Below, one piece after another: positions 1-64,000 of a stretch of DNA of 64,000 nt. The stretch spans positions 26,353 to 90,352 of the forward strand of contig JACMLY010000079.1 of the NCBI GenBank assembly GCA_014379345.1, read 5' to 3'. Below the pieces are notes generated by a model. The model worked only from the letters and a program-made list of their open reading frames with translations, had not been told where the DNA came from and searched no databases. The translations under genes were made by a program, and so were the position numbers. Source of the DNA: Chitinophagaceae bacterium. Lineage in GTDB: Bacteria > Bacteroidota > Bacteroidia > Chitinophagales > Chitinophagaceae. Position 1 is the stretch's first letter; each line of letters begins with the position of its first letter.

Positions 1-2487
1 ACGAGCCGGAACGTTCGGTTTGAAAGCGATATGATGCGGATGAATTATACGTCTGCCGCATTGCAACAGGCGGAAAAGGAGTTGAATGATATAAATGCCT
101 ATGCATTACAATCAATATACCTGGTTTCATCAGGAAAGAATCTGAATGACGCATTGATCAATAACGAAAAAGCCATCCGTACTGTAGAAGTGCTCAGGCA
201 AAAAAATATTGTCACCAAATATTCAGGGGTTTCTTCACTGATCATCTCTGATTCATTACAAAAGATCAGAATTGAGAAATGGAGAACGTATTGGACGCCT
301 CAAAAGAAACAGGACGTGCTGACCGCACTTAGGCAGGAAGGAATTATGTTGAAATACAATCCTGGCGCTTTCGAAGGATTCAGAAATCTTATTGATACAG
401 TTTATACGCCCGGAGAAACCGAAGCTACCAGAAAGATACGCTTTGTCTTTCTCAATGATTTTATAACAGAGAAAGAGGATAAAGCAACAGTAGTAACGAT
501 GCTGAAAGTAGACCGGAATAATAAACAGTTGGTGTATGAGGCCTTTGATGCAAACAGTGATGTAACAGTGGTTGATAAGCAATACCTCGCCGGCAGGCTC
601 GTTGAAATCGTAAAGCTCGATTTTGCCAGCATCGCAATAATGTCTGCGGTACTCGTGTTTACTGTATTGCTGATTTCTTTCGGGCGCATAGAACTGGCGC
701 TGGTGTCATTTATTCCTATGTTCATAACCTGGATATGGATACTGGGCATCATGGGTCTATTTGGCATTCCATTCAATATCGTCAATATCATTATTTCCAC
801 GCTGATCTTCGGCTTAGGCGATGATTATAGTTTATTCATCATGGATGGATTGCTCAAGGAATATAAAACAGGAAAGAAGAACCTGGATTCTTACAAATCT
901 TCGATCTTTCTTTCTGCTATCACCACGTTAGTGGGATTGGGTGTATTGATATTTGCAAAACATCCCGCACTGCAATCAATAGCCCTCATAGCCATCATAG
1001 GGATTACCTGCGTAGTGCTGATGTCGCAGATCCTGATCCCTTTCTTCTTTCATATTCTTATTAAAAACAGAACGCAAAAAAAGCGTTTTCCCTGGACTTT
1101 TTCGGGATTATTGAAATCGGTTTTTGCGTTTAGCTATTTTATGGCTGGATGCATCTTACTAACTGTTGCAGGGTTGATCGTCATTAAGTTTAATCCATTT
1201 AATAAATCTGCAGGTAAACTTATTTATCATACTATGCTCTCCAAATTTGCCTGGAGCCTTATGTATATTATGGGCAATGTAAAAAAGCAAATCTTTAATC
1301 CGCTTAACGAACAATTTAATACACCTGCGGTTATTGTTGCAAACCATCAATCCTTTCTCGATATTCTTGTAATGATCATGTTGCATCCCAAACTGGTATT
1401 GTTGACAAACAAATGGGTGTGGAATTCTCCTGTTTTTGGGTTTGTTGTGCGCATGGCAGATTATTACCCCGTAATGCAGGGCGCAGAACCAAGCATTGAT
1501 GCGTTAGAGGTAAAAGTGAAACAAGGATTTTCAATAGTTGTATTTCCTGAAGGAACACGATCTCCTGAAGGCAATATGAAAAGGTTTCATAAAGGAGCTT
1601 TTTTCCTTGCTGAAAAAATGCAATTGGATATTTTGCCCATTGTTATTCATGGCACCGGATATACGATGACTAAAAATGATTTTTTATTAAAAGATGGTAC
1701 GGTTTCATTGCGGTTTTTACCCAGGATCAAACCAACTGAAACGCAATGGGGAGAAACATATGCGGAGAGGGCGAAAAAGATCGGCCGTTATTTTCGCGAA
1801 GAATTTAAAACGCTAAAAAAGCAAATAGAAACACCTGATTACTTCAGGGAGCAGCTTGTTTATAATTATATATACAAGGGGCCTGTGCTGGAATGGTATA
1901 TGAAAATAAAGATCAGGCTCGAAAAACAATATCGGGTATTTAACGAACTGGTTCCTGAACAAGGCAAAGTTCTGGATATTGGCTGTGGCTATGGATTTAT
2001 GTCGTACATGCTACATTTTATATCTGGTCAAAGGGTGATAACGGGCATAGACTATGATGAACAGAAAATTGCTACGGCCAGTCATTGCTTTAGTAAAGAT
2101 GAAAACATTCAGTTTACGTTTGCAGATGTGATGCAATATCCTTTTGAACAATATGATTCAATTATAATGAGTGATATCCTCCACTATCTCGGGCCAGAAC
2201 AGCAGAGACAGGTCATTGAAAAATCGATCGGTCATCTTTTACCCGGTGGAAATATTATCATCAGGGAAGGAAACAGTGATCTGGAGAGGAGGCATAAGGG
2301 TACAAAACTCAGTGAATTGTTTTCTACCAGGTTACTCGGATTTAATAAAACATCCGGAAATGGGCTATCATTTTTGTCAGGCAATCTGATCAAAGAGATT
2401 GCTAACGATCAACAATTGGCTTGCGTTGAACTGGACAATACTAAATTTACATCCAACATCATTTTTGTATTAAAAAAACATTTGTAG
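1..2487 (+). CDS. MMPL/RND-type exporter C-terminus fused to PlsC acyltransferase and SAM methyltransferase (5' truncated)
   Basis: The frame is open from base 1, so the start lies outside the window; the first ATG is at 31 and numbering below counts from it. Residues about 195-350 are a polytopic block containing a GLGDDYSLF motif like the fourth helix of MMPL/RND exporters. A further membrane segment (about 365-390) leads into a PlsC-type 1-acylglycerol-3-phosphate acyltransferase domain with NHQSFLD near 437 and FPEGTRS near 506. From about 640 a class I methyltransferase follows, with the SAM loop VLDIGCGYG near 647. Exporter and acyltransferase genes are usual in aryl-polyene/flexirubin clusters; having all three activities in one chain is notable. 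I infer lipid attachment and movement of the pigment at the inner membrane. The next gene starts 5 bp downstream. Confidence 0.85.
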   Translation, partial: TSRNVRFESDMMRMNYTSAALQQAEKELNDINAYALQSIYLVSSGKNLNDALINNEKAIRTVEVLRQKNIVTKYSGVSSLIISDSLQKIRIEKWRTYWTPQKKQDVLTALRQEGIMLKYNPGAFEGFRNLIDTVYTPGETEATRKIRFVFLNDFITEKEDKATVVTMLKVDRNNKQLVYEAFDANSDVTVVDKQYLAGRLVEIVKLDFASIAIMSAVLVFTVLLISFGRIELALVSFIPMFITWIWILGIMGLFGIPFNIVNIIISTLIFGLGDDYSLFIMDGLLKEYKTGKKNLDSYKSSIFLSAITTLVGLGVLIFAKHPALQSIALIAIIGITCVVLMSQILIPFFFHILIKNRTQKKRFPWTFSGLLKSVFAFSYFMAGCILLTVAGLIVIKFNPFNKSAGKLIYHTMLSKFAWSLMYIMGNVKKQIFNPLNEQFNTPAVIVANHQSFLDILVMIMLHPKLVLLTNKWVWNSPVFGFVVRMADYYPVMQGAEPSIDALEVKVKQGFSIVVFPEGTRSPEGNMKRFHKGAFFLAEKMQLDILPIVIHGTGYTMTKNDFLLKDGTVSLRFLPRIKPTETQWGETYAERAKKIGRYFREEFKTLKKQIETPDYFREQLVYNYIYKGPVLEWYMKIKIRLEKQYRVFNELVPEQGKVLDIGCGYGFMSYMLHFISGQRVITGIDYDEQKIATASHCFSKDENIQFTFADVMQYPFEQYDSIIMSDILHYLGPEQQRQVIEKSIGHLLPGGNIIIREGNSDLERRHKGTKLSELFSTRLLGFNKTSGNGLSFLSGNLIKEIANDQQLACVELDNTKFTSNIIFVLKKHL

Positions 2488-2492
2488 TAGTA

Positions 2493-4004
2493 ATGGAGCA
2501 GTTTGATGTACTGATTATAGGAAGTGGCATGGGCGGCTTGGTATGCGGAGCAATTCTCAGTATGGAGGGTTATAAGGTTTGCATTGTTGAAAAAAACAAA
2601 CAGCTCGGCGGGTGTTTGCAAACTTATGTACGTGACAGGGTGATCTTTGATTCCGGAGTGCATTATTTGGGCGGCCTCGATAAGGGCCAGAATCTATACC
2701 AGATTTTTAAATACCTGGGCTTGATGGATAAGCTCAAACTGCAGAAAATGGATGAAGATGTTTTCGACAAGATAGTTATTGACAATGATGAGAAGGAATA
2801 TGTCTATGCCCAGGGCTATGATAATTTCATAGCCAAACTGGTTGCTGATTTTCCTGATGAAAAAGATACTATCAGGCAATACTGCGATAAAATTAAAGAA
2901 GTCTGCAGCCGGTTTCCTTTATATAATCTAAGGTCGGGTGGGGATTATGACGAGAAGGCCGGGGTGCTGGAAATCGATACAAAAGGATATATAGACTCCA
3001 TTACCACTAACGAAAAATTGCGCGCTGTTTTGGCAGGAAATAACGCCCTGTATGCCGGAGAAGGGAACAAAACCCCATTTTATGTGCATGCCCTGATTTT
3101 AAACAGCTATATCGAAAGCTCTTATAAATGCGTTGATGGAGGGTCGCAGATCTCCAAAATATTGGCGAAACAAATTCGCGAGAACGGTGGTGTTATTCAT
3201 CGCAATGCGGAAGTGAAAAAAATTGTAGAAGAAAACGGAATAGTGATCTATGTACAACTTGCAAACGAAACCCGTATTTATGCCAGGGATTTTATATCAA
3301 ATATGCACCCTGTAAAAACCCTTGAGATAACCCAAAGCGACCATATCAGGATGGCATTTAGAAAAAGGTTAGGCGGCCTGGAGAACTCAATTTCTTCTTT
3401 TACCCTGAATATCGTCCTGAAAAAAAATTCTTTTAAATATTTCAAGTATAACTATTACGTTCATAACGAGGGTTGTGTCTGGACGGTTGGCCATTACACA
3501 CAGGAGAATTGGCCCCTGGGGTATGCACTGTTCTTATCAGCATCATCGCGAAGTCAGGAATACGCCGACGGTATGACCATATTGACCTATATGCGCTACA
3601 ATGAGGTAAAGCAATGGGAACACACATTCAATACAGTGTCTGATAGGGAAGACAGGGGTACCGCTTACGATGAATTTAAAAAACGTAAAGCCGAAATATT
3701 AATAGATAGCGTGGAAAAAAAATTCCCGGGTCTCAGGGATCATATTCGATCTTATTATACGGCTACCCCATTGTCATTCCGCGATTATATCGGAACTGAT
3801 GACGGTTCCTTATACGGCGTTGTAAAAGATTACAGGGATCCGCTGAAAACTTTCATATCTCCCCGTACAAAATTGCCAAATCTGTATTTTACAGGTCAAA
3901 ACCTCAACTTGCATGGTATATTGGGTGCAGCAATGAGTGGGTTGGTGACTTGTTCGGCATTTTTGAAAAATGATAGCTTAATTGAAAAAATTAGAAATGC
4001 GTAG
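2493..4004 (+). CDS. FAD-dependent phytoene desaturase/retinol saturase-like oxidoreductase
   Basis: The 503-residue product opens with a dinucleotide-binding motif, GSGMGGLVCGA, followed by a VEKN strand end and GGCLQTY, the layout of the CrtI/CrtISO/retinol-saturase group of flavin oxidoreductases. A C-terminal FAD-contact segment (YFTGQNLNLHGILGAAMSG) completes the fold. Family members desaturate, saturate or isomerise conjugated polyenes, so a polyene substrate is likely here, but the exact reaction cannot be read from sequence. The start is 5 bp after the preceding stop and the end overlaps the next gene by 8 bp, which places it firmly in the pigment operon. Confidence 0.85.
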   Translation: MEQFDVLIIGSGMGGLVCGAILSMEGYKVCIVEKNKQLGGCLQTYVRDRVIFDSGVHYLGGLDKGQNLYQIFKYLGLMDKLKLQKMDEDVFDKIVIDNDEKEYVYAQGYDNFIAKLVADFPDEKDTIRQYCDKIKEVCSRFPLYNLRSGGDYDEKAGVLEIDTKGYIDSITTNEKLRAVLAGNNALYAGEGNKTPFYVHALILNSYIESSYKCVDGGSQISKILAKQIRENGGVIHRNAEVKKIVEENGIVIYVQLANETRIYARDFISNMHPVKTLEITQSDHIRMAFRKRLGGLENSISSFTLNIVLKKNSFKYFKYNYYVHNEGCVWTVGHYTQENWPLGYALFLSASSRSQEYADGMTILTYMRYNEVKQWEHTFNTVSDREDRGTAYDEFKKRKAEILIDSVEKKFPGLRDHIRSYYTATPLSFRDYIGTDDGSLYGVVKDYRDPLKTFISPRTKLPNLYFTGQNLNLHGILGAAMSGLVTCSAFLKNDSLIEKIRNA

Positions 4005-5655
4005 AAGAAGAAAAGTCTGGAGATGGATGTTATATGCGTTGCTCTCTTTTTTGGGACTGCTGATCATTTTAGCTGTTTACCTCGCCATCGTAGCTATCGA
4101 TCATCCACCTAAACCAGTCGATACAAGTAGTTTACAATTGCAACGCAACGAACCCTCCCCTGGTTTTTATACAATAAAAAATAACTGGTTCCGCAAAAGC
4201 AATAGCGGCTTATATGAGCTCTATGTGGAGGGCGACGCATTTGAAAGAGGTGTCATCAATGGTAAACTTACAAAAGAATTGGTGCAACGGCAGGAAGATC
4301 ATTTCAATGAGCAGATCACCAGATTAGTCCCGTCCGCTTTTTATCGCCATTTTTTAAGGTATTTCATAGCGTGGTTTAACCGCAACCTGGATGACAATGT
4401 AGCGGAAGAGGACAAAGAGGAAATTTTTGGAGTAAGCCATGCGGCTTCAAAAAAGTATAATTATATCGGCTCTAATTATCAGCGGATTTTAAATTACCAT
4501 GCTGCCCACGATATTGGCCATGCATTACAGAGCATGGCGCTGGTTGGCTGTACATCGTTCGGCACCTGGGCATCCGACGATACTACTATGATCATTGGCC
4601 GCAACTTTGATTTTTATGTAGGAGATAAATTTGCGGAGGATAAGATCATCGCATTTTTTAATCCTTCAAAAGGGTATAAATACATGACGGTCACCTGGGG
4701 AGGATTTATTGGTGCCGTGTCAGGGATGAACGAAAAAGGTCTTACCGTAACCATTAATGCAGCCAAATCCGGTATGCCATCTGGTTCGGCTACACCCGTT
4801 TCACTGGTAGCCAGGGAAATTTTGCAATACGCCGGTAATATTGATGAGGCCCTGCAAATTGCAAAGAAGCGAAAAATGTTTGTATCCGAATCTTTTTTGG
4901 TGGGCTCGGCTGCTGACAACAAAGCGGTTGTTATAGAAAAAACACCCGGGGATATTGATGTATACGATCCGCATAAGAATTATATCGTCTGTTCAAATCA
5001 CTTTCAGAGCAAGGGCTTAAGCGAAACCAAACCCAATGTAGAACAGAGAAATGAAAGCGCTTCGGCGTATCGCTATCAGCGGGTAATGCAATTGATCGAT
5101 ACCAATCACAACACCATTCAGAAAACCATCTCGTTGTTGAGAGACCGGTATGGACTGAACGGCTCAAATATTGGAATGGGCAATGAAAAATCAATCAACC
5201 AGTTAATCGCTCATCATTCCATTGTATTTGAGCCCAAAAAACGATTAGTATGGGTTTCTTCCTCTCCCTGGCAACTGGGTAAATTTGTTGCGTACAACCT
5301 TAATAAAGTATTTGCAATGGATGGGTTGAAGGAAAACCGTGAAATCTGCGATTCGACGCTGACAATTCCTCCGGATTCTTTTTTATTGACCAGCGACTAT
5401 AAAAACTTTCTGCGTTTCTGGACCTACAAACAACTTATTGCCGATAAAAAAGATGTGAGCATCGATAGTCTTATCGCCAGCAATCCTGAATACTATCATA
5501 CTTATGTTTTGGCAGGAGACTATCTGTACCGCAAAGAAAAGTATGCACGTGCCAAACAGTATTACCAGCTGGCGCTTACGAAATTGATCGCCACGAAAAA
5601 GGAAGAAGCGCATATTAATAAGCAAATTGAAAACTGTACTCGTAAAGGGGGCTGA
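3997..5655 (+). CDS. C45-family Ntn-hydrolase/acyltransferase with N-terminal membrane anchor
   Basis: The ORF track starts at a TTG (3982). The ATG at 3997, inside an 8-bp overlap with the previous gene, is more plausible and gives 552 residues. A basic N-terminus and one strong hydrophobic helix (about 10-35) anchor the protein. The core resembles the acyl-CoA:6-aminopenicillanic-acid acyltransferase (peptidase C45) family. The sequence VGCTSFGTW supplies the expected nucleophile Cys (about residue 185), which in this family becomes N-terminal by self-cleavage. The last 60 residues look like a TPR helix pair. In flexirubin loci I infer a role in ester bond formation or cleavage between polyene acid and resorcinol; this is not proven by sequence. 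Confidence 0.75.
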   Translation: MRRRRKVWRWMLYALLSFLGLLIILAVYLAIVAIDHPPKPVDTSSLQLQRNEPSPGFYTIKNNWFRKSNSGLYELYVEGDAFERGVINGKLTKELVQRQEDHFNEQITRLVPSAFYRHFLRYFIAWFNRNLDDNVAEEDKEEIFGVSHAASKKYNYIGSNYQRILNYHAAHDIGHALQSMALVGCTSFGTWASDDTTMIIGRNFDFYVGDKFAEDKIIAFFNPSKGYKYMTVTWGGFIGAVSGMNEKGLTVTINAAKSGMPSGSATPVSLVAREILQYAGNIDEALQIAKKRKMFVSESFLVGSAADNKAVVIEKTPGDIDVYDPHKNYIVCSNHFQSKGLSETKPNVEQRNESASAYRYQRVMQLIDTNHNTIQKTISLLRDRYGLNGSNIGMGNEKSINQLIAHHSIVFEPKKRLVWVSSSPWQLGKFVAYNLNKVFAMDGLKENREICDSTLTIPPDSFLLTSDYKNFLRFWTYKQLIADKKDVSIDSLIASNPEYYHTYVLAGDYLYRKEKYARAKQYYQLALTKLIATKKEEAHINKQIENCTRKGG

Positions 5656-5657
5656 CC

Positions 5658-6035
5658 ATGATCATAGGTGTAGGAACCGATTTGATTGAAGTGGAGCGTG
5701 TTGCCGGCAAGATCAGTAAGGATGAAGGGTTTCGTGAATTGGTATTTACCGTGAGGGAGATCGCTTACTGCGAAGCAAAGGCCAACAAGTTTCAACATTA
5801 TGCAGCAAGATTTGCGGCAAAGGAAGCATTTCTAAAAGCCATTGGAACAGGATGGATAAGCGGAATTGCTTTTAATGAGATTGAAATTACAAATGATCAG
5901 GAGGGGAAGCCTTCTCTTAAACTGATAGGTGCTACTTTAAAATTTCTGGAAACTCGTGGCATTTGTAGAATATGGGTATCCCTATCTCATCTTTCAACCA
6001 TTTCTTCGGCAGTCGTAATCATAGAAAAAGAATAA
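5658..6035 (+). CDS. acpS: Holo-[acyl-carrier-protein] synthase (4'-phosphopantetheinyl transferase)
   Basis: The 125-residue length is normal for AcpS. The N-terminal GVGTDLIEVERV carries the Mg-binding Asp, and RFAAKEAFLKAIGTG is the family signature with the second acidic ligand. The enzyme moves phosphopantetheine from CoA to a Ser of an acyl carrier protein. It starts 2 bp after the C45 gene. Two carrier proteins lie downstream in the same block, so a cluster-specific activator is likely, although it could also serve the fatty-acid ACP if it is the genome's only copy. Confidence 0.93.
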   Translation: MIIGVGTDLIEVERVAGKISKDEGFRELVFTVREIAYCEAKANKFQHYAARFAAKEAFLKAIGTGWISGIAFNEIEITNDQEGKPSLKLIGATLKFLETRGICRIWVSLSHLSTISSAVVIIEKE

Positions 6036-6067
6036 GGGCGGGGCCGATAAAAGATGAAATAAAATAT

Positions 6068-7360
6068 ATGCAATCCTCTCTGTCACAATATCAGACAAAT
6101 ACCGACATCGATAAAATGCAGCAACTGAAGCTGCATTCCCTGCTCAGATATCTGGGGCAGTCATCCCCGTTTTATCGTGAATTATTTGCTACCTACAACG
6201 TCGATCTGGCCACCATCAGAACAATTGAAGATCTGCGCAATATCCCTACAACCGGAAAAGAGGATCTTCAACAGCGCAACAATGATTTCATCTGCGTACC
6301 TAAACATAAAATTATTGAGTACACGTCCACCTCAGGCACATTAGGGGCGCCCGTCACTGTTGCCCTAACGGAAAATGACCTGCTTCGACTGGCCGAAAAT
6401 GAGTACGCCTCTTTTGTGTGTGCCGACGGATCGGCCAGGGATATCTATCAGTTAATGCTTACGCTTGACCGTCAGTTCATGGCTGGTATGGCATACTATT
6501 CAGGGATCCGAAAACTTGGCGCGGGGATCATCCGCATAGGACCAGGAGTACCCTCACTGCAGTGGCAAACCATTTTACGTCTTGAGCCGACCGCCATCGT
6601 AGCGGTGCCTTCCTTTATTATCAAACTCATTGCCTACGCAAAAGAACACGGCATTGATCTCAATCAGTCTTCCGTTAGAAAAGCAATCTGTATTGGAGAG
6701 AATATCCGTAACACGGACTTTTCGCTGAATATTTTGGGCAGAAGAATAACCGAAGCCTGGAAGCTACGGCTTTACTCAACCTATGCCAGCACTGAAATGC
6801 AAACGGCTTTTACAGAATGCGGTGCTGGAAGAGGGGGACATCTGAATCCGGAGCTATTGATCGTTGAACTTCTCGATCAAAACAATCAACCGGTCGGGGC
6901 GGGAGAGCCGGGAGAAGTGACGGTCACTACGCTCGGCGTTGAGGGAATGCCCTTGCTCAGGTACAAAACCGGCGATATTTGTATGTATTCAGATGAAGCC
7001 TGTTCCTGCGGCCGGATATCTCTGCGCTTATCGCCCGTGCTTGGTCGTAAAAAGCAAATGATCAAATTCAAGGGTACCACATTGTATCCTCCCGCACTGT
7101 TCGATCTGCTCAATGAGATGGAGGAAGTTCTTGATTATGTGGCCGAAGTATATAGCAACGAGTTAGGGATGGATGAAGTGCTGTTGTACCTGCTGCCGCA
7201 AAATAGTACCGACGAAACAGATAGAAGGATCCGTGCATATTTGCAAGCCAGGCTCAGGGTGAGCCCGCATATTCAGTATGTAAGTCCTGCAGAAATGCAG
7301 AAGCTCCAGTTCCCCGAAGTGGGGCGAAAAGCAGTGAGATTTATTGACCGTCGCCGATAG
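6068..7360 (+). CDS. PaaK-like AMP-forming aryl-CoA/ACP ligase
   Basis: The ORF opens at 5972, but that region overlaps acpS in another frame. The ATG at 6068 follows acpS by 32 bp and gives 430 residues, normal for the phenylacetate-CoA ligase family. Visible motifs are the phosphate-binding STSGTLGAPV, the adenylate-site YASTEM, the acid-rich YKTGDI and a CSCGR segment near the hinge, typical of PaaK-type proteins. The reaction is ATP-dependent activation of an aromatic acid. With an aromatic ammonia-lyase next door, 4-hydroxycinnamate is the likely substrate, loaded to CoA or directly to an ACP (inference). Confidence 0.85.
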   Translation: MQSSLSQYQTNTDIDKMQQLKLHSLLRYLGQSSPFYRELFATYNVDLATIRTIEDLRNIPTTGKEDLQQRNNDFICVPKHKIIEYTSTSGTLGAPVTVALTENDLLRLAENEYASFVCADGSARDIYQLMLTLDRQFMAGMAYYSGIRKLGAGIIRIGPGVPSLQWQTILRLEPTAIVAVPSFIIKLIAYAKEHGIDLNQSSVRKAICIGENIRNTDFSLNILGRRITEAWKLRLYSTYASTEMQTAFTECGAGRGGHLNPELLIVELLDQNNQPVGAGEPGEVTVTTLGVEGMPLLRYKTGDICMYSDEACSCGRISLRLSPVLGRKKQMIKFKGTTLYPPALFDLLNEMEEVLDYVAEVYSNELGMDEVLLYLLPQNSTDETDRRIRAYLQARLRVSPHIQYVSPAEMQKLQFPEVGRKAVRFIDRRR

Positions 7361-7427
7361 TTTTTTTAACGGTCAATAAAAACTCTTATTACTTAGGAAT
7401 CACCACAATAATTTGGCTGGTTTACAT

Positions 7428-7435
7428 TATTTTTG
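7428..7435 (+). promoter_or_regulatory. Candidate -7 element (TAnnTTTG) before the ammonia-lyase gene
   Basis: The 94-bp gap before the lyase is one of the few real gaps in the pigment block. It contains TATTTTTG, an exact match to the Bacteroidota -7 consensus, 19 bp before the ATG. No TTG or TTTG sits at the proper 19-21 nt distance upstream (the nearest TTTG is 12 nt away), so this is at best an internal promoter with a poor -33 box. Confidence 0.3.
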
Positions 7436-7454
7436 ACCACTTTAACCTCGTGTT

Positions 7455-9086
7455 ATGATATCAATTGCTGAACGGCCATTAACGTTAAATGAGTGCAGAG
7501 AGATCTTATTCAAGGATGAACAAATTTCCCTTTCGGGTTCAGCCTTGAAAAAAGTAAGTGAAAGCCATTCGTTCCTGCAATCTTTCTCTAAGAACAAGCT
7601 TATTTACGGCATTAATACCGGCTTTGGCCCAATGGCCCAATACAAGATCAGCGATGAAAACCTGATAGAACTTCAGTATAATCTTATCCGCAGTCATTGC
7701 TCAGGTAGTGGTAAACTCTTATCACCTGTTTTGATCAAGGCACTGATGATAGCCCGTTTAAACAGTTTAATGCAGGGTTATTCAGGTGTACATACGGAAG
7801 TGGTGGAATTGCTGGCCACCCTGATCAACCGAAATGTTCATCCCTGTATTTACGAACATGGCGGTGTTGGCGCCAGCGGCGACCTGATCCAGCTAGCTCA
7901 CCTTGCACTTGTGCTCATCGGCGAAGGAGAGGTTTTTTACCAGGATAAGGTTCAACCCACAGAAAATGTATTCGAACAATTACAGATAAAGCCTCTTGCT
8001 ATTCATATTCGTGAGGGGTTGGCTATTTTAAACGGCACTTCAGCCATGACAGGCATTGGCCTTGTAAATATTCTTCAAGCCAAAAAACTACTGGCATGGT
8101 CAGTAACCCTTTCTGCCATGACGAATGAGGTAATGGAAGCTTACGACGATCATTTTTCTTATGAATTGAATATCGTAAAAAAACATATAGGTCAAAATAG
8201 GATTGCTGGTGTAATGAGAGAGATGTTAACCGATAGTAACATGATACGCAATCGGTCACAGCATTTGTACCGCTCTGAAAATATCGAACAGAATGTTTTT
8301 GAGGACAAGGTGCAGGAATATTATTCACTGCGATGTGTAAGCCAGGTACTGGGTCCTATTTATGATACCATTCACCAGGCCGAAAAAGTAGTGGTGGACG
8401 AGCTGAATTCAGTCAATGATAACCCGATCATCGATAAGGCTAATGACAATATTTTTCATGGCGGAAATTTTCATGGTGACTATGTGGCCCTGGAAATGGA
8501 CAAGCTGAAAATGGCCATTACCAAATTATCCATGCTGGCGGAACGTCAACTCAATTTTCTTCTCAACGATAAGCTTAATAACAAGTTTCCACCTTTTATA
8601 AATATGGGAACTCTGGGACTCAATTTCGGTATACAGGGTATGCAGTTTACGGCTACTTCTACCGTGGCTGAAAACCAAACGCTTTCATTCCCCATGTATG
8701 TTCATAGCATTCCAAATAACAACGATAACCAGGATATTGTAAGCATGGGCTGCAATGCTGCCAACCTTACAAAAAAAGTCATCGAAAATTCATTTGAAGT
8801 GCTGGCAATTGAAATGACTGCTATTCTGCAGGCCATTGATTATCTCGACTGCACATCCCGCTTGTCTGGTTTCACAAAAACGATTTACGAAAATATAAGG
8901 GAAATCATTCCTGTACAGGTCGAAGATAAGGCCAGATACAAGGAACTAAGGCAGGTAAAACACCATCTCGAAACTGTTGACCCGCTTTTGTCTGGTAAAA
9001 TAGACGTTGATACTCCAACTCCTGCCATTTCATTGATGGAAATATTTAATAATGAATTGTCGCATTCCGTTCAAACCAAGGGTTAA
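7455..9086 (+). CDS. Aromatic amino acid (tyrosine/histidine) ammonia-lyase, MIO family
   Basis: The 543-residue product has the self-cyclising Ala-Ser-Gly (A140-S141-G142, in GVGASGDL) that forms the MIO cofactor, plus YGINTGFGP and the SVNDNPI segment of the HAL/TAL/PAL family. The enzyme removes ammonia from an aromatic amino acid. In aryl-polyene and flexirubin loci the family member makes 4-coumarate from tyrosine, which fits the adjoining ligase. The selectivity region reads RSHCSG. Histidine lyases can also have Ser-His here, so substrate is assigned from context rather than motif. No other histidine-degradation gene is nearby. Confidence 0.85.
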   Translation: MISIAERPLTLNECREILFKDEQISLSGSALKKVSESHSFLQSFSKNKLIYGINTGFGPMAQYKISDENLIELQYNLIRSHCSGSGKLLSPVLIKALMIARLNSLMQGYSGVHTEVVELLATLINRNVHPCIYEHGGVGASGDLIQLAHLALVLIGEGEVFYQDKVQPTENVFEQLQIKPLAIHIREGLAILNGTSAMTGIGLVNILQAKKLLAWSVTLSAMTNEVMEAYDDHFSYELNIVKKHIGQNRIAGVMREMLTDSNMIRNRSQHLYRSENIEQNVFEDKVQEYYSLRCVSQVLGPIYDTIHQAEKVVVDELNSVNDNPIIDKANDNIFHGGNFHGDYVALEMDKLKMAITKLSMLAERQLNFLLNDKLNNKFPPFINMGTLGLNFGIQGMQFTATSTVAENQTLSFPMYVHSIPNNNDNQDIVSMGCNAANLTKKVIENSFEVLAIEMTAILQAIDYLDCTSRLSGFTKTIYENIREIIPVQVEDKARYKELRQVKHHLETVDPLLSGKIDVDTPTPAISLMEIFNNELSHSVQTKG

Positions 9087-9095
9087 TATAAATTC

Positions 9096-9827
9096 ATGAA
9101 ATGTGCATTAGTTACTGGAGGATCTCGGGGAATTGGCCGGGCGGTTTGTTTGAAGCTAGCCGGTATGGGATACCACATATTGGTAAATTATAAATCGAAT
9201 GAAACGGAAGCTGCCAAAACTTTGTCACTGATAAATGAAAAAGGAGGCAGTGGAGAATTGTTGAGATTTGACGTGTCTGACAAAAATGATATTCAAAAAG
9301 TACTGGGAGGATGGATCGAGGCCAATGCAGATAATCTTATTGAAGTGCTGGTTAACAATGCCGGAATTAAAGAAGACGGATTATTGATGTGGATGAAAGA
9401 TGCGCAGTGGGACAACGTTATAAGGACAAGCCTCGACGGTTTTTTTTACGTTACCCGGTTGGTTTTGAACGGAGGGATGCTCTTAAAAAAGTATGGACGT
9501 ATTATCAATATTGTTTCTCTTTCGGGTTTAAAAGGGCTGCCCGGTCAAACCAATTACTCGGCTGCGAAAGCCGGGGTGATCGGTGCAACCAAGGCGCTGG
9601 CACAGGAGGTGGGTAGAAGGGGGATTACAGTAAATGCTGTTGCTCCGGGATTTATCAAGACCGATATGACGGTGGCGTTGAATGAGAAAGAAATGAAAGC
9701 CATGATACCGGTCCAACGGTTTGGGGAACCTGAGGAGGTAGCTCATGCGGTAGGGTTTCTTGCCTCGCCAGATGCATCTTATATAACTGCTGAGGTATTG
9801 TCTATTAATGGCGGATTATATTCCTGA
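9096..9827 (+). CDS. fabG: 3-oxoacyl-ACP reductase (SDR family)
   Basis: This 243-residue classical short-chain dehydrogenase has the NADP-binding TGGSRGIGRAV, NNAG, and the Ser-Tyr-Lys catalytic set in IVSLSG and YSAAK. The length and the C-terminal VLSINGGLYS match FabG. The reaction is reduction of 3-oxoacyl-ACP to 3-hydroxyacyl-ACP. It starts 9 bp after the lyase. As the only ketoreductase in the block it should act in every extension cycle of the polyene, feeding the dehydratase pair. Confidence 0.92.
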   Translation: MKCALVTGGSRGIGRAVCLKLAGMGYHILVNYKSNETEAAKTLSLINEKGGSGELLRFDVSDKNDIQKVLGGWIEANADNLIEVLVNNAGIKEDGLLMWMKDAQWDNVIRTSLDGFFYVTRLVLNGGMLLKKYGRIINIVSLSGLKGLPGQTNYSAAKAGVIGATKALAQEVGRRGITVNAVAPGFIKTDMTVALNEKEMKAMIPVQRFGEPEEVAHAVGFLASPDASYITAEVLSINGGLYS

Positions 9828-9867
9828 TATTGAATTTTAATTTTAAAAATAAAGAGTGAGATTTCAT

Positions 9868-9891
9868 AAATTGTAAGTACGAAGTTGAAGT
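9868..9891 (+). repeat. Short heptad-repeat tract (GTACGAA-like) abutting a start codon
   Basis: The 64-bp gap between fabG and the first ketosynthase ends with GTACGAA-GTTGAAG-TATGAAC, three imperfect 7-bp units. The ATG of the ketosynthase sits inside the third unit. The unit matches the longer heptad arrays near 34,387, 39,476 and 40,553. Confidence 0.5.
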
Positions 9892-11115
9892 ATGAACAGA
9901 GTCGTGATCACAGGTTTAGGTATTTATTCATGCATCGGTACCAGCCTCGATGAAGTAAGACAATCACTGTATGAAGGAAAATCCGGTGTAGTGGTTGATC
10001 AGGAACGTAAGCAGTTCGGTTATCGAAGCGGTCTTACCGGATTTGTACAAAAGCCTGTTTTGAAGGGTATTCTTGATCGAAGGGCCAGGATAATGCTTCC
10101 TGAACAGGGCGAATATGCATATATGGCAACATCCGAAGCACTGAAAAATGCCGGAATAGATCAGGATTACCTCGACAAACACGAAGTAGGCGTGCTATAT
10201 GGGAATGATAGTTCGGCACAACCTGTTATTGAGGCCATTGATATCATCAGGGAGAAAAAAGATACCATGCTCGTAGGTTCCGGTTCTGTTTTTCAAACGA
10301 TGAATTCAACGGTTACGATGAATCTTGCCACGATCTTCAAATTGAAGGGTATTAACCTGACCATCAGTGCTGCCTGTGCAAGTGGTTCACATGCTATCGG
10401 CATGGGATATCATTTTATTAAAAGCGGTTTGCAGGATTGTATCATATGCGGAGGTGCACAGGAAATTAACAGGTACTCTATGGGAAACTTCGATGCTCTT
10501 TCGGCATTCTCTATCCGTGAAGAAGATGCTACAAAAGCATCAAGGCCATTCGACCGCGACAGGGACGGCCTGATCCCAAGCGGCGGCGCGGCTACCGTTA
10601 TATTAGAAAGTTTAGAATCGGCACAGAAAAGAGGAGCAACTATTTTAGGAGAATTAATCGGATATGGATTTTCTTCAAATGGCGGACATATCTCAAATCC
10701 AACCGTAGATGGTCCCGTTCGTGCACTGTCTATGGCGCTTAAAGATGCGGGTGTGCAGGCTGGCGAGGTGGAATATATTAATGCTCATGCTACTTCAACG
10801 CCGGCTGGCGATGCCAGTGAGGCCAAAGCGATCCATCATGTTTTTGGCGCGTCTGATCCTTATGTGAGCTCTACCAAATCTATGACAGGCCACGAATGCT
10901 GGATGGCTGGAGCCAGTGAAATCGTTTACTCTATGTTGATGATGGAAAATGGCTTTATTGCACCCAATATTAATTTCGAAAACCCAGACGAAGATTCGGC
11001 CAGGCTCAATATTGTAACTAAAACCCTTTTAAAGGATTTTGATATCTTCTTATCAAACTCTTTCGGATTTGGAGGAACCAATTCATCGCTTATTGTTAAG
11101 AAAAGTAATCATTAA
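9892..11115 (+). CDS. Beta-ketoacyl-ACP synthase, FabF-like, catalytically intact
   Basis: The 407-residue condensing enzyme keeps the whole Cys-His-His set: C162 in SAACASGSH, a His in NAHATSTPAGD and a His in SMTGHECWMAGA. The C-terminal NSFGFGGTNSSL is standard. It joins an acyl group on its Cys to malonyl-ACP. Three intact ketosynthases occur in the block. In the E. coli aryl-polyene pathway one (ApeO) pairs with a chain-length factor and another (ApeR) acts separately. This copy has its own ACP 25 bp downstream and no adjacent degenerate partner, so initiation or an accessory role is possible. Confidence 0.9.
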   Translation: MNRVVITGLGIYSCIGTSLDEVRQSLYEGKSGVVVDQERKQFGYRSGLTGFVQKPVLKGILDRRARIMLPEQGEYAYMATSEALKNAGIDQDYLDKHEVGVLYGNDSSAQPVIEAIDIIREKKDTMLVGSGSVFQTMNSTVTMNLATIFKLKGINLTISAACASGSHAIGMGYHFIKSGLQDCIICGGAQEINRYSMGNFDALSAFSIREEDATKASRPFDRDRDGLIPSGGAATVILESLESAQKRGATILGELIGYGFSSNGGHISNPTVDGPVRALSMALKDAGVQAGEVEYINAHATSTPAGDASEAKAIHHVFGASDPYVSSTKSMTGHECWMAGASEIVYSMLMMENGFIAPNINFENPDEDSARLNIVTKTLLKDFDIFLSNSFGFGGTNSSLIVKKSNH

Positions 11116-11140
11116 TAAACCCTGATAAAAAAACCCCATT

Positions 11141-11398
11141 ATGAATAACGAAAACATTATCCAGAAAATAAATGGATTTTTGGTTGAAGAGTTTGAAGTG
11201 CAACCCGAAAAAATAATCCCCGGGGCTAACTTAAAAGAAGTTCTTGAATTAGATAGCCTCGATTATATTGATCTGGTTGTTGTGATTGAAAACAACTTTG
11301 GGTTTAAAGTAAAGCCTGAAGACTTTACGGGAATTGTAACATTCGAAGATTTTTATGAATATGTTACAAACCGTGTAAATGATAAAGTACTTGTATAA
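11141..11398 (+). CDS. Acyl carrier protein 1
   Basis: The 85-residue acidic helical protein has the phosphopantetheine site ELDSLDYIDL with Ser39. The stop codon shares its last base with the ATG of the next gene (TAATG), implying coupled translation. It differs clearly from the second carrier protein at 17,431, so the two probably serve different steps, for instance aryl starter and polyene chain, although which does which is not visible. Confidence 0.92.
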   Translation: MNNENIIQKINGFLVEEFEVQPEKIIPGANLKEVLELDSLDYIDLVVVIENNFGFKVKPEDFTGIVTFEDFYEYVTNRVNDKVLV

Positions 11399-12282
11399 TG
11401 CCGGCATGGCAGGGTAAAAGCAGAGGAACTACTTTAGGGTATCGTATTTTTGTAAGCATCCTTAAAAACTTTGGTGTTGCTTCGGCTTACTGGTTACTCA
11501 GATTTGTTGCGTTGTACTTTTGGTTGTTTTCTTATAAATCCTCCAGGCCTCTTTTTCACTATTTCCACCAAAAACTGGGATATGGAAGAATGAAATCCCT
11601 GGCGATGTTGTATACAAATTACTATCGCTTCGGGCAAACTCTTATCGACAAAGTGGTGGTAATGGCCGGAATAAGGAACAAATTCACATATCATTTTGAC
11701 GGAGAAGATAATTTGCACAAAATGGCAGCCCTCAAAAAAGGCGGGCTGCTATTGAGTGCGCATTTAGGGAACTGGGAAATTGCCGGCCATTTGTTTACAA
11801 GGCTGGGCACGCGTATTAATATAGTGATGTTTGATGGGGAGGATCGTCAAATAAAAAATTATCTTGAGCAGGTTACAGGCAAGCCAAACATGAATATCAT
11901 TGTGATCAAAGACGATATTTCTCATATCTATGCAATCAATGACGCCTTTAAGAACAATGAGTTGGTATGCATGCATGCAGACAGGTTTGTGGAAGGAAAT
12001 AAATCAATAAGCGGTAATTTCATGGGAGAGGATGCCCGGTTTCCGATCGGCCCTTTTGTACTGGCCGCTACATTTAAAGTACCAGTTTCGTATGTGTTCG
12101 CATTTAAAGAAACCAACAGGCATTATCATTTATATGCCAGTGAAGTTAAAGAGTATAGAAAAGGTTCAAAGGACACGGTCACCAGAGAAATACTGGCTGA
12201 TTTTATCGGGCAGATGGAAAATAAAGTGAAACAATACCCCGAACAATGGTTTAATTATTATAATTTCTGGCAGCAATCATGA
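11398..12282 (+). CDS. LpxL/HtrB-like lysophospholipid acyltransferase
   Basis: The 294-residue product belongs to the lipid A biosynthesis acyltransferase family. A hydrophobic N-terminal segment is followed by the HxxxxE motif in HLGNWEIAGH and the conserved RFPIGPFVLA stretch. Family members move an acyl group from ACP to a membrane acceptor. Overlap with the carrier protein gene (1 bp) and the dehydratase gene (4 bp) argues for a pathway-specific role, such as transferring the finished ACP-bound chain, rather than lipid A synthesis. That role is inferred. Confidence 0.85.
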   Translation: MPAWQGKSRGTTLGYRIFVSILKNFGVASAYWLLRFVALYFWLFSYKSSRPLFHYFHQKLGYGRMKSLAMLYTNYYRFGQTLIDKVVVMAGIRNKFTYHFDGEDNLHKMAALKKGGLLLSAHLGNWEIAGHLFTRLGTRINIVMFDGEDRQIKNYLEQVTGKPNMNIIVIKDDISHIYAINDAFKNNELVCMHADRFVEGNKSISGNFMGEDARFPIGPFVLAATFKVPVSYVFAFKETNRHYHLYASEVKEYRKGSKDTVTREILADFIGQMENKVKQYPEQWFNYYNFWQQS

Positions 12283-12716
12283 TAGTTTCCAAAGAACATA
12301 TACAGCCGCTCATTCCGCAACGGAAACCTTTTGTAATGATCGATGCATTATTGCATTCTGATGAAAGGAAAACAAGAACAACATTCCAGGTACGACAGGA
12401 AAATATTTTTGTTGTGGATGGGGTTTTCCGGGAGGCGGGATTACTTGAAAATATCGCACAAACCGCTGCAGCCAGGGTAGGGTATATAGTTCAAAAAGAA
12501 AAGATGGCGGCTCCAATGGGATATATAGGCGCGGTGAAGAACTTTGAAGTGTTCGATCTGCCAAAAGTAAACGAAGAACTGGAGACGGAAATCACCATCA
12601 CCAACCAGATTTTTGACATAACCGTCATTACCGGAATGATCACTTGTAATGATAAACTGATTGCCCGCTGCGAAATGAAAATTTTCATAACAAACCAAAA
12701 AAAAAATCAATTATAA
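12279..12716 (+). CDS. Hotdog 3-hydroxyacyl-ACP dehydratase partner retaining Glu but lacking His (ApeP-like)
   Basis: The 145-residue protein starts in a 4-bp ATGA overlap and has the FabZ/FabA-type hotdog layout: IPQRKPFVMID at the N-terminus and GLLENIAQTAAA on the central helix. Aligned by eye with FabZ, the catalytic Glu of the helix (LxxE-AQ) is kept. The catalytic His of the GHFP motif is replaced: the region reads DGVFREAG. The other dehydratase of the cluster (21,949) shows the opposite pattern. Because FabZ active sites combine His of one subunit with Glu of its partner, the two likely form one working heterodimer. Confidence 0.8.
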   Translation: MIVSKEHIQPLIPQRKPFVMIDALLHSDERKTRTTFQVRQENIFVVDGVFREAGLLENIAQTAAARVGYIVQKEKMAAPMGYIGAVKNFEVFDLPKVNEELETEITITNQIFDITVITGMITCNDKLIARCEMKIFITNQKKNQL

Positions 12717-12743
12717 AAACAGGCGGTTGCTTTCATTTAACTG

Positions 12744-12815
12744 ATGGCCGAATACGATGTAATTAAAGAAATAGAAAAATCAAAATATAAAGAGTGGAAG
12801 AAAAGGGTCTTATAA
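12744..12815 (+). CDS. Possible 23-residue microprotein
   Basis: An ATG-to-TAA frame of 23 residues, rich in Lys and Glu (EIEKSK, KEWKKR), sits in the gap between the dehydratase and thioesterase genes, in the operon direction. It ends 15 bp before a GTG and 33 bp before an ATG start of the next gene. Its amphipathic composition is compatible with a small helix, but a frame this short can arise by chance. No family is recognised. Confidence 0.25.
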   Translation: MAEYDVIKEIEKSKYKEWKKRVL

Positions 12816-12848
12816 CCGGAAACAAAACCGGTGGAAAAAAATCAAGGC

Positions 12849-13274
12849 ATGAGTAAGGTTTTGGTTGGAAGAACTGAAATAGCCGTGCGCTTTAACGAAG
12901 CTGATCCCCTGGGCATAGTTTGGCATGGCCATTACATCCGGTATTTTGAAGATGGCCGGGAGGCATTTGGGAACTCACATGGACTGAGTTATCTCGATTT
13001 CTATAAACAGGGATTTGTGGTTCCGGTAGTAAAAGTTGAATGCGATTATAAGCGCAGCCTTCGGTATGGAGATAAAGTCATCATCGAGAGCCTTTTTATG
13101 GCATGCGATGCTGCCAAAATAATGTTTGAGTATACCCTATTCAATGCCAAAACGAATGAACTTGTGGCAAAAGGTTCATCCATGCAGGTGTTTCTTGACA
13201 AAGAAACATCTACACTGCAATTAACCAATCCGCCATTTTTTGAGGAGTGGAAGAAAAAGCATGACCTGATTTAA
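12849..13274 (+). CDS. YbgC/4-hydroxybenzoyl-CoA-type thioesterase
   Basis: The track starts at a GTG (12831); the ATG at 12849 is equally possible and gives 141 residues, normal for the family. The motif FNEADPLGIVWHGHYIRYFE contains the catalytic Asp and surrounding loop of hotdog acyl-CoA/ACP thioesterases. It hydrolyses acyl or aryl thioesters. Aryl-polyene loci carry a similar thioesterase (ApeK), perhaps for releasing product or clearing stalled carrier proteins. The next gene begins 7 bp downstream. Confidence 0.85.
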   Translation: MSKVLVGRTEIAVRFNEADPLGIVWHGHYIRYFEDGREAFGNSHGLSYLDFYKQGFVVPVVKVECDYKRSLRYGDKVIIESLFMACDAAKIMFEYTLFNAKTNELVAKGSSMQVFLDKETSTLQLTNPPFFEEWKKKHDLI

Positions 13275-13281
13275 TACGATA

Positions 13282-14439
13282 ATGATGAGAGAGGTTTTTA
13301 TTGTGTCGGACAATATTATTTCACCGCTCGGTTCTGCAACGGAGGATAATTTCTATCAGCTTACCAAAAACAGAACCGCGATTGCGCATCATACACGCCC
13401 TGAATTTTCTGACCAGCCGTTTTATGCATCTTTATTGAACCAGGAACAGAATGAAAAGCTAAACGATCATATCCAGTCAACCATTGACTATACAAAATTC
13501 GAAAAGCTGCTCATTGCATCTATATCACAAGCGATAGAAAATACTGAAGTTGATCCCGGCTCGCCTGATACATGTATGATCCTGTCAACCACTAAAGGAA
13601 ACATCGGGTTGCTAGAAACAGAAAAAAATTCACCCGAACTTCAACAACGCATAGCGTTACATACTTCCGCTAAGCTGGTAGTCGAACACTTTAACAACCC
13701 CAACCGACCGGTCACTGTAAGCAATGCATGTATCTCCGGATTAACAGCGCTGCTTACTGCCAAAAGACTGATCCAATCCGGACGGTTTAAGCATGCTATC
13801 GTAACGGGTGCTGATATAATTTCAAAATTCATTTTATCGGGCTTTCAATCTTTTCAGGCAGTAAGTGACAAACCCTGTAAGCCTTTCGATGCAAACAGAA
13901 ATGGAGTTACACTTGGAGAGGCGGCCGGCACTGTAATATTATCTTGCGAAAACGGCCGAAATGAAAAGCGAATACAATTTGTATCCGGCGCGGTAAGCAA
14001 CGATGCCAATCATATTTCCGGTCCCAGCCGCACCGGAAAAGAATTATGTATTGCAATCAATAAATCATTGAGGGAGGCAAACTGCAAGGCAGATGATATC
14101 GGCTTTATATCGGCACATGGCACTGCAACAATATATAATGATGAAATGGAAGCCAAAGCCTTTGCCCTGGCAAATCTGGAATCAATTCCGGTAAACAGTT
14201 TGAAAGGATATTATGGACATACCTTAGGCGCTGCCGGACTCGTAGAGTCTATCGTATCTATCCATTCACTGCAACAAAATATCGTACTGCCCACTGCAGG
14301 ATTTGAAAGATCGGGTGTTACTGCAAATATCAATATCTGTGATAAGATCCAATCTATCAGGGCTGGAGTGCTTCTGAAAACTGCATCAGGTTTCGGAGGC
14401 TGTAATGCCGCGCTGGTATTTAAAAAATCGTACTCATAA
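13282..14439 (+). CDS. Beta-ketoacyl-ACP synthase, catalytically intact, divergent
   Basis: At 385 residues this is a shorter, more divergent KAS-fold protein. The nucleophile Cys lies in VSNACISGLTAL, the first His in ISAHGTATIYND and the second in YYGHTLGAAG, so catalysis should be possible. The N-terminal REVFIVSDNIISPLGS resembles the usual first strand. It is flanked by a thioesterase and a methyltransferase. The role of this copy relative to the other two intact ketosynthases is not readable from sequence; it may be the accessory enzyme corresponding to ApeR. Confidence 0.85.
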   Translation: MMREVFIVSDNIISPLGSATEDNFYQLTKNRTAIAHHTRPEFSDQPFYASLLNQEQNEKLNDHIQSTIDYTKFEKLLIASISQAIENTEVDPGSPDTCMILSTTKGNIGLLETEKNSPELQQRIALHTSAKLVVEHFNNPNRPVTVSNACISGLTALLTAKRLIQSGRFKHAIVTGADIISKFILSGFQSFQAVSDKPCKPFDANRNGVTLGEAAGTVILSCENGRNEKRIQFVSGAVSNDANHISGPSRTGKELCIAINKSLREANCKADDIGFISAHGTATIYNDEMEAKAFALANLESIPVNSLKGYYGHTLGAAGLVESIVSIHSLQQNIVLPTAGFERSGVTANINICDKIQSIRAGVLLKTASGFGGCNAALVFKKSYS

Positions 14440-14461
14440 TTATTTCAAATCATTTTTAAAC

Positions 14462-15547
14462 ATGATCTTAACCAAAGCACACCAAAAATCGGCCTTAGCT
14501 GCCAAAGAAGCGGCGCAATGGATAGCTTTCGCACCCGTCGTTTTTCAATCGGCAAGAGTGCTCAGGGAATCAGGTATTTTGCTTGAACTTGAAAATGCGG
14601 GCAAGGAAGGATTAACACTCGAAGAAGTTGCAGAGAAAGTCAACCTGTCTGTTTATGGTGTACGTGTATTATTGGAATCAGGGCTCGGTATCGGGTTAGT
14701 AGACAGTCACGAGGATAAATTTGTCATTACAAAGACAGGCTATTTTATAGTACATGATGAGTTGACAAATATCCATATGAATTTTGTTCATGATGTTTGT
14801 TATCAAGGGTTGTTTTCGCTCGACAAAAGTATTGCAAATGGAAAACCGGAGGGTCTGAAGGTATTCGGAGAATGGCCAACTATTTATGAGGGTCTTTCGA
14901 AATTACCAAAACATGTACAGAAAAGTTGGTTTGGATTTGATCATTATCATTCAGATCATGCTTTTCCTGATGCATTGCCGCAGGTGTTTAAATACAATCC
15001 GCGTAACATCTTGGATATTGGGGGCAATACAGGAAAATGGGCTATTGCGTGCACAAAATACAATCCCGAAGTACAGGTCACTATTATGGATCTTCCGGGG
15101 CAATTAAATATGGCCAAGTCGAGAATAGAAGAATTAAAGCTAACGAGCCAGGTGTCCTTTTATCCTACTAATATCCTTGATGAAACTTTGCCTTTTCCAA
15201 AAGGGTATGATATCATCTGGATGAGCCAGTTCCTTGATTGTTTTTCCGATGAAGAAATCGTTTCTATTCTAAAAAGATGTTATGAGGCATTGGATGAAAC
15301 CGGATCGGTATTGATACTTGAACCATTTTGGGACCGACAAAAATTTGAAGTGGCTTCCTTCTGCCTTCAACAAACATCATTGTATTTTACAGCGCTGGCT
15401 AACGGGAATAGCCAGATGTACAATTCGGAGACTTTTATAAGATGCATTGAGCAGGCGGGATTTGACATAGAAGAGCAAACGGATAGTATCGGATTCAGCC
15501 ATACCCTGCTGAAATGCGTGAAAGGGGATAAAAAAAATAAATCATAA
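14462..15547 (+). CDS. SAM-dependent O-methyltransferase-type enzyme
   Basis: The ORF extends to 14405, inside the previous gene, but the ATG at 14462 gives a sensible 361-residue protein. A winged-helix-like N-terminal region (LTLEEVAEKVNLSVYGVRVLLES) precedes a class I methyltransferase fold with LDIGGNTGKWA and IMDLPGQL. This two-part layout is that of plant- and polyketide-type O-methyltransferases. Flexirubins can be methylated on the phenyl ring, so the aryl end of the pigment is a reasonable target (inference). The halogenase gene follows after 7 bp. Confidence 0.8.
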   Translation: MILTKAHQKSALAAKEAAQWIAFAPVVFQSARVLRESGILLELENAGKEGLTLEEVAEKVNLSVYGVRVLLESGLGIGLVDSHEDKFVITKTGYFIVHDELTNIHMNFVHDVCYQGLFSLDKSIANGKPEGLKVFGEWPTIYEGLSKLPKHVQKSWFGFDHYHSDHAFPDALPQVFKYNPRNILDIGGNTGKWAIACTKYNPEVQVTIMDLPGQLNMAKSRIEELKLTSQVSFYPTNILDETLPFPKGYDIIWMSQFLDCFSDEEIVSILKRCYEALDETGSVLILEPFWDRQKFEVASFCLQQTSLYFTALANGNSQMYNSETFIRCIEQAGFDIEEQTDSIGFSHTLLKCVKGDKKNKS

Positions 15548-15554
15548 ATATCGT

Positions 15555-16817
15555 ATGCAAAATACAAAAGTTGATGTGCTGGTAATCGGGGCAGGTCCTG
15601 CAGGAACCGTTGCAGCGTCGATTGTAAAAAAGGCAGGCTTTAGCGTTCAGATCGTTGAAAAGATGAAATTTCCACGATTCGTGATCGGTGAAAGTTTGCT
15701 GCCCAGGTGCATGGAAGCCTTAGAGGAAGCAGGCTTCTTGGAAGCCATCGGAGCCAAAAATTTTCAGCAGAAATTCGGGGCGAAATTTGTGAAGAACGGA
15801 GTGATATGTGACTACTCATTTGCAGATCAATTTACCGAAGGCTGGAGCTGGACCTGGCAGGTACCACGTGCAGACTTTGACAAAACATTGGCCGATACAG
15901 TTGAAAAAATGGGGGTGCCCATTCATTATGAAACCACTGTTACGGGTATTCGTTTTAATGACACAGATTCAGTAACAACTGTACAGGATATTGAGGGCAA
16001 TCCATCAGAAATAGAAGCAAGGTTTATTATTGACGGAAGCGGCTATGGCAGAGTTATTCCAAGACTGTTTAATATGGAAAGGCCGTCGAACCTGGTGCCT
16101 CGTAAAGCAATGTTTGCACATACCGTGGATGCTAACAGGTCCATGGCAGATGAACCGAACCGGATCACCATCGTTGTACATAAACCTGGGGTCTGGATCT
16201 GGATAATACCTTTTTCAACCGGGGTAACCTCTTTGGGTTTTGTAGGCAATCCTGAATTCTTTAATGATTTGCGGGGTAGCGACGAAGAGAAATTCAGGAA
16301 CCTGATCGAATCACAGCCATACCTGGCCGAGCGTTTCGGAAATGTGCAACTCGTGTTCCAACCGAGAATTTTAGAATCATGGTCTGCCACTACCGATAAA
16401 TTTTATGGTAACGGTTTTGTTTTAACAGGGAATGTAACCGAATTCCTCGATCCCATTTTTTCGTCGGGCGTAACGCTTGCTACCGTTTCAAGCCAGAAAG
16501 CCGCTCATTTGGTCATTCGTACATTGAATGGGGAAAAAATAGACTGGGAAAAAGAATATATGGAGCCGGTTATGCAGGGCGTTAACACTTTCCGTTCGTA
16601 TGTTATGAATTGGTATGATGGAACACTGGATAAAATATTCTTTGCCAAAAAGCCAGACCTTGAAATAAAGAATATGATCTGCTCCGTACTGGCCGGGTAT
16701 GTATGGGATATGAACAATCCGTATGTAAGTGATCACGCAAATTCATTAAAAAGATTGGCGAGGTTAGTGGATGTAGAGGAAAAACTAAATGAACGGAAGG
16801 TAGAAAATCATTCATAA
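15555..16817 (+). CDS. FAD-dependent halogenase-family flavoenzyme
   Basis: The 420-residue protein has the FAD motif GAGPAGTVAAS, FPRFVIGESLLP, and the segment VWIWIIPFSTG, close to the WxWxIP signature used to recognise flavin-dependent halogenases. ILTG-type FAD contacts occur in GFVLTGNVTEFLDPIFSSG. Chlorinated flexirubins are known, so halogenation of the phenyl ring is the favoured role. Related members without halogenase activity exist (geranylgeranyl-reductase-like oxidoreductases), so the reaction is inferred from motif plus context. Confidence 0.8.
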   Translation: MQNTKVDVLVIGAGPAGTVAASIVKKAGFSVQIVEKMKFPRFVIGESLLPRCMEALEEAGFLEAIGAKNFQQKFGAKFVKNGVICDYSFADQFTEGWSWTWQVPRADFDKTLADTVEKMGVPIHYETTVTGIRFNDTDSVTTVQDIEGNPSEIEARFIIDGSGYGRVIPRLFNMERPSNLVPRKAMFAHTVDANRSMADEPNRITIVVHKPGVWIWIIPFSTGVTSLGFVGNPEFFNDLRGSDEEKFRNLIESQPYLAERFGNVQLVFQPRILESWSATTDKFYGNGFVLTGNVTEFLDPIFSSGVTLATVSSQKAAHLVIRTLNGEKIDWEKEYMEPVMQGVNTFRSYVMNWYDGTLDKIFFAKKPDLEIKNMICSVLAGYVWDMNNPYVSDHANSLKRLARLVDVEEKLNERKVENHS

Positions 16818-17438
16818 TTGTCGGATCAACTATATATCAGTTCAAGTTGTAAAATTGATGATAGCCACGTATTTAAAGATGGAGATCTGTTGCTCGGAAA
16901 AAAAATTGCGGTTGCAGAGTGGCTTTTGATGATATATAAACATTTCCGATTCGATTACCCAAAGTTTTATAAAATGGATAATCTGAGTAAACTGGGATGG
17001 CTGGCAACAGAATTTTTACTACAGGATGTTTCTCTGAAATCCTATGAACCCGAGGATATTGGCATTGTCTTTTATAACAGGAGCAGCAGTCTGGACACTG
17101 ATATTAAATATTTTGATACGGTTAAAGCGATAGCAAGCCCTGCATTGTTTGTTTATACCCTGCCCAATATTGTAATGGGTGAGATCAGTATAAGGCATCA
17201 TTTAAAAGGCGAGAACATTTTGTTTGTTTCAGACCGGTTTGAATCAGGCCTAATGCGGCAGTACGTACAAGACCTTTTTACAAGCGGCTCAGTGCGATGC
17301 TGTATCTGTGGTTGGATAGAATTTTTTGAAAATACTGTTGAAACGGCTTTGTACCTGGTAGAGACAAAAAACAATGGAATGTTTCTCCCATTCACCGAAG
17401 AAAATATTAATAAACTATATCAGTTAACAAATGGATAA
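16818..17438 (+). CDS. Half-length ketosynthase-like protein without catalytic Cys
   Basis: A TTG start immediately after the previous stop gives 206 residues; the next in-frame Met is over 30 residues in. The middle region aligns by eye with the N-terminal half of KAS enzymes: IRHHLKGENILFVSDRFESG corresponds to the strand and turn carrying the nucleophile, with SDRFESG in place of SNACISG, so Cys is replaced by Phe. The C-terminal half with both catalytic His residues is absent. It cannot catalyse condensation and may be a structural or docking partner for the adjacent carrier protein, which it overlaps by 8 bp. This family assignment is my inference. Confidence 0.6.
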   Translation: MSDQLYISSSCKIDDSHVFKDGDLLLGKKIAVAEWLLMIYKHFRFDYPKFYKMDNLSKLGWLATEFLLQDVSLKSYEPEDIGIVFYNRSSSLDTDIKYFDTVKAIASPALFVYTLPNIVMGEISIRHHLKGENILFVSDRFESGLMRQYVQDLFTSGSVRCCICGWIEFFENTVETALYLVETKNNGMFLPFTEENINKLYQLTNG

Positions 17439-17688
17439 ATTAATGGCAGATCTGAAAAAGCAGATCATTTCACAATTGAACCTACAACATATAACGCCGG
17501 AACAGATAGGAAATGATCAGCCATTGTTCGTGGAAGGATTGGGTTTGGATTCCATTGACGCACTTGAACTGATCGTACTTCTTCAGCAACAATACAATAT
17601 CAAGATCAACAATGCAGAAGAAGGCCCGAAAGTATTTAGCAGTGTTCGTTCAATGGCTGAATATATAACCGCCAACCAGCCGGCATAA
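17431..17688 (+). CDS. Acyl carrier protein 2
   Basis: The 85-residue protein has the attachment motif GLGLDSIDALEL with Ser41 and a typical helix II-III pattern (LLQQQYNIKI). The ATG at 17431 overlaps the upstream gene by 8 bp; a second ATG at 17443 is also possible. It lies between the half-length ketosynthase-like gene and an intact ketosynthase/degenerate partner pair, so it is the likeliest carrier of the growing polyene chain. Confidence 0.92.
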   Translation: MDKLMADLKKQIISQLNLQHITPEQIGNDQPLFVEGLGLDSIDALELIVLLQQQYNIKINNAEEGPKVFSSVRSMAEYITANQPA

Positions 17689-17696
17689 TGTGAGCA

Positions 17697-18899
17697 ATGA
17701 GTGAAAACGTATACATCGCGGGAATAGGTGTGATATCTGCTATAGGAAGCAATATTGCCGAGACTTTACAGGCATTGGAAAACCACCGCGCCGGCATGGG
17801 CGCTATTACAACACTTGATACTATTCATCGCGAACGGCTTCCTGTTGCCGAGGTGAAATTCAATAATGAAATCCTGGCAAAACTTACGGGGTTACCGGCC
17901 ACGGTAAGCCGTACTGCCTTATTAAGCATGATGGCTGCCCAAGAGGCCTGGGAGGATGCAGGGGTTAATGAGCTTACAGGATTGCGCACCGGCTTTATTT
18001 CAGCCAATACAGTCGGCGGCATGGATAAAACGGAGGATTTTTTTTCTGGGTTCTTAGAAAATCCGCAAAATGGAGGAAGATTAAGGGATGTTGTACATCA
18101 TGAATGCGGAAGTGTAACCGAACTGGTTGCGGATCGGTTAGGCATTAAGCATTTGGTAACTACGGTGAGCACAGCCTGCTCTTCGTCCGCAAACAGTATA
18201 TTCTTTGGAGCACGATTAATAAAACACAATAAGCTTGATGTAGTGATTGCAGGTGGCGCCGATGCCATCACGAAATTTACCATCAATGGTTTTAATACAT
18301 TGCAGATACTGGATGAACAACCTTGTACGCCTTTTGATGAACACCGTAAGGGATTGAATTTAGGGGAGGGTGCCGGGTATATTGTACTTGTGTCTGAGAA
18401 ACTGGCTAAAAAATTACCGAAAGATTGTTATTGCAGACTGAGTGGATACAGCAATGCAAATGATGCACATCATCAAACAGCTTCATCGCCCGATGGTAAA
18501 GGATCATATTTGGCAATGAAGAATGCATTGAAGCAAACCGGGCTGCAGCCTTCTGATATAGATTATATTAATCTACATGGAACCGGCACTGCAAATAATG
18601 ATATTTCCGAAGGCATCGCCATACAGAGACTTTTCGATCCCCACTATCCAAAAATGAGCTCCACCAAATCGTTCACAGGTCATACACTTGGAGCAAGCGG
18701 GGGAATCGAGGCGGTGTTTGCTGCCCTTGCTATTAAGCATGGAATTATTTATCCTAATCTGCGGTTAACCACGAAAATGGAGGCTTTGCCATTTACTCCG
18801 GAAAAATTTTTTTTAAAGAACCAACAAGTGCGACATGTTTTGAGTAACTCATTTGGTTTTGGAGGCAATTGCTCATCTTTAATTTTTTCAACCGCCTAA
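17697..18899 (+). CDS. Beta-ketoacyl-ACP synthase (KS of a KS/CLF-like pair, ApeO-like)
   Basis: The 400-residue enzyme keeps Cys (VSTACSSSANS), His (INLHGTGTANND) and His (SFTGHTLGASG), plus the C-terminal NSFGFGGNCSSL. It is followed after one base by a degenerate homologue. That arrangement of an active subunit next to an inactive one is characteristic of type II polyketide KS/chain-length-factor pairs and matches ApeO/ApeC of aryl-polyene synthesis. It is the best candidate for the main polyene-extending condensing enzyme. Confidence 0.9.
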   Translation: MSENVYIAGIGVISAIGSNIAETLQALENHRAGMGAITTLDTIHRERLPVAEVKFNNEILAKLTGLPATVSRTALLSMMAAQEAWEDAGVNELTGLRTGFISANTVGGMDKTEDFFSGFLENPQNGGRLRDVVHHECGSVTELVADRLGIKHLVTTVSTACSSSANSIFFGARLIKHNKLDVVIAGGADAITKFTINGFNTLQILDEQPCTPFDEHRKGLNLGEGAGYIVLVSEKLAKKLPKDCYCRLSGYSNANDAHHQTASSPDGKGSYLAMKNALKQTGLQPSDIDYINLHGTGTANNDISEGIAIQRLFDPHYPKMSSTKSFTGHTLGASGGIEAVFAALAIKHGIIYPNLRLTTKMEALPFTPEKFFLKNQQVRHVLSNSFGFGGNCSSLIFSTA

Positions 18900-18900
18900 G

Positions 18901-19959
18901 ATGAAGCTGTACATTCAGGCAACAGGAAATATATCGCCCCAAAATACACTTGGGCAACCGACGTTGCCGGCAAACCTTTCTGAATACAATACCAATCGGC
19001 TTTACTCCATAGAACCGGACTATAGCAAACTGATCGATGTGAAACTCATTCGGAGAATGAGCCGGATCATTAAAATGGGAGTAGCAGCCGCTTTACAATG
19101 TTTACAAGAGGCAGGAGTAGAGAACCCGGATGCAATTATTACCGGAACGGCGTATGGTTGCCTGGAAGATACCGGTGTATTCCTTCAGAAAATGGTTCAA
19201 AACAAAGAAGAAATGCTGACTCCTACCGCTTTCATTCAGTCAACACATAATACAATAGGTGCACAGATAGCATTATTGCTCAAATGCCATGGTTACAATA
19301 ACACGTTTGTACACCGCGGTTTTTCTTTTGAGAGTGCCTTGCTGGATGCGATCATGCTATTGGAAGAAAAAACCGTGAGCAATGTTTTGATAGGGGGCGT
19401 GGATGAAATAACCGATTTCAGCTTTGGTATTACCAGCCGGTTTGGACTGTTTAAAAAAAACATCAACTCTAATCTCAACTTATTCGACACCCCTTCAAAA
19501 GGAACGATTGCCGGGGAAGGTGCTGCCTTTTTTTTATTGAACAATCATCCTTCCCAAAAGGATTATGCGTTGCTTGATGGAGTGAGTACTTTTTATAAAC
19601 CCATCGATCTTGAAGAAACAGAACACCACATTCAATCATTTTTAAGTGAGCAATCGATTTCGATGAATGATATTGATCTTGTACTATGCGGAAGAAATGG
19701 CGATAGTATAGGAGACAAGGTTTATGACGATCTTAATGAAAGATTATTTGAGCAGTCATTAATTACTAACTATAAGCATTTATGCGGCGACTACCCCACC
19801 AGCACTGCGTTTGCATTATGGTTGGCCGCCGGCATTATCAAAAGCGGCTCCGTTCCAGAGGCATTAATGAAGGCACCAAAAAATGATATTAAAAGGATAC
19901 TTATTTACAACCATTATCAAAAGATCCATCACTCATTAATGTTGGTTTCAACATGTTAA
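18901..19959 (+). CDS. Chain-length-factor-like degenerate ketosynthase (ApeC-like)
   Basis: The 352-residue protein has a KAS-like course, but all three catalytic positions appear lost. The nucleophile site reads HRGFSFESALLDA (Cys to Phe), the first His region reads CGRNGD and the second reads LCGDYPTSTAFAL. Secondary features such as VLIGGVDEITD and GTIAGEGAAFFLL remain. It starts 1 bp after the intact ketosynthase and overlaps the next gene by 7 bp. I infer a heterodimer with the upstream enzyme in which this subunit shapes the chain-length pocket. Confidence 0.82.
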   Translation: MKLYIQATGNISPQNTLGQPTLPANLSEYNTNRLYSIEPDYSKLIDVKLIRRMSRIIKMGVAAALQCLQEAGVENPDAIITGTAYGCLEDTGVFLQKMVQNKEEMLTPTAFIQSTHNTIGAQIALLLKCHGYNNTFVHRGFSFESALLDAIMLLEEKTVSNVLIGGVDEITDFSFGITSRFGLFKKNINSNLNLFDTPSKGTIAGEGAAFFLLNNHPSQKDYALLDGVSTFYKPIDLEETEHHIQSFLSEQSISMNDIDLVLCGRNGDSIGDKVYDDLNERLFEQSLITNYKHLCGDYPTSTAFALWLAAGIIKSGSVPEALMKAPKNDIKRILIYNHYQKIHHSLMLVSTC

Positions 19960-20726
19960 CTTTTAGAAATACCAATATCTTTTTCGCTGCGCTTATTATT
20001 TGCCTTCTGATTTTACAGGTATGGTTTCTTATACCCATGTATATATATTTCTCACTTGCTGCACTTTATTTTCTTTTCCTGTGTTACGGATCATACAATG
20101 TTGGCAGCAATTTTTTTATGAAAGTTTTGTGTTCGGCAAATACCACGGAAAAGCTGATTGCCATTAGCTTTGATGACGGTCCGGTTCAGCAATATACGCC
20201 GCAGGTGTTGGAGGTATTGAAAGAACAAAAAGTGCCTGCCGCTTTTTTTTGCATTGGGAAACGAATTGTGGAAAATGAATCGTTGTTTCGACAGGTTCAT
20301 GAGCAAGGCCATATCATTGGTAATCACAGCTTTTCCCATAAGCCTTTATTTGATCTGTTACCAGCAGGTCAAATGATGCATGATGTACGCATGACCGATG
20401 CCGCAATAAAGGAATCAATTGGCTTACAACCCAAATTGTTTCGGCCTCCCTACGGAATCACCACTCCTGCAATGAAAAAAACGATGATTAAAGGAGGATA
20501 TACCGCCATTGGCTGGAGTATCAGATCTTTCGACACGATGGCAAAAGATGAAAAAAAATTATTGAATAAATTGATCAGGCTGTTGCGCCCTGGTGCAATC
20601 ATCTTGTTGCACGACACGCAAAAAATTACTTTGTCGATATTGCCTCGTTTCATCCAGGCTGCGCGCAACGAAGGATACGAATTTGAGCGTCTGGATAAAC
20701 TGTTAAACGTAAAAGGGTATGCTTAA
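19953..20726 (+). CDS. Membrane-anchored NodB-type polysaccharide deacetylase
   Basis: After about 50 hydrophobic residues forming one or two membrane helices, the 257-residue product carries the NodB domain: SFDDGP with the metal- and base-supplying Asp pair, GNHSFSH for the metal His residues, RPPYG, and the late LLHD motif. Family members remove N-acetyl (sometimes O-acetyl) groups from glycans. Its place in a pigment operon is odd. It could de-acetylate a carbohydrate or ester on the pigment, or remodel the envelope where the pigment is inserted. Overlaps on both sides support co-expression. Confidence 0.85.
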   Translation: MLTFRNTNIFFAALIICLLILQVWFLIPMYIYFSLAALYFLFLCYGSYNVGSNFFMKVLCSANTTEKLIAISFDDGPVQQYTPQVLEVLKEQKVPAAFFCIGKRIVENESLFRQVHEQGHIIGNHSFSHKPLFDLLPAGQMMHDVRMTDAAIKESIGLQPKLFRPPYGITTPAMKKTMIKGGYTAIGWSIRSFDTMAKDEKKLLNKLIRLLRPGAIILLHDTQKITLSILPRFIQAARNEGYEFERLDKLLNVKGYA

Positions 20727-21354
20727 ATTGAGACTATTGATCGTGTATTTGTGTGGCGTGGTTACGATGCAGGCCCAATATCCGGGATTCAAGTCCGTTA
20801 ACGATTTGGGCCGGTTCAAACAGCTGTTTACATCCACTGCAGAAAACACGCAAACCATCAAAAGCGATTTTGTTCAGGAGAAAGAACTAAGCATGTTATC
20901 TGAAAAAATAACCTCAAAGGGGAGATTCTGGTTTAAGAAGAATAATAAAGTTCGTATGGAATACACAGAGCCTTTTCAATACCTGATGATCATTAATCAG
21001 AATAATATATATGTAAAAGATGGGCAAAAAGAAAGCAGGATCTCAACCAGATCGAACAAACTGTTTCAACAGATCAATGCAATAACAGTGGATTGCATAC
21101 AGGGAACCGTATTGAACAACCCGGAGTATAAGATTAAAGTGTTCGAAAACAATCAAAGTTTTCTCATCGAATTGTCTCCCTCGGCAAAAGCCTTGAAAGA
21201 GTTCTTTAAAAACATTAATATTTTCGTGTCTAAAAAAGACTATTCAGTAAATAAGCTCGAACTACATGAACAGTCGGGCGACAAGACAATTATTAGTTAC
21301 CTGAACAAGGAATTGAATACAACCCTTCCGGATGCGTTATTTTCTATTAAGTAG
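20719..21354 (+). CDS. LolA-like periplasmic lipoprotein/lipid carrier
   Basis: The 211-residue protein has an N-terminal signal (about 20 residues ending near MQAQ) and a LolA-type pattern: IKSDFVQEKELSML, GRFWFKKNNKVRMEYTEPF and a long mixed strand region. LolA carries lipoproteins across the periplasm. Aryl-polyene loci commonly include such a paralogue, presumably carrying the hydrophobic pigment-lipid between membranes together with the MMPL exporter and the lipoprotein encoded next. That cargo assignment is inferred. Confidence 0.8.
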   Translation: MLKLRLLIVYLCGVVTMQAQYPGFKSVNDLGRFKQLFTSTAENTQTIKSDFVQEKELSMLSEKITSKGRFWFKKNNKVRMEYTEPFQYLMIINQNNIYVKDGQKESRISTRSNKLFQQINAITVDCIQGTVLNNPEYKIKVFENNQSFLIELSPSAKALKEFFKNINIFVSKKDYSVNKLELHEQSGDKTIISYLNKELNTTLPDALFSIK

Positions 21355-21949
21355 TTACTTGTTGTTTCTGGGGGGATGCTCCTCCTCTTATAAGCAACTC
21401 CAGGCAACTGACCGAGATGCCTCCTGCCTGTATAAGTTTAAGCCACATTTTACAACCTCCATATATACCACTCATGTAGATATTCTCGGAAACCATCTTA
21501 GCGGTTTGCTGGTTGTAAAGTCAATGCCAGACAGCAGCACACGATTGGTGTTTACGAGTGAAATGGGACTTTCCCTGTTTGATTTTGAGTTTGCTGAGAA
21601 TGGTGATTTTAAGGTTCATTATATCATCAGGAAAATGAACAGGAAAGCGGTCATTAAAACATTGCAAAAGGATTTTGAACTGGTGTTAATGAAACAATTG
21701 AATACGCAGACAGCCCGAATTTTTAGCGACAGCAAAAGAATCTATTACGCTTTTCCGCAAAAAAAGGGCAGCAATTATTATATTACGGACCTTAGATGTG
21801 ATACGCTGATGGGAATAGAAAAAGCTTCGGCAAGAAAAGCCATGGTTACGGTGATTATGCAGGAGTACAAAAATGGAGTTCCCGATACGATCGGCATTTC
21901 ACACACCAATTTTCAATTTACTATTGGATTAAAAAGATTACAGCGATAA
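21332..21949 (+). CDS. Outer-envelope lipoprotein of the pigment cluster, possibly LolB-like
   Basis: The start overlaps lolA by 23 bp and the end overlaps the next ATG by one base. The N-terminal FLLSSYLLFLGGCSSS is a clear lipobox, with lipidation expected at Cys16. The rest of the 205-residue chain is beta-rich (VVKSMPDSSTRLVFTSEMGLSLFDFEF), compatible with a LolB-like acceptor fold, but I do not recognise a named domain. Position directly after a LolA-like gene suggests it receives the pigment at the outer membrane. Confidence 0.6.
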   Translation: MRYFLLSSYLLFLGGCSSSYKQLQATDRDASCLYKFKPHFTTSIYTTHVDILGNHLSGLLVVKSMPDSSTRLVFTSEMGLSLFDFEFAENGDFKVHYIIRKMNRKAVIKTLQKDFELVLMKQLNTQTARIFSDSKRIYYAFPQKKGSNYYITDLRCDTLMGIEKASARKAMVTVIMQEYKNGVPDTIGISHTNFQFTIGLKRLQR

Positions 21950-22317
21950 TGCTACAAGGAAATTTTTATACGATCCTGAACAACCAGGCGGAAACCGGTT
22001 CGGTTAATCTATTGCTTGAACTAAACCCGGATCACCACATTTTCGAGGGTCATTTTCCCCAGCTTCCCGTTGTGCCGGGGGTATGTATGATGCAAATGGT
22101 AAAGGAATTAGTTGAGGATTTTACGGGCCAACGGCTAAGACTGGCCAAGGCAGACCATTTAAAGTTTTTAACGATCATCAATCCACGTGAAAATAAATTA
22201 TTGCAGGTAGATATAGCCATCAATTCCCGGTCTACCCAGGGGGTACAGGTAACCGCCTCTTTTTTTCACCAGGCAACCGTTTTCTTTAAATTTAAGGGAG
22301 GCTTTGTGATTGAGTAA
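21949..22317 (+). CDS. Hotdog 3-hydroxyacyl-ACP dehydratase partner retaining His but lacking Glu (ApeI-like)
   Basis: The 122-residue protein is a compact FabZ-like hotdog with the catalytic-His motif HIFEGHFPQLPVVPGV intact. In FabZ the residue five after PGV is the catalytic Glu; here the stretch reads PGVCMMQMVKEL, so Glu is replaced by Gln. This is the reciprocal of the defect in the 12,279 gene. In E. coli aryl-polyene synthesis ApeI works with ApeP. It is the last gene of the block: after its stop come a palindromic spacer and an unrelated DUF5606 gene. Confidence 0.82.
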   Translation: MLQGNFYTILNNQAETGSVNLLLELNPDHHIFEGHFPQLPVVPGVCMMQMVKELVEDFTGQRLRLAKADHLKFLTIINPRENKLLQVDIAINSRSTQGVQVTASFFHQATVFFKFKGGFVIE

Positions 22318-22337
22318 AATATAGAATAAAGTACACT

Positions 22338-22397
22338 GAATACAGAATTTTGTGTTCTTGCTGCCAACTCCCATATTCTGTATTGCCTTCTGTATTC
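22338..22397. repeat. Small inverted repeat downstream of the pigment operon
   Basis: GAATACAGAA (22338-22347) and TTCTGTATTC (22388-22397) are a perfect 10-bp inverted pair, with another TTCTGTATT between them. No T-run follows, so it is not a standard terminator. It may be a relic of a dispersed repeat. The 154-bp gap holds nothing else I can name. Confidence 0.45.
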
Positions 22398-22471
22398 CAA
22401 GCCCTTCTGGTAAAGAATTTGTATATAAAAAATTCCTGTTATCTTGCACGTCCTTAAAAAGTTTTCGAAAT

Positions 22472-23137
22472 ATGGAGTATAGTAAGATTATAGCCGTTAC
22501 CGGTATGCCAGGTCTTTATGAATTATTAACCAGCAAAAGCGATGGGGCCATTGTGCGTTCATTGGAAGATAAGAGCACAAAGTTCGTTTCTTCACGTATT
22601 CACAATTTTTCACATTTGGAAAGCATCGAAGTTTTTACAGTTCGGGAAAATGTAAACCTGGTCGATATTTTTCATGCAATGGAAAAAGATGAAGTAAAAA
22701 TTCCTGATGGAAAGGACAATGCTGCGCTGAAAAAATATTTTGATAAAGTTTATCCTGATCTGGATTTTGAAAGAGTGTACAGCAGTGATCTGAAAAAAAT
22801 GGTAAAATGGTTTGAGGTGCTTAAAGCAAATGAGATTGAGATTAAATTAAGCCAGGCACCGGCTGAGGAGACAGAAGCAGAGGGCGTGTCGGAAATAGCC
22901 TTTGAAGAAGTAGAAAAAGTAGGGGTAGAAGAAAAGAAACCCAAAGAACTGAAAGAGGAAAAGAAACCCAAAGAACTGAAAGAGGAAAAGAAACCTAAAG
23001 AAGTGAAAGAGGAAAAGCAAGCTCCGGCAAAGAAGGCGGCGGCTAAAGCAAAAGCGAGTGAACCAAAAGGAGTGAAAGAAACCAAGGAAGTAAAACCAAA
23101 AAAATCTGCTCCAAAGAAAAAGAAAGAAGATAAGTAA
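22472..23137 (+). CDS. DUF5606 family protein with charged Lys/Glu tail
   Basis: The ORF track begins at 22352 within the palindromic spacer. The ATG at 22472 starts the conserved part (MEYSKIIAVTGMPGLYELL), giving 221 residues. About 130 residues match the Bacteroidota-specific DUF5606 pattern, of unknown function. The C-terminal 80 residues are low-complexity Lys/Glu/Pro/Ala, built partly from a 9-residue repeat, resembling histone-H1-like or nucleic-acid-binding tails. No signal peptide is present, so it is cytoplasmic. Confidence 0.75.
   Translation: MEYSKIIAVTGMPGLYELLTSKSDGAIVRSLEDKSTKFVSSRIHNFSHLESIEVFTVRENVNLVDIFHAMEKDEVKIPDGKDNAALKKYFDKVYPDLDFERVYSSDLKKMVKWFEVLKANEIEIKLSQAPAEETEAEGVSEIAFEEVEKVGVEEKKPKELKEEKKPKELKEEKKPKEVKEEKQAPAKKAAAKAKASEPKGVKETKEVKPKKSAPKKKKEDK
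22931..23011 (+). repeat. Three tandem 27-bp units inside the DUF5606 gene
   Basis: Three in-frame copies of a 27-bp unit encode EKKPKELKE-type nonapeptides. The first two copies are identical and the third differs at two bases. A partial fourth follows. Such near-identical coding repeats usually arise by slippage and vary in number between strains. Confidence 0.85.
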
Positions 23138-23210
23138 ATAGTAAATAGTAAATGTAACCCGGCTTTTCAATACAGCTTCATAATTTTCTGTTTGACAACC
23201 GGGTTTTTTA
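23133..23210 (+). terminator. Heptamer array followed by a terminator-like inverted repeat
   Basis: Directly after the DUF5606 stop come three perfect tandem AGTAAAT units (23133-23153). An inverted pair follows, AACCCGG (23156-23162) and CCGGGTT (23199-23205), with a T-run at the end. The 36-nt loop is long for an intrinsic terminator, but the T-run and position support that role. Confidence 0.5.
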
Positions 23211-23242
23211 TTGAGAAAAGCGAAGTTTAAATAACATATTCT

Positions 23243-24970
23243 ATGGAGAAGGTATCTGCTGATATAAAAAAATTGCCGAGGGAATTTTTACCCGAAGATT
23301 TCACCGTTACAACCTGGGACGACCTTGAACCCTTTTTTAAGGAGCTTCTTGAAAGGCCCATCGAATCGAAGCCCGGTTTGGAAAAGTGGCTTAAGGATAT
23401 GAGTGAGCTGGAAGCTGTGGTTAGTGAAGATGCTTCCTGGCGGCAGATCCGCATGACCTGCGATACTGAAAATAAAGCGTTGGAAGAGGCTTTTACTTAT
23501 TTCTGTTTGCAGATCCAGCCGAAGATCCAGCCATATGGAGATGCATTGAACAGGAAGCTTGTAAGCTCTCCATTTACCGGTGAGTTGCCGGAGCACAAAT
23601 ATTTTACCTACCTGCGAAGCGTGAAAAAGAGTATTGAATTATTTCGCGAAGAAAACATTCCCATTCAGGCCGAATTGAGTGTAATGCAGCAACAGTATGG
23701 AGTTATTTCCGGCAAAATGACAGTGGAAGTGAATGGTCGTGAATACACACTACAACAAGCGTCTAAATTTTTGGAAGACAAGAACCGGGCACTCCGCGAA
23801 GAAGTGTACAGGAAGATCAACGAAAGACGGTTGCAGGATAAAGAAACCATGCACAAATTATTTACATCCCTCGTAGAGAAAAGACATCAAATTGCAAAGA
23901 ATGCCGGATTCGAGAATTACAGGGATTACAAGTTCAAGGAGCTTGGACGATTTGATTATAGTAAGGAAGAATGTTACCAGTTTCATGAGGCGGTCAAGGA
24001 GCATGTTCTGCCTTTGGTAAATATTATTTACAGGAATAAACAAAGAAAGCTGGGTCTCGATTCGTTGCGACCATGGGATCTTGAGGCAGAACCGGAAGGT
24101 ATACAACCTCTTACTCCTTTTAAAACAGGTAATGAGTTGCTTGAAAAAACCATTTCCTGTTTCGAAAAAATGAGGCCTTTTTTTGCGGATTGCCTGCGTC
24201 GTATGGAAACAATGCAAAGATTGGATTTAGATAGTCGCAAAGGCAAGGCGCCAGGTGGTTATAACTGTCCATTATCTGAAACAGGCGCTCCGTTTATTTT
24301 TATGAATGCAGCCGGACAAATGAGCGATGTGACAACCATGGTTCATGAGGGCGGGCATGCCGTGCATTCGTTCCTGGCCCATCCGTTGGAATTATCTTCG
24401 TTCAAAGAATACCCCATGGAAATTGCCGAAGTGGCGAGCATGGCCATGGAGCTGTTTAGCATGGATTACTGGGAGGTTTATTTTAAAAACCCCGAGGATT
24501 TGAAAAGAGCGAAGGCACACCAGTTAGAAAGAGTCATTACCATATTTCCATGGGTGGCTACTATTGATAAGTTTCAACATTGGATCTACGAGCATCCCGC
24601 TCATACGCAGGAAGAAAGAACAGAAGCCTGGGTCAGGATACTTAATGAATTCGCATCGGACGCGATCGACTTCAACGGATTAGAGGAATATCGTAAATAC
24701 GGGTGGCAGAGGCAATTGCATTTATTTGAGGTTCCTTTTTATTATATAGAATATGGAATAGCTCAATTAGGCGCCATCGGATTGTGGCTTCAGTATAAAA
24801 AAGACAAAGAAGCAGCATTAAACAATTACATGCGGTCTTTGAGTATGGGGGGTACGAAAACGTTACCTGATCTATACAGAGCAGCAGGTCTTGAATTCGA
24901 CTTTTCACCCGGTCATATCAAAACGCTTATGGAGTTTGTAAAGGGCGAATTGGACTCAGTGCACCGGTAA
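23243..24970 (+). CDS. M3 family oligoendopeptidase (PepF-like)
   Basis: The 575-residue product has the zinc-protease motif HEGGHAVHS (HExxH) and, about 25 residues later, YPMEIAEVASMAMELF with the third zinc ligand Glu, as in M3B oligoendopeptidase F. Length and lack of signal peptide fit a cytoplasmic enzyme that trims short peptides. It stands alone between two terminator-like structures. Confidence 0.92.
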   Translation: MEKVSADIKKLPREFLPEDFTVTTWDDLEPFFKELLERPIESKPGLEKWLKDMSELEAVVSEDASWRQIRMTCDTENKALEEAFTYFCLQIQPKIQPYGDALNRKLVSSPFTGELPEHKYFTYLRSVKKSIELFREENIPIQAELSVMQQQYGVISGKMTVEVNGREYTLQQASKFLEDKNRALREEVYRKINERRLQDKETMHKLFTSLVEKRHQIAKNAGFENYRDYKFKELGRFDYSKEECYQFHEAVKEHVLPLVNIIYRNKQRKLGLDSLRPWDLEAEPEGIQPLTPFKTGNELLEKTISCFEKMRPFFADCLRRMETMQRLDLDSRKGKAPGGYNCPLSETGAPFIFMNAAGQMSDVTTMVHEGGHAVHSFLAHPLELSSFKEYPMEIAEVASMAMELFSMDYWEVYFKNPEDLKRAKAHQLERVITIFPWVATIDKFQHWIYEHPAHTQEERTEAWVRILNEFASDAIDFNGLEEYRKYGWQRQLHLFEVPFYYIEYGIAQLGAIGLWLQYKKDKEAALNNYMRSLSMGGTKTLPDLYRAAGLEFDFSPGHIKTLMEFVKGELDSVHR

Positions 24971-25024
24971 GCATTGTTTTAAAAATACCCTCTTAGTAGT
25001 ATAGCATTTATTGAAACAAGAATA

Positions 25025-25143
25025 TATATTTGTATAACAATTAGGAAATGACGGATCAGCAATGATCTTCCATCATAAAAAAAGCTACTAATCAGAGCCT
25101 TAACCAAAAGTCCCTGTGTTTCTACACCGGGGCTTTCTTTTTT
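25025..25143 (+). ncRNA. Possible small transcript ending in an intrinsic terminator
   Basis: The 271-bp gap between the peptidase gene and the convergent fur-like gene contains TATATTTG, an exact -7 consensus match (25025-25032) although no good -33 box lies upstream. About 75 bp later is a strong hairpin, AAAGTCCCTGTG pairing with CACCGGGGCTTT, then a T-run (25107-25143). The terminator is 137 bp after the peptidase stop, so it may simply end that mRNA. No ORF of note lies between. Confidence 0.25.
25107..25143 (+). terminator. Intrinsic terminator
   Basis: Twelve-base arms pair at 11 positions (one being G-U), with a 6-base loop and a trailing CTTTTTT. It ends plus-strand transcription from the peptidase gene or a small RNA. 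Confidence 0.75.
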
Positions 25144-25160
25144 AAGCAGCAAATTTATTC

Positions 25161-25225
25161 AAACCTGTAGGTATTGTGAGATCACTCACAAACAGAAGTA
25201 GACTCCTGAAGACCTTATAGGTTTT
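25161..25225. repeat. Dispersed palindromic repeat, copy 1 (AAACCTRTAGGT / ACCTTATAGGTTT)
   Basis: AAACCTGTAGGT and ACCTTATAGGTTT flank about 40 bp just past the fur-like gene's 3' end. The 19-base segment ending the right arm (TGAAGACCTTATAGGTTTT) recurs exactly at 48127-48145, where the same inverted layout is present, so this is a dispersed element rather than a single terminator. Confidence 0.7.
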
Positions 25226-25241
25226 ATCAGAATTCATCTAT

Positions 25242-25658
25242 TCATCTGCATTCTTTACAAGTTCCCGAAACCACCATTTGGTATTCGGCAGGCTGAAATC
25301 CCACAGGCAGTTTCACTTCGGGTATTGTAACATCTTCCAGGCACATCGTGGTATGGCATTCATTACAAAGGAAATGCACATGATTGTCGTGATGATGTCC
25401 TTCCTTGCAGTCATCCTTGCACAATGCATAGCGCACCGAATTGTCTGAGGTTGGAATTGTATGTATGATGCCTTTTTCAAGAAACGATTGCAGGGTGCGG
25501 TATACCGTTACCCGATCGAATTTCTCACCGGTTTTTTTTTCTATATCGGCATGTTCCAGAGCTCCGCTGTTGTTTACAAAAAGCTCCAGTATCTTCTTTC
25601 GGCTATCTGTAATGCTTAGCTGATTACGCTTTAATATAATATCTACAGGAGTACTCAT
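25242..25658 (-). CDS. Fur/PerR-family metalloregulator
   Basis: The nine residues before MSTPVD overlap the upstream gene, so the start is set at 25658 (138 residues, typical of Fur). The N-terminal winged helix contains FDRVTVYRTLQSF. The C-terminal part has GHHHDNHVHFLCNECHTTMC and a final CKEC, the His-rich and double CxxC metal sites of Fur-like proteins. It binds DNA when metal-loaded. Its stop-start contact with the SCO1 gene suggests one transcript and possibly control by copper, zinc or peroxide; the exact metal is not clear. Confidence 0.88.
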   Translation of the reverse strand: MSTPVDIILKRNQLSITDSRKKILELFVNNSGALEHADIEKKTGEKFDRVTVYRTLQSFLEKGIIHTIPTSDNSVRYALCKDDCKEGHHHDNHVHFLCNECHTTMCLEDVTIPEVKLPVGFQPAEYQMVVSGTCKECR

Positions 25659-25659
25659 A

Positions 25660-26310
25660 TTATTTACTGAAAACATTATTGACAAATCGTTTTTGTGATG
25701 GTTCTCGGAGCAATACGGCGATGTCTTTTTTTAATTCCTGGATTTCTTCTTTTTTCAAGCCGTCATATATCTTCTTTCTGACATTACCGTTCTTATCTAC
25801 CAGTGCAAAAAACTGGGTATGTAAAAACTGCTCATTGATATTCTGCGCGTTATTCTTTGGATCATCAAGCAAATAACTCACCCTTGCGGTATTGTACAGA
25901 CTGTCCTTTCTGCCGGTTAAAAACACCCACTTTTTTGTGTTTACATTTAGTGAATCAGAATATTGTCTTAAACGGCCCGGATTATCATTTTCAGGATCGC
26001 AGGTATGGGAAAGAATCAAAAAATCGGGCTCATCTTTATATTCTTCATAGATCTTCTTCATATTGTTATTCATCATAGGACAAATGCTCGGGCAGGTGGT
26101 AAAAAAGTATTCAGCCACATAGACCTTTCCCACCACATCCTGTTGTGTTACCTGTTCTCCATTCTGGTTGGTAAAAGCAAAGGGCTGTACATAGTTAAGA
26201 AATTGAAACTTTCTGTCCGCATATCCGGGTATGATCTTCGCAAGGGTAAAATAAAAGCCTACCACCAAAAGAGTAAAAAAACCAACATAAAAAATCCATT
26301 TCCTTCTCAT
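25660..26310 (-). CDS. SCO1/SenC family copper chaperone
   Basis: Starting at the ATG (complement at 26310) gives 216 residues; the track's longer start only adds upstream sequence. One N-terminal membrane helix (WIFYVGFFTLLVVGFYFTL) is followed by a thioredoxin-like domain with copper-binding TTCPSICP and, later, the His ligand in FLHTQFFALVDK. SCO proteins deliver copper to cytochrome oxidase. It is followed almost without gap by the fur-like gene. Confidence 0.9.
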   Translation of the reverse strand: MRRKWIFYVGFFTLLVVGFYFTLAKIIPGYADRKFQFLNYVQPFAFTNQNGEQVTQQDVVGKVYVAEYFFTTCPSICPMMNNNMKKIYEEYKDEPDFLILSHTCDPENDNPGRLRQYSDSLNVNTKKWVFLTGRKDSLYNTARVSYLLDDPKNNAQNINEQFLHTQFFALVDKNGNVRKKIYDGLKKEEIQELKKDIAVLLREPSQKRFVNNVFSK

Positions 26311-26395
26311 AGTAATTACATTAAAAGTAAAGTTACAACGCCGATTGTATCCTCGCAGGTATGAAAGTAGTAATAACATTTCATTTGCAACTTTG

Positions 26396-26427
26396 TTGCA
26401 TTTATAAACTTTTGGCCCTTATCTTTG
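26396..26427 (+). promoter_or_regulatory. Bacteroidota-type promoter of the merC-like gene, likely leaderless
   Basis: TTG (26396-26398), 21 nt, then TATCTTTG (26420-26427) matches the Bacteroidota primary-sigma pattern. The gene's ATG begins only 5 bases after the box, where transcription should start, so the mRNA is probably leaderless. The same TTATCTTTGCnGCATG arrangement occurs at 38678. Confidence 0.6.
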
Positions 26428-26431
26428 CCGC

Positions 26432-26824
26432 ATGCGTTTTCGGTTCAATTGGGATGCTATAGGAATTACCACTTCACTGGCTTGCGCCATCCATTGCGCT
26501 GTTTTGCCAATGATACTTTCAACTTTGCCCATATTTGGCATTGATATAGTTGACAATATTGCTTTTGAATATTTCATGATCCTGTTGGCTTTTTTGATCG
26601 GCTGCTACTCTCTTTGGCATGGATACCGGAAGCATCATCACCGCTTTATGCCACTGCTTATTTTTTGTTTGGGGATTATATTGCTTTTCGCCAAACAGAT
26701 ATGGCATAGCTATCAATTGTGGCTGCTCCCTTTTGCTGTTGTTCTCATCATTTCGGCCCATCTTTTGAACTATAGATCATGCAGGGTTCATAATCATGCG
26801 CATTCGGATGATTGCGACCACTAA
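26432..26824 (+). CDS. MerC-domain small membrane protein
   Basis: The 130-residue protein has four predicted membrane helices and an N-terminal ACAIHCAVLP motif, the Cys pair typical of MerC-like proteins, plus a His-rich C-terminus (HNHAHSDDCDH). MerC proteins import mercury in resistance loci. The chromosomal Bacteroidota versions have no proven substrate. The gene diverges from SCO1 and the fur-like gene, suggesting shared metal homeostasis. Confidence 0.8.
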   Translation: MRFRFNWDAIGITTSLACAIHCAVLPMILSTLPIFGIDIVDNIAFEYFMILLAFLIGCYSLWHGYRKHHHRFMPLLIFCLGIILLFAKQIWHSYQLWLLPFAVVLIISAHLLNYRSCRVHNHAHSDDCDH

Positions 26825-26890
26825 GCTTTTCCCAATTTAACAAACAGAACCCGGTACAGTTTTTTAAATTTGTAAGATAAACGTTGAGAT

Positions 26891-27487
26891 ATGATAAAAA
26901 CAGGAAACCCGGTTATTAGTATATATACGGAAATGACGCCTAATCCCGAAACAATGAAGTTTGTAGCAAACAAACTGTTGTACCCGGGCAAAAGCCTCGA
27001 TATTCCGGAAGTAGATAGTGCCAAGCCTTCTCCTCTGGCCACCGAGCTCTTCGGTTTCCCTTTTATTAAGGCAGTGTTCATCGCCAGCAACTTTGTGACG
27101 CTTACAAAAACCTCCGATACAGAATGGACCGATGTTATTCCTACCATCCGACAGTTTTTAAAGGAGTACCTGGAAGAGGGTAAGACTGTCATTAATGAGG
27201 AAGAAGTGGCGGCTATGAAACAGGAAAGCAGCAATACTGTGACCGCCGATGATGATGATGTTGTAAAACGGATCAAAGAATTATTAGAAAATTACGTGAA
27301 GCCTGCTGTTGAAATGGATGGCGGGGCTATTCAGTTCAAAGAATACAAAGACGGCGTGGTTAATCTTATGTTGCAGGGATCGTGTAGCGGATGCCCTTCA
27401 TCGATGATCACGCTGAAAGCAGGTATTGAAGGAATGATGAAACGAATGATACCTGAAGTAAAAGAAGTGGTTGCAGAAGCCGAGTAA
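26891..27487 (+). CDS. NifU-like Fe-S scaffold/carrier (Nfu)
   Basis: The 198-residue protein combines an N-terminal Nfu_N domain (TPNPETMKFVAN) with a C-terminal NifU domain carrying the cluster-binding CSGCPSS. Nfu proteins carry Fe-S clusters to apo-enzymes. A TAAATTTG box lies at 26865-26872, 18 bp before the ATG, without an obvious -33 element. A hairpin with T-run follows the stop. Confidence 0.9.
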   Translation: MIKTGNPVISIYTEMTPNPETMKFVANKLLYPGKSLDIPEVDSAKPSPLATELFGFPFIKAVFIASNFVTLTKTSDTEWTDVIPTIRQFLKEYLEEGKTVINEEEVAAMKQESSNTVTADDDDVVKRIKELLENYVKPAVEMDGGAIQFKEYKDGVVNLMLQGSCSGCPSSMITLKAGIEGMMKRMIPEVKEVVAEAE

Positions 27488-27518
27488 AATATTTTCCGAA
27501 ATTTTTCTTTTTTTTTAA

Positions 27519-27546
27519 ACCTTCCTCCTCCGGGAAGGTCTTTTTA
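27519..27546 (+). terminator. Intrinsic terminator of nfu
   Basis: ACCTTCC and GGAAGGT form a 7-bp stem with a 7-base loop, followed by CTTTTTAT, 31 bp after the nfu stop. Confidence 0.7.
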
Positions 27547-27866
27547 TGGCTATTAGTGCAACCATTCCCTGTTTTACCTTAATAAACAATTTAGATATAC
27601 GACAGGATCTGATGAAATGAGGATCGCTAAGGTTTTCACGTGATTCTTAATCACCCCATTGCTCGAAATAAAATTATTAGTGCCTGGGTCAGTCGATACA
27701 GGAATGCAGGAATACAGCAATAATCCGTTCACTACACTAATCTCTCCGGTCTTTTTCCGGAGAGATTTCTTTTTATAGTCCTTCTATGATACCGGTAGGT
27801 GCTGGCCTGCCAGTCATAGGCGTTCAATTGTTTTTGGAATGGTGTAAATTGCCGTAAACTATTGCC
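27547..27866. other. Gene-free stretch with an orphan terminator
   Basis: About 320 bp separate the nfu terminator from the next gene. No convincing ORF is present. A perfect 11-bp stem (AATCTCTCCGG / CCGGAGAGATT, 27739-27767) with T-run stands here, 250 bp past nfu and after nfu's own terminator. It may therefore end a separate short transcript from within this stretch. No clear TAnnTTTG promoter was found for one. Confidence 0.4.
27739..27776 (+). terminator. Orphan intrinsic terminator
   Basis: A perfect 11-bp GC-rich stem with a 7-base loop is followed by TCTTTTTAT. It is separated from the nearest upstream gene by another terminator. Confidence 0.75.
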
Positions 27867-28391
27867 ATGGTTTTTGTGTATCTCCTTTTTTGTTTAATTA
27901 TTGGACTGCTGATCATAGCCGCAAAGCTTCCGGAGAAGTATCACGTTGAACATTTCACCGTTATAAAAAAATCTATCTGGGATGTTATGGATAAGGTGTC
28001 TGATCTTAACTATTATGCGAAGTGGAATCCCTGGCAGATAATGGAAAAGGAGGGAAAATATGAGATTTCAGGTACGCCCAAAACACCGGGACACAAATAT
28101 AGCTGGCGGGGAAAAAAAACAGGTGTTGGAAGTTTAACCTTACGTGATCTTGATAACCGCCATGTTCATTTTGACCTGGAGTTCATTAAACCCTGGAAAG
28201 CAAAAGCCAAAGATGATTGGGTGTTCGAAGAATGGGGAAGCGGCGAAACGAAGGTTACCTGGCAGAATAATGGAGATCTTCCTTTTCCCATAGCCCGTTT
28301 AATGGGGCGGATGCTGAAAAAAAATTTAAATAAACAATTCACCGAAGGATTAAAAAATTTAAAAAACCTGTGTGAAGGGTATTCGGCATGA
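27867..28391 (+). CDS. Membrane-anchored SRPBCC (START-like) family protein
   Basis: The 174-residue protein starts with one hydrophobic helix (VYLLFCLIIGLLIIAAKL). A polyketide_cyc2/SRPBCC-type domain follows: an N-terminal strand, SDLNYYAKWNPW, YSWRGKKTGVGSL, and a C-terminal helix. These domains bind hydrophobic ligands; no specific ligand can be given. It overlaps the M23 peptidase gene by 4 bp. Confidence 0.7.
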   Translation: MVFVYLLFCLIIGLLIIAAKLPEKYHVEHFTVIKKSIWDVMDKVSDLNYYAKWNPWQIMEKEGKYEISGTPKTPGHKYSWRGKKTGVGSLTLRDLDNRHVHFDLEFIKPWKAKAKDDWVFEEWGSGETKVTWQNNGDLPFPIARLMGRMLKKNLNKQFTEGLKNLKNLCEGYSA

Positions 28392-28984
28392 GTAAATCTT
28401 TTATTTTATTTTTTACAGTGATGTTCTTGAGCCTTGTCGTTTTTTCGCAACTACCTGATAGTACCATCAGGGACCTCAAAGACGGAAAATTGCTAAATGA
28501 TACGAGTTACATTTATTGGCTTCCTTTTGAACCCGGGAAAAAATATTTGTTGGTACAGGGTTGGGAAAGCAAACATTCACACAAGGACGAATTATCACTC
28601 GATTTTAAAATGAAACCCGGAACAAAAATTTTTGCCGCCCGCAATGGCCTCGTGGTGGAAATCAAAGAAGATTCCGATCGCGGAGGAGTTAAAGACGAAT
28701 ACCTTGGCGAAGACAATCATATCATCATTCAACACGCGGACAGTTCCTACGCAGGATATTGGCATCTTGAAAAGGATGGAGTAAGCGTGCAGATTGGGGA
28801 ATGGGTAAAAAAGGGGCAGTATATCGGAACTAGCGGCAATACTGGTTATTCTGCATTTCCGCATTTACATTTTTATGTCTATGCCCGGCAAGGGGAATTT
28901 AAAACATTGGCAACGCGTTTTGTTACTACAAAAGGAGTGCGTTACTTGCGCCCAGGACAATATTATAAAAGCATCCACCCATAA
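28388..28984 (+). CDS. Exported M23-family metallopeptidase
   Basis: A signal peptide (about 22 residues ending near VFSQ) leads into a LytM/M23 domain. HSHKDELSLDF supplies the first His and Asp zinc ligands and PHLHFYVY the HxH motif. Such enzymes cut peptidoglycan cross-bridges. The 198-residue length implies a single catalytic domain with no LysM or coiled coil. The next start is a TTG 5 bases beyond the stop. Confidence 0.87.
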   Translation: MSKSFILFFTVMFLSLVVFSQLPDSTIRDLKDGKLLNDTSYIYWLPFEPGKKYLLVQGWESKHSHKDELSLDFKMKPGTKIFAARNGLVVEIKEDSDRGGVKDEYLGEDNHIIIQHADSSYAGYWHLEKDGVSVQIGEWVKKGQYIGTSGNTGYSAFPHLHFYVYARQGEFKTLATRFVTTKGVRYLRPGQYYKSIHP

Positions 28985-28989
28985 TTATT

Positions 28990-29607
28990 TTGCAGCAAAT
29001 CTTCGAACAATTTATTGCAGGTTTAAAAAACACGGAATGGCTGGAGTTTATTGCAGTTATTTTTGGAATCGCCAGCGTGATCTTTTCACGCATGGAGAAT
29101 ATCCTGGTGTATCCCACAGGGTTGGTGAACACTATCCTCTATACTTATTTTAACTTTTTTTGGTGGAGCCTGTATGCTGAAGGAAGTCTTAATTTTTATT
29201 ACACGATAATGAGCATCTATGGCTGGGTGTTATGGGCACAGCACAACAAGGGAACACATCAGAAAAAATGGATGATCACCCGCTCTTCTTCCCGCGAATG
29301 GACACTCGCAATATTATTTTTTATTACAGCGTGGATAATACTTTACATCATTTTAAAAAAGTACACCGATAGTAATGTTCCCTGGGGCGACTCCTTTGCT
29401 TCTGCCTCCGCCTATACGGGAATGTGGTTAATGGCCAGGAAAAAACTGGAAAACTGGATCTGGTGGATCCTTACAAATATTGCTTCCATACCCCTGTATT
29501 TTTACAAGGGAGCTGTATTTACAAGCGTTCAGTACATTGTATTTCTCGTATTGGCAATACTCGGCTACATTGCATGGCGCAAAAAACTTTCGAATGCCCA
29601 TGATTAA
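28990..29607 (+). CDS. pnuC: Nicotinamide riboside transporter PnuC
   Basis: The gene uses a TTG start 5 bp after the M23 stop. The 205-residue product has about seven membrane helices with the family pattern WLEFIAVIFGIASV, NILVYPTGLVNT and YYTIMSIYGWVLW. PnuC takes up nicotinamide riboside by facilitated diffusion, driven by phosphorylation inside. The next gene, a NadR-type kinase, overlaps by 8 bp, so uptake and trapping are encoded together. Confidence 0.9.
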   Translation: MQQIFEQFIAGLKNTEWLEFIAVIFGIASVIFSRMENILVYPTGLVNTILYTYFNFFWWSLYAEGSLNFYYTIMSIYGWVLWAQHNKGTHQKKWMITRSSSREWTLAILFFITAWIILYIILKKYTDSNVPWGDSFASASAYTGMWLMARKKLENWIWWILTNIASIPLYFYKGAVFTSVQYIVFLVLAILGYIAWRKKLSNAHD

Positions 29608-30145
29608 AAAAATTGCCGTAATCGGCCCTGAATCAACCGGCAAAAGCAGTTTATGCGAGCAACTTGCCCAACATTACAATACCCGGTGGGTGCCCGAATA
29701 CGCCAGGACATACCTTCTTGATCATGGCATGAATTATTCATACCAGGACCTTCTTACCATTGCAAAAGGCCAGCTTGCATGGGAAGATAAATATTTTGAT
29801 GAGTTAAAATCATTGACCATTGACCACTCACCTCTTTTCATTGACACCAATATGTACGTTATGAAAGTATGGTGCGAATTTGTATTTGGCCGCTGCCACG
29901 ATTGGATCCTTCATCAAATTGCCCAACGGGAATATGATCTCTATCTACTCTGTAATACGGATCTTCCCTGGGTGAAGGACGAGTTAAGGGAGTATCCCGA
30001 TCTGGAATCAAGACAAAAGCTGTTTCATATTTATAAAGATATAATGATCAATCAACCTGTTCCATGGATCGAGATCAGCGGGGACTATTCACAAAGATTC
30101 TCTAAAGCAGTTGTTGCCGTGGATGATTTATTGGTTGCGCGGTAA
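29600..30145 (+). CDS. NadR-like ATP-dependent ribosylnicotinamide kinase domain protein
   Basis: The track's start at 29480 lies inside pnuC. The ATG at 29600 (or 29594) begins MIKKIAVIGPESTGKSSL, whose Walker A motif GPESTGKS is typical of the NadR kinase domain; VPEYARTYL follows. At 181 residues it lacks the adenylyltransferase and repressor parts of full NadR. It should convert nicotinamide riboside to NMN after PnuC uptake. Confidence 0.85.
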   Translation: MIKKIAVIGPESTGKSSLCEQLAQHYNTRWVPEYARTYLLDHGMNYSYQDLLTIAKGQLAWEDKYFDELKSLTIDHSPLFIDTNMYVMKVWCEFVFGRCHDWILHQIAQREYDLYLLCNTDLPWVKDELREYPDLESRQKLFHIYKDIMINQPVPWIEISGDYSQRFSKAVVAVDDLLVAR

Positions 30146-30161
30146 AACTCGTATATTTTTG
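30131..30161 (+). promoter_or_regulatory. Bacteroidota-type promoter before the glycosyltransferase gene
   Basis: TTG (30131-30133), 20 nt, then TATTTTTG (30154-30161) is an exact consensus fit. The -33 box lies inside the end of the NadR-like gene. Expected transcription start is close to an ATG at 30165, which opens a short leader ORF rather than the main gene. Confidence 0.55.
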
Positions 30162-30164
30162 CGC

Positions 30165-30209
30165 ATGCCTGCCGCAAACGAGCCTTATTCTTATGCGTTC
30201 ATTCCTTAA
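30165..30209 (+). other. Possible 14-residue leader ORF overlapping the glycosyltransferase start
   Basis: ATG at 30165, right at the predicted transcription start, opens a 14-codon frame that ends at 30209, 14 bases past the main start at 30193 in a different frame. If translated leaderless, it would affect initiation on the main gene. It may be chance. Confidence 0.25.
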
Positions 30210-31860
30210 AAACCATCACAGAGTTTTATTTTTTACAGGGTGGCTGATCATTAATCTCATTCAGGCAGCAACAACAGAATTTTTTGATGATGAGGCTTAC
30301 TATTGGATCTACTCTCAATATCCTGCATGGGGCTATTTTGATCATCCTCCCATGATCGCTATCCTCATAAAGGCCGGCTATGCCATCTTTAAAAGTGAAT
30401 TGGGTGTTCGTTTTTTTATCATCCTGATGAACACCGCAACCATTCTTTTAACCAGTTATTTAATTAATAACCGCAACGATAAATTGTTTTATGCGATATC
30501 CTTATCCATAGCAGTTGCTCAGATAGGTGGAATTATAGCAGTGCCTGATGTACCATTGCTTTTTTTTGTTACTCTTTTTTTTTCAGTATACAAAAGATTT
30601 GTGCAGAACATGAGCCTTCTGAACAGTTTTTTGTTAGGAGTAAGCATCGCATCAATGGTGTATACAAAGTATCACGGAGTGCTAATCGTATTTTTTACTT
30701 TGTTGTCTAATGTAAAATTGTTTTCAAGATATCAAACCTATTTAGTAGCTGCCATTAGCCTTTTGCTTTTTTCACCCCATTTGTATTGGCAGTACATCCA
30801 TGGTTTTCCTTCGGTTCAATATCATTTATTTGAGCGTAACGCAAGCAGTTACCGGTTAACTTTTACTACGGAGTATATCGTAAGCCAACTGGCGCTGGCG
30901 GGCCCGGTCATTGGCTGGTTGCTGATCTGGGCTTCCATCCGTTATAAATCTTCCTCAACAGTGGAGAAGGCCTTGAAATACACATTGGTGGGATTCTATT
31001 TGTTTTTTATGATAAGCACCCTGAAAGGCCGTGTAGAGGCAAACTGGACCGTACCGGTTTTTGTTGCGTTGATCGTGCTGAGCCATCAGTATTTAAATCA
31101 ACATCACCATATTGCAACATGGGTGTATAGAAGCCTTCCGCTGACTTTACTTATTGTTGTGGTTTTCAGAATTTACATGATGCTTGATCTAAGCACTTCG
31201 GATAAGATCCGCAAGGATGAATTTCATCAAAACAAAGAATGGGTTAAAATCATCTCGCAAAAAGCGAATGGTTTGCCGGTGGTTTTTATCAATTCTTATC
31301 AGTGGTCTTCCAAATACTGGTTTTATAAACATGAAACGGCTTTGGGCTTGAACACGCCTTATTACAGGAGAAACAATTTTAATTTTTGGCCAGTGGAGGA
31401 TGAATTTTTTGGAAAACGTGTGTTTGCTATAGGAGATTATGGAAAGGTTGTGCTAAAAGATAAGATCATAGCGCCAAGATTCAAAGAGAAAGGCTCCGCT
31501 GTCATTCCTTTTTACTATTCATTCATGAAGGCGCAGTTTACACGGATCCGAAACAAGGTAACGCCAAATGCCATTGCCAGTTCTTTTGAGATAACTGTTC
31601 CGGAGAGATACCTTCCTTATTTCCGGCAGCCTCCTTTTGATACGGCATCTATCCAGTTGGCTATTGTTACCAGTGATACCATTAGATACTACCGGTCAGC
31701 TGCAACTGTAAAGCAAATTACCGGGCCTTCATCGCATTTGTCAGTGAATTTCCCTCATCAATTGCCAAAAGGCTTATATGAGGCCCGTCTTGGCATTTCA
31801 AGTGCGATACCTGAATATCCCACCTTAAATAGCACAAACTTCCAGATAAGGGTTGAATAA
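30193..31860 (+). CDS. ArnT/PMT-like polyprenyl-linked glycosyltransferase, membrane
   Basis: The 555-residue polytopic protein begins with a helix and the loop TEFFDDEAYYWIYS, the acidic DDEAYYW motif of the GT39/GT83 (dolichyl-phosphate mannosyltransferase/ArnT) group. About ten membrane helices follow, then a soluble C-terminal domain from about residue 360. These enzymes move sugar from a polyprenyl phosphate to lipid A, glycan or protein on the outer face of the inner membrane. Acceptor unknown. The gene is preceded by its own promoter. Confidence 0.8.
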   Translation: MRSFLKNHHRVLFFTGWLIINLIQAATTEFFDDEAYYWIYSQYPAWGYFDHPPMIAILIKAGYAIFKSELGVRFFIILMNTATILLTSYLINNRNDKLFYAISLSIAVAQIGGIIAVPDVPLLFFVTLFFSVYKRFVQNMSLLNSFLLGVSIASMVYTKYHGVLIVFFTLLSNVKLFSRYQTYLVAAISLLLFSPHLYWQYIHGFPSVQYHLFERNASSYRLTFTTEYIVSQLALAGPVIGWLLIWASIRYKSSSTVEKALKYTLVGFYLFFMISTLKGRVEANWTVPVFVALIVLSHQYLNQHHHIATWVYRSLPLTLLIVVVFRIYMMLDLSTSDKIRKDEFHQNKEWVKIISQKANGLPVVFINSYQWSSKYWFYKHETALGLNTPYYRRNNFNFWPVEDEFFGKRVFAIGDYGKVVLKDKIIAPRFKEKGSAVIPFYYSFMKAQFTRIRNKVTPNAIASSFEITVPERYLPYFRQPPFDTASIQLAIVTSDTIRYYRSAATVKQITGPSSHLSVNFPHQLPKGLYEARLGISSAIPEYPTLNSTNFQIRVE

Positions 31861-31880
31861 ACCCTTAAAACATATTTTAA

Positions 31881-32200
31881 AACACCCCTTGGGGGTGTAA
31901 TCTTTGTAGACCAAATCACAGCCAGGAATGTGCTCCGTATGAGCACCATTTTTCTTGCAGGAATATCTCACAATATTTGCCTGGTAAAAGGGGAATTACA
32001 ACACCCCCATGGGGTGTAATCTTGTAGACCAAACCTCAGCCTGGAATGTGCTCTGTATGAGCACCATCTTTCTTGCAGAAATATCTCACAATATTTGCCT
32101 GGTAAAAGGGGAATTACAACACCCCCCTGGGGTGTAATCTTTGTAGACCAAGTCATATCCCGGAATGTGCTCCGTAGAAGCACCATCTCTTTGCGTGGAG
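31881..32200. repeat. Direct tandem repeat, period 119/118 bp, nearly three units with two hairpins each
   Basis: GGTGTAAT recurs at 31894, 32013 and 32131. Each unit holds a palindrome of the form ACACCCC-GGGGTGT and a second, GTGCTC-CGTAT-GAGCAC, plus a shared TTTGTAGACCAA. The third unit is cut short. The stretch fills most of the 433-bp gap between the converging glycosyltransferase and mtgA genes. The two small minus-strand ORFs in the track (31758 and 31968) are translations of this repeat, not genes. Confidence 0.9.
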
Positions 32201-32293
32201 TAAAAAAATACACGATTTTTTTTCGACGTCCCGGTCACTGGGCCGGGCCATATATATCATAAAAAGCTGGCTACATTTCCGGTAAGGCTATAG

Positions 32294-32998
32294 CTACTGA
32301 ATTAATTTTTGAATATCCGGATCGTTCTGCAACGCCAGCATTTGCCTTAGCACCCAGGGATATCTTATCGAAATATATTTGGACAATGGCTTCACCGTAT
32401 ATCGTTTGGGATTTCGCAGGGAAGCAGCGATCATTGCTGACTGTTGCCGCGTAAGTTTTTTAGAAGTTTTTTTAAAATATTTTTTTGCGGCGGCTTCAAT
32501 TCCGAATACACCTGTACCCATTTCAGAAACGTTCAGGTACATTTCCAGAATTCGCTTTTTTCCCCATACCAATTCAATCATGAAAGTGAAATAAACTTCG
32601 AACCCTTTCCGTATCCAGCTTCTTCCCTGCCATAAAAAAACATTTTTTGCCACCTGTTGGCTGATGGTAGAGGCGCCTTTTACTTTTTGGGGATTTTTTT
32701 CATTATGGGCCATGGCTTTTTCGATGCTCTTCCAATCAAACCCACCATGGTCCGGAAACAGCTGGTCCTCTGCGGCTAACACGGCAAGTTTCGGATACGA
32801 TGAGATCTGTTTCATTCCCACGTAATTTCTTTTCATTCCATGACCGCTGATCCAGCTTGCCAATTGCGTAATGGTGATAGGAGGGTCAACCCATTTTAAA
32901 AGCAGGATATAAAATAATTGAAGGAAAAACAGGATCAGGAAAAGTCGTTTAAAAAATCGCCATATTCGTATGCCTAACCCTGTTGTTTTAGTCGCCAT
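32294..32998 (-). CDS. mtgA: Monofunctional biosynthetic peptidoglycan transglycosylase
   Basis: The 234-residue protein has one N-terminal membrane helix and the GT51 motifs EDQLFPDHGGFDW (catalytic Glu), GASTISQQVAKN and LEMYLN. It polymerises lipid II into glycan strands. The length and absence of a transpeptidase domain identify MtgA rather than a class A PBP. The tandem-repeat block lies just past its 3' end. Confidence 0.93.
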   Translation of the reverse strand: MATKTTGLGIRIWRFFKRLFLILFFLQLFYILLLKWVDPPITITQLASWISGHGMKRNYVGMKQISSYPKLAVLAAEDQLFPDHGGFDWKSIEKAMAHNEKNPQKVKGASTISQQVAKNVFLWQGRSWIRKGFEVYFTFMIELVWGKKRILEMYLNVSEMGTGVFGIEAAAKKYFKKTSKKLTRQQSAMIAASLRNPKRYTVKPLSKYISIRYPWVLRQMLALQNDPDIQKLIQ

Positions 32999-33068
32999 GC
33001 CACAATGCTCTTTGTTGCAATATACGAACGGTGTAATTTCTATTTAATTACCCGGGAGAAAATAAAGA

Positions 33069-33653
33069 TCAAAATGCTTTCTTCGAAGACATGTTAACAT
33101 AGATCACCTTGTATTTTTTTACAGAGTTGGTGTTTCTTTTTTGAAGGTGTTGCCATAACAATCCGGTAGCTGCTACGCCTGCAGCAATCGCCAGCACGGT
33201 TAGTTTATTGCCATCAGAAAGGGATTCACCCCGATAAATGGTATTCACTAGTTCCAGAACAATAAAGCCTGTTCCACCAACAATCATAATATTCCTGATC
33301 AGTCCTCCCCCGGAATTTCGTTGTCTTGCAGAACTACTGGTATAATTAAAAGCCCGTATTTCCTGATAGTGGAGACGAATAGTGTGAATGATCGTATCCA
33401 ATGCAGGTACACCGAACTGTGTCGGCACCTGTCTTACTTCATGTTGTTCGATAAAAACAGAATCATTTCTTATTTGTTTGATGATCCCGCTCAGATTAAA
33501 GCCGGTGTAAGTACTTGCAGAGATAAATGTTCCCGGAAAATAAGCTTTAAGCGTGCGGTTATTTTTTTTCTTCAAAACAATATAATCGGAAGGTTGTGTG
33601 AAACCAGCCAGAGAGAAAGCCGTAAGCAGCATTGGTAGAAAGAATCGGAACAT
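33069..33653 (-). CDS. Exported protein of unknown function
   Basis: I do not recognise the family. The 194-residue product has a signal peptide (FFLPMLLTAFSLAGFTQ), a beta-rich middle with IVLKKKNNRTLKAYFPG, and two late hydrophobic stretches (IMIVGGTGFIVLELV, LAIAAGVAATGLLW), so it is probably attached to the inner membrane. It is flanked by mtgA and lysE on the same strand, with gaps of 70 and 54 bp. Confidence 0.65.
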   Translation of the reverse strand: MFRFFLPMLLTAFSLAGFTQPSDYIVLKKKNNRTLKAYFPGTFISASTYTGFNLSGIIKQIRNDSVFIEQHEVRQVPTQFGVPALDTIIHTIRLHYQEIRAFNYTSSSARQRNSGGGLIRNIMIVGGTGFIVLELVNTIYRGESLSDGNKLTVLAIAAGVAATGLLWQHLQKRNTNSVKKYKVIYVNMSSKKAF

Positions 33654-33707
33654 GAAACAACAAGTTAGGATGCAAACCTTTCACAGTACTCTAAGATTCT
33701 GTTAATA

Positions 33708-34349
33708 CTATTTGATTTTTTCGGCTAAAAAAATTGTTCCGAACAGTAAAGCAATGCCAAATCCAATAAGAAGTGTGCCTGAAATTTTATTGATGACTGA
33801 AATATTATGTAATGTCAGCCTGTTTCTCAGTTTGCCTGCCATCAACACTTTGAAAGTATCGGCAGCAATGTTTAGGGCCAGGCAAACTGTAAAAATGATC
33901 ATGCGCTGCTCAAAAGAATACTTGATGGCAAAATTGGTTGCGGTGGCCAGCCAAAAAATAAAGACATTCGGATTTAGAGTATTTATGAGGAAGCCGGATG
34001 AAAATATTTTGGCCATATCTCTTTTACGGAACCTGGCAAAAGATTCCTGCGTATTGGCCTGCAGTTTTATTTTTTTGAAGAACACATAGAAAACACCCAT
34101 CAGAATTAAAAAAGCGCTTCCAATAAGGCCCAGCGGTTTTTCGTAAATCATCAGACTTTTTACAACTTCTGAAAAAGCATTACTTATTATCACCAGAACA
34201 ATGTCACTTAACCAAACGCCGGTAACAAAACAAAATCCGCCTTCCTTTCCGTTAACAAGGCTCTGTTTGATGATGGTAAAAATGACGGGGCCCACTGATA
34301 TCGCCAGAACAAGTCCTAAAGTCAATCCGCTTACGATGGCCTCCCACAT
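33708..34349 (-). CDS. LysE/RhtB-family amino-acid exporter
   Basis: The 213-residue protein has about six membrane helices and the N-terminal family pattern LTLGLVLAISVGPVIFTIIKQSLVNG. Members export amino acids or related small molecules; substrate not determinable. Its start codon borders the heptad-repeat and inverted-repeat region upstream, so its promoter must lie in or beyond that repeat. Confidence 0.85.
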   Translation of the reverse strand: MWEAIVSGLTLGLVLAISVGPVIFTIIKQSLVNGKEGGFCFVTGVWLSDIVLVIISNAFSEVVKSLMIYEKPLGLIGSAFLILMGVFYVFFKKIKLQANTQESFARFRKRDMAKIFSSGFLINTLNPNVFIFWLATATNFAIKYSFEQRMIIFTVCLALNIAADTFKVLMAGKLRNRLTLHNISVINKISGTLLIGFGIALLFGTIFLAEKIK

Positions 34350-34363
34350 ATTATTATGTCAGA

Positions 34364-34550
34364 TGTTATTATGTTAGATGTAAAATACGAAATACGAAGT
34401 TTGAAGTACGAAGTTGAGTTAGAGTCCATACAATGTAATTGCAATAGGCAATATTTCATTAGAAAATAAACTAAAAATTTTTGTAGTTGAATTTCAGCAG
34501 ACTTCGCATTTCAAACTTCGTACTTCAAACTTCGTATTTCGTACTTCAGA
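34364..34550. repeat. Heptad-repeat array with a perfect 29-bp inverted repeat
   Basis: The left arm (34387-34415) reads as 7-bp units such as ATACGAA, ATACGAA, GTTTGAA, GTACGAA. Its exact reverse complement is at 34514-34542, with 98 bp between. Heptad units continue leftwards to about 34371. The right arm ends just before the GH3 stop. The arms could form a long cruciform or RNA hairpin between two same-strand genes. Confidence 0.85.
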
Positions 34551-36084
34551 CTTCAGACTTCAAAGTGCCGGTTTCAAGGAAATGTACCCAGTCTTCATAC
34601 ATTTTTCCTTTCATTACGCGGGGAAATTTATGCTGCCCTCCCAGTTTTCCTTTTAACTGCATGAACCGCATAAAGGCAGATTCAGGTAATATTTTAACAT
34701 ATACATCTTTCAGGGCGCTTTTCCTTTCTACGGCATAATCATCATTCAGCTCCATGAGTTTTGCATCAATTTTCTGGCGAAGCAGGTCTGCATCTGCCTG
34801 GTCGTCGCAAGCCAACCACCACTGATGGGCAAAAAATAAACCGTGCGGCACGCCGGCTACAGTAAACTCTGGAATGCATATATTCATTTCTTCACCGGCA
34901 AGCTGAACAGCTTTATTCATATTGTCCACGCTGAGGTGTTCTCCAACCAGGCTTAAAAAATGTTTGGTTCGTCCGGTAATAATAATTTCACTCTTTTGCT
35001 TATCCACGAAACGAACCGTATCGCCAATCATGTAACGCCAGGCGCCCGCAGTAGTGCTGAGCAGTATTGCATAGTCTTTTCCTTCTTCCACTTCCCCTAT
35101 GGTCAATGCTTCGGGATTTTCAGAAATATTGCCATTGTGATCAAAGTTTTTATCGTTAAACGGAACGAATTCAAAAAAAATATGTTCGTTTAATGCGAGT
35201 CTCATGCCTCTTGCATGTTGCCTTTCCTGATATGCAATAAACCCTTCCGATGCCAGGTAAGTTTCTATATAAGTGAGCGGTTTGTCGGTCAGTTTTTCGA
35301 ATCCCTTTTTATAAGGTTCAAAAGAAACACCGCCATGTACAAAAAAGGCGAGATTGGGCCAGATGTCATGAATTGTTTTTAGTTTGTAACGTTCGATAAC
35401 ATTTTCCATGCACATCTGTATCCAGGCAGGCACACCTACTATAAAACCAATATCCCAATTGGGCGCTTGCTGAACGATCGCTTCAATTTTTTTGTTCCAG
35501 TCGCGGGTACGGGCAATTTTTTTTCCGGGTTTATAAAACGGGGTGAACCAGAATGGCACTTTTTTGGCGGTGATGCCGCTAAGGTCTCCGGCATAGTATC
35601 CCGGACCTTTCTGCAGATCAGAACTTCCGCCAATGAAAAGCCATCCCTTGCCAATGCTTTTCACGGGAATATCATGATAGGTTCTGAGGGTTAGAAGCTG
35701 TTTGATCATGACTGTACGGTTACCTCTCATCAGGTCATTGGTGATGGGTATGTACTTGCTGGCAGCTTCGGAGGTTCCCGAGCTGAGGGCAAAATATTTT
35801 ATCTTCCCGGGCCAGCAAATATCCGGTTTTCCTTCCAGGGTCTTATGCCACCATTCTTTGTTGATCTTACTATAATCGTAAGTAGGAACCTGTTGCTGGA
35901 ATTGTCTGATAACATCTTTATCAAGCAGGATCTCATCGAAGTGAAATGCCTGGCCGAATTCAGTAAACCGGGCCTTTTTCAGCAATTTTTTCAATACTTT
36001 AATTTGCTGCCTTTTTGGAGATTTAGCAGGCAAATGCAAAGCTTTAGCAATCGAAGCGGGTAATGAAATATCAAATAAAGCCAT
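34546..36084 (-). CDS. Bacterial GH3-family acyl-adenylate protein
   Basis: The 512-residue protein follows the GH3 (auxin-responsive promoter) pattern: FALSSGTSEAASKYIPIT as nucleotide motif, TYLASEGFIA, and a GDTVRFV hinge. Plant GH3 enzymes adenylate carboxylic acids and conjugate them to amino acids; bacterial homologues have no settled substrate. The C-terminal end sits on the heptad inverted repeat. The divergent upstream region is shared with ada. Confidence 0.82.
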   Translation of the reverse strand: MALFDISLPASIAKALHLPAKSPKRQQIKVLKKLLKKARFTEFGQAFHFDEILLDKDVIRQFQQQVPTYDYSKINKEWWHKTLEGKPDICWPGKIKYFALSSGTSEAASKYIPITNDLMRGNRTVMIKQLLTLRTYHDIPVKSIGKGWLFIGGSSDLQKGPGYYAGDLSGITAKKVPFWFTPFYKPGKKIARTRDWNKKIEAIVQQAPNWDIGFIVGVPAWIQMCMENVIERYKLKTIHDIWPNLAFFVHGGVSFEPYKKGFEKLTDKPLTYIETYLASEGFIAYQERQHARGMRLALNEHIFFEFVPFNDKNFDHNGNISENPEALTIGEVEEGKDYAILLSTTAGAWRYMIGDTVRFVDKQKSEIIITGRTKHFLSLVGEHLSVDNMNKAVQLAGEEMNICIPEFTVAGVPHGLFFAHQWWLACDDQADADLLRQKIDAKLMELNDDYAVERKSALKDVYVKILPESAFMRFMQLKGKLGGQHKFPRVMKGKMYEDWVHFLETGTLKSEV

Positions 36085-36197
36085 TCAGTCCTCAGCCGGG
36101 TTTTAACAGCGCTTCCAAAATTACGGTATTGAAGGGAAACAGTATGGATAACCTCGGTCCAAGGAATTGCTAAAAAAAATACTTGTACAGTTTTCGG

Positions 36198-36228
36198 TTG
36201 ATTGCCGGCTCACCAGCTTTTACATTTG
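36198..36228 (+). promoter_or_regulatory. Bacteroidota-type promoter of ada
   Basis: TTG (36198-36200), 20 nt, TACATTTG (36221-36228) is an exact consensus match, with the ada ATG 19 bp beyond. It lies in the 162-bp divergent gap between GH3 and ada. Confidence 0.65.
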
Positions 36229-36246
36229 TATCTTAAAAAAAAGCAT

Positions 36247-37299
36247 ATGCCTTCCCTGTTACTTTCTGATGATATTATGCATGAAGCGCTGTTAAATAAG
36301 GATAGCCAGTTTGAAGGACTGTTTTTTGCTGCGGTGAAAACAACCGGCATTTTTTGCAGGCCAACCTGTACTGCGCGAAAACCCAAAAAGGAAAATGTGG
36401 AGTTTTTTGAGACCTCGCGTGAGGCATTGATCCACGGTTACCGACCCTGCAAGCTGTGTCGGCCCCTGGAAAAAATAGGTGTAATCCCTGATGGGATCCA
36501 GGGTGTCATGAATGAATTGCAAGCGAATCCTGATATCCGGCTTACAGATTATACATTATTTAAACGCGGAATCGACCCAAATTCCATTCGCAGGTGGTTC
36601 CAAAAAAATCATGGCATTACCTTCCAGGCCTATCAGCGTCTCACACGGATCAACAATGCCATGACGCATATCCGGAATGGCGATAAAGTGATTGAAGCGG
36701 CTTTTGAAAACGGATATGAATCGCTTAGCGGCTTTCAGTACAGCTTTAAAAAAGCTACCAATCATTCGCCCTTACAAAGCAAAAAATTGTTTCCCCTTAC
36801 GGTAACAAGAATAGTAACCCCATTAGGGCCGATATTGATTGTTGCAACGGACGAAGGGATCTGTTTGCTTGAATTTACGGATAGAAGGATGCTGGAAACA
36901 GAATTGAAACAATTGCAAGCTATTTACAAGACCCCCGTTCTTCCCGGGAAAAGCAAATATTTCGGGTTGGCAGAACAGCAGTTGACAGAATATTTTGAAG
37001 GCAATAGACAAGTTTTTGACCTGCCCCTGGTAACGCCGGGTACTCCATTTCAGCTGGCAGTATGGAAAGCATTACAGAGTATTCCATATGGAACAACAAG
37101 ATCTTATAAACAACAGGCTGTAGCGGTCGGCAATCCCCAGGCTGTTCGCGCTGTGGCCCGGGCCAATGGTTTTAACAGGATTTGTATTGTGATTCCCTGT
37201 CATAGAGTGGTTGGTGATGATGGGCATCTTACAGGTTATGGCGGAGGATTATGGAGAAAGAAATGGTTGTTGGATCACGAAGTGAAGAATAAATCTTAA
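36247..37299 (+). CDS. ada: Ada-type bifunctional alkylation repair protein/regulator
   Basis: The start is set at the ATG 36247, which follows the promoter; the track's 36202 precedes the likely transcription start. The 350-residue protein has three parts: an N-terminal Ada zinc domain with Cys in GIFCRPTC and RPCKLCRP, an AraC-type helix-turn-helix (AAFENGYESLSGFQYSF), and a C-terminal O6-alkylguanine transferase with the acceptor Cys in VIPCHRVVG. Methylation of the first domain would turn it into an activator, probably of its own promoter. Confidence 0.93.
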   Translation: MPSLLLSDDIMHEALLNKDSQFEGLFFAAVKTTGIFCRPTCTARKPKKENVEFFETSREALIHGYRPCKLCRPLEKIGVIPDGIQGVMNELQANPDIRLTDYTLFKRGIDPNSIRRWFQKNHGITFQAYQRLTRINNAMTHIRNGDKVIEAAFENGYESLSGFQYSFKKATNHSPLQSKKLFPLTVTRIVTPLGPILIVATDEGICLLEFTDRRMLETELKQLQAIYKTPVLPGKSKYFGLAEQQLTEYFEGNRQVFDLPLVTPGTPFQLAVWKALQSIPYGTTRSYKQQAVAVGNPQAVRAVARANGFNRICIVIPCHRVVGDDGHLTGYGGGLWRKKWLLDHEVKNKS

Positions 37300-37454
37300 T
37301 TAGCAAATTAGCCAAAGAATATCACTGTAAAAGTTGCTCGAATGGGAGAGATTATTAGCGAGACAGCAATTAGCCAATGTGAAGGTTAGCAAATTAGTCT
37401 TGCCTCTGCGGCGTGGAAATTGGCTAATTTGCTAATCTTCACATCGGCCAATTG
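37300..37454. repeat. Inverted repeat built from TTAGCAA-type heptads
   Basis: A 16-bp perfect inverted pair (37300-37315 with 37420-37435) surrounds a second imperfect pair of about 31 bp (37367-37397 with 37424-37454, three mismatches). Units of seven such as AGCAAAT and TAGCCAA are visible. It fills the space between convergent ada and the glycosyltransferase gene. Confidence 0.8.
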
Positions 37455-37456
37455 TT

Positions 37457-38629
37457 TCAAGTTGTTCCGGATCCGCGGCTATTATCACTTCCTACTACGC
37501 TTGAGCTGTGTAGCGCATGGATCTTATAGTTTTTTCCGGGAGATAACTTCATGGTTTCGATGATTTCGCTGAATGAGAAATCCCTTCCTTCACATAAAAC
37601 AATTTCATTTGCTTCACTGGCACTTTGAACAACGGTAGACCCTGTTGAACCGGTGATAATATTTTGCACTTCTTTAATACCCGATCCATCCCCTGCAAAA
37701 AATATTTTTTGCTTTCCGTTTTTGTGCCCGCGCTGCCGGTTTGCCAAACGGAGACCGCCGAACGCAAACAGTGATCTGAACCAGATAGCCATTTTCAAGA
37801 ACCCGGTGTACAGACCGCCCTTGGTTCCGTGGTAGTGCTTTTGTACAAATTGAATCATAGCCTTATAGAACAACTTTACATAGCGGGCGTCTTTTTTAGT
37901 GCTCTCACCTTTAAAATGGATGATGGAAATTTCAGCAAGATAATAATTGATATATCCTGATTGCCGGATCTCAAAACTCAGATCAATATCTTCGGCATAC
38001 ATGAAGAAACGTTCATCGAATCCGCCGGATCGATCAAGTACATCTTTTCTGACCAACATACAGGCGCCGGACAGTGCATCCACTTCATGATTGCCATTTC
38101 GATCCAGATGACCCAGATAGTATTTGGCAAAAAATGCTGAATTTGGAAACAATGCTGTTAAGCCCGACAATTTGCAAAAGGATGCCCATGTTGTAGGAAA
38201 CCCCCTTTTCGATTCCTGCAAGAATGTGCCTGTTCCATCGATCATCTGGACGCCCAATGCACCAATACCGGGGGCATTCTCCATGGCCGGGATGCAGGTT
38301 GAAAAAAAATTTCCTGGTAGAATGGTATCGGGATTTAAAAACAGGATGAATTGTCCTTTTGCTTGCTGTAATGCCTGGTTATTGGCCCTGGCAAAGCCCG
38401 TATTTTCATGGTTTGAAATAAAGCGGACGAAAGGAAATTTTGATTGTAGGTACTGAAGACTTCCATCTGAAGAATTATTGTCAACCACAATAACTTCTGC
38501 ATGTGATTCCTCTGGTTTCAATTTACCATTGGCCATTGAACATTGATCAATGGCATTCTTTACCGAACACAAACTTTGTTCAAGAAAGTATTTTACGTTG
38601 TAGCTGACTATAATAACGGAGACCTTCAC
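37457..38629 (-). CDS. GT2-family glycosyltransferase
   Basis: The track starts at TTG 38641; the GTG at 38629 is better because the protein then begins VKVSVIIVSYN, the usual start of GT2 enzymes, and a TAGATTTG box lies 9 bp upstream. About 390 residues: the nucleotide-binding strand VIIVSYN, VVDNNSSDGS, the DxD-like FLNPDT and EDIDLSFEI. Resembles rhamnosyltransferase-like enzymes for surface polysaccharides. No membrane helix at the N-terminus. Confidence 0.85.
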   Translation of the reverse strand: MKVSVIIVSYNVKYFLEQSLCSVKNAIDQCSMANGKLKPEESHAEVIVVDNNSSDGSLQYLQSKFPFVRFISNHENTGFARANNQALQQAKGQFILFLNPDTILPGNFFSTCIPAMENAPGIGALGVQMIDGTGTFLQESKRGFPTTWASFCKLSGLTALFPNSAFFAKYYLGHLDRNGNHEVDALSGACMLVRKDVLDRSGGFDERFFMYAEDIDLSFEIRQSGYINYYLAEISIIHFKGESTKKDARYVKLFYKAMIQFVQKHYHGTKGGLYTGFLKMAIWFRSLFAFGGLRLANRQRGHKNGKQKIFFAGDGSGIKEVQNIITGSTGSTVVQSASEANEIVLCEGRDFSFSEIIETMKLSPGKNYKIHALHSSSVVGSDNSRGSGTT

Positions 38630-38638
38630 AATAATTTT

Positions 38639-38660
38639 CAAATCTAAAATCTAAAATCTG
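38639..38660. repeat. AAATCTA heptamer array overlapping divergent promoter elements
   Basis: Three tandem AAATCTA units lie between the divergent glycosyltransferase and inositol-phosphatase genes. Read on the minus strand, the first unit with its neighbour gives TAGATTTG, a -7 box for the glycosyltransferase. On the plus strand TATCTTTG at 38679-38686 precedes the phosphatase ATG by 4 bp. Neither has a clear -33 box. Confidence 0.5.
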
Positions 38661-38690
38661 CAATCTGAAATTGGGATTTATCTTTGCGGC

Positions 38691-39467
38691 ATGTTAAAAG
38701 AAACACTTATCAATGCTACGGAAGCGGGCGCCCGTGTTTTGCAGCATTATTTCGCGAGTAAAAATTTGCAGATCAGCAATAAAGAAGGGATCAATAATCT
38801 TGTAACGGAGGCCGATCATGCGTCCGAAAAGGCCATAATGGACACCATTCATCAACAATTCCCCGATCATTTTATCTTAAGCGAGGAAGCGGGCGAAATT
38901 GCAACCGCTTCTGATTATAAATGGATCATTGATCCGATTGATGGAACCGTAAACTATGCACATGGCATTCCCATTTGTTGTGTTTCTATAGGCATTGAGC
39001 ACCAGGGAGCAATGGTGATGGGAACTGTTTATAACCCATTTTTAAAAGAGTTTTATTTTGCTGAAAAAGGTGTGGGATCGACCCTGAACGGTGAGCCGAT
39101 CAGCGTAAGCAGCGAGACCGAAGTAAGCAAAGCCTGCCTGGTAACAGGCTTCCCTTATACTTATCTGGATATGCCGAACGGCCCATTGGAGGTATTTTCA
39201 AGGTTTATCCGGAAAGGCGTTCCTGTTCGTCGCCTCGGTTCCGCGGCTATGGATCTTTGTTGGGTTGCTGCCGGCCGTTTTGATGGATTTTATGAACATA
39301 AACTACAGGCCTGGGATAGTGCTGCAGGATTTTTGATTGTGGAAGAAGCCGGCGGGAAGGTGACGGACTTTTCAGGAAAACACTATTCACCCTACCAACC
39401 GAGCATCCTGGCGACAAATGGAAAAATTCATGATGAGATGTTGTTGGCGATCAATCAAAATAAGTAA
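38691..39467 (+). CDS. Inositol monophosphatase family protein
   Basis: The 258-residue protein has the metal-binding WIIDPIDGTVNYAHG and the second motif WDSAAGFLIVEEAGG of the IMPase/SuhB/CysQ family, and LSEEAGE earlier. It hydrolyses a small phosphate monoester; inositol-1-phosphate is the family default, but the real substrate in Bacteroidota is uncertain. The ATG sits 4 bp after a TATCTTTG box, suggesting a leaderless mRNA as for the merC-like gene. Confidence 0.9.
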   Translation: MLKETLINATEAGARVLQHYFASKNLQISNKEGINNLVTEADHASEKAIMDTIHQQFPDHFILSEEAGEIATASDYKWIIDPIDGTVNYAHGIPICCVSIGIEHQGAMVMGTVYNPFLKEFYFAEKGVGSTLNGEPISVSSETEVSKACLVTGFPYTYLDMPNGPLEVFSRFIRKGVPVRRLGSAAMDLCWVAAGRFDGFYEHKLQAWDSAAGFLIVEEAGGKVTDFSGKHYSPYQPSILATNGKIHDEMLLAINQNK

Positions 39468-39468
39468 G

Positions 39469-39496
39469 ATTTTAGAAGTACGAAGTACGAATTTAG
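39469..39496. repeat. Heptad-repeat tract (ATTTTAG-AAGTACG-AAGTACG-AATTTAG)
   Basis: Four consecutive 7-bp units follow the phosphatase stop directly. The unit AAGTACG is shared with arrays near 34,406 and 40,553. The remaining gap to the next gene holds no other feature I can name. Confidence 0.75.
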
Positions 39497-39625
39497 AGGG
39501 CTGGAAATTAGCGTGTGGCGCACGAGAATTAGATCGCAAGCGACGGTTAGACTAACAAATAATTAAGCTTCTTACGTCCGACACCGCGCATCACACATTA
39601 TGTAATTTTATTTTAAATCTGGTTC

Positions 39626-40030
39626 ATGAAAGGGATTTATAGTCTCTATGTGCTATCAGTTCTTACTTGTATTTATAGCTGCAATCAATTCGTTTATTTG
39701 CCAAAATCCGCGAAACAAAAATATTTCGCGCGGCCTAAGGTGCAGTTTATGATGGCGGTTGTTAACTTTCGTGAGTTACGTGGAAACTGGCCTCCGTCTT
39801 TAAATGAACTTGGGCTTTACTCGATCGAGAACAGAAAGATCATCAAAGATTTTCAATATCAAACCGCCGACTTCGTCATTAAGAACAACGATAAGCTTTA
39901 TGTGTATTTTGATAATTATAAAAAGGAGCTTTATCTTGATGATCCCGATAGAACTGATCTGAACCGGTTTCACGGAAGAATCATTTTTTATAAATCTAAG
40001 GATACGTTTGTGTGGAAAGTCAAAATGTGA
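39626..40030 (+). CDS. Small putative lipoprotein, unknown function
   Basis: I do not recognise a family. The 134-residue product begins MKGIYSLYVLSVLTCIYSC, a short signal with a plausible lipobox ending at Cys19. The mature part is basic and aromatic with alternating strands (FVIKNNDKLYVYFDNYKKELYLDD). It lies between two heptad tracts, and its stop codon falls in the second. Confidence 0.55.
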   Translation: MKGIYSLYVLSVLTCIYSCNQFVYLPKSAKQKYFARPKVQFMMAVVNFRELRGNWPPSLNELGLYSIENRKIIKDFQYQTADFVIKNNDKLYVYFDNYKKELYLDDPDRTDLNRFHGRIIFYKSKDTFVWKVKM

Positions 40031-40057
40031 AGTTAGAAGTGTGATGTTAGAAGTACA
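40030..40057. repeat. Heptad-repeat tract (AAGTTAG-AAGTGTG-ATGTTAG-AAGTACA)
   Basis: Four imperfect 7-bp units begin at the last base of the preceding gene. The pattern and phase match the other heptad tracts in the window, with different bases at the variable positions. Confidence 0.65.
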
Positions 40058-40162
40058 ACGCAGTAAGAAATACGTATTGATATGAGAAAAATAATCAGGT
40101 AAAGGAGAAATTGACAAAGTTGATGGAGGAAAAGTTGAATAAATTTCATCAAAAATTTATTT

Positions 40163-40522
40163 ATGTCAGACAATAATCTAAAAAACCGAACTTTTAAATT
40201 TGCCGTGGCTGTAGGAAAACTGGTTATAGCTTTGCCTTACACCGGGATCAATCGTGTATATTTTAATCAACTCGTAAAAAGTTCCTCTTCAGTTGGAGCA
40301 AATTACCGGGCTTCACAACGTGCAAAATCTACCAATGATTTTATTAATAAATTAAAAATTGTTGAGGAAGAAGCAGATGAGAGTATATATTTTCTGGAGC
40401 TGTTATTGGAGTTTAACCCTGATTATTCAAATAATATCAATTCATTAATTCGTGAGGGAACAGAAATATTAAAAATTATAGTTGCCTCTATTAACACGTC
40501 CAAAACAAAGACAAAAACCTAA
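40163..40522 (+). CDS. Four-helix-bundle (S23/IVP-like) protein
   Basis: The 119-residue protein matches the small four-helix-bundle family first seen encoded in 23S rRNA intervening sequences: FKFAVAVGKLV, the SSSSVGANYRASQRAKS turn and the EEADESIYFLELL helix. Function is unknown; related proteins serve as accessory factors for diversity-generating retroelements, but no reverse transcriptase is present here. It is flanked on both sides by heptad-repeat tracts. Confidence 0.8.
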   Translation: MSDNNLKNRTFKFAVAVGKLVIALPYTGINRVYFNQLVKSSSSVGANYRASQRAKSTNDFINKLKIVEEEADESIYFLELLLEFNPDYSNNINSLIREGTEILKIIVASINTSKTKTKT

Positions 40523-40552
40523 AAACAAGGTATATGTTTTAAATATTAATTG

Positions 40553-40569
40553 TTCGTACTTCGTACTTC
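40553..40569. repeat. TTCGTAC heptamer tract
   Basis: Two and a half perfect TTCGTAC units, the reverse complement of the GTACGAA unit found at 34,387-34,412 and 39,476-39,489. It sits 18 bp before the thiL ATG, inside its presumed leader. Confidence 0.7.
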
Positions 40570-40587
40570 CCATTTCTAACTTATCAT

Positions 40588-41616
40588 ATGGACCATCGTA
40601 CAGAAATTGCTGATCTTGGTGAATTTGGGCTGATTGAACACCTGACCCAGAATATAGAATTGCAGAATGCTTCTTCCGTGTTGGGCGTGGGCGACGATGC
40701 GGCGGTTATTGATCATTTTGGCAAGCAGACGGTTGTTACCACTGATCTGTTACTGGAAGGCGTTCATTTTGACCTGGCGTATACGCCTCTCAGACATCTT
40801 GGCTATAAGTCGGTGATCGTCAATCTTAGTGATGTGTATGCCATGAACGCAACCCCTACCCAGATCACCGTGAGCATAGGTATCAGTAACCGGTTCAGCC
40901 TGGAGGCAATCGATGAATTTTATGAAGGTGTTTACGCAGCCTGTGATAAATACGGGGTAGACCTGGTAGGTGGAGATACCTGCTCATCCCAAAAAGGATT
41001 TATCATTTCTGTAACTGCCATCGGCGAAGTTGCTACTGATAAATTTGTCAAGCGCAGCACGGCACAGATCGGGGACCTGCTGTGTTGTTCGGGCGACCTG
41101 GGAGCGGCTTATGTCGGACTACTTTTCCTCGAACGGGAAAAGCAGATTTACCTGGAGAGTCCGCAGGTTCAACCCGACCTGGAAGGCGAACAATACGTGA
41201 TCGGCCGGTTACTGAAACCGGAGGCCCAAAAAAATACGATTGATTTCTTTGAAGCAAGTAAGCTGATCCCCACCGCAATGATGGATGTCAGCGATGGATT
41301 AAGCTCAGAAATATTGCATATTTGTAAACAGAGCGGGGTGGGGTGTACGGTTTATGAAGAAAAATTGCCCATTCATGAAGAAATGAAAAGAGCGGCCTTT
41401 AAATTTGAAATAGATCCTACTGCCTGCGCGTTAAGTGGGGGTGAAGATTATGAATTGCTGTTTACTATTGCCCAAAATGATTATGACAAATTGGTTTTAA
41501 ATGAGCAGATCAGCGTGATCGGCCATATTACCGATCCGGTGGAAGGCAGGCATATCGTTACGAAAGGCGGCAATAAACATGCTATTACGGCGCAGGGATG
41601 GAATGCTTTCAAATAA
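40588..41616 (+). CDS. thiL: Thiamine-monophosphate kinase
   Basis: The 342-residue product has ThiL features: FGLIEHLTQ, GVGDDAAVID with Mg-binding Asp residues, TTDLLLEGVHFDL, VGGDTCSS and MDVSDGLSSEILH near the substrate site. It phosphorylates thiamine phosphate to the active diphosphate. No other thiamine gene is adjacent. A TTCGTAC heptad tract lies immediately upstream. Confidence 0.93.
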   Translation: MDHRTEIADLGEFGLIEHLTQNIELQNASSVLGVGDDAAVIDHFGKQTVVTTDLLLEGVHFDLAYTPLRHLGYKSVIVNLSDVYAMNATPTQITVSIGISNRFSLEAIDEFYEGVYAACDKYGVDLVGGDTCSSQKGFIISVTAIGEVATDKFVKRSTAQIGDLLCCSGDLGAAYVGLLFLEREKQIYLESPQVQPDLEGEQYVIGRLLKPEAQKNTIDFFEASKLIPTAMMDVSDGLSSEILHICKQSGVGCTVYEEKLPIHEEMKRAAFKFEIDPTACALSGGEDYELLFTIAQNDYDKLVLNEQISVIGHITDPVEGRHIVTKGGNKHAITAQGWNAFK

Positions 41617-41640
41617 AAGGATAACGGGATTGTTAAGTGT

Positions 41641-43173
41641 ATGAGGAAATATCTTGAGCCAGGTGGATTTCATTCTTTAGTACAGTATTGTTCATTGGTG
41701 CTGATCGCGTTCCTGTGCACGTTTTGTTCTTCTTCCCGAAAAGGGCTTCAGCCCAATCGGAGATATCCTCCGGCACAGTTACAGAAAGACTATACATTGT
41801 TCCGCAATATTCTGGAGGAATCTCATCCAAGTCTCTATTGGTTTACCTCTAAAGACAGCATGGACCATTATTTTAATTGGGGTTATAGCCAGATAAATGA
41901 CTCAATGAATGAAAGGGATTTCAGGATGATCCTGAGCTATGTAATTACAAAAATCAGGTGCGGACATACATCCATCAGGCCTTCCAAAAAATACAACAGG
42001 TATCTTGATACGGCAAAACTGAAACTTTTTCCGTTAAGCCTGAAGATCTGGGATGATACGATGGTGGTCACTTCGAATATTAACCGTAGGGATTCCATTC
42101 TAAAAAGAGGGACCATCATTACTGCTATTGAAGACCGGAGTGCCGCTCAACTGATAGATACTCTATTGAATTATGTTACCGGTGATGGCTTCGCTACCAT
42201 TGGAAAGTACCAATCCCTGAGCAATAGGGGAAACTTTGCCACCCTGTACCGGAATGTATTCGGATTGCCTGATACCTTGCAGATTCAATACCTGGATTCT
42301 TCCGGCGAACTAAGAAATACCTTCCTGAAAGCCTATGATCCAAGAGATACTGCAGGAAAACTGCGATTAAACATCCGTGAACCTGGCAAAAGAGAAATCC
42401 GTCAACGTGAATTGGTCAGTAGCCGCAATGTGCAGATAGATCCTTCCCTGGGTTCGGCGTATATGACTGTGAATACTTTTTCAAGGGGAAACCGGCTGAA
42501 GGGTTTTTTTAAAAAATCGTTCCGGAGGATCGATAAATTAAATCTTCAACATCTTGTGATCGATGTAAGGGCTAATGGAGGTGGGGATGCAGGAATTTCT
42601 ACTTTGTTAACCCAATACCTTATTGATGAGAAATTTAAGATAGCAGATTCACTGTACACTGTTAAACGGTCCTCCCGGTACAGGAGCCATATTAAATGGC
42701 AACGGGTCTATTGGCTGATGACCCGATTTGTGACCCGCAAACATTCCGATGGAAATTATCATTTCGGATATTTTGAGCGACATTATTTTAAGCCAAGGAA
42801 GAAGCACCATTTTAATGGAAATATTTACCTGCTGACCGGCGGAAATTCTTTTTCCGCTACTACCCTCGTTTTGAAAGCACTGCAGGGACAATCCAACGTT
42901 AAAATAATAGGCGAAGAAACAGGAGGCGGTGCTTATGGAAATACTGCCTGGATGATACCCGATGTGGTGTTACCTGAAACCGGTGTTCGCTTCCGGTTAC
43001 CCAAATTCAGGCTCGTTATGGATAAGGACCTTGTAAAAAATGGAAGAGGTGTGATGCCCGATATTTATGTAAGAGCCACCCCTGAATTGATCCTGAGAGG
43101 TATAGATCCGAAGATCGAAGTCGTTAAAGACATCATTAAAAAAGCACAGCCAACCACTACTCAACGGCAATAA
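41641..43173 (+). CDS. S41-family peptidase, lipoprotein
   Basis: The 510-residue protein has an N-terminal signal with lipobox (LIAFLCTFCSSS). A helical region is followed by a PDZ-like stretch (KRGTIITAIEDRSAAQLIDTL) and the S41 core: HLVIDVRANGGGDAG and GGNSFSATTLVLKA, where the Ser after GGNSF is the likely nucleophile, then GEETGGGAYGN. These C-terminal-processing-type proteases cut exported proteins. Outer-membrane anchoring is probable. Substrate unknown. Confidence 0.85.
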   Translation: MRKYLEPGGFHSLVQYCSLVLIAFLCTFCSSSRKGLQPNRRYPPAQLQKDYTLFRNILEESHPSLYWFTSKDSMDHYFNWGYSQINDSMNERDFRMILSYVITKIRCGHTSIRPSKKYNRYLDTAKLKLFPLSLKIWDDTMVVTSNINRRDSILKRGTIITAIEDRSAAQLIDTLLNYVTGDGFATIGKYQSLSNRGNFATLYRNVFGLPDTLQIQYLDSSGELRNTFLKAYDPRDTAGKLRLNIREPGKREIRQRELVSSRNVQIDPSLGSAYMTVNTFSRGNRLKGFFKKSFRRIDKLNLQHLVIDVRANGGGDAGISTLLTQYLIDEKFKIADSLYTVKRSSRYRSHIKWQRVYWLMTRFVTRKHSDGNYHFGYFERHYFKPRKKHHFNGNIYLLTGGNSFSATTLVLKALQGQSNVKIIGEETGGGAYGNTAWMIPDVVLPETGVRFRLPKFRLVMDKDLVKNGRGVMPDIYVRATPELILRGIDPKIEVVKDIIKKAQPTTTQRQ

Positions 43174-43232
43174 GAATCAATTTGACTTTCCTATGTGCCT
43201 TATCTATGTTTCTATGATCTTATTTTCAATGA

Positions 43233-43287
43233 GATGACATCCTTGCTTACGATGTTACAGTTATCACGAATGTTCAAGGATGTCATC
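43233..43287. repeat. Perfect 13-bp inverted repeat between convergent genes
   Basis: GATGACATCCTTG (43233-43245) and CAAGGATGTCATC (43275-43287) are exact complements around 29 bp, in the gap between the S41 gene and nagA. There is no T-run, so it looks more like a dispersed palindrome than a terminator, though it could slow transcription from both sides. Confidence 0.7.
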
Positions 43288-43311
43288 CTGGTCATGCATT
43301 AGGAGGGGAAT

Positions 43312-44415
43312 TTAGTTTTCAATCACTTTTTTTACATTCAGGTCGTCATCAAATACTATAAACGAAGATTGATATCCTTTTTCAATTTTTCCCAGCTTGT
43401 ATGTTTCGCCTAATAATTTGGCGGGGTAAGTAGAAGCCATTCGCAAGGCTTCATCAAGAGGTATCCCTGCAAATCGGATCGCATTTTTTACGCACTGTAC
43501 CATTGTTAACGAAGATCCTGATAGAGTACCATCCGGTAAAGTATAACGGTCTCCTTTGAAAATATGTTTATACTCTCCCTCAGTGATCTGTGCAACAGCA
43601 TCGGTAATGAAAAATAATCTTTCTTTCATCACCTGTTTGCTAATGCGCACGGCCACATAATCAACATGAACCCCATCACAAACCAAACTGCTCATCACCC
43701 CAGGGTGATCGAAAATGGCACCAACCATGCCCGGTTCGCGATGTTGGAGGGGGGACATGGCATTGAACAAATGTGTAGCAACCGGAATACCTTTTCTGAA
43801 TCCATTGCTTGCCTGCTGGTAACTTGCATTGGTATGCCCTGCAGAAACGATGATATCCTGACCAAGCAGGAAATCTATAATTTCTTCATCACATATTTCA
43901 GGAGCAATAGTGATCATTTTTACCACCCCCGTTTTTCTATTGAGCAATTGTTGAACTTCTTCAAGGGCTGGCTTTTTAATATAACGTTCAACATGCGCTC
44001 CTTTTTTTGCAGGATTAAGATAAGGACCCTCGAGATGAAGACCCAGTACTCCTTTTCCTCCCTGGTCCCAATACTCCTGAACGGCATCGATCCCCTTGAA
44101 AAAATTTTCTATAGAATTGGTGGCCATCGTGATCATAAAATGAGTACAACCACCCGCAAGGCAATATTCGTAAGTAGACTGTAATGCACCGGTACTCAAT
44201 TCATGCGAAAACATTTTTCCATTCCCCCCATATATCTGGAGATCGATGAATGAAGGAGCCAGATTTAATCCTTCCAGGTCATGAATAGAATAGCCCGATG
44301 GGATTTCGGAGCGGGATACAATGTTTTCAATGGTGCCGTTGTTTGTGAGGACTGCCTTATCTGTTTCGATATCCTTCCCGGTAAAAATCCTTGCATTTAT
44401 AATTGCCTTCAGCAT
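43312..44415 (-). CDS. nagA: N-acetylglucosamine-6-phosphate deacetylase
   Basis: The 367-residue protein has the NagA motifs HLEGPYLNPAKKGAH, AGHTNASY and THLFNAMSPLQHREPG, with the metal- and substrate-binding Glu and His residues, and TDAV for the catalytic Asp. It removes acetate from GlcNAc-6-P in amino-sugar recycling. NagB is not adjacent. The next same-strand gene upstream begins 48 bp away. Confidence 0.93.
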   Translation of the reverse strand: MLKAIINARIFTGKDIETDKAVLTNNGTIENIVSRSEIPSGYSIHDLEGLNLAPSFIDLQIYGGNGKMFSHELSTGALQSTYEYCLAGGCTHFMITMATNSIENFFKGIDAVQEYWDQGGKGVLGLHLEGPYLNPAKKGAHVERYIKKPALEEVQQLLNRKTGVVKMITIAPEICDEEIIDFLLGQDIIVSAGHTNASYQQASNGFRKGIPVATHLFNAMSPLQHREPGMVGAIFDHPGVMSSLVCDGVHVDYVAVRISKQVMKERLFFITDAVAQITEGEYKHIFKGDRYTLPDGTLSGSSLTMVQCVKNAIRFAGIPLDEALRMASTYPAKLLGETYKLGKIEKGYQSSFIVFDDDLNVKKVIEN

Positions 44416-44463
44416 ATGTGTAGATTGGTTAGATTATGATTTATAGACTCAAATCAGCATCAA

Positions 44464-45294
44464 CTAACTCTTATTAGCGTCTAAAAAAAATCGATCCGCA
44501 TCCTTTAGAAAAGGAAGCCTGCTCCTTATTTCATCCAAATGTTGTTTCTGCAAAATGATCGTAAAAATATCTTCATCATGCGCTTTCGTATACATTGTCT
44601 CACCCATCGCATCCACAATCATGCTTTCCCCGCTATAGTAGATCTCATTTCCATCCTTTCCGGTGCGGTTAACTCCTACAACGTACGATTGGTTCTCAAT
44701 AGCCCTTGCCTGTAGCAGGGTTTTCCATGCATGCACACGCCGTTCGGGCCAGTTGGCTACATAGATCAATGCATCATACTCGGGTTCTGCATCACCGATT
44801 CCGTCTTCCGCTGGCAGATGCGCATATACAGCCTGCCGGCTCCATACAGGAAAACGAAGGTCATAGCAAACCTGTAAATTTATTTTCCATCCTTTTACCG
44901 AAACGATCAATCTTTTATGACCTGCAGCATAGTGCTTATGTTCCCCGGCGTAGGCAAACCGGTGACGTTTGTCGTAGTAACCGCATTCCCCATTCGGTTG
45001 CATCCAGATAAGACGGTTAAAATAATTTCCCTCATTCTCAATGATCACACTTCCGGTCAGGATTATTTTTTTTGCTGCGCTTACTCTTTTCATCCATTGT
45101 ACCGTTGTTCCGTCCATTTTTTCTGCCAGCAGTTCAGGCTTCATGCTAAAGCCCGTGCTGAACATTTCAGGTAGAACAACCACTTCCATTTTATCTCTTA
45201 TGGAACTGATCTTTTCTTCAAACATTCGGAGATTTGCCGCTTTATCTTCCCAATGAAGATTTGATTGAATAACAGTAATGTTAAGTGTAGACAT
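44464..45294 (-). CDS. Nitrilase-superfamily omega-amidase (YafV/Nit2-like)
   Basis: The start is set at the ATG at 45294 (MSTLNITVIQSNL), dropping 13 residues from the track. The Glu-Lys-Cys triad is visible: E43 in VVLPEMFSTGF, K109 in YYDKRHRF, and C143 in LQVCYDLRFP. At 276 residues it fits the omega-amidases that hydrolyse 2-oxoglutaramate or 2-oxosuccinamate, side products of transamination. Family assignment is firm, substrate by similarity. Confidence 0.87.
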   Translation of the reverse strand: MSTLNITVIQSNLHWEDKAANLRMFEEKISSIRDKMEVVVLPEMFSTGFSMKPELLAEKMDGTTVQWMKRVSAAKKIILTGSVIIENEGNYFNRLIWMQPNGECGYYDKRHRFAYAGEHKHYAAGHKRLIVSVKGWKINLQVCYDLRFPVWSRQAVYAHLPAEDGIGDAEPEYDALIYVANWPERRVHAWKTLLQARAIENQSYVVGVNRTGKDGNEIYYSGESMIVDAMGETMYTKAHDEDIFTIILQKQHLDEIRSRLPFLKDADRFFLDANKS

Positions 45295-45421
45295 GTGTTG
45301 GATTCTGTTCACGAAATTACCGGATTGCTGCATATATTTATCGCTGATGATAAACCGGGCTGCGTCAACACCATGTCTCCCTTATCCAGTTTCATATTTA
45401 CACATTCCCAAACCACCTTTC

Positions 45422-46021
45422 ATGAAGATTTATCTTATGATCTTTTCAATTAGTTTAATCTTATCGGTCACTATGATAAGATGCAGTATAGAGAAAGACA
45501 AAAAGCAAGCTACAGAAAGAAGTAAACAGGATCAGGACACCGTAAAGCAGGGTAAAAATGAAATTTCTCTTCCACAAACAGTAACCTTGAAGGAAACGCT
45601 TATTAATTCTAAAACAATTATTGATAATAAAAAGATATCGGCGTCAATAATTTTGAATGATAGGGAAATAACCCGGTTGGCACTTAAATCCATTGATTCA
45701 GCTGCATCCGATGCGGGGTTCAAATATCATCTCATTGATACATTGTTCTCCGGGCCGCAGATAAATATTTATTTAATCGGGCGAGAATACACGGAAGAAA
45801 ATATTCTTTGGGTGGCATCCTATGATCAAAATTCAAAGCTGATTGATCGTCTGATGGTTTATTATGATAACGCCGAAGGATTCTTGTCCATCGGATCTGT
45901 TATAAAAAATAACAGAATTTCAGTTCACACGCAAAATGAATATGCAGCTACCACCAATGAAGCTGATAAAAGCGAAGCATACTATTTTAATCAAGCCAAT
46001 AAGCTAATTAAACAACAATAG
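45422..46021 (+). CDS. Exported or lipid-anchored protein of unknown function
   Basis: The first 48 residues of the track ORF are antisense to the amidase start; the ATG at 45422 gives 199 residues. The N-terminus (KIYLMIFSISLILSVTMIRCS) is a signal segment with a weak lipobox at Cys21. The remainder contains a charged linker (KDKKQATERSKQDQD) and a C-terminal domain with VSYDQN-like strands. I do not recognise a family. The 188 bp to the next gene's start shows nothing else. Confidence 0.5.
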   Translation: MKIYLMIFSISLILSVTMIRCSIEKDKKQATERSKQDQDTVKQGKNEISLPQTVTLKETLINSKTIIDNKKISASIILNDREITRLALKSIDSAASDAGFKYHLIDTLFSGPQINIYLIGREYTEENILWVASYDQNSKLIDRLMVYYDNAEGFLSIGSVIKNNRISVHTQNEYAATTNEADKSEAYYFNQANKLIKQQ

Positions 46022-46209
46022 TTTTTCCGATACATAGTTCCATAATATTAGGAAAATAGTTAAACAAGTATCTGCCCTGTCGGGTAAGAGTTACTTTTCG
46101 TTGTCATTTTCTTCGGGAGAATGCAGGATAGATATCCGGAAATTAAAAGAATACAACGGGTAAGTATGCATAACTTCAGCTGTTGATTATTTCATTTTTA
46201 ATAAAGATT

Positions 46210-47205
46210 ATGCAAGTAGCTTTCTTCAGCACACATTCTTATGATAAAGAATATTTCGACAGGCTCAATGATGAAAAGCTTCATCAAATCACTTATTTCG
46301 AAGCTCCGCTTAACAGGGACACCGCTAATCTCACAAAGGGGTTTGATGCCATTTGTATTTTCGTAAACGATAAATTGGACAGCGAAACCATTGAAAAAAT
46401 TTTCATCAACGGGGTAAAACTGGTTGTCTTACGTTGCGCAGGATTTAATAATGTCGATTTAAACGCTGTTGCCGGAAGGAACATGAAAGTTTTAAGAGTT
46501 CCGTCATATTCTCCACAGGCGGTTGCAGAACATGCGGTAGCCCTGATATTAACCCTCAACCGAAAAACGCATAAGGCATATAACAGGATCAGGGAAAGTA
46601 ATTTTTCATTGGAAAAGCTGGTAGGATTCAATCTATCCGGTAAAACGGTGGGTGTTATTGGAACCGGCCAGATAGGGATCATGTTTTGTAATATCATGAT
46701 GGGTTTCGGATGCCGTATAGTGGCTCATGATCTATATGAATCTGATGAGTTGAAAGAAAAGGGAATTGTCTATAAGCCTTTGCCGGAACTGCTACACGAA
46801 TCGGATATTATTTCTCTTCACTGTCCGTTGACGCCGGAAACCATGCACCTGATCAGTAAGAATGCTATTGATCAGATGAAGAAAGGGGTGATGCTGATCA
46901 ATACCAGCAGGGGTGCGGTCATTAATACACCCGATGTTATTGAGGCATTGGCTGATGAAAAGATCGGTTACCTGGGGATCGATGTATATGAACAGGAAGC
47001 AAATCTTTTTTTCAGAGATCTTTCCGAAAGTATTATCAGGGATGATGTGATCACCAGGTTACTCACATTTCCCAATGTACTCATCACGGCACACCAGGGA
47101 TTTTTTACGAAAGAAGCTTTGGAGGAAATTACGATGACCACCTTGCAAAACCTGTCGGATTTTGAAAATGGAGTAAAATCTTTAAACGAGGTTGAAATAA
47201 AATAA
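46210..47205 (+). CDS. ldhA: D-lactate dehydrogenase (2-hydroxyacid dehydrogenase family)
   Basis: The ATG at 46210 (MQVAFFSTHSYDKEYF) gives 331 residues, the usual LdhA length; the track's first nine residues are extra. The NAD motif is GVIGTGQIGIMF. The catalytic Arg, Glu and His region appears in NTSRGAVIN, IDVYEQEANLFF and TAHQGFFTKEAL. It reduces pyruvate to D-lactate with NADH in fermentation. Downstream is a long inverted repeat. Confidence 0.9.
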   Translation: MQVAFFSTHSYDKEYFDRLNDEKLHQITYFEAPLNRDTANLTKGFDAICIFVNDKLDSETIEKIFINGVKLVVLRCAGFNNVDLNAVAGRNMKVLRVPSYSPQAVAEHAVALILTLNRKTHKAYNRIRESNFSLEKLVGFNLSGKTVGVIGTGQIGIMFCNIMMGFGCRIVAHDLYESDELKEKGIVYKPLPELLHESDIISLHCPLTPETMHLISKNAIDQMKKGVMLINTSRGAVINTPDVIEALADEKIGYLGIDVYEQEANLFFRDLSESIIRDDVITRLLTFPNVLITAHQGFFTKEALEEITMTTLQNLSDFENGVKSLNEVEIK

Positions 47206-47232
47206 TACAAGTACTTTTTAGGAACATTTCTG

Positions 47233-47487
47233 CATCTCAGGGACATACTTGCCTGTCATGCCGAGCCTGCCTGCCGGTAGGCAGGGGACGAGGCATCTTA
47301 GAGATATCCACCCGCAGCAAATTTCATATAATGCTTATCGCTAAACGGGTTAAACAGCCCTAGCCTAAATTCTTGACTGGGAAATTCAATAAGATTTTGA
47401 GATGTTCTATATTTTAAGTCTCTCAGATGCCTCGTACCCTGCCTACCGGCAGGCTCGGCATGACAGGCAAGTGTGTCTCTGAGATGG
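47233..47487. repeat. Long inverted repeat, about 64-bp arms around 127 bp (MITE-like)
   Basis: Left arm 47233-47298 and right arm 47426-47487 are near-perfect complements, differing by a 4-bp indel (an extra CTGC on the left) and a few substitutions. The cores contain TGTCATGCCGAGCCTGCC and ACGAGGCATCT. A third partial copy (ATCTGAGATGCCTC) lies at about 47519-47532. This accounts for the 339-bp gap between convergent ldhA and recX; no ORF is seen inside. Confidence 0.85.
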
Positions 47488-47544
47488 CTGGTGCCTTGGC
47501 GTCACGGGTAAGTGTGTATCTGAGATGCCTCTCATGATCAAATT

Positions 47545-48009
47545 CTATTTTTTTTCCTGCATCGAATCAATGGCTTCTTTTGCCAGGGAAGCCTCATACC
47601 CCTTCTGTAATAAATAATTCATTGTTTTTTGTTTTTTAACGAGAGGGTTTTTTTCAAATTTCAACGTCTTCCACTTAGCGGTGGTTAATTTTCGGAGGGT
47701 TTTTATATAATCCTCCTCACCAATTTCTTTCAATCCTTTTTTGATACAATATTCACTGATCTGTTTTTGTTTGAGTTCGTATTTGATCTTTACCCTTCCC
47801 CAATGTTTCATACGGAATTTGCCACCGGCAAACAATTGCGCGAATCGCTCTTCATTCAGGTAATTTTCTTCAATGAGTTGTGAAATAAGAAGTTCCACGT
47901 CTTTCTTCCAAAGGCCGAAAGAGTAAAGTTTTTCTTTTACTTCTGCATGACAGCGCTCCTGGTAGCCGCAATAGTGTTTTATTTTCTGTAAAGCCTTCTC
48001 TTTCGTCAC
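47545..48009 (-). CDS. recX: RecX-family regulatory protein
   Basis: The 154-residue protein starts at GTG. It has three helical RecX repeats: ALQKIKHYCGYQERCHAEVKEKL, LIEENYLNEERFA and the KHWGRVKIKYELKQKQIS segment typical of the family. RecX restrains RecA filament growth. RecA is not in the window. Confidence 0.87.
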   Translation of the reverse strand: MTKEKALQKIKHYCGYQERCHAEVKEKLYSFGLWKKDVELLISQLIEENYLNEERFAQLFAGGKFRMKHWGRVKIKYELKQKQISEYCIKKGLKEIGEEDYIKTLRKLTTAKWKTLKFEKNPLVKKQKTMNYLLQKGYEASLAKEAIDSMQEKK

Positions 48010-48081
48010 TGCGATGCTTGGAATTATATGATTGACATGATATTCTTGGCAAATAGTAACTATTCATGGAAACAAGCAAAT

Positions 48082-48144
48082 AAACCTATAAGGTATGTAT
48101 GAGTTATCTGAATTGCAGCAGTCTGTTGAAGACCTTATAGGTTT
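48082..48144. repeat. Dispersed palindromic repeat, copy 2 (AAACCTATAAGGT / ACCTTATAGGTTT)
   Basis: A perfect 13-bp inverted pair around 37 bp, upstream of recX and just past the 3' end of the serine-protease gene. It shares 19 identical bases and the overall layout with the copy at 25161-25225. Confidence 0.8.
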
Positions 48145-48155
48145 TTGGTTAGCGG

Positions 48156-49256
48156 TTACTCTTCCAACCTTGCTATACATCCGTATTCTGTTTTTAACAG
48201 GGTATTGTATTTGTCGGCATTTGTAAAAAGGTTTTGGAATATGGTGCTACCGCTTTCTTTGGAAAGATCAAGATCATAGAGAACGCACGAAAGAATGATA
48301 TTCTGGTTTACACAACTTAGCACAAGCCCATTGGTGCGAAAATTCTCTTCAAGTAAGAATGTATAGAGCGGTTTTATTTTGGTTGCATCCTGTGGCAACT
48401 GGCAGAGATAGGCATCCCCCGTTATGAAAAAATTTTCGGCATTATAAGAGATTTTGATCTTCGCGCTTCCTTCCTTGATCTCCCATCGGTTATTTCCTTC
48501 GCGGGATAATTTGATATCCTTGCCAAGATCTTTCAGAATTTCCTCAATCGTTTTTGCTACTCCGAGAGGCTGGGTTTCTTTTTCAGACAGCTCTGGCAAT
48601 TTTACTTCAGTACCACAAGCAGGGCAATATTTTTTAGATTCAATATTTGAAGCCAATACCAGAAAGTCGCAACTCGGGCATCTTGCAGCCTGAGTTCCCT
48701 TATGCGGGGCATACAAATTCAATGCGCCGACGAGGTAATTCACAGGCAAGGCAAAACCCAGGTTATCGCCTCCTTTGATAATAAAGGTATTCACCCCAAT
48801 CACTTCACCTTTTTCATTCACCAACGGACCACCGCTATTACCCGGATTGATGGCCGCGTCGATCTGGATGAATTTCATTCCCTGCCGGATGCGATCTACT
48901 TTCGAGATCACACCCTGTGTAGCGGTATAATTTAATCCATATGGGTGACCGATCGCAATGATCTCGTCTCCATCCTTGAGCTCTTCATAGTTTCCCAATT
49001 TTAGCTCCGGAAATGGAATCCCTTCAGGAGCCTGTATAAAAGCGAGATCGTGTTTTTTATCGAGATACCATACCCTCGCAAGCATCTTATGGAACGCCTT
49101 GCCTGTAGTGGCCACTTCGCCTGCGCTCCCTACAACATGCTCGTTCGTGACAATGATATCATATTGTTTTAGATAGAAGCCCGTGCCGGTACTCGATTTA
49201 GTGGCGATTTGAATGATGGCGGGCTGCAAATTTTCTATGATCTCCTGAAATTCCAT
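48156..49256 (-). CDS. HtrA-like serine protease with zinc ribbon and C-terminal chaperone-like domain
   Basis: Residues 1-185 are a trypsin-like domain with His40 (VTNEHVV), Asp70 (KHDLAFIQ) and Ser141 (NPGNSGGPL). No signal peptide or membrane helix is visible, so it is probably cytoplasmic. A zinc ribbon follows (CPSCDF and CPACGTE, about 193-215). In place of a PDZ domain comes a roughly 110-residue domain (about 250-350) whose spacing and residues match a region of the neighbouring protein, and which recalls YbjN/type III chaperone-like folds. The upstream gene ends 9 bp away, so the two form an operon. Confidence 0.8.
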   Translation of the reverse strand: MEFQEIIENLQPAIIQIATKSSTGTGFYLKQYDIIVTNEHVVGSAGEVATTGKAFHKMLARVWYLDKKHDLAFIQAPEGIPFPELKLGNYEELKDGDEIIAIGHPYGLNYTATQGVISKVDRIRQGMKFIQIDAAINPGNSGGPLVNEKGEVIGVNTFIIKGGDNLGFALPVNYLVGALNLYAPHKGTQAARCPSCDFLVLASNIESKKYCPACGTEVKLPELSEKETQPLGVAKTIEEILKDLGKDIKLSREGNNRWEIKEGSAKIKISYNAENFFITGDAYLCQLPQDATKIKPLYTFLLEENFRTNGLVLSCVNQNIILSCVLYDLDLSKESGSTIFQNLFTNADKYNTLLKTEYGCIARLEE

Positions 49257-49265
49257 AGGTTGGTT

Positions 49266-50579
49266 TTAAGCATCAAAGTTCATGTTACCTATTTCAGTGA
49301 TGTAGGTATGATTGAAAGATACCAGGCTATCATACCGGAGGTTTTTTACCTTGAGCTGTAGTTTCAGATATTTTTTCTTCCAGGCTTCTACGATCTCTTC
49401 AATTTCCTGTTCAATTCCTTCTTCATCAAAACGATTCAACAGGGGGTCGTACAATATTTCGGAATAACCAAGCGCCCTAAAATAATCTCCATAATTGACG
49501 TGCATGAATAAACGGAACAGATCGCTGAGAGGTTTAGGAAGACTGTATGAATACTGGCAAAAAGAAAATCCGTACTCCAATACCTTATTTGCAATGAAGG
49601 AATGATTATTATCCCGATACCAGACCATATTCAATGCGGCATTATTGACTGCATCCGCTACCGCTTTGTGATTTTGAGGACTTACTATAGAGAATACATG
49701 CTTTGAGCGAAACAGAAAGGGAAACACTTGTGCCTGTGATAGGTCCTGGATTTTTTTAAAGCCTTCGGTCATGCCATTGTTCTTATCTGTAATCGGCTTT
49801 TCATCCTTGCGATAATAGATGTCTACGATTTTTTCGAGGTCGTGCAGTAGTTTTCCCTCAGGTGTAAGCAGATAATCAATGCGAAAAGACAGTGACAGCA
49901 ACAGGTAGGCAATGCCGCCTGAAAACTTTTCGGCGTCAATTGTATTGATATAATCGAGAGTCTCTTTGATCCATGTATGAAGAAAGCTGTATTTCACCTC
50001 TTTCTCCGCTTCCGGAATAGGTATTACATGTTCTGTGTCCAACGGTTGCAGCAGGGTGAACTCATCTACCAGCAGGTCATCCTGCTTATCAGCCTTGGTA
50101 GCAAGTTCCTTCAATCCATAATAGAGTTTATTCGGATTGGCCGTTTTAATTTCACTGTCGAATCGCATGCATAACCTGTCGCCATCCAGGGCATACCGGC
50201 CGTAATACAGGTTAAAGTTCATTTCAAGCAGCCGCCGCATTACGGCCACACTGGGTTGCGGCATTCTTGCCAGGGTGACCTGGGCCTGCAAGAGTTTTTC
50301 ATTGAATTCGCCCCTGACTATTTTGGAACCCTGGTAAAAATGAAATCTTCCCTCTTTCTCATTTCTTTCGTAAACAATATTTTGTTGATCGTCATCACGC
50401 AGGTAATCAAAAAAAGCATCTAGGCTTTCGTGGAATTTTTGCTGTTTGAAGAGGTTATCGCCTTCAGTCCAACGATTTACTTTGTCTATGCTTTTATTAT
50501 TATCAGAATAGCGTCCGAAGGAAATGCCGGGAACAATTTTCTTTTTCTTGCGCCAGGCGAATAATTTATCAAACACCAT
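49266..50579 (-). CDS. Protein of unknown function sharing a domain with the adjacent protease
   Basis: This 437-residue cytoplasmic protein has no family I recognise. Residues about 75-165 align by eye with the C-terminal domain of the protease encoded 9 bp downstream. Shared points are YQGSKI/KEGSAKI, an NE or NA-E turn, LARMPQ/LCQLPQ, LLEMNF/LLEENF and a LCMRFD/LSCVLYD strand. The rest is largely helical, with a WTEGDNLFKQQKFHESLDAFF TPR-like start and several hydrophobic helices. Likely a partner or regulator of the protease (inference). Confidence 0.6.
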   Translation of the reverse strand: MVFDKLFAWRKKKKIVPGISFGRYSDNNKSIDKVNRWTEGDNLFKQQKFHESLDAFFDYLRDDDQQNIVYERNEKEGRFHFYQGSKIVRGEFNEKLLQAQVTLARMPQPSVAVMRRLLEMNFNLYYGRYALDGDRLCMRFDSEIKTANPNKLYYGLKELATKADKQDDLLVDEFTLLQPLDTEHVIPIPEAEKEVKYSFLHTWIKETLDYINTIDAEKFSGGIAYLLLSLSFRIDYLLTPEGKLLHDLEKIVDIYYRKDEKPITDKNNGMTEGFKKIQDLSQAQVFPFLFRSKHVFSIVSPQNHKAVADAVNNAALNMVWYRDNNHSFIANKVLEYGFSFCQYSYSLPKPLSDLFRLFMHVNYGDYFRALGYSEILYDPLLNRFDEEGIEQEIEEIVEAWKKKYLKLQLKVKNLRYDSLVSFNHTYITEIGNMNFDA

Positions 50580-50922
50580 AATAACATTTTTTAGGATCGG
50601 GCTTGGTCATGCACTTAAAAACCCCGAACTGGCTTATGACCGCAATCTAAAATAATACTAACCTTTGTTTTTAGAGCCAAATATCTCATAAACCGGCTTA
50701 TTGCCCAAACAATAAACGGGCAGATCGACCGAAACATATTCCCCATTTTGTGATTCGGATGTTCAAAAATTGGGCTTAACCGTATCATTCATAATTCTAT
50801 ATTTATCCCTTGAAAACTGATTTTTGAAAAGGTGGATTGTAAACAGGCTGAATTTGTTATCTCAAATGGTTCATTACTAAAATTCATGTAGGTTTGCTGA
50901 ATTCTACCACAATATTACCAGC
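50580..50922. other. Gene-free divergent region upstream of dnaN
   Basis: The 343 bp between the divergent unknown gene and dnaN contain no ORF of note, no heptad array and no strong hairpin. TAGGTTTG at 50889-50896 is a consensus -7 box 26 bp before the dnaN ATG, without a good -33 box. No DnaA-box cluster was seen, so there is no sign of an origin here. Confidence 0.5.
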
Positions 50923-52038
50923 ATGAAGTTTATCGTTTCGTCTTCTTCTTTATTGAAGCAACTCCAGCAGATCAGCGGTGTTATCAATGCCAATACGGTA
51001 TTGCCGATCCTGGAAGATTTTTTATTTGACGTGAACAAGAACAGGCTAACAGTGGTGGCAACAGATCTTGAAACAGTGATGAAGGTACAGATGGATATTG
51101 AAGCAAAGGATACCGGCCGGGTTTGCATCCCCGCCAAGATCCTGATTGATTCATTAAAGAATATCGCCGACCAGCCTCTCACATTTAATATTGATAAGAA
51201 TTTTGGCGTTGAGATCACCAGCGACAATGGAAAATATAAGGTGATGGGAGAAAATCCCGATAATTTCCCCAAGGAGCCTGTTGCTGATGATACCACTTCT
51301 TTTACTGTTTCGTCCTCAGCCCTTGTTACAGCGATCAATAAAACATTGTTTGCGGTCAGTACAGATGATTTGAGGCCTGCCATGACAGGCGTATTTTTCG
51401 AAATGGATAAAGAAGGATTGCAATTTGTGGCTACAGATGCCCATCGGTTGGTACGATACAAAAGAAGTGAAGTGAGTTGCCCGAAGAGTGATTCGATGAT
51501 CGTTCCTAAAAAACCTCTCAACTTATTAAAGTCTGCTCTGCCGGATAATGAAGACGAGCTAACCGTCAACTACAACAGCAATCACCTGTTTGTAATTCAT
51601 GGAACTACTCAAATGAGTTGCCGGCTGATCGATGCAAGGTTCCCGGATTACAAAGTTGTTATTCCTGCAGATAATCCGTATAAGCTTACAGTAAATAAAA
51701 ATGATTTCCAGAGTGCTCTGCGTAGGGTGAGTATTTTCAGTAACAAAAGCACGAACCAGGTTGTGCTGAATATAAGCGGAAGTGAACTGCAACTAGCTGC
51801 GCAGGATATTGACTTTTCTTTTGAAGGAACAGAACGAATGAAATGCCAATACAATGGCGAAGATCTGCAGATCGCTTTCAATGCAAAATTCCTGATCGAA
51901 ATGCTGCATGCAACGGACAGCGATGAGGTAACGATAGAACTTTCTACTTCAACTAAGGCAGGTATTATTAAGCCCAATGAACAGGATGAGAATGAGGAGC
52001 TGCTGATGTTGGTAATGCCGCTAATGTTGAATACATAA
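50923..52038 (+). CDS. dnaN: DNA polymerase III beta subunit (sliding clamp)
   Basis: The 371-residue product shows the three-domain clamp pattern: MKFIVSSSSLLKQLQQISGVI, LPILEDFLFDV, GVFFEMDKEGLQFVATDAHRL, and a C-terminal LMLVMPLMLN matching the usual clamp ending with a variant last strand. It tethers the replicative polymerase to DNA. It stands apart from dnaA, recF and gyrB, as is common in Bacteroidota. Confidence 0.96.
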   Translation: MKFIVSSSSLLKQLQQISGVINANTVLPILEDFLFDVNKNRLTVVATDLETVMKVQMDIEAKDTGRVCIPAKILIDSLKNIADQPLTFNIDKNFGVEITSDNGKYKVMGENPDNFPKEPVADDTTSFTVSSSALVTAINKTLFAVSTDDLRPAMTGVFFEMDKEGLQFVATDAHRLVRYKRSEVSCPKSDSMIVPKKPLNLLKSALPDNEDELTVNYNSNHLFVIHGTTQMSCRLIDARFPDYKVVIPADNPYKLTVNKNDFQSALRRVSIFSNKSTNQVVLNISGSELQLAAQDIDFSFEGTERMKCQYNGEDLQIAFNAKFLIEMLHATDSDEVTIELSTSTKAGIIKPNEQDENEELLMLVMPLMLNT

Positions 52039-52219
52039 CCGTGATACTTGCGATTTTTAGGATCGATGTGAAGCAGAATACTTGTTATTAGATAGACAGA
52101 CAAGAGAGTTTTTGCACTCGCAACACCTTCTAATTTATTAACTTTCCCAGCGATCTCACATATTCTTAAGATCTATGAATCTATAATCTCACAAATCCCC
52201 ATCAATTCCAAGCATCCCA

Positions 52220-52627
52220 GTGGTTTTTGTTCAGGTACGGTCATACGATAATTATATTCCCGCCCACATGATGTTGCAGCGGCTCGAAGAGGAAGGCATT
52301 AAGGGCTATCTCCAGGACGAATACACCGTAACAATAGATCCTATCTTAACGAATGCAATTGGAGGTATTAAATTGATGGTATATAAAGATCAACTGGAAC
52401 GTGCGATCCAACTCATCGAAAGCTTTGAACAGGCATATAAAGAAGCAGTTGTGTGCCCTCAGTGTCGGTCCACCAATGTTCTCTATATCACACAGCCTAA
52501 TAACGTAACCAACTGGTTTACTGCACTGGCAACCTGGATCTTTGGCAGTTATGCTATATCTGTTAAAAAGATCTACAAGTGTTCAGATTGTGGTTATGAA
52601 TCAACAACCCTGCCCGAAAATGCATGA
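52220..52627 (+). CDS. DUF2007-domain protein with zinc ribbon
   Basis: The gene starts at GTG 52220 (VVFVQVRSYDNYIPAHMM). The 135-residue protein combines an N-terminal DUF2007 signal-transducing-type domain (LQRLEEEGIKGYLQDE) with a zinc ribbon formed by CPQCRSTN and CSDCGYE around a hydrophobic insert. Function unknown. The 230-bp gap to the next gene holds no named element. Confidence 0.75.
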   Translation: MVFVQVRSYDNYIPAHMMLQRLEEEGIKGYLQDEYTVTIDPILTNAIGGIKLMVYKDQLERAIQLIESFEQAYKEAVVCPQCRSTNVLYITQPNNVTNWFTALATWIFGSYAISVKKIYKCSDCGYESTTLPENA

Positions 52628-52857
52628 GTCCGTTTAATACAATGCGGTTAATTTTAGGGTGTACAGCACTCAACTTATGGGGGTAAAATTAAATTCTGCA
52701 AACTGTAAAGCCTGTTTTCTTCAATTGTTGCTAAATTTTTGCGCAGTCAGGGTATACACGGGGTAAATCGTGAAAGATGTGAACGATAACAGTAAGAAAT
52801 GCCAATAATAAATGCGGGAATCAAAGTAAATTACACATGTATTTTTAATGGCTGCCG

Positions 52858-53676
52858 ATGGAATCATTTATGAGTTTTTGGGAGAATATCTCGAGTGCGC
52901 AAAGGGTGCTGATCCTGATGGGTGGAATGATATTCTTTTGGCTACTGGAAGGATATTATTCGCTGTTTTCTTTTTCATACAAGCGTTATAAACATGCAGG
53001 GGTCAATCTTATTTTCCTTGTAACTACAATTGTGCTAAACCTCCTATTTGGTTTTTTTACCATTAAGGTTTGCGACTGGGTGATGAAAAATGATTTTGGT
53101 GTGCTCAATATGATTTCAATGCCGCTATGGGTTAAGATCATTCTTGGACTTTTCTTCATGGATTTTTTTGGCCAGTATGCGCCACATTTTGTGATGCATA
53201 AAATAAAATGGATGTGGAAATTCCATATGATACATCACAGCGACACAAAGGTGGACGTTACAACGGGCACACGGCATCATCCCGGAGAATGGCTGTTCAG
53301 GGAAGCTTTTACCATCGTGGGTATTTTTGTAGTTGGTCTTCCTGTGGGGATGTATTTTTTATACAGGAGTACTGCCGCACTCTTCACCCATTTTAACCAT
53401 GCCAATATCCGTGTACCTCTCTGGCTCGACAAGCCCATCAGTTTGATCTTCGTTTCCCCTAATATGCATAAGGTTCATCATCATTATGTGCGTCCGTACA
53501 CTGATACCAACTACAGCAATATTTTTTCCTTATGGGATCGACTCTTCCGCACATTTGCTTATACGGACCCGAAAAACCTTCGCTATGGATTGGATGTATT
53601 GGAAGACCATAAGGATGAAGATGTGAGATATCAATTCAAAATTCCATTTAACAAAAACATCAAAACGGATTATTGA
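52858..53676 (+). CDS. Sterol desaturase/fatty acid hydroxylase family protein 1
   Basis: The 272-residue membrane protein carries the di-iron His clusters of the family: HFVMHKIKWMWKFH, HHSDTKVD, RHHPGE and MHKVHHHYV. These enzymes hydroxylate or desaturate lipid chains using oxygen. The substrate is unknown; carotenoid, sphingolipid or ornithine-lipid chains are possible. A close paralogue lies 283 bp downstream, separated by an inverted heptad array. Confidence 0.85.
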   Translation: MESFMSFWENISSAQRVLILMGGMIFFWLLEGYYSLFSFSYKRYKHAGVNLIFLVTTIVLNLLFGFFTIKVCDWVMKNDFGVLNMISMPLWVKIILGLFFMDFFGQYAPHFVMHKIKWMWKFHMIHHSDTKVDVTTGTRHHPGEWLFREAFTIVGIFVVGLPVGMYFLYRSTAALFTHFNHANIRVPLWLDKPISLIFVSPNMHKVHHHYVRPYTDTNYSNIFSLWDRLFRTFAYTDPKNLRYGLDVLEDHKDEDVRYQFKIPFNKNIKTDY

Positions 53677-53686
53677 CGTTTAAGTG

Positions 53687-53853
53687 TAAGGTTTAAGGTA
53701 TAAGGTTTAAGGTTGTTTCATGTTAGGTTACACCGAATATGGATGCAGGTATCGTAATCAGGGATGCCGTGCCTTCTATCTTTAAGAAAAACCCTAAACC
53801 CTCCTCTCATAGTCCTTAAAAAAAACCTTAAACCTTAAACCTTAAGCCTTAAA
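53687..53853. repeat. AAGGTTT heptamer arrays in inverted orientation
   Basis: Four AAGGTTT-type units (53689-53716) face four AAACCTT-type units (about 53829-53856) across about 110 bp, giving arms of roughly 28 bp with three mismatches. The pair lies between the two paralogous desaturase-family genes. Confidence 0.85.
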
Positions 53854-53959
53854 TCCTCCTACTGGCATACCAATTGAATAATTGCAATGACCCCCGGTTT
53901 CCTTAATAAGTGCACAAACAGGTAACACCACGGCAGTCATTGCCGGCATTTTGTTGTAT

Positions 53960-54844
53960 ATGATTGAATTAACCACTACAGAACAGGCGCTGTTACTGGC
54001 GGGAAGTTTTTTATTTTTCACCCTTTTGGAAGGGATCATTCCCCTGCTGCAAATGAAGTATAAGAAGATCCGCCATACGGGGATCAATCTTTTTTTTATC
54101 GTTACCAGTATTGCTGTTAGTATTCCTTTCGCTTTCATAGCCGTACACAGCAGCGACTGGGTTACCAGACATGAGGTTGGAGTGCTTCATCAGGTCGAAT
54201 TACCCAAATGGCTCTATGTCATAGTCGGCATAATGATGCTCGACTTCATAACAAGTTATTTACCCCATTTTGTGCAGCACAAAGTGAAATGGATGTGGAA
54301 GTTCCACCTCGTTCACCACACCGATACCTGGGTGGATACGAGCACGGCAAACAGGCACCATCCAGGTGAAACAGTTATCTCCATGTTATTTTTGATCGTG
54401 GCCATTTTTATCATAGGAGCTCCACCCTGGCTGGTCATCCTTCACCAGTTTATTGCAGTGACTTTCTCACAGTTTACACACGCTAATATTTCATTGCCTG
54501 AAAAAATGGATAATGCGATCAGCTGGATTTTTATTTCGCCTAATATGCATAAAGTACATCATCACCATACACAACCATTAACGGATACGAATTATGGAAA
54601 CATATTTTCAATCTGGGACAGGCTTTTCAAAACATTTGCAAAATCGGATGTGTCGAATTTGACATATGGCATTGATACATATCCCGATCAAAAAGAGCAT
54701 GACAATATGGGAAAATTACTGGTGATCCCATTTGAAGAGTATCGTGCACCTGCCACGCCTCCCGATCAGGGTGACCGGGATTTTCAAGCGAAGAGAAAGC
54801 CTTCATTAAAAATAATTAGGACTCCTATACCTTCGCAGCAATAA
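53960..54844 (+). CDS. Sterol desaturase/fatty acid hydroxylase family protein 2
   Basis: The track begins at TTG 53951; the ATG at 53960 gives 294 residues. It is clearly paralogous to the upstream gene, with the same His clusters (HFVQHKVKWMWKFH, HHTDTWVD, RHHPGE, MHKVHHHHT) and TDTNYGNIFSIWDRLF. It has a longer basic, Pro-rich C-terminal tail. Tandem duplication followed by divergence is the simplest history. kdsB starts 9 bp after its stop. Confidence 0.85.
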   Translation: MIELTTTEQALLLAGSFLFFTLLEGIIPLLQMKYKKIRHTGINLFFIVTSIAVSIPFAFIAVHSSDWVTRHEVGVLHQVELPKWLYVIVGIMMLDFITSYLPHFVQHKVKWMWKFHLVHHTDTWVDTSTANRHHPGETVISMLFLIVAIFIIGAPPWLVILHQFIAVTFSQFTHANISLPEKMDNAISWIFISPNMHKVHHHHTQPLTDTNYGNIFSIWDRLFKTFAKSDVSNLTYGIDTYPDQKEHDNMGKLLVIPFEEYRAPATPPDQGDRDFQAKRKPSLKIIRTPIPSQQ

Positions 54845-54853
54845 TATCAAAAT

Positions 54854-55582
54854 ATGTCAAAGGTTATTGCTATGATCCCTGCACGATATGCAGCTACCCG
54901 TTTCCCTGCTAAATTGATGCAGATACTCGGCCCGAAAACAGTTATCCGCCATACTTACGATAATACCGAGGCAACCGGTTTATTTGATGAAGTGATCGTA
55001 GTCACTGACAGTGATATCATATTCAAAGAAATCAGTTCAAATGGCGGCAGGGCAATCATGAGTGAGAAAGAGCATGAAAGCGGTAGTGACCGGATTGCTG
55101 AGGCGGCCCGTTCACTCTCCGTGGATATTATCGTGAATGTGCAGGGAGATGAACCTTTTGTAAAAAAAGAACCCTTGCAAAAATTATTAAATGTATTCAA
55201 TGGCCCTGATGGAGAGACCGTGCAAGTTGCCTCCCTGATGCAAGTACTAAAAGAGCAGCAGTTCATCGACGATCCGAATTATGTGAAAGTAGCTGTCGAT
55301 AAAAACATGAATTCATTATTCTTCTCGCGAAGCCCCATTCCCTATGCACGAAACAAAAACATCCCCATCACTTACTATGAACATATTGGTGTTTATGCTT
55401 TTCGCAAACAGGCTCTGCTGAATTTTACTTCCTGGCCCATGAACCCGCTTGAGACCGCTGAAAAAATTGAATGTCTTCGCTACCTCGAAAACGGAGTGTC
55501 ATTAAAAATGGTCGTTACGGATTATATGGGTGTGGAAATAGATACGCCCGAAGACCTGGAGAGAGCTTTAAAACTTTTATAG
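54854..55582 (+). CDS. kdsB: 3-deoxy-manno-octulosonate cytidylyltransferase
   Basis: The 242-residue enzyme has the KdsB nucleotide-binding start IPARYAATRFPAKLM, HESGSDRIAEAA, NVQGDEPF and the late EIDTPEDLERA. It makes CMP-Kdo for the lipopolysaccharide core. A KdnB-like oxidase 6 kb downstream raises the possibility that its true substrate is the 8-amino sugar Kdo8N, as described for Shewanella KdsB. A very strong hairpin follows the stop. Confidence 0.94.
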   Translation: MSKVIAMIPARYAATRFPAKLMQILGPKTVIRHTYDNTEATGLFDEVIVVTDSDIIFKEISSNGGRAIMSEKEHESGSDRIAEAARSLSVDIIVNVQGDEPFVKKEPLQKLLNVFNGPDGETVQVASLMQVLKEQQFIDDPNYVKVAVDKNMNSLFFSRSPIPYARNKNIPITYYEHIGVYAFRKQALLNFTSWPMNPLETAEKIECLRYLENGVSLKMVVTDYMGVEIDTPEDLERALKLL

Positions 55583-55641
55583 AGATATCTCGCGGAAGTC
55601 AATCGAAGTGTTTGTTACACTAAATCGATACAAACTTTCTT

Positions 55642-55702
55642 TGCCACGAATTGCACTAATTATTACGAATTAAATTCGTGGTAATTAGTGCAATTCGTGG
55701 CA
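55642..55702. repeat. Near-perfect 30-bp palindrome between convergent genes
   Basis: Arms 55642-55671 and 55673-55702 match at 28 of 30 positions with a 1-base centre; the core is GCCACGAATTGCACTAATTA and its complement. It lies between convergent kdsB and the rhomboid gene and touches the rhomboid stop. It could stop transcription from both sides, but no long T-run follows and the sequence looks like a dispersed repeat. Confidence 0.85.
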
Positions 55703-55705
55703 GCC

Positions 55706-57175
55706 TTATTCATTAGCGCCTAATTGGGTCAAAATAGTTTCGATGGCTTTGTTTTCTTTTTCAAGCTCAGCATTATAGCGGTCGGTATGTTCGGTAAGCG
55801 AATGAATGCTCAACTCGCAATATTTGAGTCGATGTTCTGTGTACTGTTGGATCAGGGTAGCGCTCATCTGTAAATTTTCCGGGAGTTGAAGTTTATTCAG
55901 TTTTTTAAGCTCAAGTTGGCCTTTTTGCCAGTTAGGAATGCTGGTTTCTTTTAATTCAGTAACAATGCTTTCGTCGGCAGTGCTATCCGGCAAGTTGTAT
56001 ACTTTTAATGCTTCCGTCTCATGTACCTGGAATTTTTCCACAATCTTTAAATATTCTCCCACCGGATCCTTGATCCTGGGCATGACGGCAAAAACGCTTA
56101 CAATCACTAACAGGCACAACGAAACAGAGATTCCTATTCTCAATAATTTATTTGCATTTTGTTGTAACGAAAAATAATAGACGAGTCCTATAAACATCCC
56201 TGACACAAGTCCGCCGATATGGGCGGCATTATCAACACCCGCTTTCATTCCAAAAAGCAGATTGTACCCGATGAAAATAACGATGCTGGAAAGCATTGCC
56301 TTCCTGGTTTCTTTCTCGATGATGTTGGTTAATAAGAGTGCAAGGAAAACGCCGTACATGCCGAATATCGCGCCGGAAGCGCCTGCGCTGACCACGTTAT
56401 CATGCCACCACAAACTGATCAAGCTTGCGCTGATGCCCGAAACAAAATAAGCTGTTATGAACCTCGTTTTACCCAATAATTGTTCAAGGAAAATGCCTAC
56501 GGAAAACAACGCATACATATTCATGGCCAGGTGTATGATGCCGATATGTTCAAAAATGCAGGTGAATAATCGCCACATCTCACCGTTCACTGTGAGTGGC
56601 TTGTAGTTTGCTCCCCATTGTAGTAGTAATTGAGTATCGGGGTCCAATATAGAAGCAAGGTCTCCACTGAATACCACCATTAAAATAAACAGCACAATAT
56701 TTATATCAATCAAAAGAGGTGTAAAGAAGAAATCCTTGGTAGGAACAAAAACTGACCACCATTTTTTTTGTTCTCTGGCAGCTTCAGATTCAGGATTCAA
56801 AAGATCAGCATCGCCGGTTAATTTATTTTCGTTGATCGACTGTTGCAGTTCGGAGTATTCTTCCGGGCGGATAGAAGTTCTTACCTGCTCAATTTCTTCC
56901 AGGAGACGGGTAATAGTCTTCTTATTTCTTCCAAAATCAAACAGGGTATTGCCCTTACTTTTACTCTTAATCCTGACAAATCCATTGAAAATGCTCAATT
57001 CGATTGTTTCGCCCCAGGTGTTTTTTGTCCACGACATCTTGCTTTCGGCAGTCAATCCTGATTCGGACACGAAATTCACCGTAAGTCCAAGATCATTGCA
57101 TGCCTTGTATGCAAAGATCAGAAATTCATCAACGGAATTGTTTTCGAGCGGGATCTCTATAACGTGTTTTGGCAT
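55706..57175 (-). CDS. Rhomboid-family intramembrane serine protease with N-terminal extension
   Basis: The 489-residue protein has a soluble N-terminal region (about 1-150) and a six-helix rhomboid core. Catalytic residues are Ser near 267 in SAGASGAIFG and His in NAAHIGG; the helix-2 HLAMNMYALF and the loop WRLFTCIFEHIG are typical. A soluble helical C-terminal tail follows. It cuts transmembrane segments of other proteins; substrate unknown. The MFS gene upstream ends 16 bp from its start. Confidence 0.9.
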   Translation of the reverse strand: MPKHVIEIPLENNSVDEFLIFAYKACNDLGLTVNFVSESGLTAESKMSWTKNTWGETIELSIFNGFVRIKSKSKGNTLFDFGRNKKTITRLLEEIEQVRTSIRPEEYSELQQSINENKLTGDADLLNPESEAAREQKKWWSVFVPTKDFFFTPLLIDINIVLFILMVVFSGDLASILDPDTQLLLQWGANYKPLTVNGEMWRLFTCIFEHIGIIHLAMNMYALFSVGIFLEQLLGKTRFITAYFVSGISASLISLWWHDNVVSAGASGAIFGMYGVFLALLLTNIIEKETRKAMLSSIVIFIGYNLLFGMKAGVDNAAHIGGLVSGMFIGLVYYFSLQQNANKLLRIGISVSLCLLVIVSVFAVMPRIKDPVGEYLKIVEKFQVHETEALKVYNLPDSTADESIVTELKETSIPNWQKGQLELKKLNKLQLPENLQMSATLIQQYTEHRLKYCELSIHSLTEHTDRYNAELEKENKAIETILTQLGANE

Positions 57176-57190
57176 ATGTGTACAGGAAGT

Positions 57191-58522
57191 TTATTCAATA
57201 CCCAACTCCTTCTGAATTTGTTCTAATGATTTTCCCTTTGTTTCGGGAAGCCATTTCCATACAAAGACAAGGTGTAATAACATCATAACGCTATAAAACA
57301 TAAAAGAGTACATGCCACCCTTCTCACTCCCTTCCACAATCACCGGGAAGGTCCATGAAATGATGGCAGCCATGATCCAGTGTGTAAAACTTCCCAATGA
57401 ACCGCCCTGGGAGCGAACAGAATTCGGAAATATTTCTGAAATAAAGACCCATATTACGGCCCCCTGAGAAAAAGCAAAGAAGGCTATAAAACCGATCAGA
57501 TAAATGATCACATTACGATCACCCGACACACCGGTGTGGAATGCATAAGCCGTTAATCCAAGGAATACGATCATGCCGACCGACCCCACAAGCAGTAAAG
57601 TTTTGCGGCCAAGTTTATCAATAACAGTCATGGCCAGTAAAGTGAAAAATAAGTTTGCGGCACCGATGTAAACAGGTTGCAGGTAGGCATCGGCTTTATC
57701 AAAACCGGCCATTTCAAAAATGCGAGGCGCATAATAAATGATGGCATTGATACCCGATAACTGGTTAAACATGGCCAGGATCACTGCAAACAAAATAGGT
57801 TTCGAATATTTTTTTTGAAACAGGTGTTCCTTCCGATGTGTTTTGGTATTATCGGCAACAGAAGAGCGGATTTCATCGATGGCTTTTGCGGTATCTGCTT
57901 CACCAATGCGTTGCATGGTTGGTATGGCCTCTGCGTCACGATGTTGCAGTATCAACCAGCGTGGACTTTCAGGAATAGACCGAAGCAGGATCCAGAACAG
58001 GGCGGCAGGTACAACCATAATACCCAACATCCAACGCCATGAATCTTCCCCGATATCTACGAATAGGAAATTGGTGAGATAGGCCACAAAAATTCCCGCA
58101 ACAATATTCAACTGGAATGAACCGGCGAGCCGGCCTCTCAATTTTGCCGGGGCGATCTCTGAAATATACATGGGGCCTACCACGGAGGAAGCACCTACCG
58201 CCATACCACCGATAAAGCGGAATGTGATAAAGAGTACCCACACGGATGTAGAAGCGCAGCCTATGGCGGATAAGAGATACAATATCGCGATGAACATCAA
58301 TACTTTTTTGCGACCATACTTCTGAGCGGGTACGCCTGCGATCACTGAGCCGATCACCGTTCCAATCAAACTCGAAGCAACAGTGAATCCCTGCCAGAAT
58401 GAACTCAAAGACCATAATTGCTGGATGGTTTTTTCGGCGCCGGAGATCACTGCCGTTTCGAAACCAAACAAGAACCCACCTAAGGCAGCGATTAAAGCAA
58501 TACGAACGGGATATGACAGCAT
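57191..58522 (-). CDS. Sugar porter (MFS) transporter
   Basis: The 443-residue protein has 12 predicted membrane helices and the sugar-porter signatures GRKK after helix 2, PESPRWL after helix 6 and PETKGKSLEQI at the C-terminus. It takes up hexose, probably with protons. The divergent neighbours are a ROK kinase and a GH32 fructosidase, so fructose is the likeliest substrate. A 165-bp divergent region should hold the promoters. Confidence 0.9.
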   Translation of the reverse strand: MLSYPVRIALIAALGGFLFGFETAVISGAEKTIQQLWSLSSFWQGFTVASSLIGTVIGSVIAGVPAQKYGRKKVLMFIAILYLLSAIGCASTSVWVLFITFRFIGGMAVGASSVVGPMYISEIAPAKLRGRLAGSFQLNIVAGIFVAYLTNFLFVDIGEDSWRWMLGIMVVPAALFWILLRSIPESPRWLILQHRDAEAIPTMQRIGEADTAKAIDEIRSSVADNTKTHRKEHLFQKKYSKPILFAVILAMFNQLSGINAIIYYAPRIFEMAGFDKADAYLQPVYIGAANLFFTLLAMTVIDKLGRKTLLLVGSVGMIVFLGLTAYAFHTGVSGDRNVIIYLIGFIAFFAFSQGAVIWVFISEIFPNSVRSQGGSLGSFTHWIMAAIISWTFPVIVEGSEKGGMYSFMFYSVMMLLHLVFVWKWLPETKGKSLEQIQKELGIE

Positions 58523-58687
58523 GTTAGTTGGTTTATTCGTTAAATTTAGTTTTTTTAATTAAAGATATAAGGGATGCCATACCCCCGTTCATCGATCGTT
58601 GTGCCCTCAAGCACAGGTAAGGCACACCCTGCATTACCAAAAGCGTTTGCGTCTATTCGTTTCAATTACCGTTAAATTAGTTATCAT

Positions 58688-59596
58688 ATGAAGCCATTAT
58701 GGGGAATTGACCTGGGAGGAACAAAGATCGAAGGAGTGATACTGCCTTCGCTCGATGATCCGAAGCCTGTTCTCAGAACAAGGATCGATACGCAGGCCAC
58801 CAAAGGATACCAGCATATAGTACAACAGATCCAAACATTGGTGCAACAGATGAAGGAACAATCCGGCCTCACACCTGAACGCATTGGCATGGGTACTCCC
58901 GGTGTACTTGACCCCATTTTACAAACGATGAAAAACTGTAATAGCACCGCATTGAATGGAATGCCTTTGTATAGCGATGTGCTGGCTGCTTTGGGAATTC
59001 CTGTCATGATGGCCAATGATGCAAATTGTTTTGCGCTTGCTGAAACGCATTGGGGCATTGTAAAAGAAAAAGCGCCGCATGCCGGACTTGTTTTCGGGAT
59101 CATTATGGGCACTGGCGTTGGCGGAGGAATTGTAGTGGATGGAAAAATATGGAACGGTCGCCACGGCATTGCCGGTGAGTGGGGACATAATTTCCTGGAT
59201 GAATCCGGCGGTCCCTGTTATTGTGGAAAGACCGGTTGCGTGGAGACCGTATTATCCGGACCAGCATTGCAGCGCTATTATAAAACGATCACCGGCAATG
59301 CTCTCAGCCTGAAAGATATTGTTGCTCACTACAAGGCAGGCGATGATGCGGCTGCAACGGATACCATCCTCCGCCTCAATCATTTTTTTGGCAAAGCCGT
59401 TTCTGTTGTTACCAATATGTTAGATCCTGATGTGATTGTAATAGGCGGTGGGGTAGGAAACATTGAAACGATCTATACAGATGGACTGCTGTCTCTGAAT
59501 CATTTTATTTTTAATAATACGGTTGATGTGCCGATCTTAAAACCAAGCCTTGGCGATAGCGCGGGAGTGTTTGGTGCGGCTGCATTGGTAGCTTGA
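58688..59596 (+). CDS. ROK-family sugar kinase (probable fructokinase)
   Basis: The 302-residue product has the ATP motif DLGGTKIEGV, GTGVGGGIVV, the substrate-side GEWGHNF and the zinc signature CYCGKTGCVET of ROK kinases. There is no helix-turn-helix, so it is a kinase rather than a repressor. Family members phosphorylate glucose, fructose or N-acetyl sugars; the adjacent GH32 enzyme and transporter favour fructose. Confidence 0.88.
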   Translation: MKPLWGIDLGGTKIEGVILPSLDDPKPVLRTRIDTQATKGYQHIVQQIQTLVQQMKEQSGLTPERIGMGTPGVLDPILQTMKNCNSTALNGMPLYSDVLAALGIPVMMANDANCFALAETHWGIVKEKAPHAGLVFGIIMGTGVGGGIVVDGKIWNGRHGIAGEWGHNFLDESGGPCYCGKTGCVETVLSGPALQRYYKTITGNALSLKDIVAHYKAGDDAAATDTILRLNHFFGKAVSVVTNMLDPDVIVIGGGVGNIETIYTDGLLSLNHFIFNNTVDVPILKPSLGDSAGVFGAAALVA

Positions 59597-59597
59597 G

Positions 59598-59643
59598 ACC
59601 TCACCCCTGGCCCCTCTCCTTTGGAGAGGGCCAGGGGTGAGGT
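59598..59643. repeat. GC-rich perfect hairpin (dispersed repeat type)
   Basis: ACCTCACCCCTGGCCCCTCTCC and its complement surround a TTT loop, with a single bulged C. The palindrome sits between the ROK and GH32 genes. It would form a very stable RNA hairpin but lacks a T-run, so it could protect or balance the two parts of the mRNA. Confidence 0.85.
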
Positions 59644-59670
59644 AATATTTAAAGCTTTTAAAATTTGCGT

Positions 59671-61185
59671 ATGAAAAATTTAGCAATCCTGATTCTTATC
59701 ATTTTTTTCTTTAGCAATGTATACTCCCAGCCCGCATATAAAGAAAAATACCGTCCGCAGTTTCATTTTACTCCAGCGAAAAACTGGATGAACGATCCCA
59801 ATGGGTTGGTTTATCACAATGGCGAGTATCATTTGTTCTACCAACACAATCCATTTGGTAACCGGTGGGGACATATGAGCTGGGGCCATGCCGTTAGTAA
59901 TAACCTGATGCATTGGAAACATCTGCCGGTTGCGATCAGTGAAAAGGATAGTGTTGCGATATTTTCCGGGAGCGCTGTGATTGATAAAACAAACACCACA
60001 GGGTTCGCAAAAAATGCAACAGATGTTCCGATGGTTGCGATCTATACGGCACATATCATTGCCGATTCAACAAAACCTGATAATTATCGCCAGGAGCAGC
60101 ATATCGCTTATAGTCTTGATAATGGAAGAACGTTCACCAAATACTCCGGTAACCCGGTACTCGATATCGGCAAGAAAGATTTTCGTGATCCTAAAGTATT
60201 CTGGCATGAGCCAACAAAAAAATGGATCATGCTGGTAGTGTTAGCACAGGAGCATATTATTAAATTCTACAGTTCACCCGATCTGAAAAAATGGACGCAT
60301 ACCAGTGATTTTGGACCTGCGGGAGATTATTCCGAGATCTGGGAATGCTCCGACCTGCTTGAAGTGTCCGTAGAAAATGAACCGGGTAACAAAAAATGGG
60401 TGCTCATCAATTCACAGCAATATGGTATGCAGTATTTCGTAGGTGAATTCGATGGAAATAAATTTGTAAGTAAGAACCCTGCTAATAAAATTTATCGCCC
60501 TGATTACGGTCCCGATTATTATGCGGGCATCACCTACAACAATCTACCCGATGGCCATCCGCCCATATTGATCGGCTGGATAAACAACTGGAAATATGCC
60601 AATGATATTCCTACCGATCCCTGGAAGTCTGCCATGGCATTTCCGCGAATGCTAAGCCTTGAAAAAAGGAACAATGAATGGATTCTGTTATCAAATCCTT
60701 TTAAGACTACACCACCACTGGTACAGGATGCATATATGTGGGAGTTACAGGTTAAAGTGAAAGATAAACAGGAAGTATCAGTGAATAGCCAGACAATTGC
60801 TGTGGAGATTGAATGGGAAGTACAAAAGAATACAACAGCTGGCATAAGATTGGCCGTGAACGGCCAACGTGGATTTGTTATTGGCTATGATGCACGCAGC
60901 CAAAAACTTTTTATTGACCGAAGTAATGCAAGTGATACAAATTTTCATAAAGGATTTAATGAATGGTCGAAGTATGAAGCAAGCCTCGTTCCCAAAAAAG
61001 GAAGGATCAGCTTGCAAATTCTCTATGACAAAAGCATCGTAGAAGTATTCGCCAACAATGGCGAAGTAAATATCACAGCCCAGATCTTTCCGGACGAAAA
61101 AAACAATGGGATTGAAGTCTTCAGCAAAGGTGGAACCACAAAGTTTACACAACTAACCGTTTCCACCTTAAAATCTGTCTGGTAA
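59671..61185 (+). CDS. Glycoside hydrolase family 32 (levanase/inulinase/invertase)
   Basis: The ATG at 59671 gives 504 residues; the track's TTG start adds two. A signal peptide ends near VYSQ. The catalytic residues are Asp42 (WMNDPNG), Asp173 (FRDPK) and Glu225 (WECSD), so the five-bladed propeller is active. A C-terminal beta-sandwich follows from about 350. It releases fructose from fructans or sucrose in the periplasm or outside, feeding the MFS transporter and ROK kinase. Confidence 0.93.
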   Translation: MKNLAILILIIFFFSNVYSQPAYKEKYRPQFHFTPAKNWMNDPNGLVYHNGEYHLFYQHNPFGNRWGHMSWGHAVSNNLMHWKHLPVAISEKDSVAIFSGSAVIDKTNTTGFAKNATDVPMVAIYTAHIIADSTKPDNYRQEQHIAYSLDNGRTFTKYSGNPVLDIGKKDFRDPKVFWHEPTKKWIMLVVLAQEHIIKFYSSPDLKKWTHTSDFGPAGDYSEIWECSDLLEVSVENEPGNKKWVLINSQQYGMQYFVGEFDGNKFVSKNPANKIYRPDYGPDYYAGITYNNLPDGHPPILIGWINNWKYANDIPTDPWKSAMAFPRMLSLEKRNNEWILLSNPFKTTPPLVQDAYMWELQVKVKDKQEVSVNSQTIAVEIEWEVQKNTTAGIRLAVNGQRGFVIGYDARSQKLFIDRSNASDTNFHKGFNEWSKYEASLVPKKGRISLQILYDKSIVEVFANNGEVNITAQIFPDEKNNGIEVFSKGGTTKFTQLTVSTLKSVW

Positions 61186-61189
61186 CACC

Positions 61190-61307
61190 GTGTCCTCTGC
61201 GCCTACCTGCTGTTCCTCAACGATTAAATTGGTGCCGCACATAAAGCCTCTGATTATGCAAGAGTTTTTTAGCCACAGAGGAACAGGAGGTAGGCGCAGA
61301 GGGACAC
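61190..61307. repeat. Inverted repeat with 29-bp arms after GH32
   Basis: Arms 61190-61218 and 61278-61307 (core CCTCTGCGCCTACCTG and complement) differ by one substitution and one inserted base, with a 59-bp loop. It begins 5 bp after the GH32 stop. Confidence 0.8.
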
Positions 61308-61330
61308 AGGGATAATGATAGGATTCGTAC

Positions 61331-61419
61331 ATTCGCCCATTATTCACCATTCGCGCAAATTCGCGTCCAAAATTCGCGTAAGTTCGCGCCCAAAATTTGT
61401 GTCCATTGGCGTTCAAAAA
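61331..61419. repeat. Imperfect ATTCGCG direct repeats running into the kdnB-like start
   Basis: ATTCGCG/GTTCGCG recurs at irregular 10-12 bp spacing (ATTCGCGCAA, ATTCGCGTCCA, ATTCGCGTAA, GTTCGCGCCC). The last part overlaps possible start codons of the following dehydrogenase gene, making its promoter and start uncertain. Confidence 0.6.
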
Positions 61420-62479
61420 TTTTAAGATGATCGGCTATGTTGTCTATGGCCGGGGCAGTTTTGATCAGTTAGATGAAATACTTGCACCACACCGTAAGGA
61501 AGGTGCACCCATGATATTTTTACTCGATCATTATTTTGAGGGTAAAGAATTGATGAGCCGGATTCCTGTAAAAGGGAATGATAAAGTATTTGCAGCAGAC
61601 GTTACCTATGAGCCGAAGACTACATACGTAGACCAGCTCGCCAATTACCTCAAGGAGCAATATGGAACTGTGAGTGGCATCATAGGGATCGGTGGCGGAT
61701 CAACGCTCGATCTTGCCAAGGCCGTGTCATTGATGATGAACAATCCCGGTTCATCGGCCGACTACCAGGGATGGGATCTCGTAAAAAATCCAGGTGTGTA
61801 CAAGGCCGGTATACCCACATTAAGTGGAACCGGTGCAGAAGTAAGCAGAACAACCGTATTAACAGGCCCAACCCGCAAGCTCGGCATGAATTCTGATTTC
61901 ACCCCATTCGACCAGATCGTACTCGATCCTGCTTTGACCGCCAATGCACCGGTGAATCAGCGCTTTTATACCGGCATGGATTGTTACATTCATTGCATTG
62001 AAAGCCTGACCGGAACTTATTTGAATGAATTCAGCAAGAGCTATGGCGAGAAAGCCCTCGAGCTATGCCGTAAAGTTTTTGTAGACAAAGATCATTGGGA
62101 TGATGAAAGCGATGATCAGCTGATGATGGCATCTTACGCCGGCGGCATGAGCATCGCCTACTCACAGGTAGGCGTAGCCCACGCCGTAAGCTATGGATTA
62201 AGTTACCTGCTTGGCACCAAGCATGGAATCGGTAACTGTATTGTAATGGACCATATCGAAGAATTTTATCCTGAAGGTGTAATTGAGTTTAAGCGAATGG
62301 TTGAAAAAAATAAAATTGAAATACCACAGGGCATTTGCAAAAGCCTCAGCGATGAACAATTCGATACCATGATCAATGTATCCCTTGGAATGAAACCGCT
62401 ATGGGAAAATGCGTTGGGAAAGGATTGGGAGAAGGTGATGACGAGGGAGAAGTTGAGGGAGTTGTATGAAAAGTTATAA
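61406..62479 (+). CDS. Iron-containing alcohol dehydrogenase, KdnB-like Kdo 8-oxidase candidate
   Basis: TTG 61406 gives a protein beginning (M)AFKNFKMIGYVVYGRGSFDQL. The ATG at 61427 is the alternative, but I recall FKNFK as shared with KdnB-type relatives. About 357 residues: NAD motif GIGGGSTLDLAKA, SGTGAEVSRT, and the metal ligands Asp and His in GMDCYIHCIES plus two His in GVAHAVSYGLSYLLGTKHGIGN. The overall pattern resembles Shewanella KdnB, which oxidises Kdo at C8 before amination by KdnA. kdsB nearby fits; kdnA is not in the window. KdnB assignment is from memory and needs a search. Confidence 0.7.
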   Translation: MAFKNFKMIGYVVYGRGSFDQLDEILAPHRKEGAPMIFLLDHYFEGKELMSRIPVKGNDKVFAADVTYEPKTTYVDQLANYLKEQYGTVSGIIGIGGGSTLDLAKAVSLMMNNPGSSADYQGWDLVKNPGVYKAGIPTLSGTGAEVSRTTVLTGPTRKLGMNSDFTPFDQIVLDPALTANAPVNQRFYTGMDCYIHCIESLTGTYLNEFSKSYGEKALELCRKVFVDKDHWDDESDDQLMMASYAGGMSIAYSQVGVAHAVSYGLSYLLGTKHGIGNCIVMDHIEEFYPEGVIEFKRMVEKNKIEIPQGICKSLSDEQFDTMINVSLGMKPLWENALGKDWEKVMTREKLRELYEKL

Positions 62480-62501
62480 TGGTGAGAGATGAAGTTATAA
62501 G

Positions 62502-62526
62502 ACCGGGTAGCGCCCGGTTTTTTTTA
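62502..62526 (+). terminator. Intrinsic terminator after the kdnB-like gene
   Basis: ACCGGG-TAGC-GCCCGGT followed by seven T bases, 23 bp after the stop: a textbook hairpin and T-run. It isolates the following trypsin-TIR gene. Confidence 0.85.
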
Positions 62527-62658
62527 TGCGGATTTTGTGTTGGGAACTTTGATTGTTGATGATGAGATTGTCTACTTATTTCGCGATTTCCTGGTTTACG
62601 ATATAAGTAATTGTGGGAGTCGTATATTTAAGAGTTACAAGCCATTAAAAAGGATGAC

Positions 62659-63888
62659 ATGATACTTGGTAAAGATACAATGCTCCCAATCAACTTTTTA
62701 GAGAAGGCAAGTAGTTGTTCAAGAGCTGTCGGAAGAATTGTAACCATACATTCAACTCAAAGCGTCATGGCTACGGGTTTTATGATATCTGAAGAGTTGC
62801 TTGTGACATGTAACCATGTTATCCCTGACATAGCCACAGCTGAAAATTGCAGTTTTCAAATTGATTATTTTATCAGAGGTGATGGTACTTTTAATCAATA
62901 TCATGAATTTAAGCTGAATGCCTCTAATTTTTTTGCAACATCTATAGAATTAGACGTGACTGTGGTTGCTATTAAACCGGCCAATAAAATAAATTTCAAG
63001 GAAAGAAATATTACAAACCTTCAATTATCTAATCTCGTTAAAGGTGAAAGTGTAAATATTATCCACCATGCATTAGGCGAGCCTCAAAAAATTTCGATGC
63101 GTAATGGCGAAGTTGTCGCATTTTCAGACACCTTTATACATTATGACACTCCCACCAGCCCTGGTTCAGCGGGTGCTCCTGTTTTTAATGACCAATGGGA
63201 ACTCATCGCGATACATCATGCAGGAGGATTTTTGAAGCCGTTAGATGAATCTTCTGTGCAAATACGACTCAATGAAGGAATCAGAATATCGGCTTTCATG
63301 GCTTGGTTTGATACTGTATCTAATAATTCATCACAGAATCGAATCTTAAAGACACAAATTGCTTCAAGGAAAAAAAATCACACAGAGCCAGACCTTTTAA
63401 CTTCTCGAGAACAGATCGAAGAAGAAAAAGAAAAAAGAGATTCTGTTTTTATAAGCTATGCACATAAAGACCAAGAAAAAGTAGAATGGCAAGTTGAGCT
63501 TGATAAATACATAAAGAATGTGTCAACTATCGGTTCCACGAGGGTATGGTATGACGAACGAATTAAAGTGGGGACTGAATGGAGGGCGGAAATTGAATCA
63601 GCCCTAAAGAAAACTAAAGTTGCCGTTTTACTCGTTGGGCCATATTTTTTGAATTCAGGATTTATTGTAAATAATGAACTTCCGAATTTATTAGAAGCCG
63701 CAAAAAATGAAGGAGTAATAATAATTCCTCTGATTACACATCGTGTTCCTTATAATCGTAGTATTTTAGGCAAATTTCAGTCTTTCAATTCCCCAGACAA
63801 TCCTTTGCAGGAACAGCGGAAAAATGATGCTATTAAAACTTTGAATGAATTAGTTGAAGAAATTGCAAAAGTATATGACGTAAAGTAA
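62659..63888 (+). CDS. Trypsin-like protease-TIR fusion, putative immune effector
   Basis: The ATG at 62659 is preceded by AAAAAGGA at Shine-Dalgarno distance, unusual in this window. The 409-residue protein has two domains. Residues 1-220 are a trypsin-like fold with His53 (VTCNHVI), Asp99 (ELDVTVV) and Ser170 (TSPGSAGAPVF). After a charged linker (about 240-260) comes a TIR domain starting at SVFISYAHKD, with WYDERIKVGTEWR and a candidate NADase Glu340 in GFIVNNELPNLLE. No signal peptide or membrane helix. Base composition looks richer in A+T than its neighbours. Cytoplasmic NAD depletion or peptide cleavage on infection is inferred. Confidence 0.85.
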   Translation: MILGKDTMLPINFLEKASSCSRAVGRIVTIHSTQSVMATGFMISEELLVTCNHVIPDIATAENCSFQIDYFIRGDGTFNQYHEFKLNASNFFATSIELDVTVVAIKPANKINFKERNITNLQLSNLVKGESVNIIHHALGEPQKISMRNGEVVAFSDTFIHYDTPTSPGSAGAPVFNDQWELIAIHHAGGFLKPLDESSVQIRLNEGIRISAFMAWFDTVSNNSSQNRILKTQIASRKKNHTEPDLLTSREQIEEEKEKRDSVFISYAHKDQEKVEWQVELDKYIKNVSTIGSTRVWYDERIKVGTEWRAEIESALKKTKVAVLLVGPYFLNSGFIVNNELPNLLEAAKNEGVIIIPLITHRVPYNRSILGKFQSFNSPDNPLQEQRKNDAIKTLNELVEEIAKVYDVK

Positions 63889-63959
63889 TATTAAATTATA
63901 TAATGGGGCGTGATATTAAAGCGTTTTTCAGCTTATAATTCTATCAATACCTGGTAAAC

Positions 63960-64000
63960 ATGAATTTTACAAAATTAGTTCCTAATGTATTTTATGTTGA
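63960..64000 (+). CDS. Start of a gene cut by the window edge, possibly a VOC/glyoxalase-family protein
   Basis: An ATG at 63960 opens a frame (MNFTKLVPNVFYV) that runs off the end. The short N-terminus resembles small VOC-superfamily proteins, which often begin with FTKLVPN-type sequences, but 13 residues are too few for a firm call. The 71-bp gap from the TIR gene shows no terminator. Confidence 0.3.
   Translation, partial: MNFTKLVPNVFYV

Follow-up and report, generated by a model that had tools for sequence, protein, structure and literature searches.

The window analysed here (64,000 nucleotides of a Chitinophagaceae bacterium; contig JACMLY010000079.1, positions 26,353 to 90,352) carries a cluster for flexirubin, an orange pigment, extending from FlxA to FlxS (7455..22317) and recognised by NCBIfam markers and Pfam families, with all of its genes on the forward strand. 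FlxA (tyrosine ammonia-lyase), FlxB (reductase) and LolA2_flexi score above their NCBIfam cut-offs, and the family search also detected ketosynthase (KS), acyl carrier protein (ACP), acyltransferase, methyltransferase and thioesterase families; a 4HBT thioesterase gene is situated at 12831. Genes homologous to those of the flexirubin cluster also occur in E. coli. The Flx lettering comes from the Chitinophaga pinensis flexirubin cluster, where two dehydratases, FlxF and FlxS, are listed (PMC3992019); the open reading frames (ORFs) starting at 12,279 and 21,949 were assigned to FlxF and FlxS by gene order and type. Beside the second ACP, an ORF of 206 aa (16818-17438) has no Pfam match and a length like that of the half-size chain length factor ApeC; its reading as an ApeC-like chain length factor is unsupported, as BLASTP against E. 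coli ApeC gave a non-significant E-value of 0.012. Immediately 3' of the cluster, positions 22352-23137 encode a DUF5606/DUF6852 protein whose tail is repetitive and rich in Lys and Glu (EEKKPKELK repeats).

Profile and fold matches identify FlxF (12279..12716; 145 aa, VVDGVFREAGLLENIAQTAAARVGY) as an ApeP/FabZ-like dehydratase subunit. It has no Pfam match, and thus lies under the ApeP-like cut-off, and its E-value against the NCBIfam FabZ model (1.1e-6) is also under the cut-off; its profile matches include a solved FabZ (1.5e-10) and chain B of PDB entry 6qsr (6e-6), entitled “The Dehydratase Heterocomplex ApeI:P from Xenorhabdus doucetiae”. In the profile alignment to the solved FabZ, Glu57 (codon 12447..12449), the presumed catalytic acid, falls on the FabZ Glu, and no His stands opposite the FabZ GHFP motif, where FlxF has DGVF (residues 47-50; 12417..12428) in a loop shorter than that of FabZ. 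Glu57 and Gln61 (codon 12459..12461; the +4 Gln of FabZ) form the ENIAQ stretch, located at the FabZ helix motif E-x-x-x-Q. Both residues are invariant in our alignment of the family (A1), as is an N-terminal Pro, and both are present in 101/101 distinct, non-redundant FlxF relatives from public genomes. A conserved His position was sought in these 101 relatives and none was found; 17 of them carry a His within the 18 residues preceding the Glu, at scattered positions. In the FlxF model (mean pLDDT 90), the central helix (H52-72) has Glu57 as its sixth residue, and the model superposes on 6qsr_B with a TM of 0.85 and an rmsd of 1.6, the highest query-normalised TM among the Foldseek matches listed. 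The top fold match of FlxF is PDB 9a6k, a YcsD-FabZ model, perhaps another instance of a FabZ paralogue pairing with a partner; a literature search for YcsD-FabZ returned no match.

FlxS (21949..22317; 122 aa, IFEGHFPQLPVVPGVCMMQMVKELVED) is in turn assigned as an ApeI/FabA-like dehydratase subunit by Pfam, profile and fold matches. The Pfam FabA family is matched above its cut-off (6.5e-8) and the ApeI-like family below it (2.9e-4; 21.5 bits vs. a cut-off of 28.5); the best profile match is 6qsr_A (2.7e-9), and Foldseek aligned the FlxS model (mean pLDDT 96) on the same chain with a TM of 0.76 by query and 0.82 by target. Its GHFP motif aligns on that of FabZ, His35 (codon 22051..22053) being the presumed catalytic base, invariant in our alignment of this family (A2) and in the 61 distinct FlxS relatives. 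The Glu/Asp column of FabZ is occupied by Gln49 (codon 22093..22095), the sixth residue of helix H44-59 in the model; the relatives have Gln (57/61), Glu (3) or Asp (1) at this position. We sought an acid at the missing position through the profile alignment and the structural register, and only one a helix turn further on is present, Glu53 (codon 22105..22107), conserved as Glu/Asp in 59/61 relatives. The combination of Gln with an acid at +4 (56/61) is the inverse of the Glu-then-Gln order of FabZ, and this +4 acid may be structural or may act as a weak substitute acid.

Several checks bear on these residue assignments. Glu57 of FlxF and Gln49 of FlxS are both the sixth helix residue in their models, so the register holds whatever the placement of gaps. 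The housekeeping FabZ of this genome (an LpxC/FabZ fusion, G000:C11; GHFPGNCIMPGVLQIEALAQ) contains both His and Glu, as do nine further FabZ controls; neither FlxF nor FlxS combines the two in a single chain, as a homodimeric FabZ does. The open frames and the residues invariant across both families rule out that either is a decayed gene, and, given the counts in the relatives, the residue pattern is far beyond chance. The original prediction that the 21,949 product keeps the GHFP His with Gln at the Glu site, and that the 12,279 product keeps the Glu and has DGVF in place of the His, is thus borne out by the FabZ profile alignment, the helix register and conservation; the alignment against FabZ that it called for placed no His in FlxF and no Glu at the Gln49 position of FlxS. 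On its question of whether the two losses co-vary, the coupling proves not to be strict: three FlxS (loci L080, L181 and L183) carry Glu beside the His and one carries Asp, and the FlxF partners of these proteins are unchanged, still with Glu and still without His.

The two genes also travel together, and the pair of half-equipped subunits is maintained throughout the phylum. Strong matches (E < 1e-9) to FlxF and FlxS were found in the identical 39 of 393 Bacteroidota genomes, neither occurring in any other, an agreement inflated by the kinship among these genomes. FlxS is found downstream of FlxF; only in L073 do the two occupy opposite strands, and the gap between them can be as short as about 4 bp or as long as 14 kb. 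In L070, L099 and L181 the two are adjacent, with about 4-9 bp between their open frames, and they are neighbours in L183; what the window spreads over 10 kb is therefore a unit elsewhere. It had been proposed that genes so distant must have been kept in balance: the distance is confirmed (9.67 kb from start to start), but given its variation the spacing is incidental, and no more than shared cluster membership is needed for balance, a separate mechanism being superfluous. L070 (9263-10785) and L099 (9263-10780) present a ketoreductase-FlxF-FlxS mini-module with the genes almost touching, and L181 and L183 (wider views L206 and L207) present compact KS-ACP-FlxF-FlxS-ketoreductase-thioesterase clusters in which FlxA was not detected and whose FlxS has both His and Glu. 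The flexirubin clusters of Flavobacteriia (L151-L161, L163-L172, L184-L188) contain two tandem FlxF-like genes per FlxS. The tandem copies do not restore the His, since both have the Glu and neither has the His; the products of these clusters might form either of two heterodimers, or a trimer.

The closest known counterpart is found in the aryl-polyene (Ape) clusters. For the Acinetobacter cluster, the ApeI/ApeP dehydratases are described as a heterodimer with a single active site, the co-expressed pair being used in vitro, and the A. baumannii counterpart is ApeH/ApeI with ApeP (PMC8041823). The ApeI and ApeP of E. coli CFT073 match chains A and B of 6qsr, respectively; the former (GHF...PGVAQLDW) has His and Asp, and the latter (NLPGWFALELMAQ) has Glu and no His. 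ApeI:ApeP and FlxS:FlxF thus have in common two FabA/FabZ-like subunits within one pigment cluster, with both folds matching, one subunit bearing the His and the other the Glu minus the His, and separated, co-oriented genes (6.7 kb apart in E. coli). They differ in that the acid position is Asp in ApeI and Gln in FlxS, and sequence similarity between the Ape and Flx families is low, direct similarity between FlxF and ApeP being weak. As FlxS and FlxF miss the ApeI-like and ApeP-like cut-offs, they stand outside those Pfam families, and it is by fold and residue pattern that they are of the ApeI:ApeP kind. A joint tree grouped FlxF with ApeP at 100 and FlxS with ApeI at 78, on very long branches. 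The Ape side of this comparison comprises E. coli, X. doucetiae and PDB 3esi, an unannotated structural-genomics entry from Erwinia that corresponds to an ApeI homologue with four chains, ApeP being absent.

Taken together, FlxF and FlxS very probably form one composite-site dehydratase heterodimer, the flexirubin counterpart of ApeI:ApeP. Observation supplies this model with the residues, their conservation, the co-occurrence, the adjacency in some clusters and the single-chain fold matches to 6qsr; we infer from these the physical pairing of FlxF and FlxS in this organism, the activity of the pair and the inactivity of its second site. The two proteins would pair as a hot-dog heterodimer in which FlxS contributes His35 and FlxF contributes Glu57, brought together at the interface into a single working 3-hydroxyacyl-ACP dehydratase site, and the symmetry-related second site would be dead, with no His on the FlxF side and Gln for Glu on the FlxS side. 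This heterodimer would remove water after each ketoreduction during the construction of the aryl-polyene chain. Such a composite enzyme is of a known kind, given the 6qsr heterocomplex, the heterodimer of PMC8041823 and the cross-subunit sites of FabA (PMC2698920); the composite dehydratase is already known in Ape, and what the window adds is its extension to flexirubin.

It is highly improbable, in our judgement, that FlxS instead works as a homodimer through His35 and the Glu53 of the other subunit, with FlxF in a regulatory or structural role. The +4 acid of 59/61 FlxS and the crystallisation of 3esi without a partner speak for such an enzyme, and the conservation of Glu53 makes homodimer activity unlikely rather than impossible; however, the FabZ acid is at position 0, not at the +4 that Glu53 would need, and the invariance of the FlxF Glu and Gln, together with the constant co-occurrence, would be superfluous for a non-catalytic partner. 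That the heterodimer forms a complete site, one per dimer, draws strong support from conservation, from the co-occurrence and adjacency of the genes and from the precedent of 6qsr; that only the heterodimer could do so is less certain in view of Glu53. We give similarly little credence to the involvement of the housekeeping FabZ, either as the partner of FlxF and/or FlxS or as the sole dehydratase of the polyene intermediates, with FlxF and FlxS as accessories. This genome does have an intact FabZ, and the YcsD-FabZ complex model (9a6k) implies that FabZ paralogues are able to pair with FabZ, but FlxF and FlxS co-occur and adjoin in some clusters, which argues against this, and E. coli, despite its own FabA and FabZ, loses the pigment upon most core ape deletions, the exceptions that the paper names in its text being other than apeI and apeP, with single-gene phenotypes given in a figure (PMC8253772). 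That FlxF might be a single-acid hot-dog thioesterase outside the dehydratase is barely credible: several hot-dog families do rely on a lone Asp/Glu where FabZ has its Glu (PMC2698920), but the cluster already has its 4HBT thioesterase at 12831, FlxF retains an invariant N-terminal Pro along with the Gln of FabZ, and ApeP (6qsr_B) gives the highest query TM for its model among the Foldseek matches listed.

With the composite FlxF:FlxS site as the preferred reading, the acid position of the His subunit merits attention: ApeI has Asp there, most FlxS have Gln, and the FlxS of L080, L181 and L183 have Glu. It had been suggested that reciprocal loss explains the joint action of ApeI and ApeP; this does not hold, since the ApeI of both E. 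coli and X. doucetiae keeps His and Asp (the FabA acid), and reciprocal loss cannot explain the Ape pair generally. On sequence grounds, the step common to both pairs is that ApeP/FlxF lost its His. After that, the acid of the His subunit faces no His in the heterodimer and is hence free to vary, and free drift after the partner's loss would fit the observed spread of Asp, Gln and Glu; the order of events is in this respect our deduction, as the FlxS tree is too short for a confident order of the Glu/Asp/Gln changes and the joint Ape/Flx tree cannot prove it either. The three Glu-bearing FlxS relatives could be self-sufficient. We regard as unlikely the bolder proposition that selection favoured Gln plus a +4 acid as a means of blocking homodimers, turning an optional heterodimer of the Ape type into an obligate one; were it true, the Glu-bearing FlxS of L080, L181 and L183 would be either relatives able to act by themselves or reversions, and the natural series would run from self-sufficiency to an obligate partner.

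Among other systems, FabZ and FabA homodimers have the hot-dog fold and the cross-subunit His and Glu/Asp proposed for FlxF/FlxS; each FabA site is built from one residue of each subunit, and the FabA and FabZ dyads coincide (PMC2698920). Unlike FlxF/FlxS, these homodimers have two sites and both residues in every subunit. Mycobacterial HadAB and HadBC are heterodimeric 3-hydroxyacyl-ACP dehydratases of the hydratase-2 type with one active subunit; they resemble FlxF/FlxS as heterodimers, but differ by placing both catalytic residues on that one subunit. The KS/chain length factor (CLF) pair of type II polyketide synthases is, as proposed for the Flx pair, the product of a duplication after which one copy lost catalytic residues and the pair became the working unit, although the CLF provides no catalytic residue and there is no sharing of a site. 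The flexirubin dehydratases, so far merely listed as two, would become one heterodimer with one site, and the FlxS that naturally carry Gln, Asp or Glu permit a direct test of the passage from a homodimeric enzyme to an obligate heterodimer, in parallel to KS/CLF. In the window itself, a ketosynthase-like ORF (18901-19959) from which the active-site Cys is apparently absent (GYNNTFVHRGFSFES) is a candidate chain length factor, and would give the cluster another pair of which one member is degenerate.
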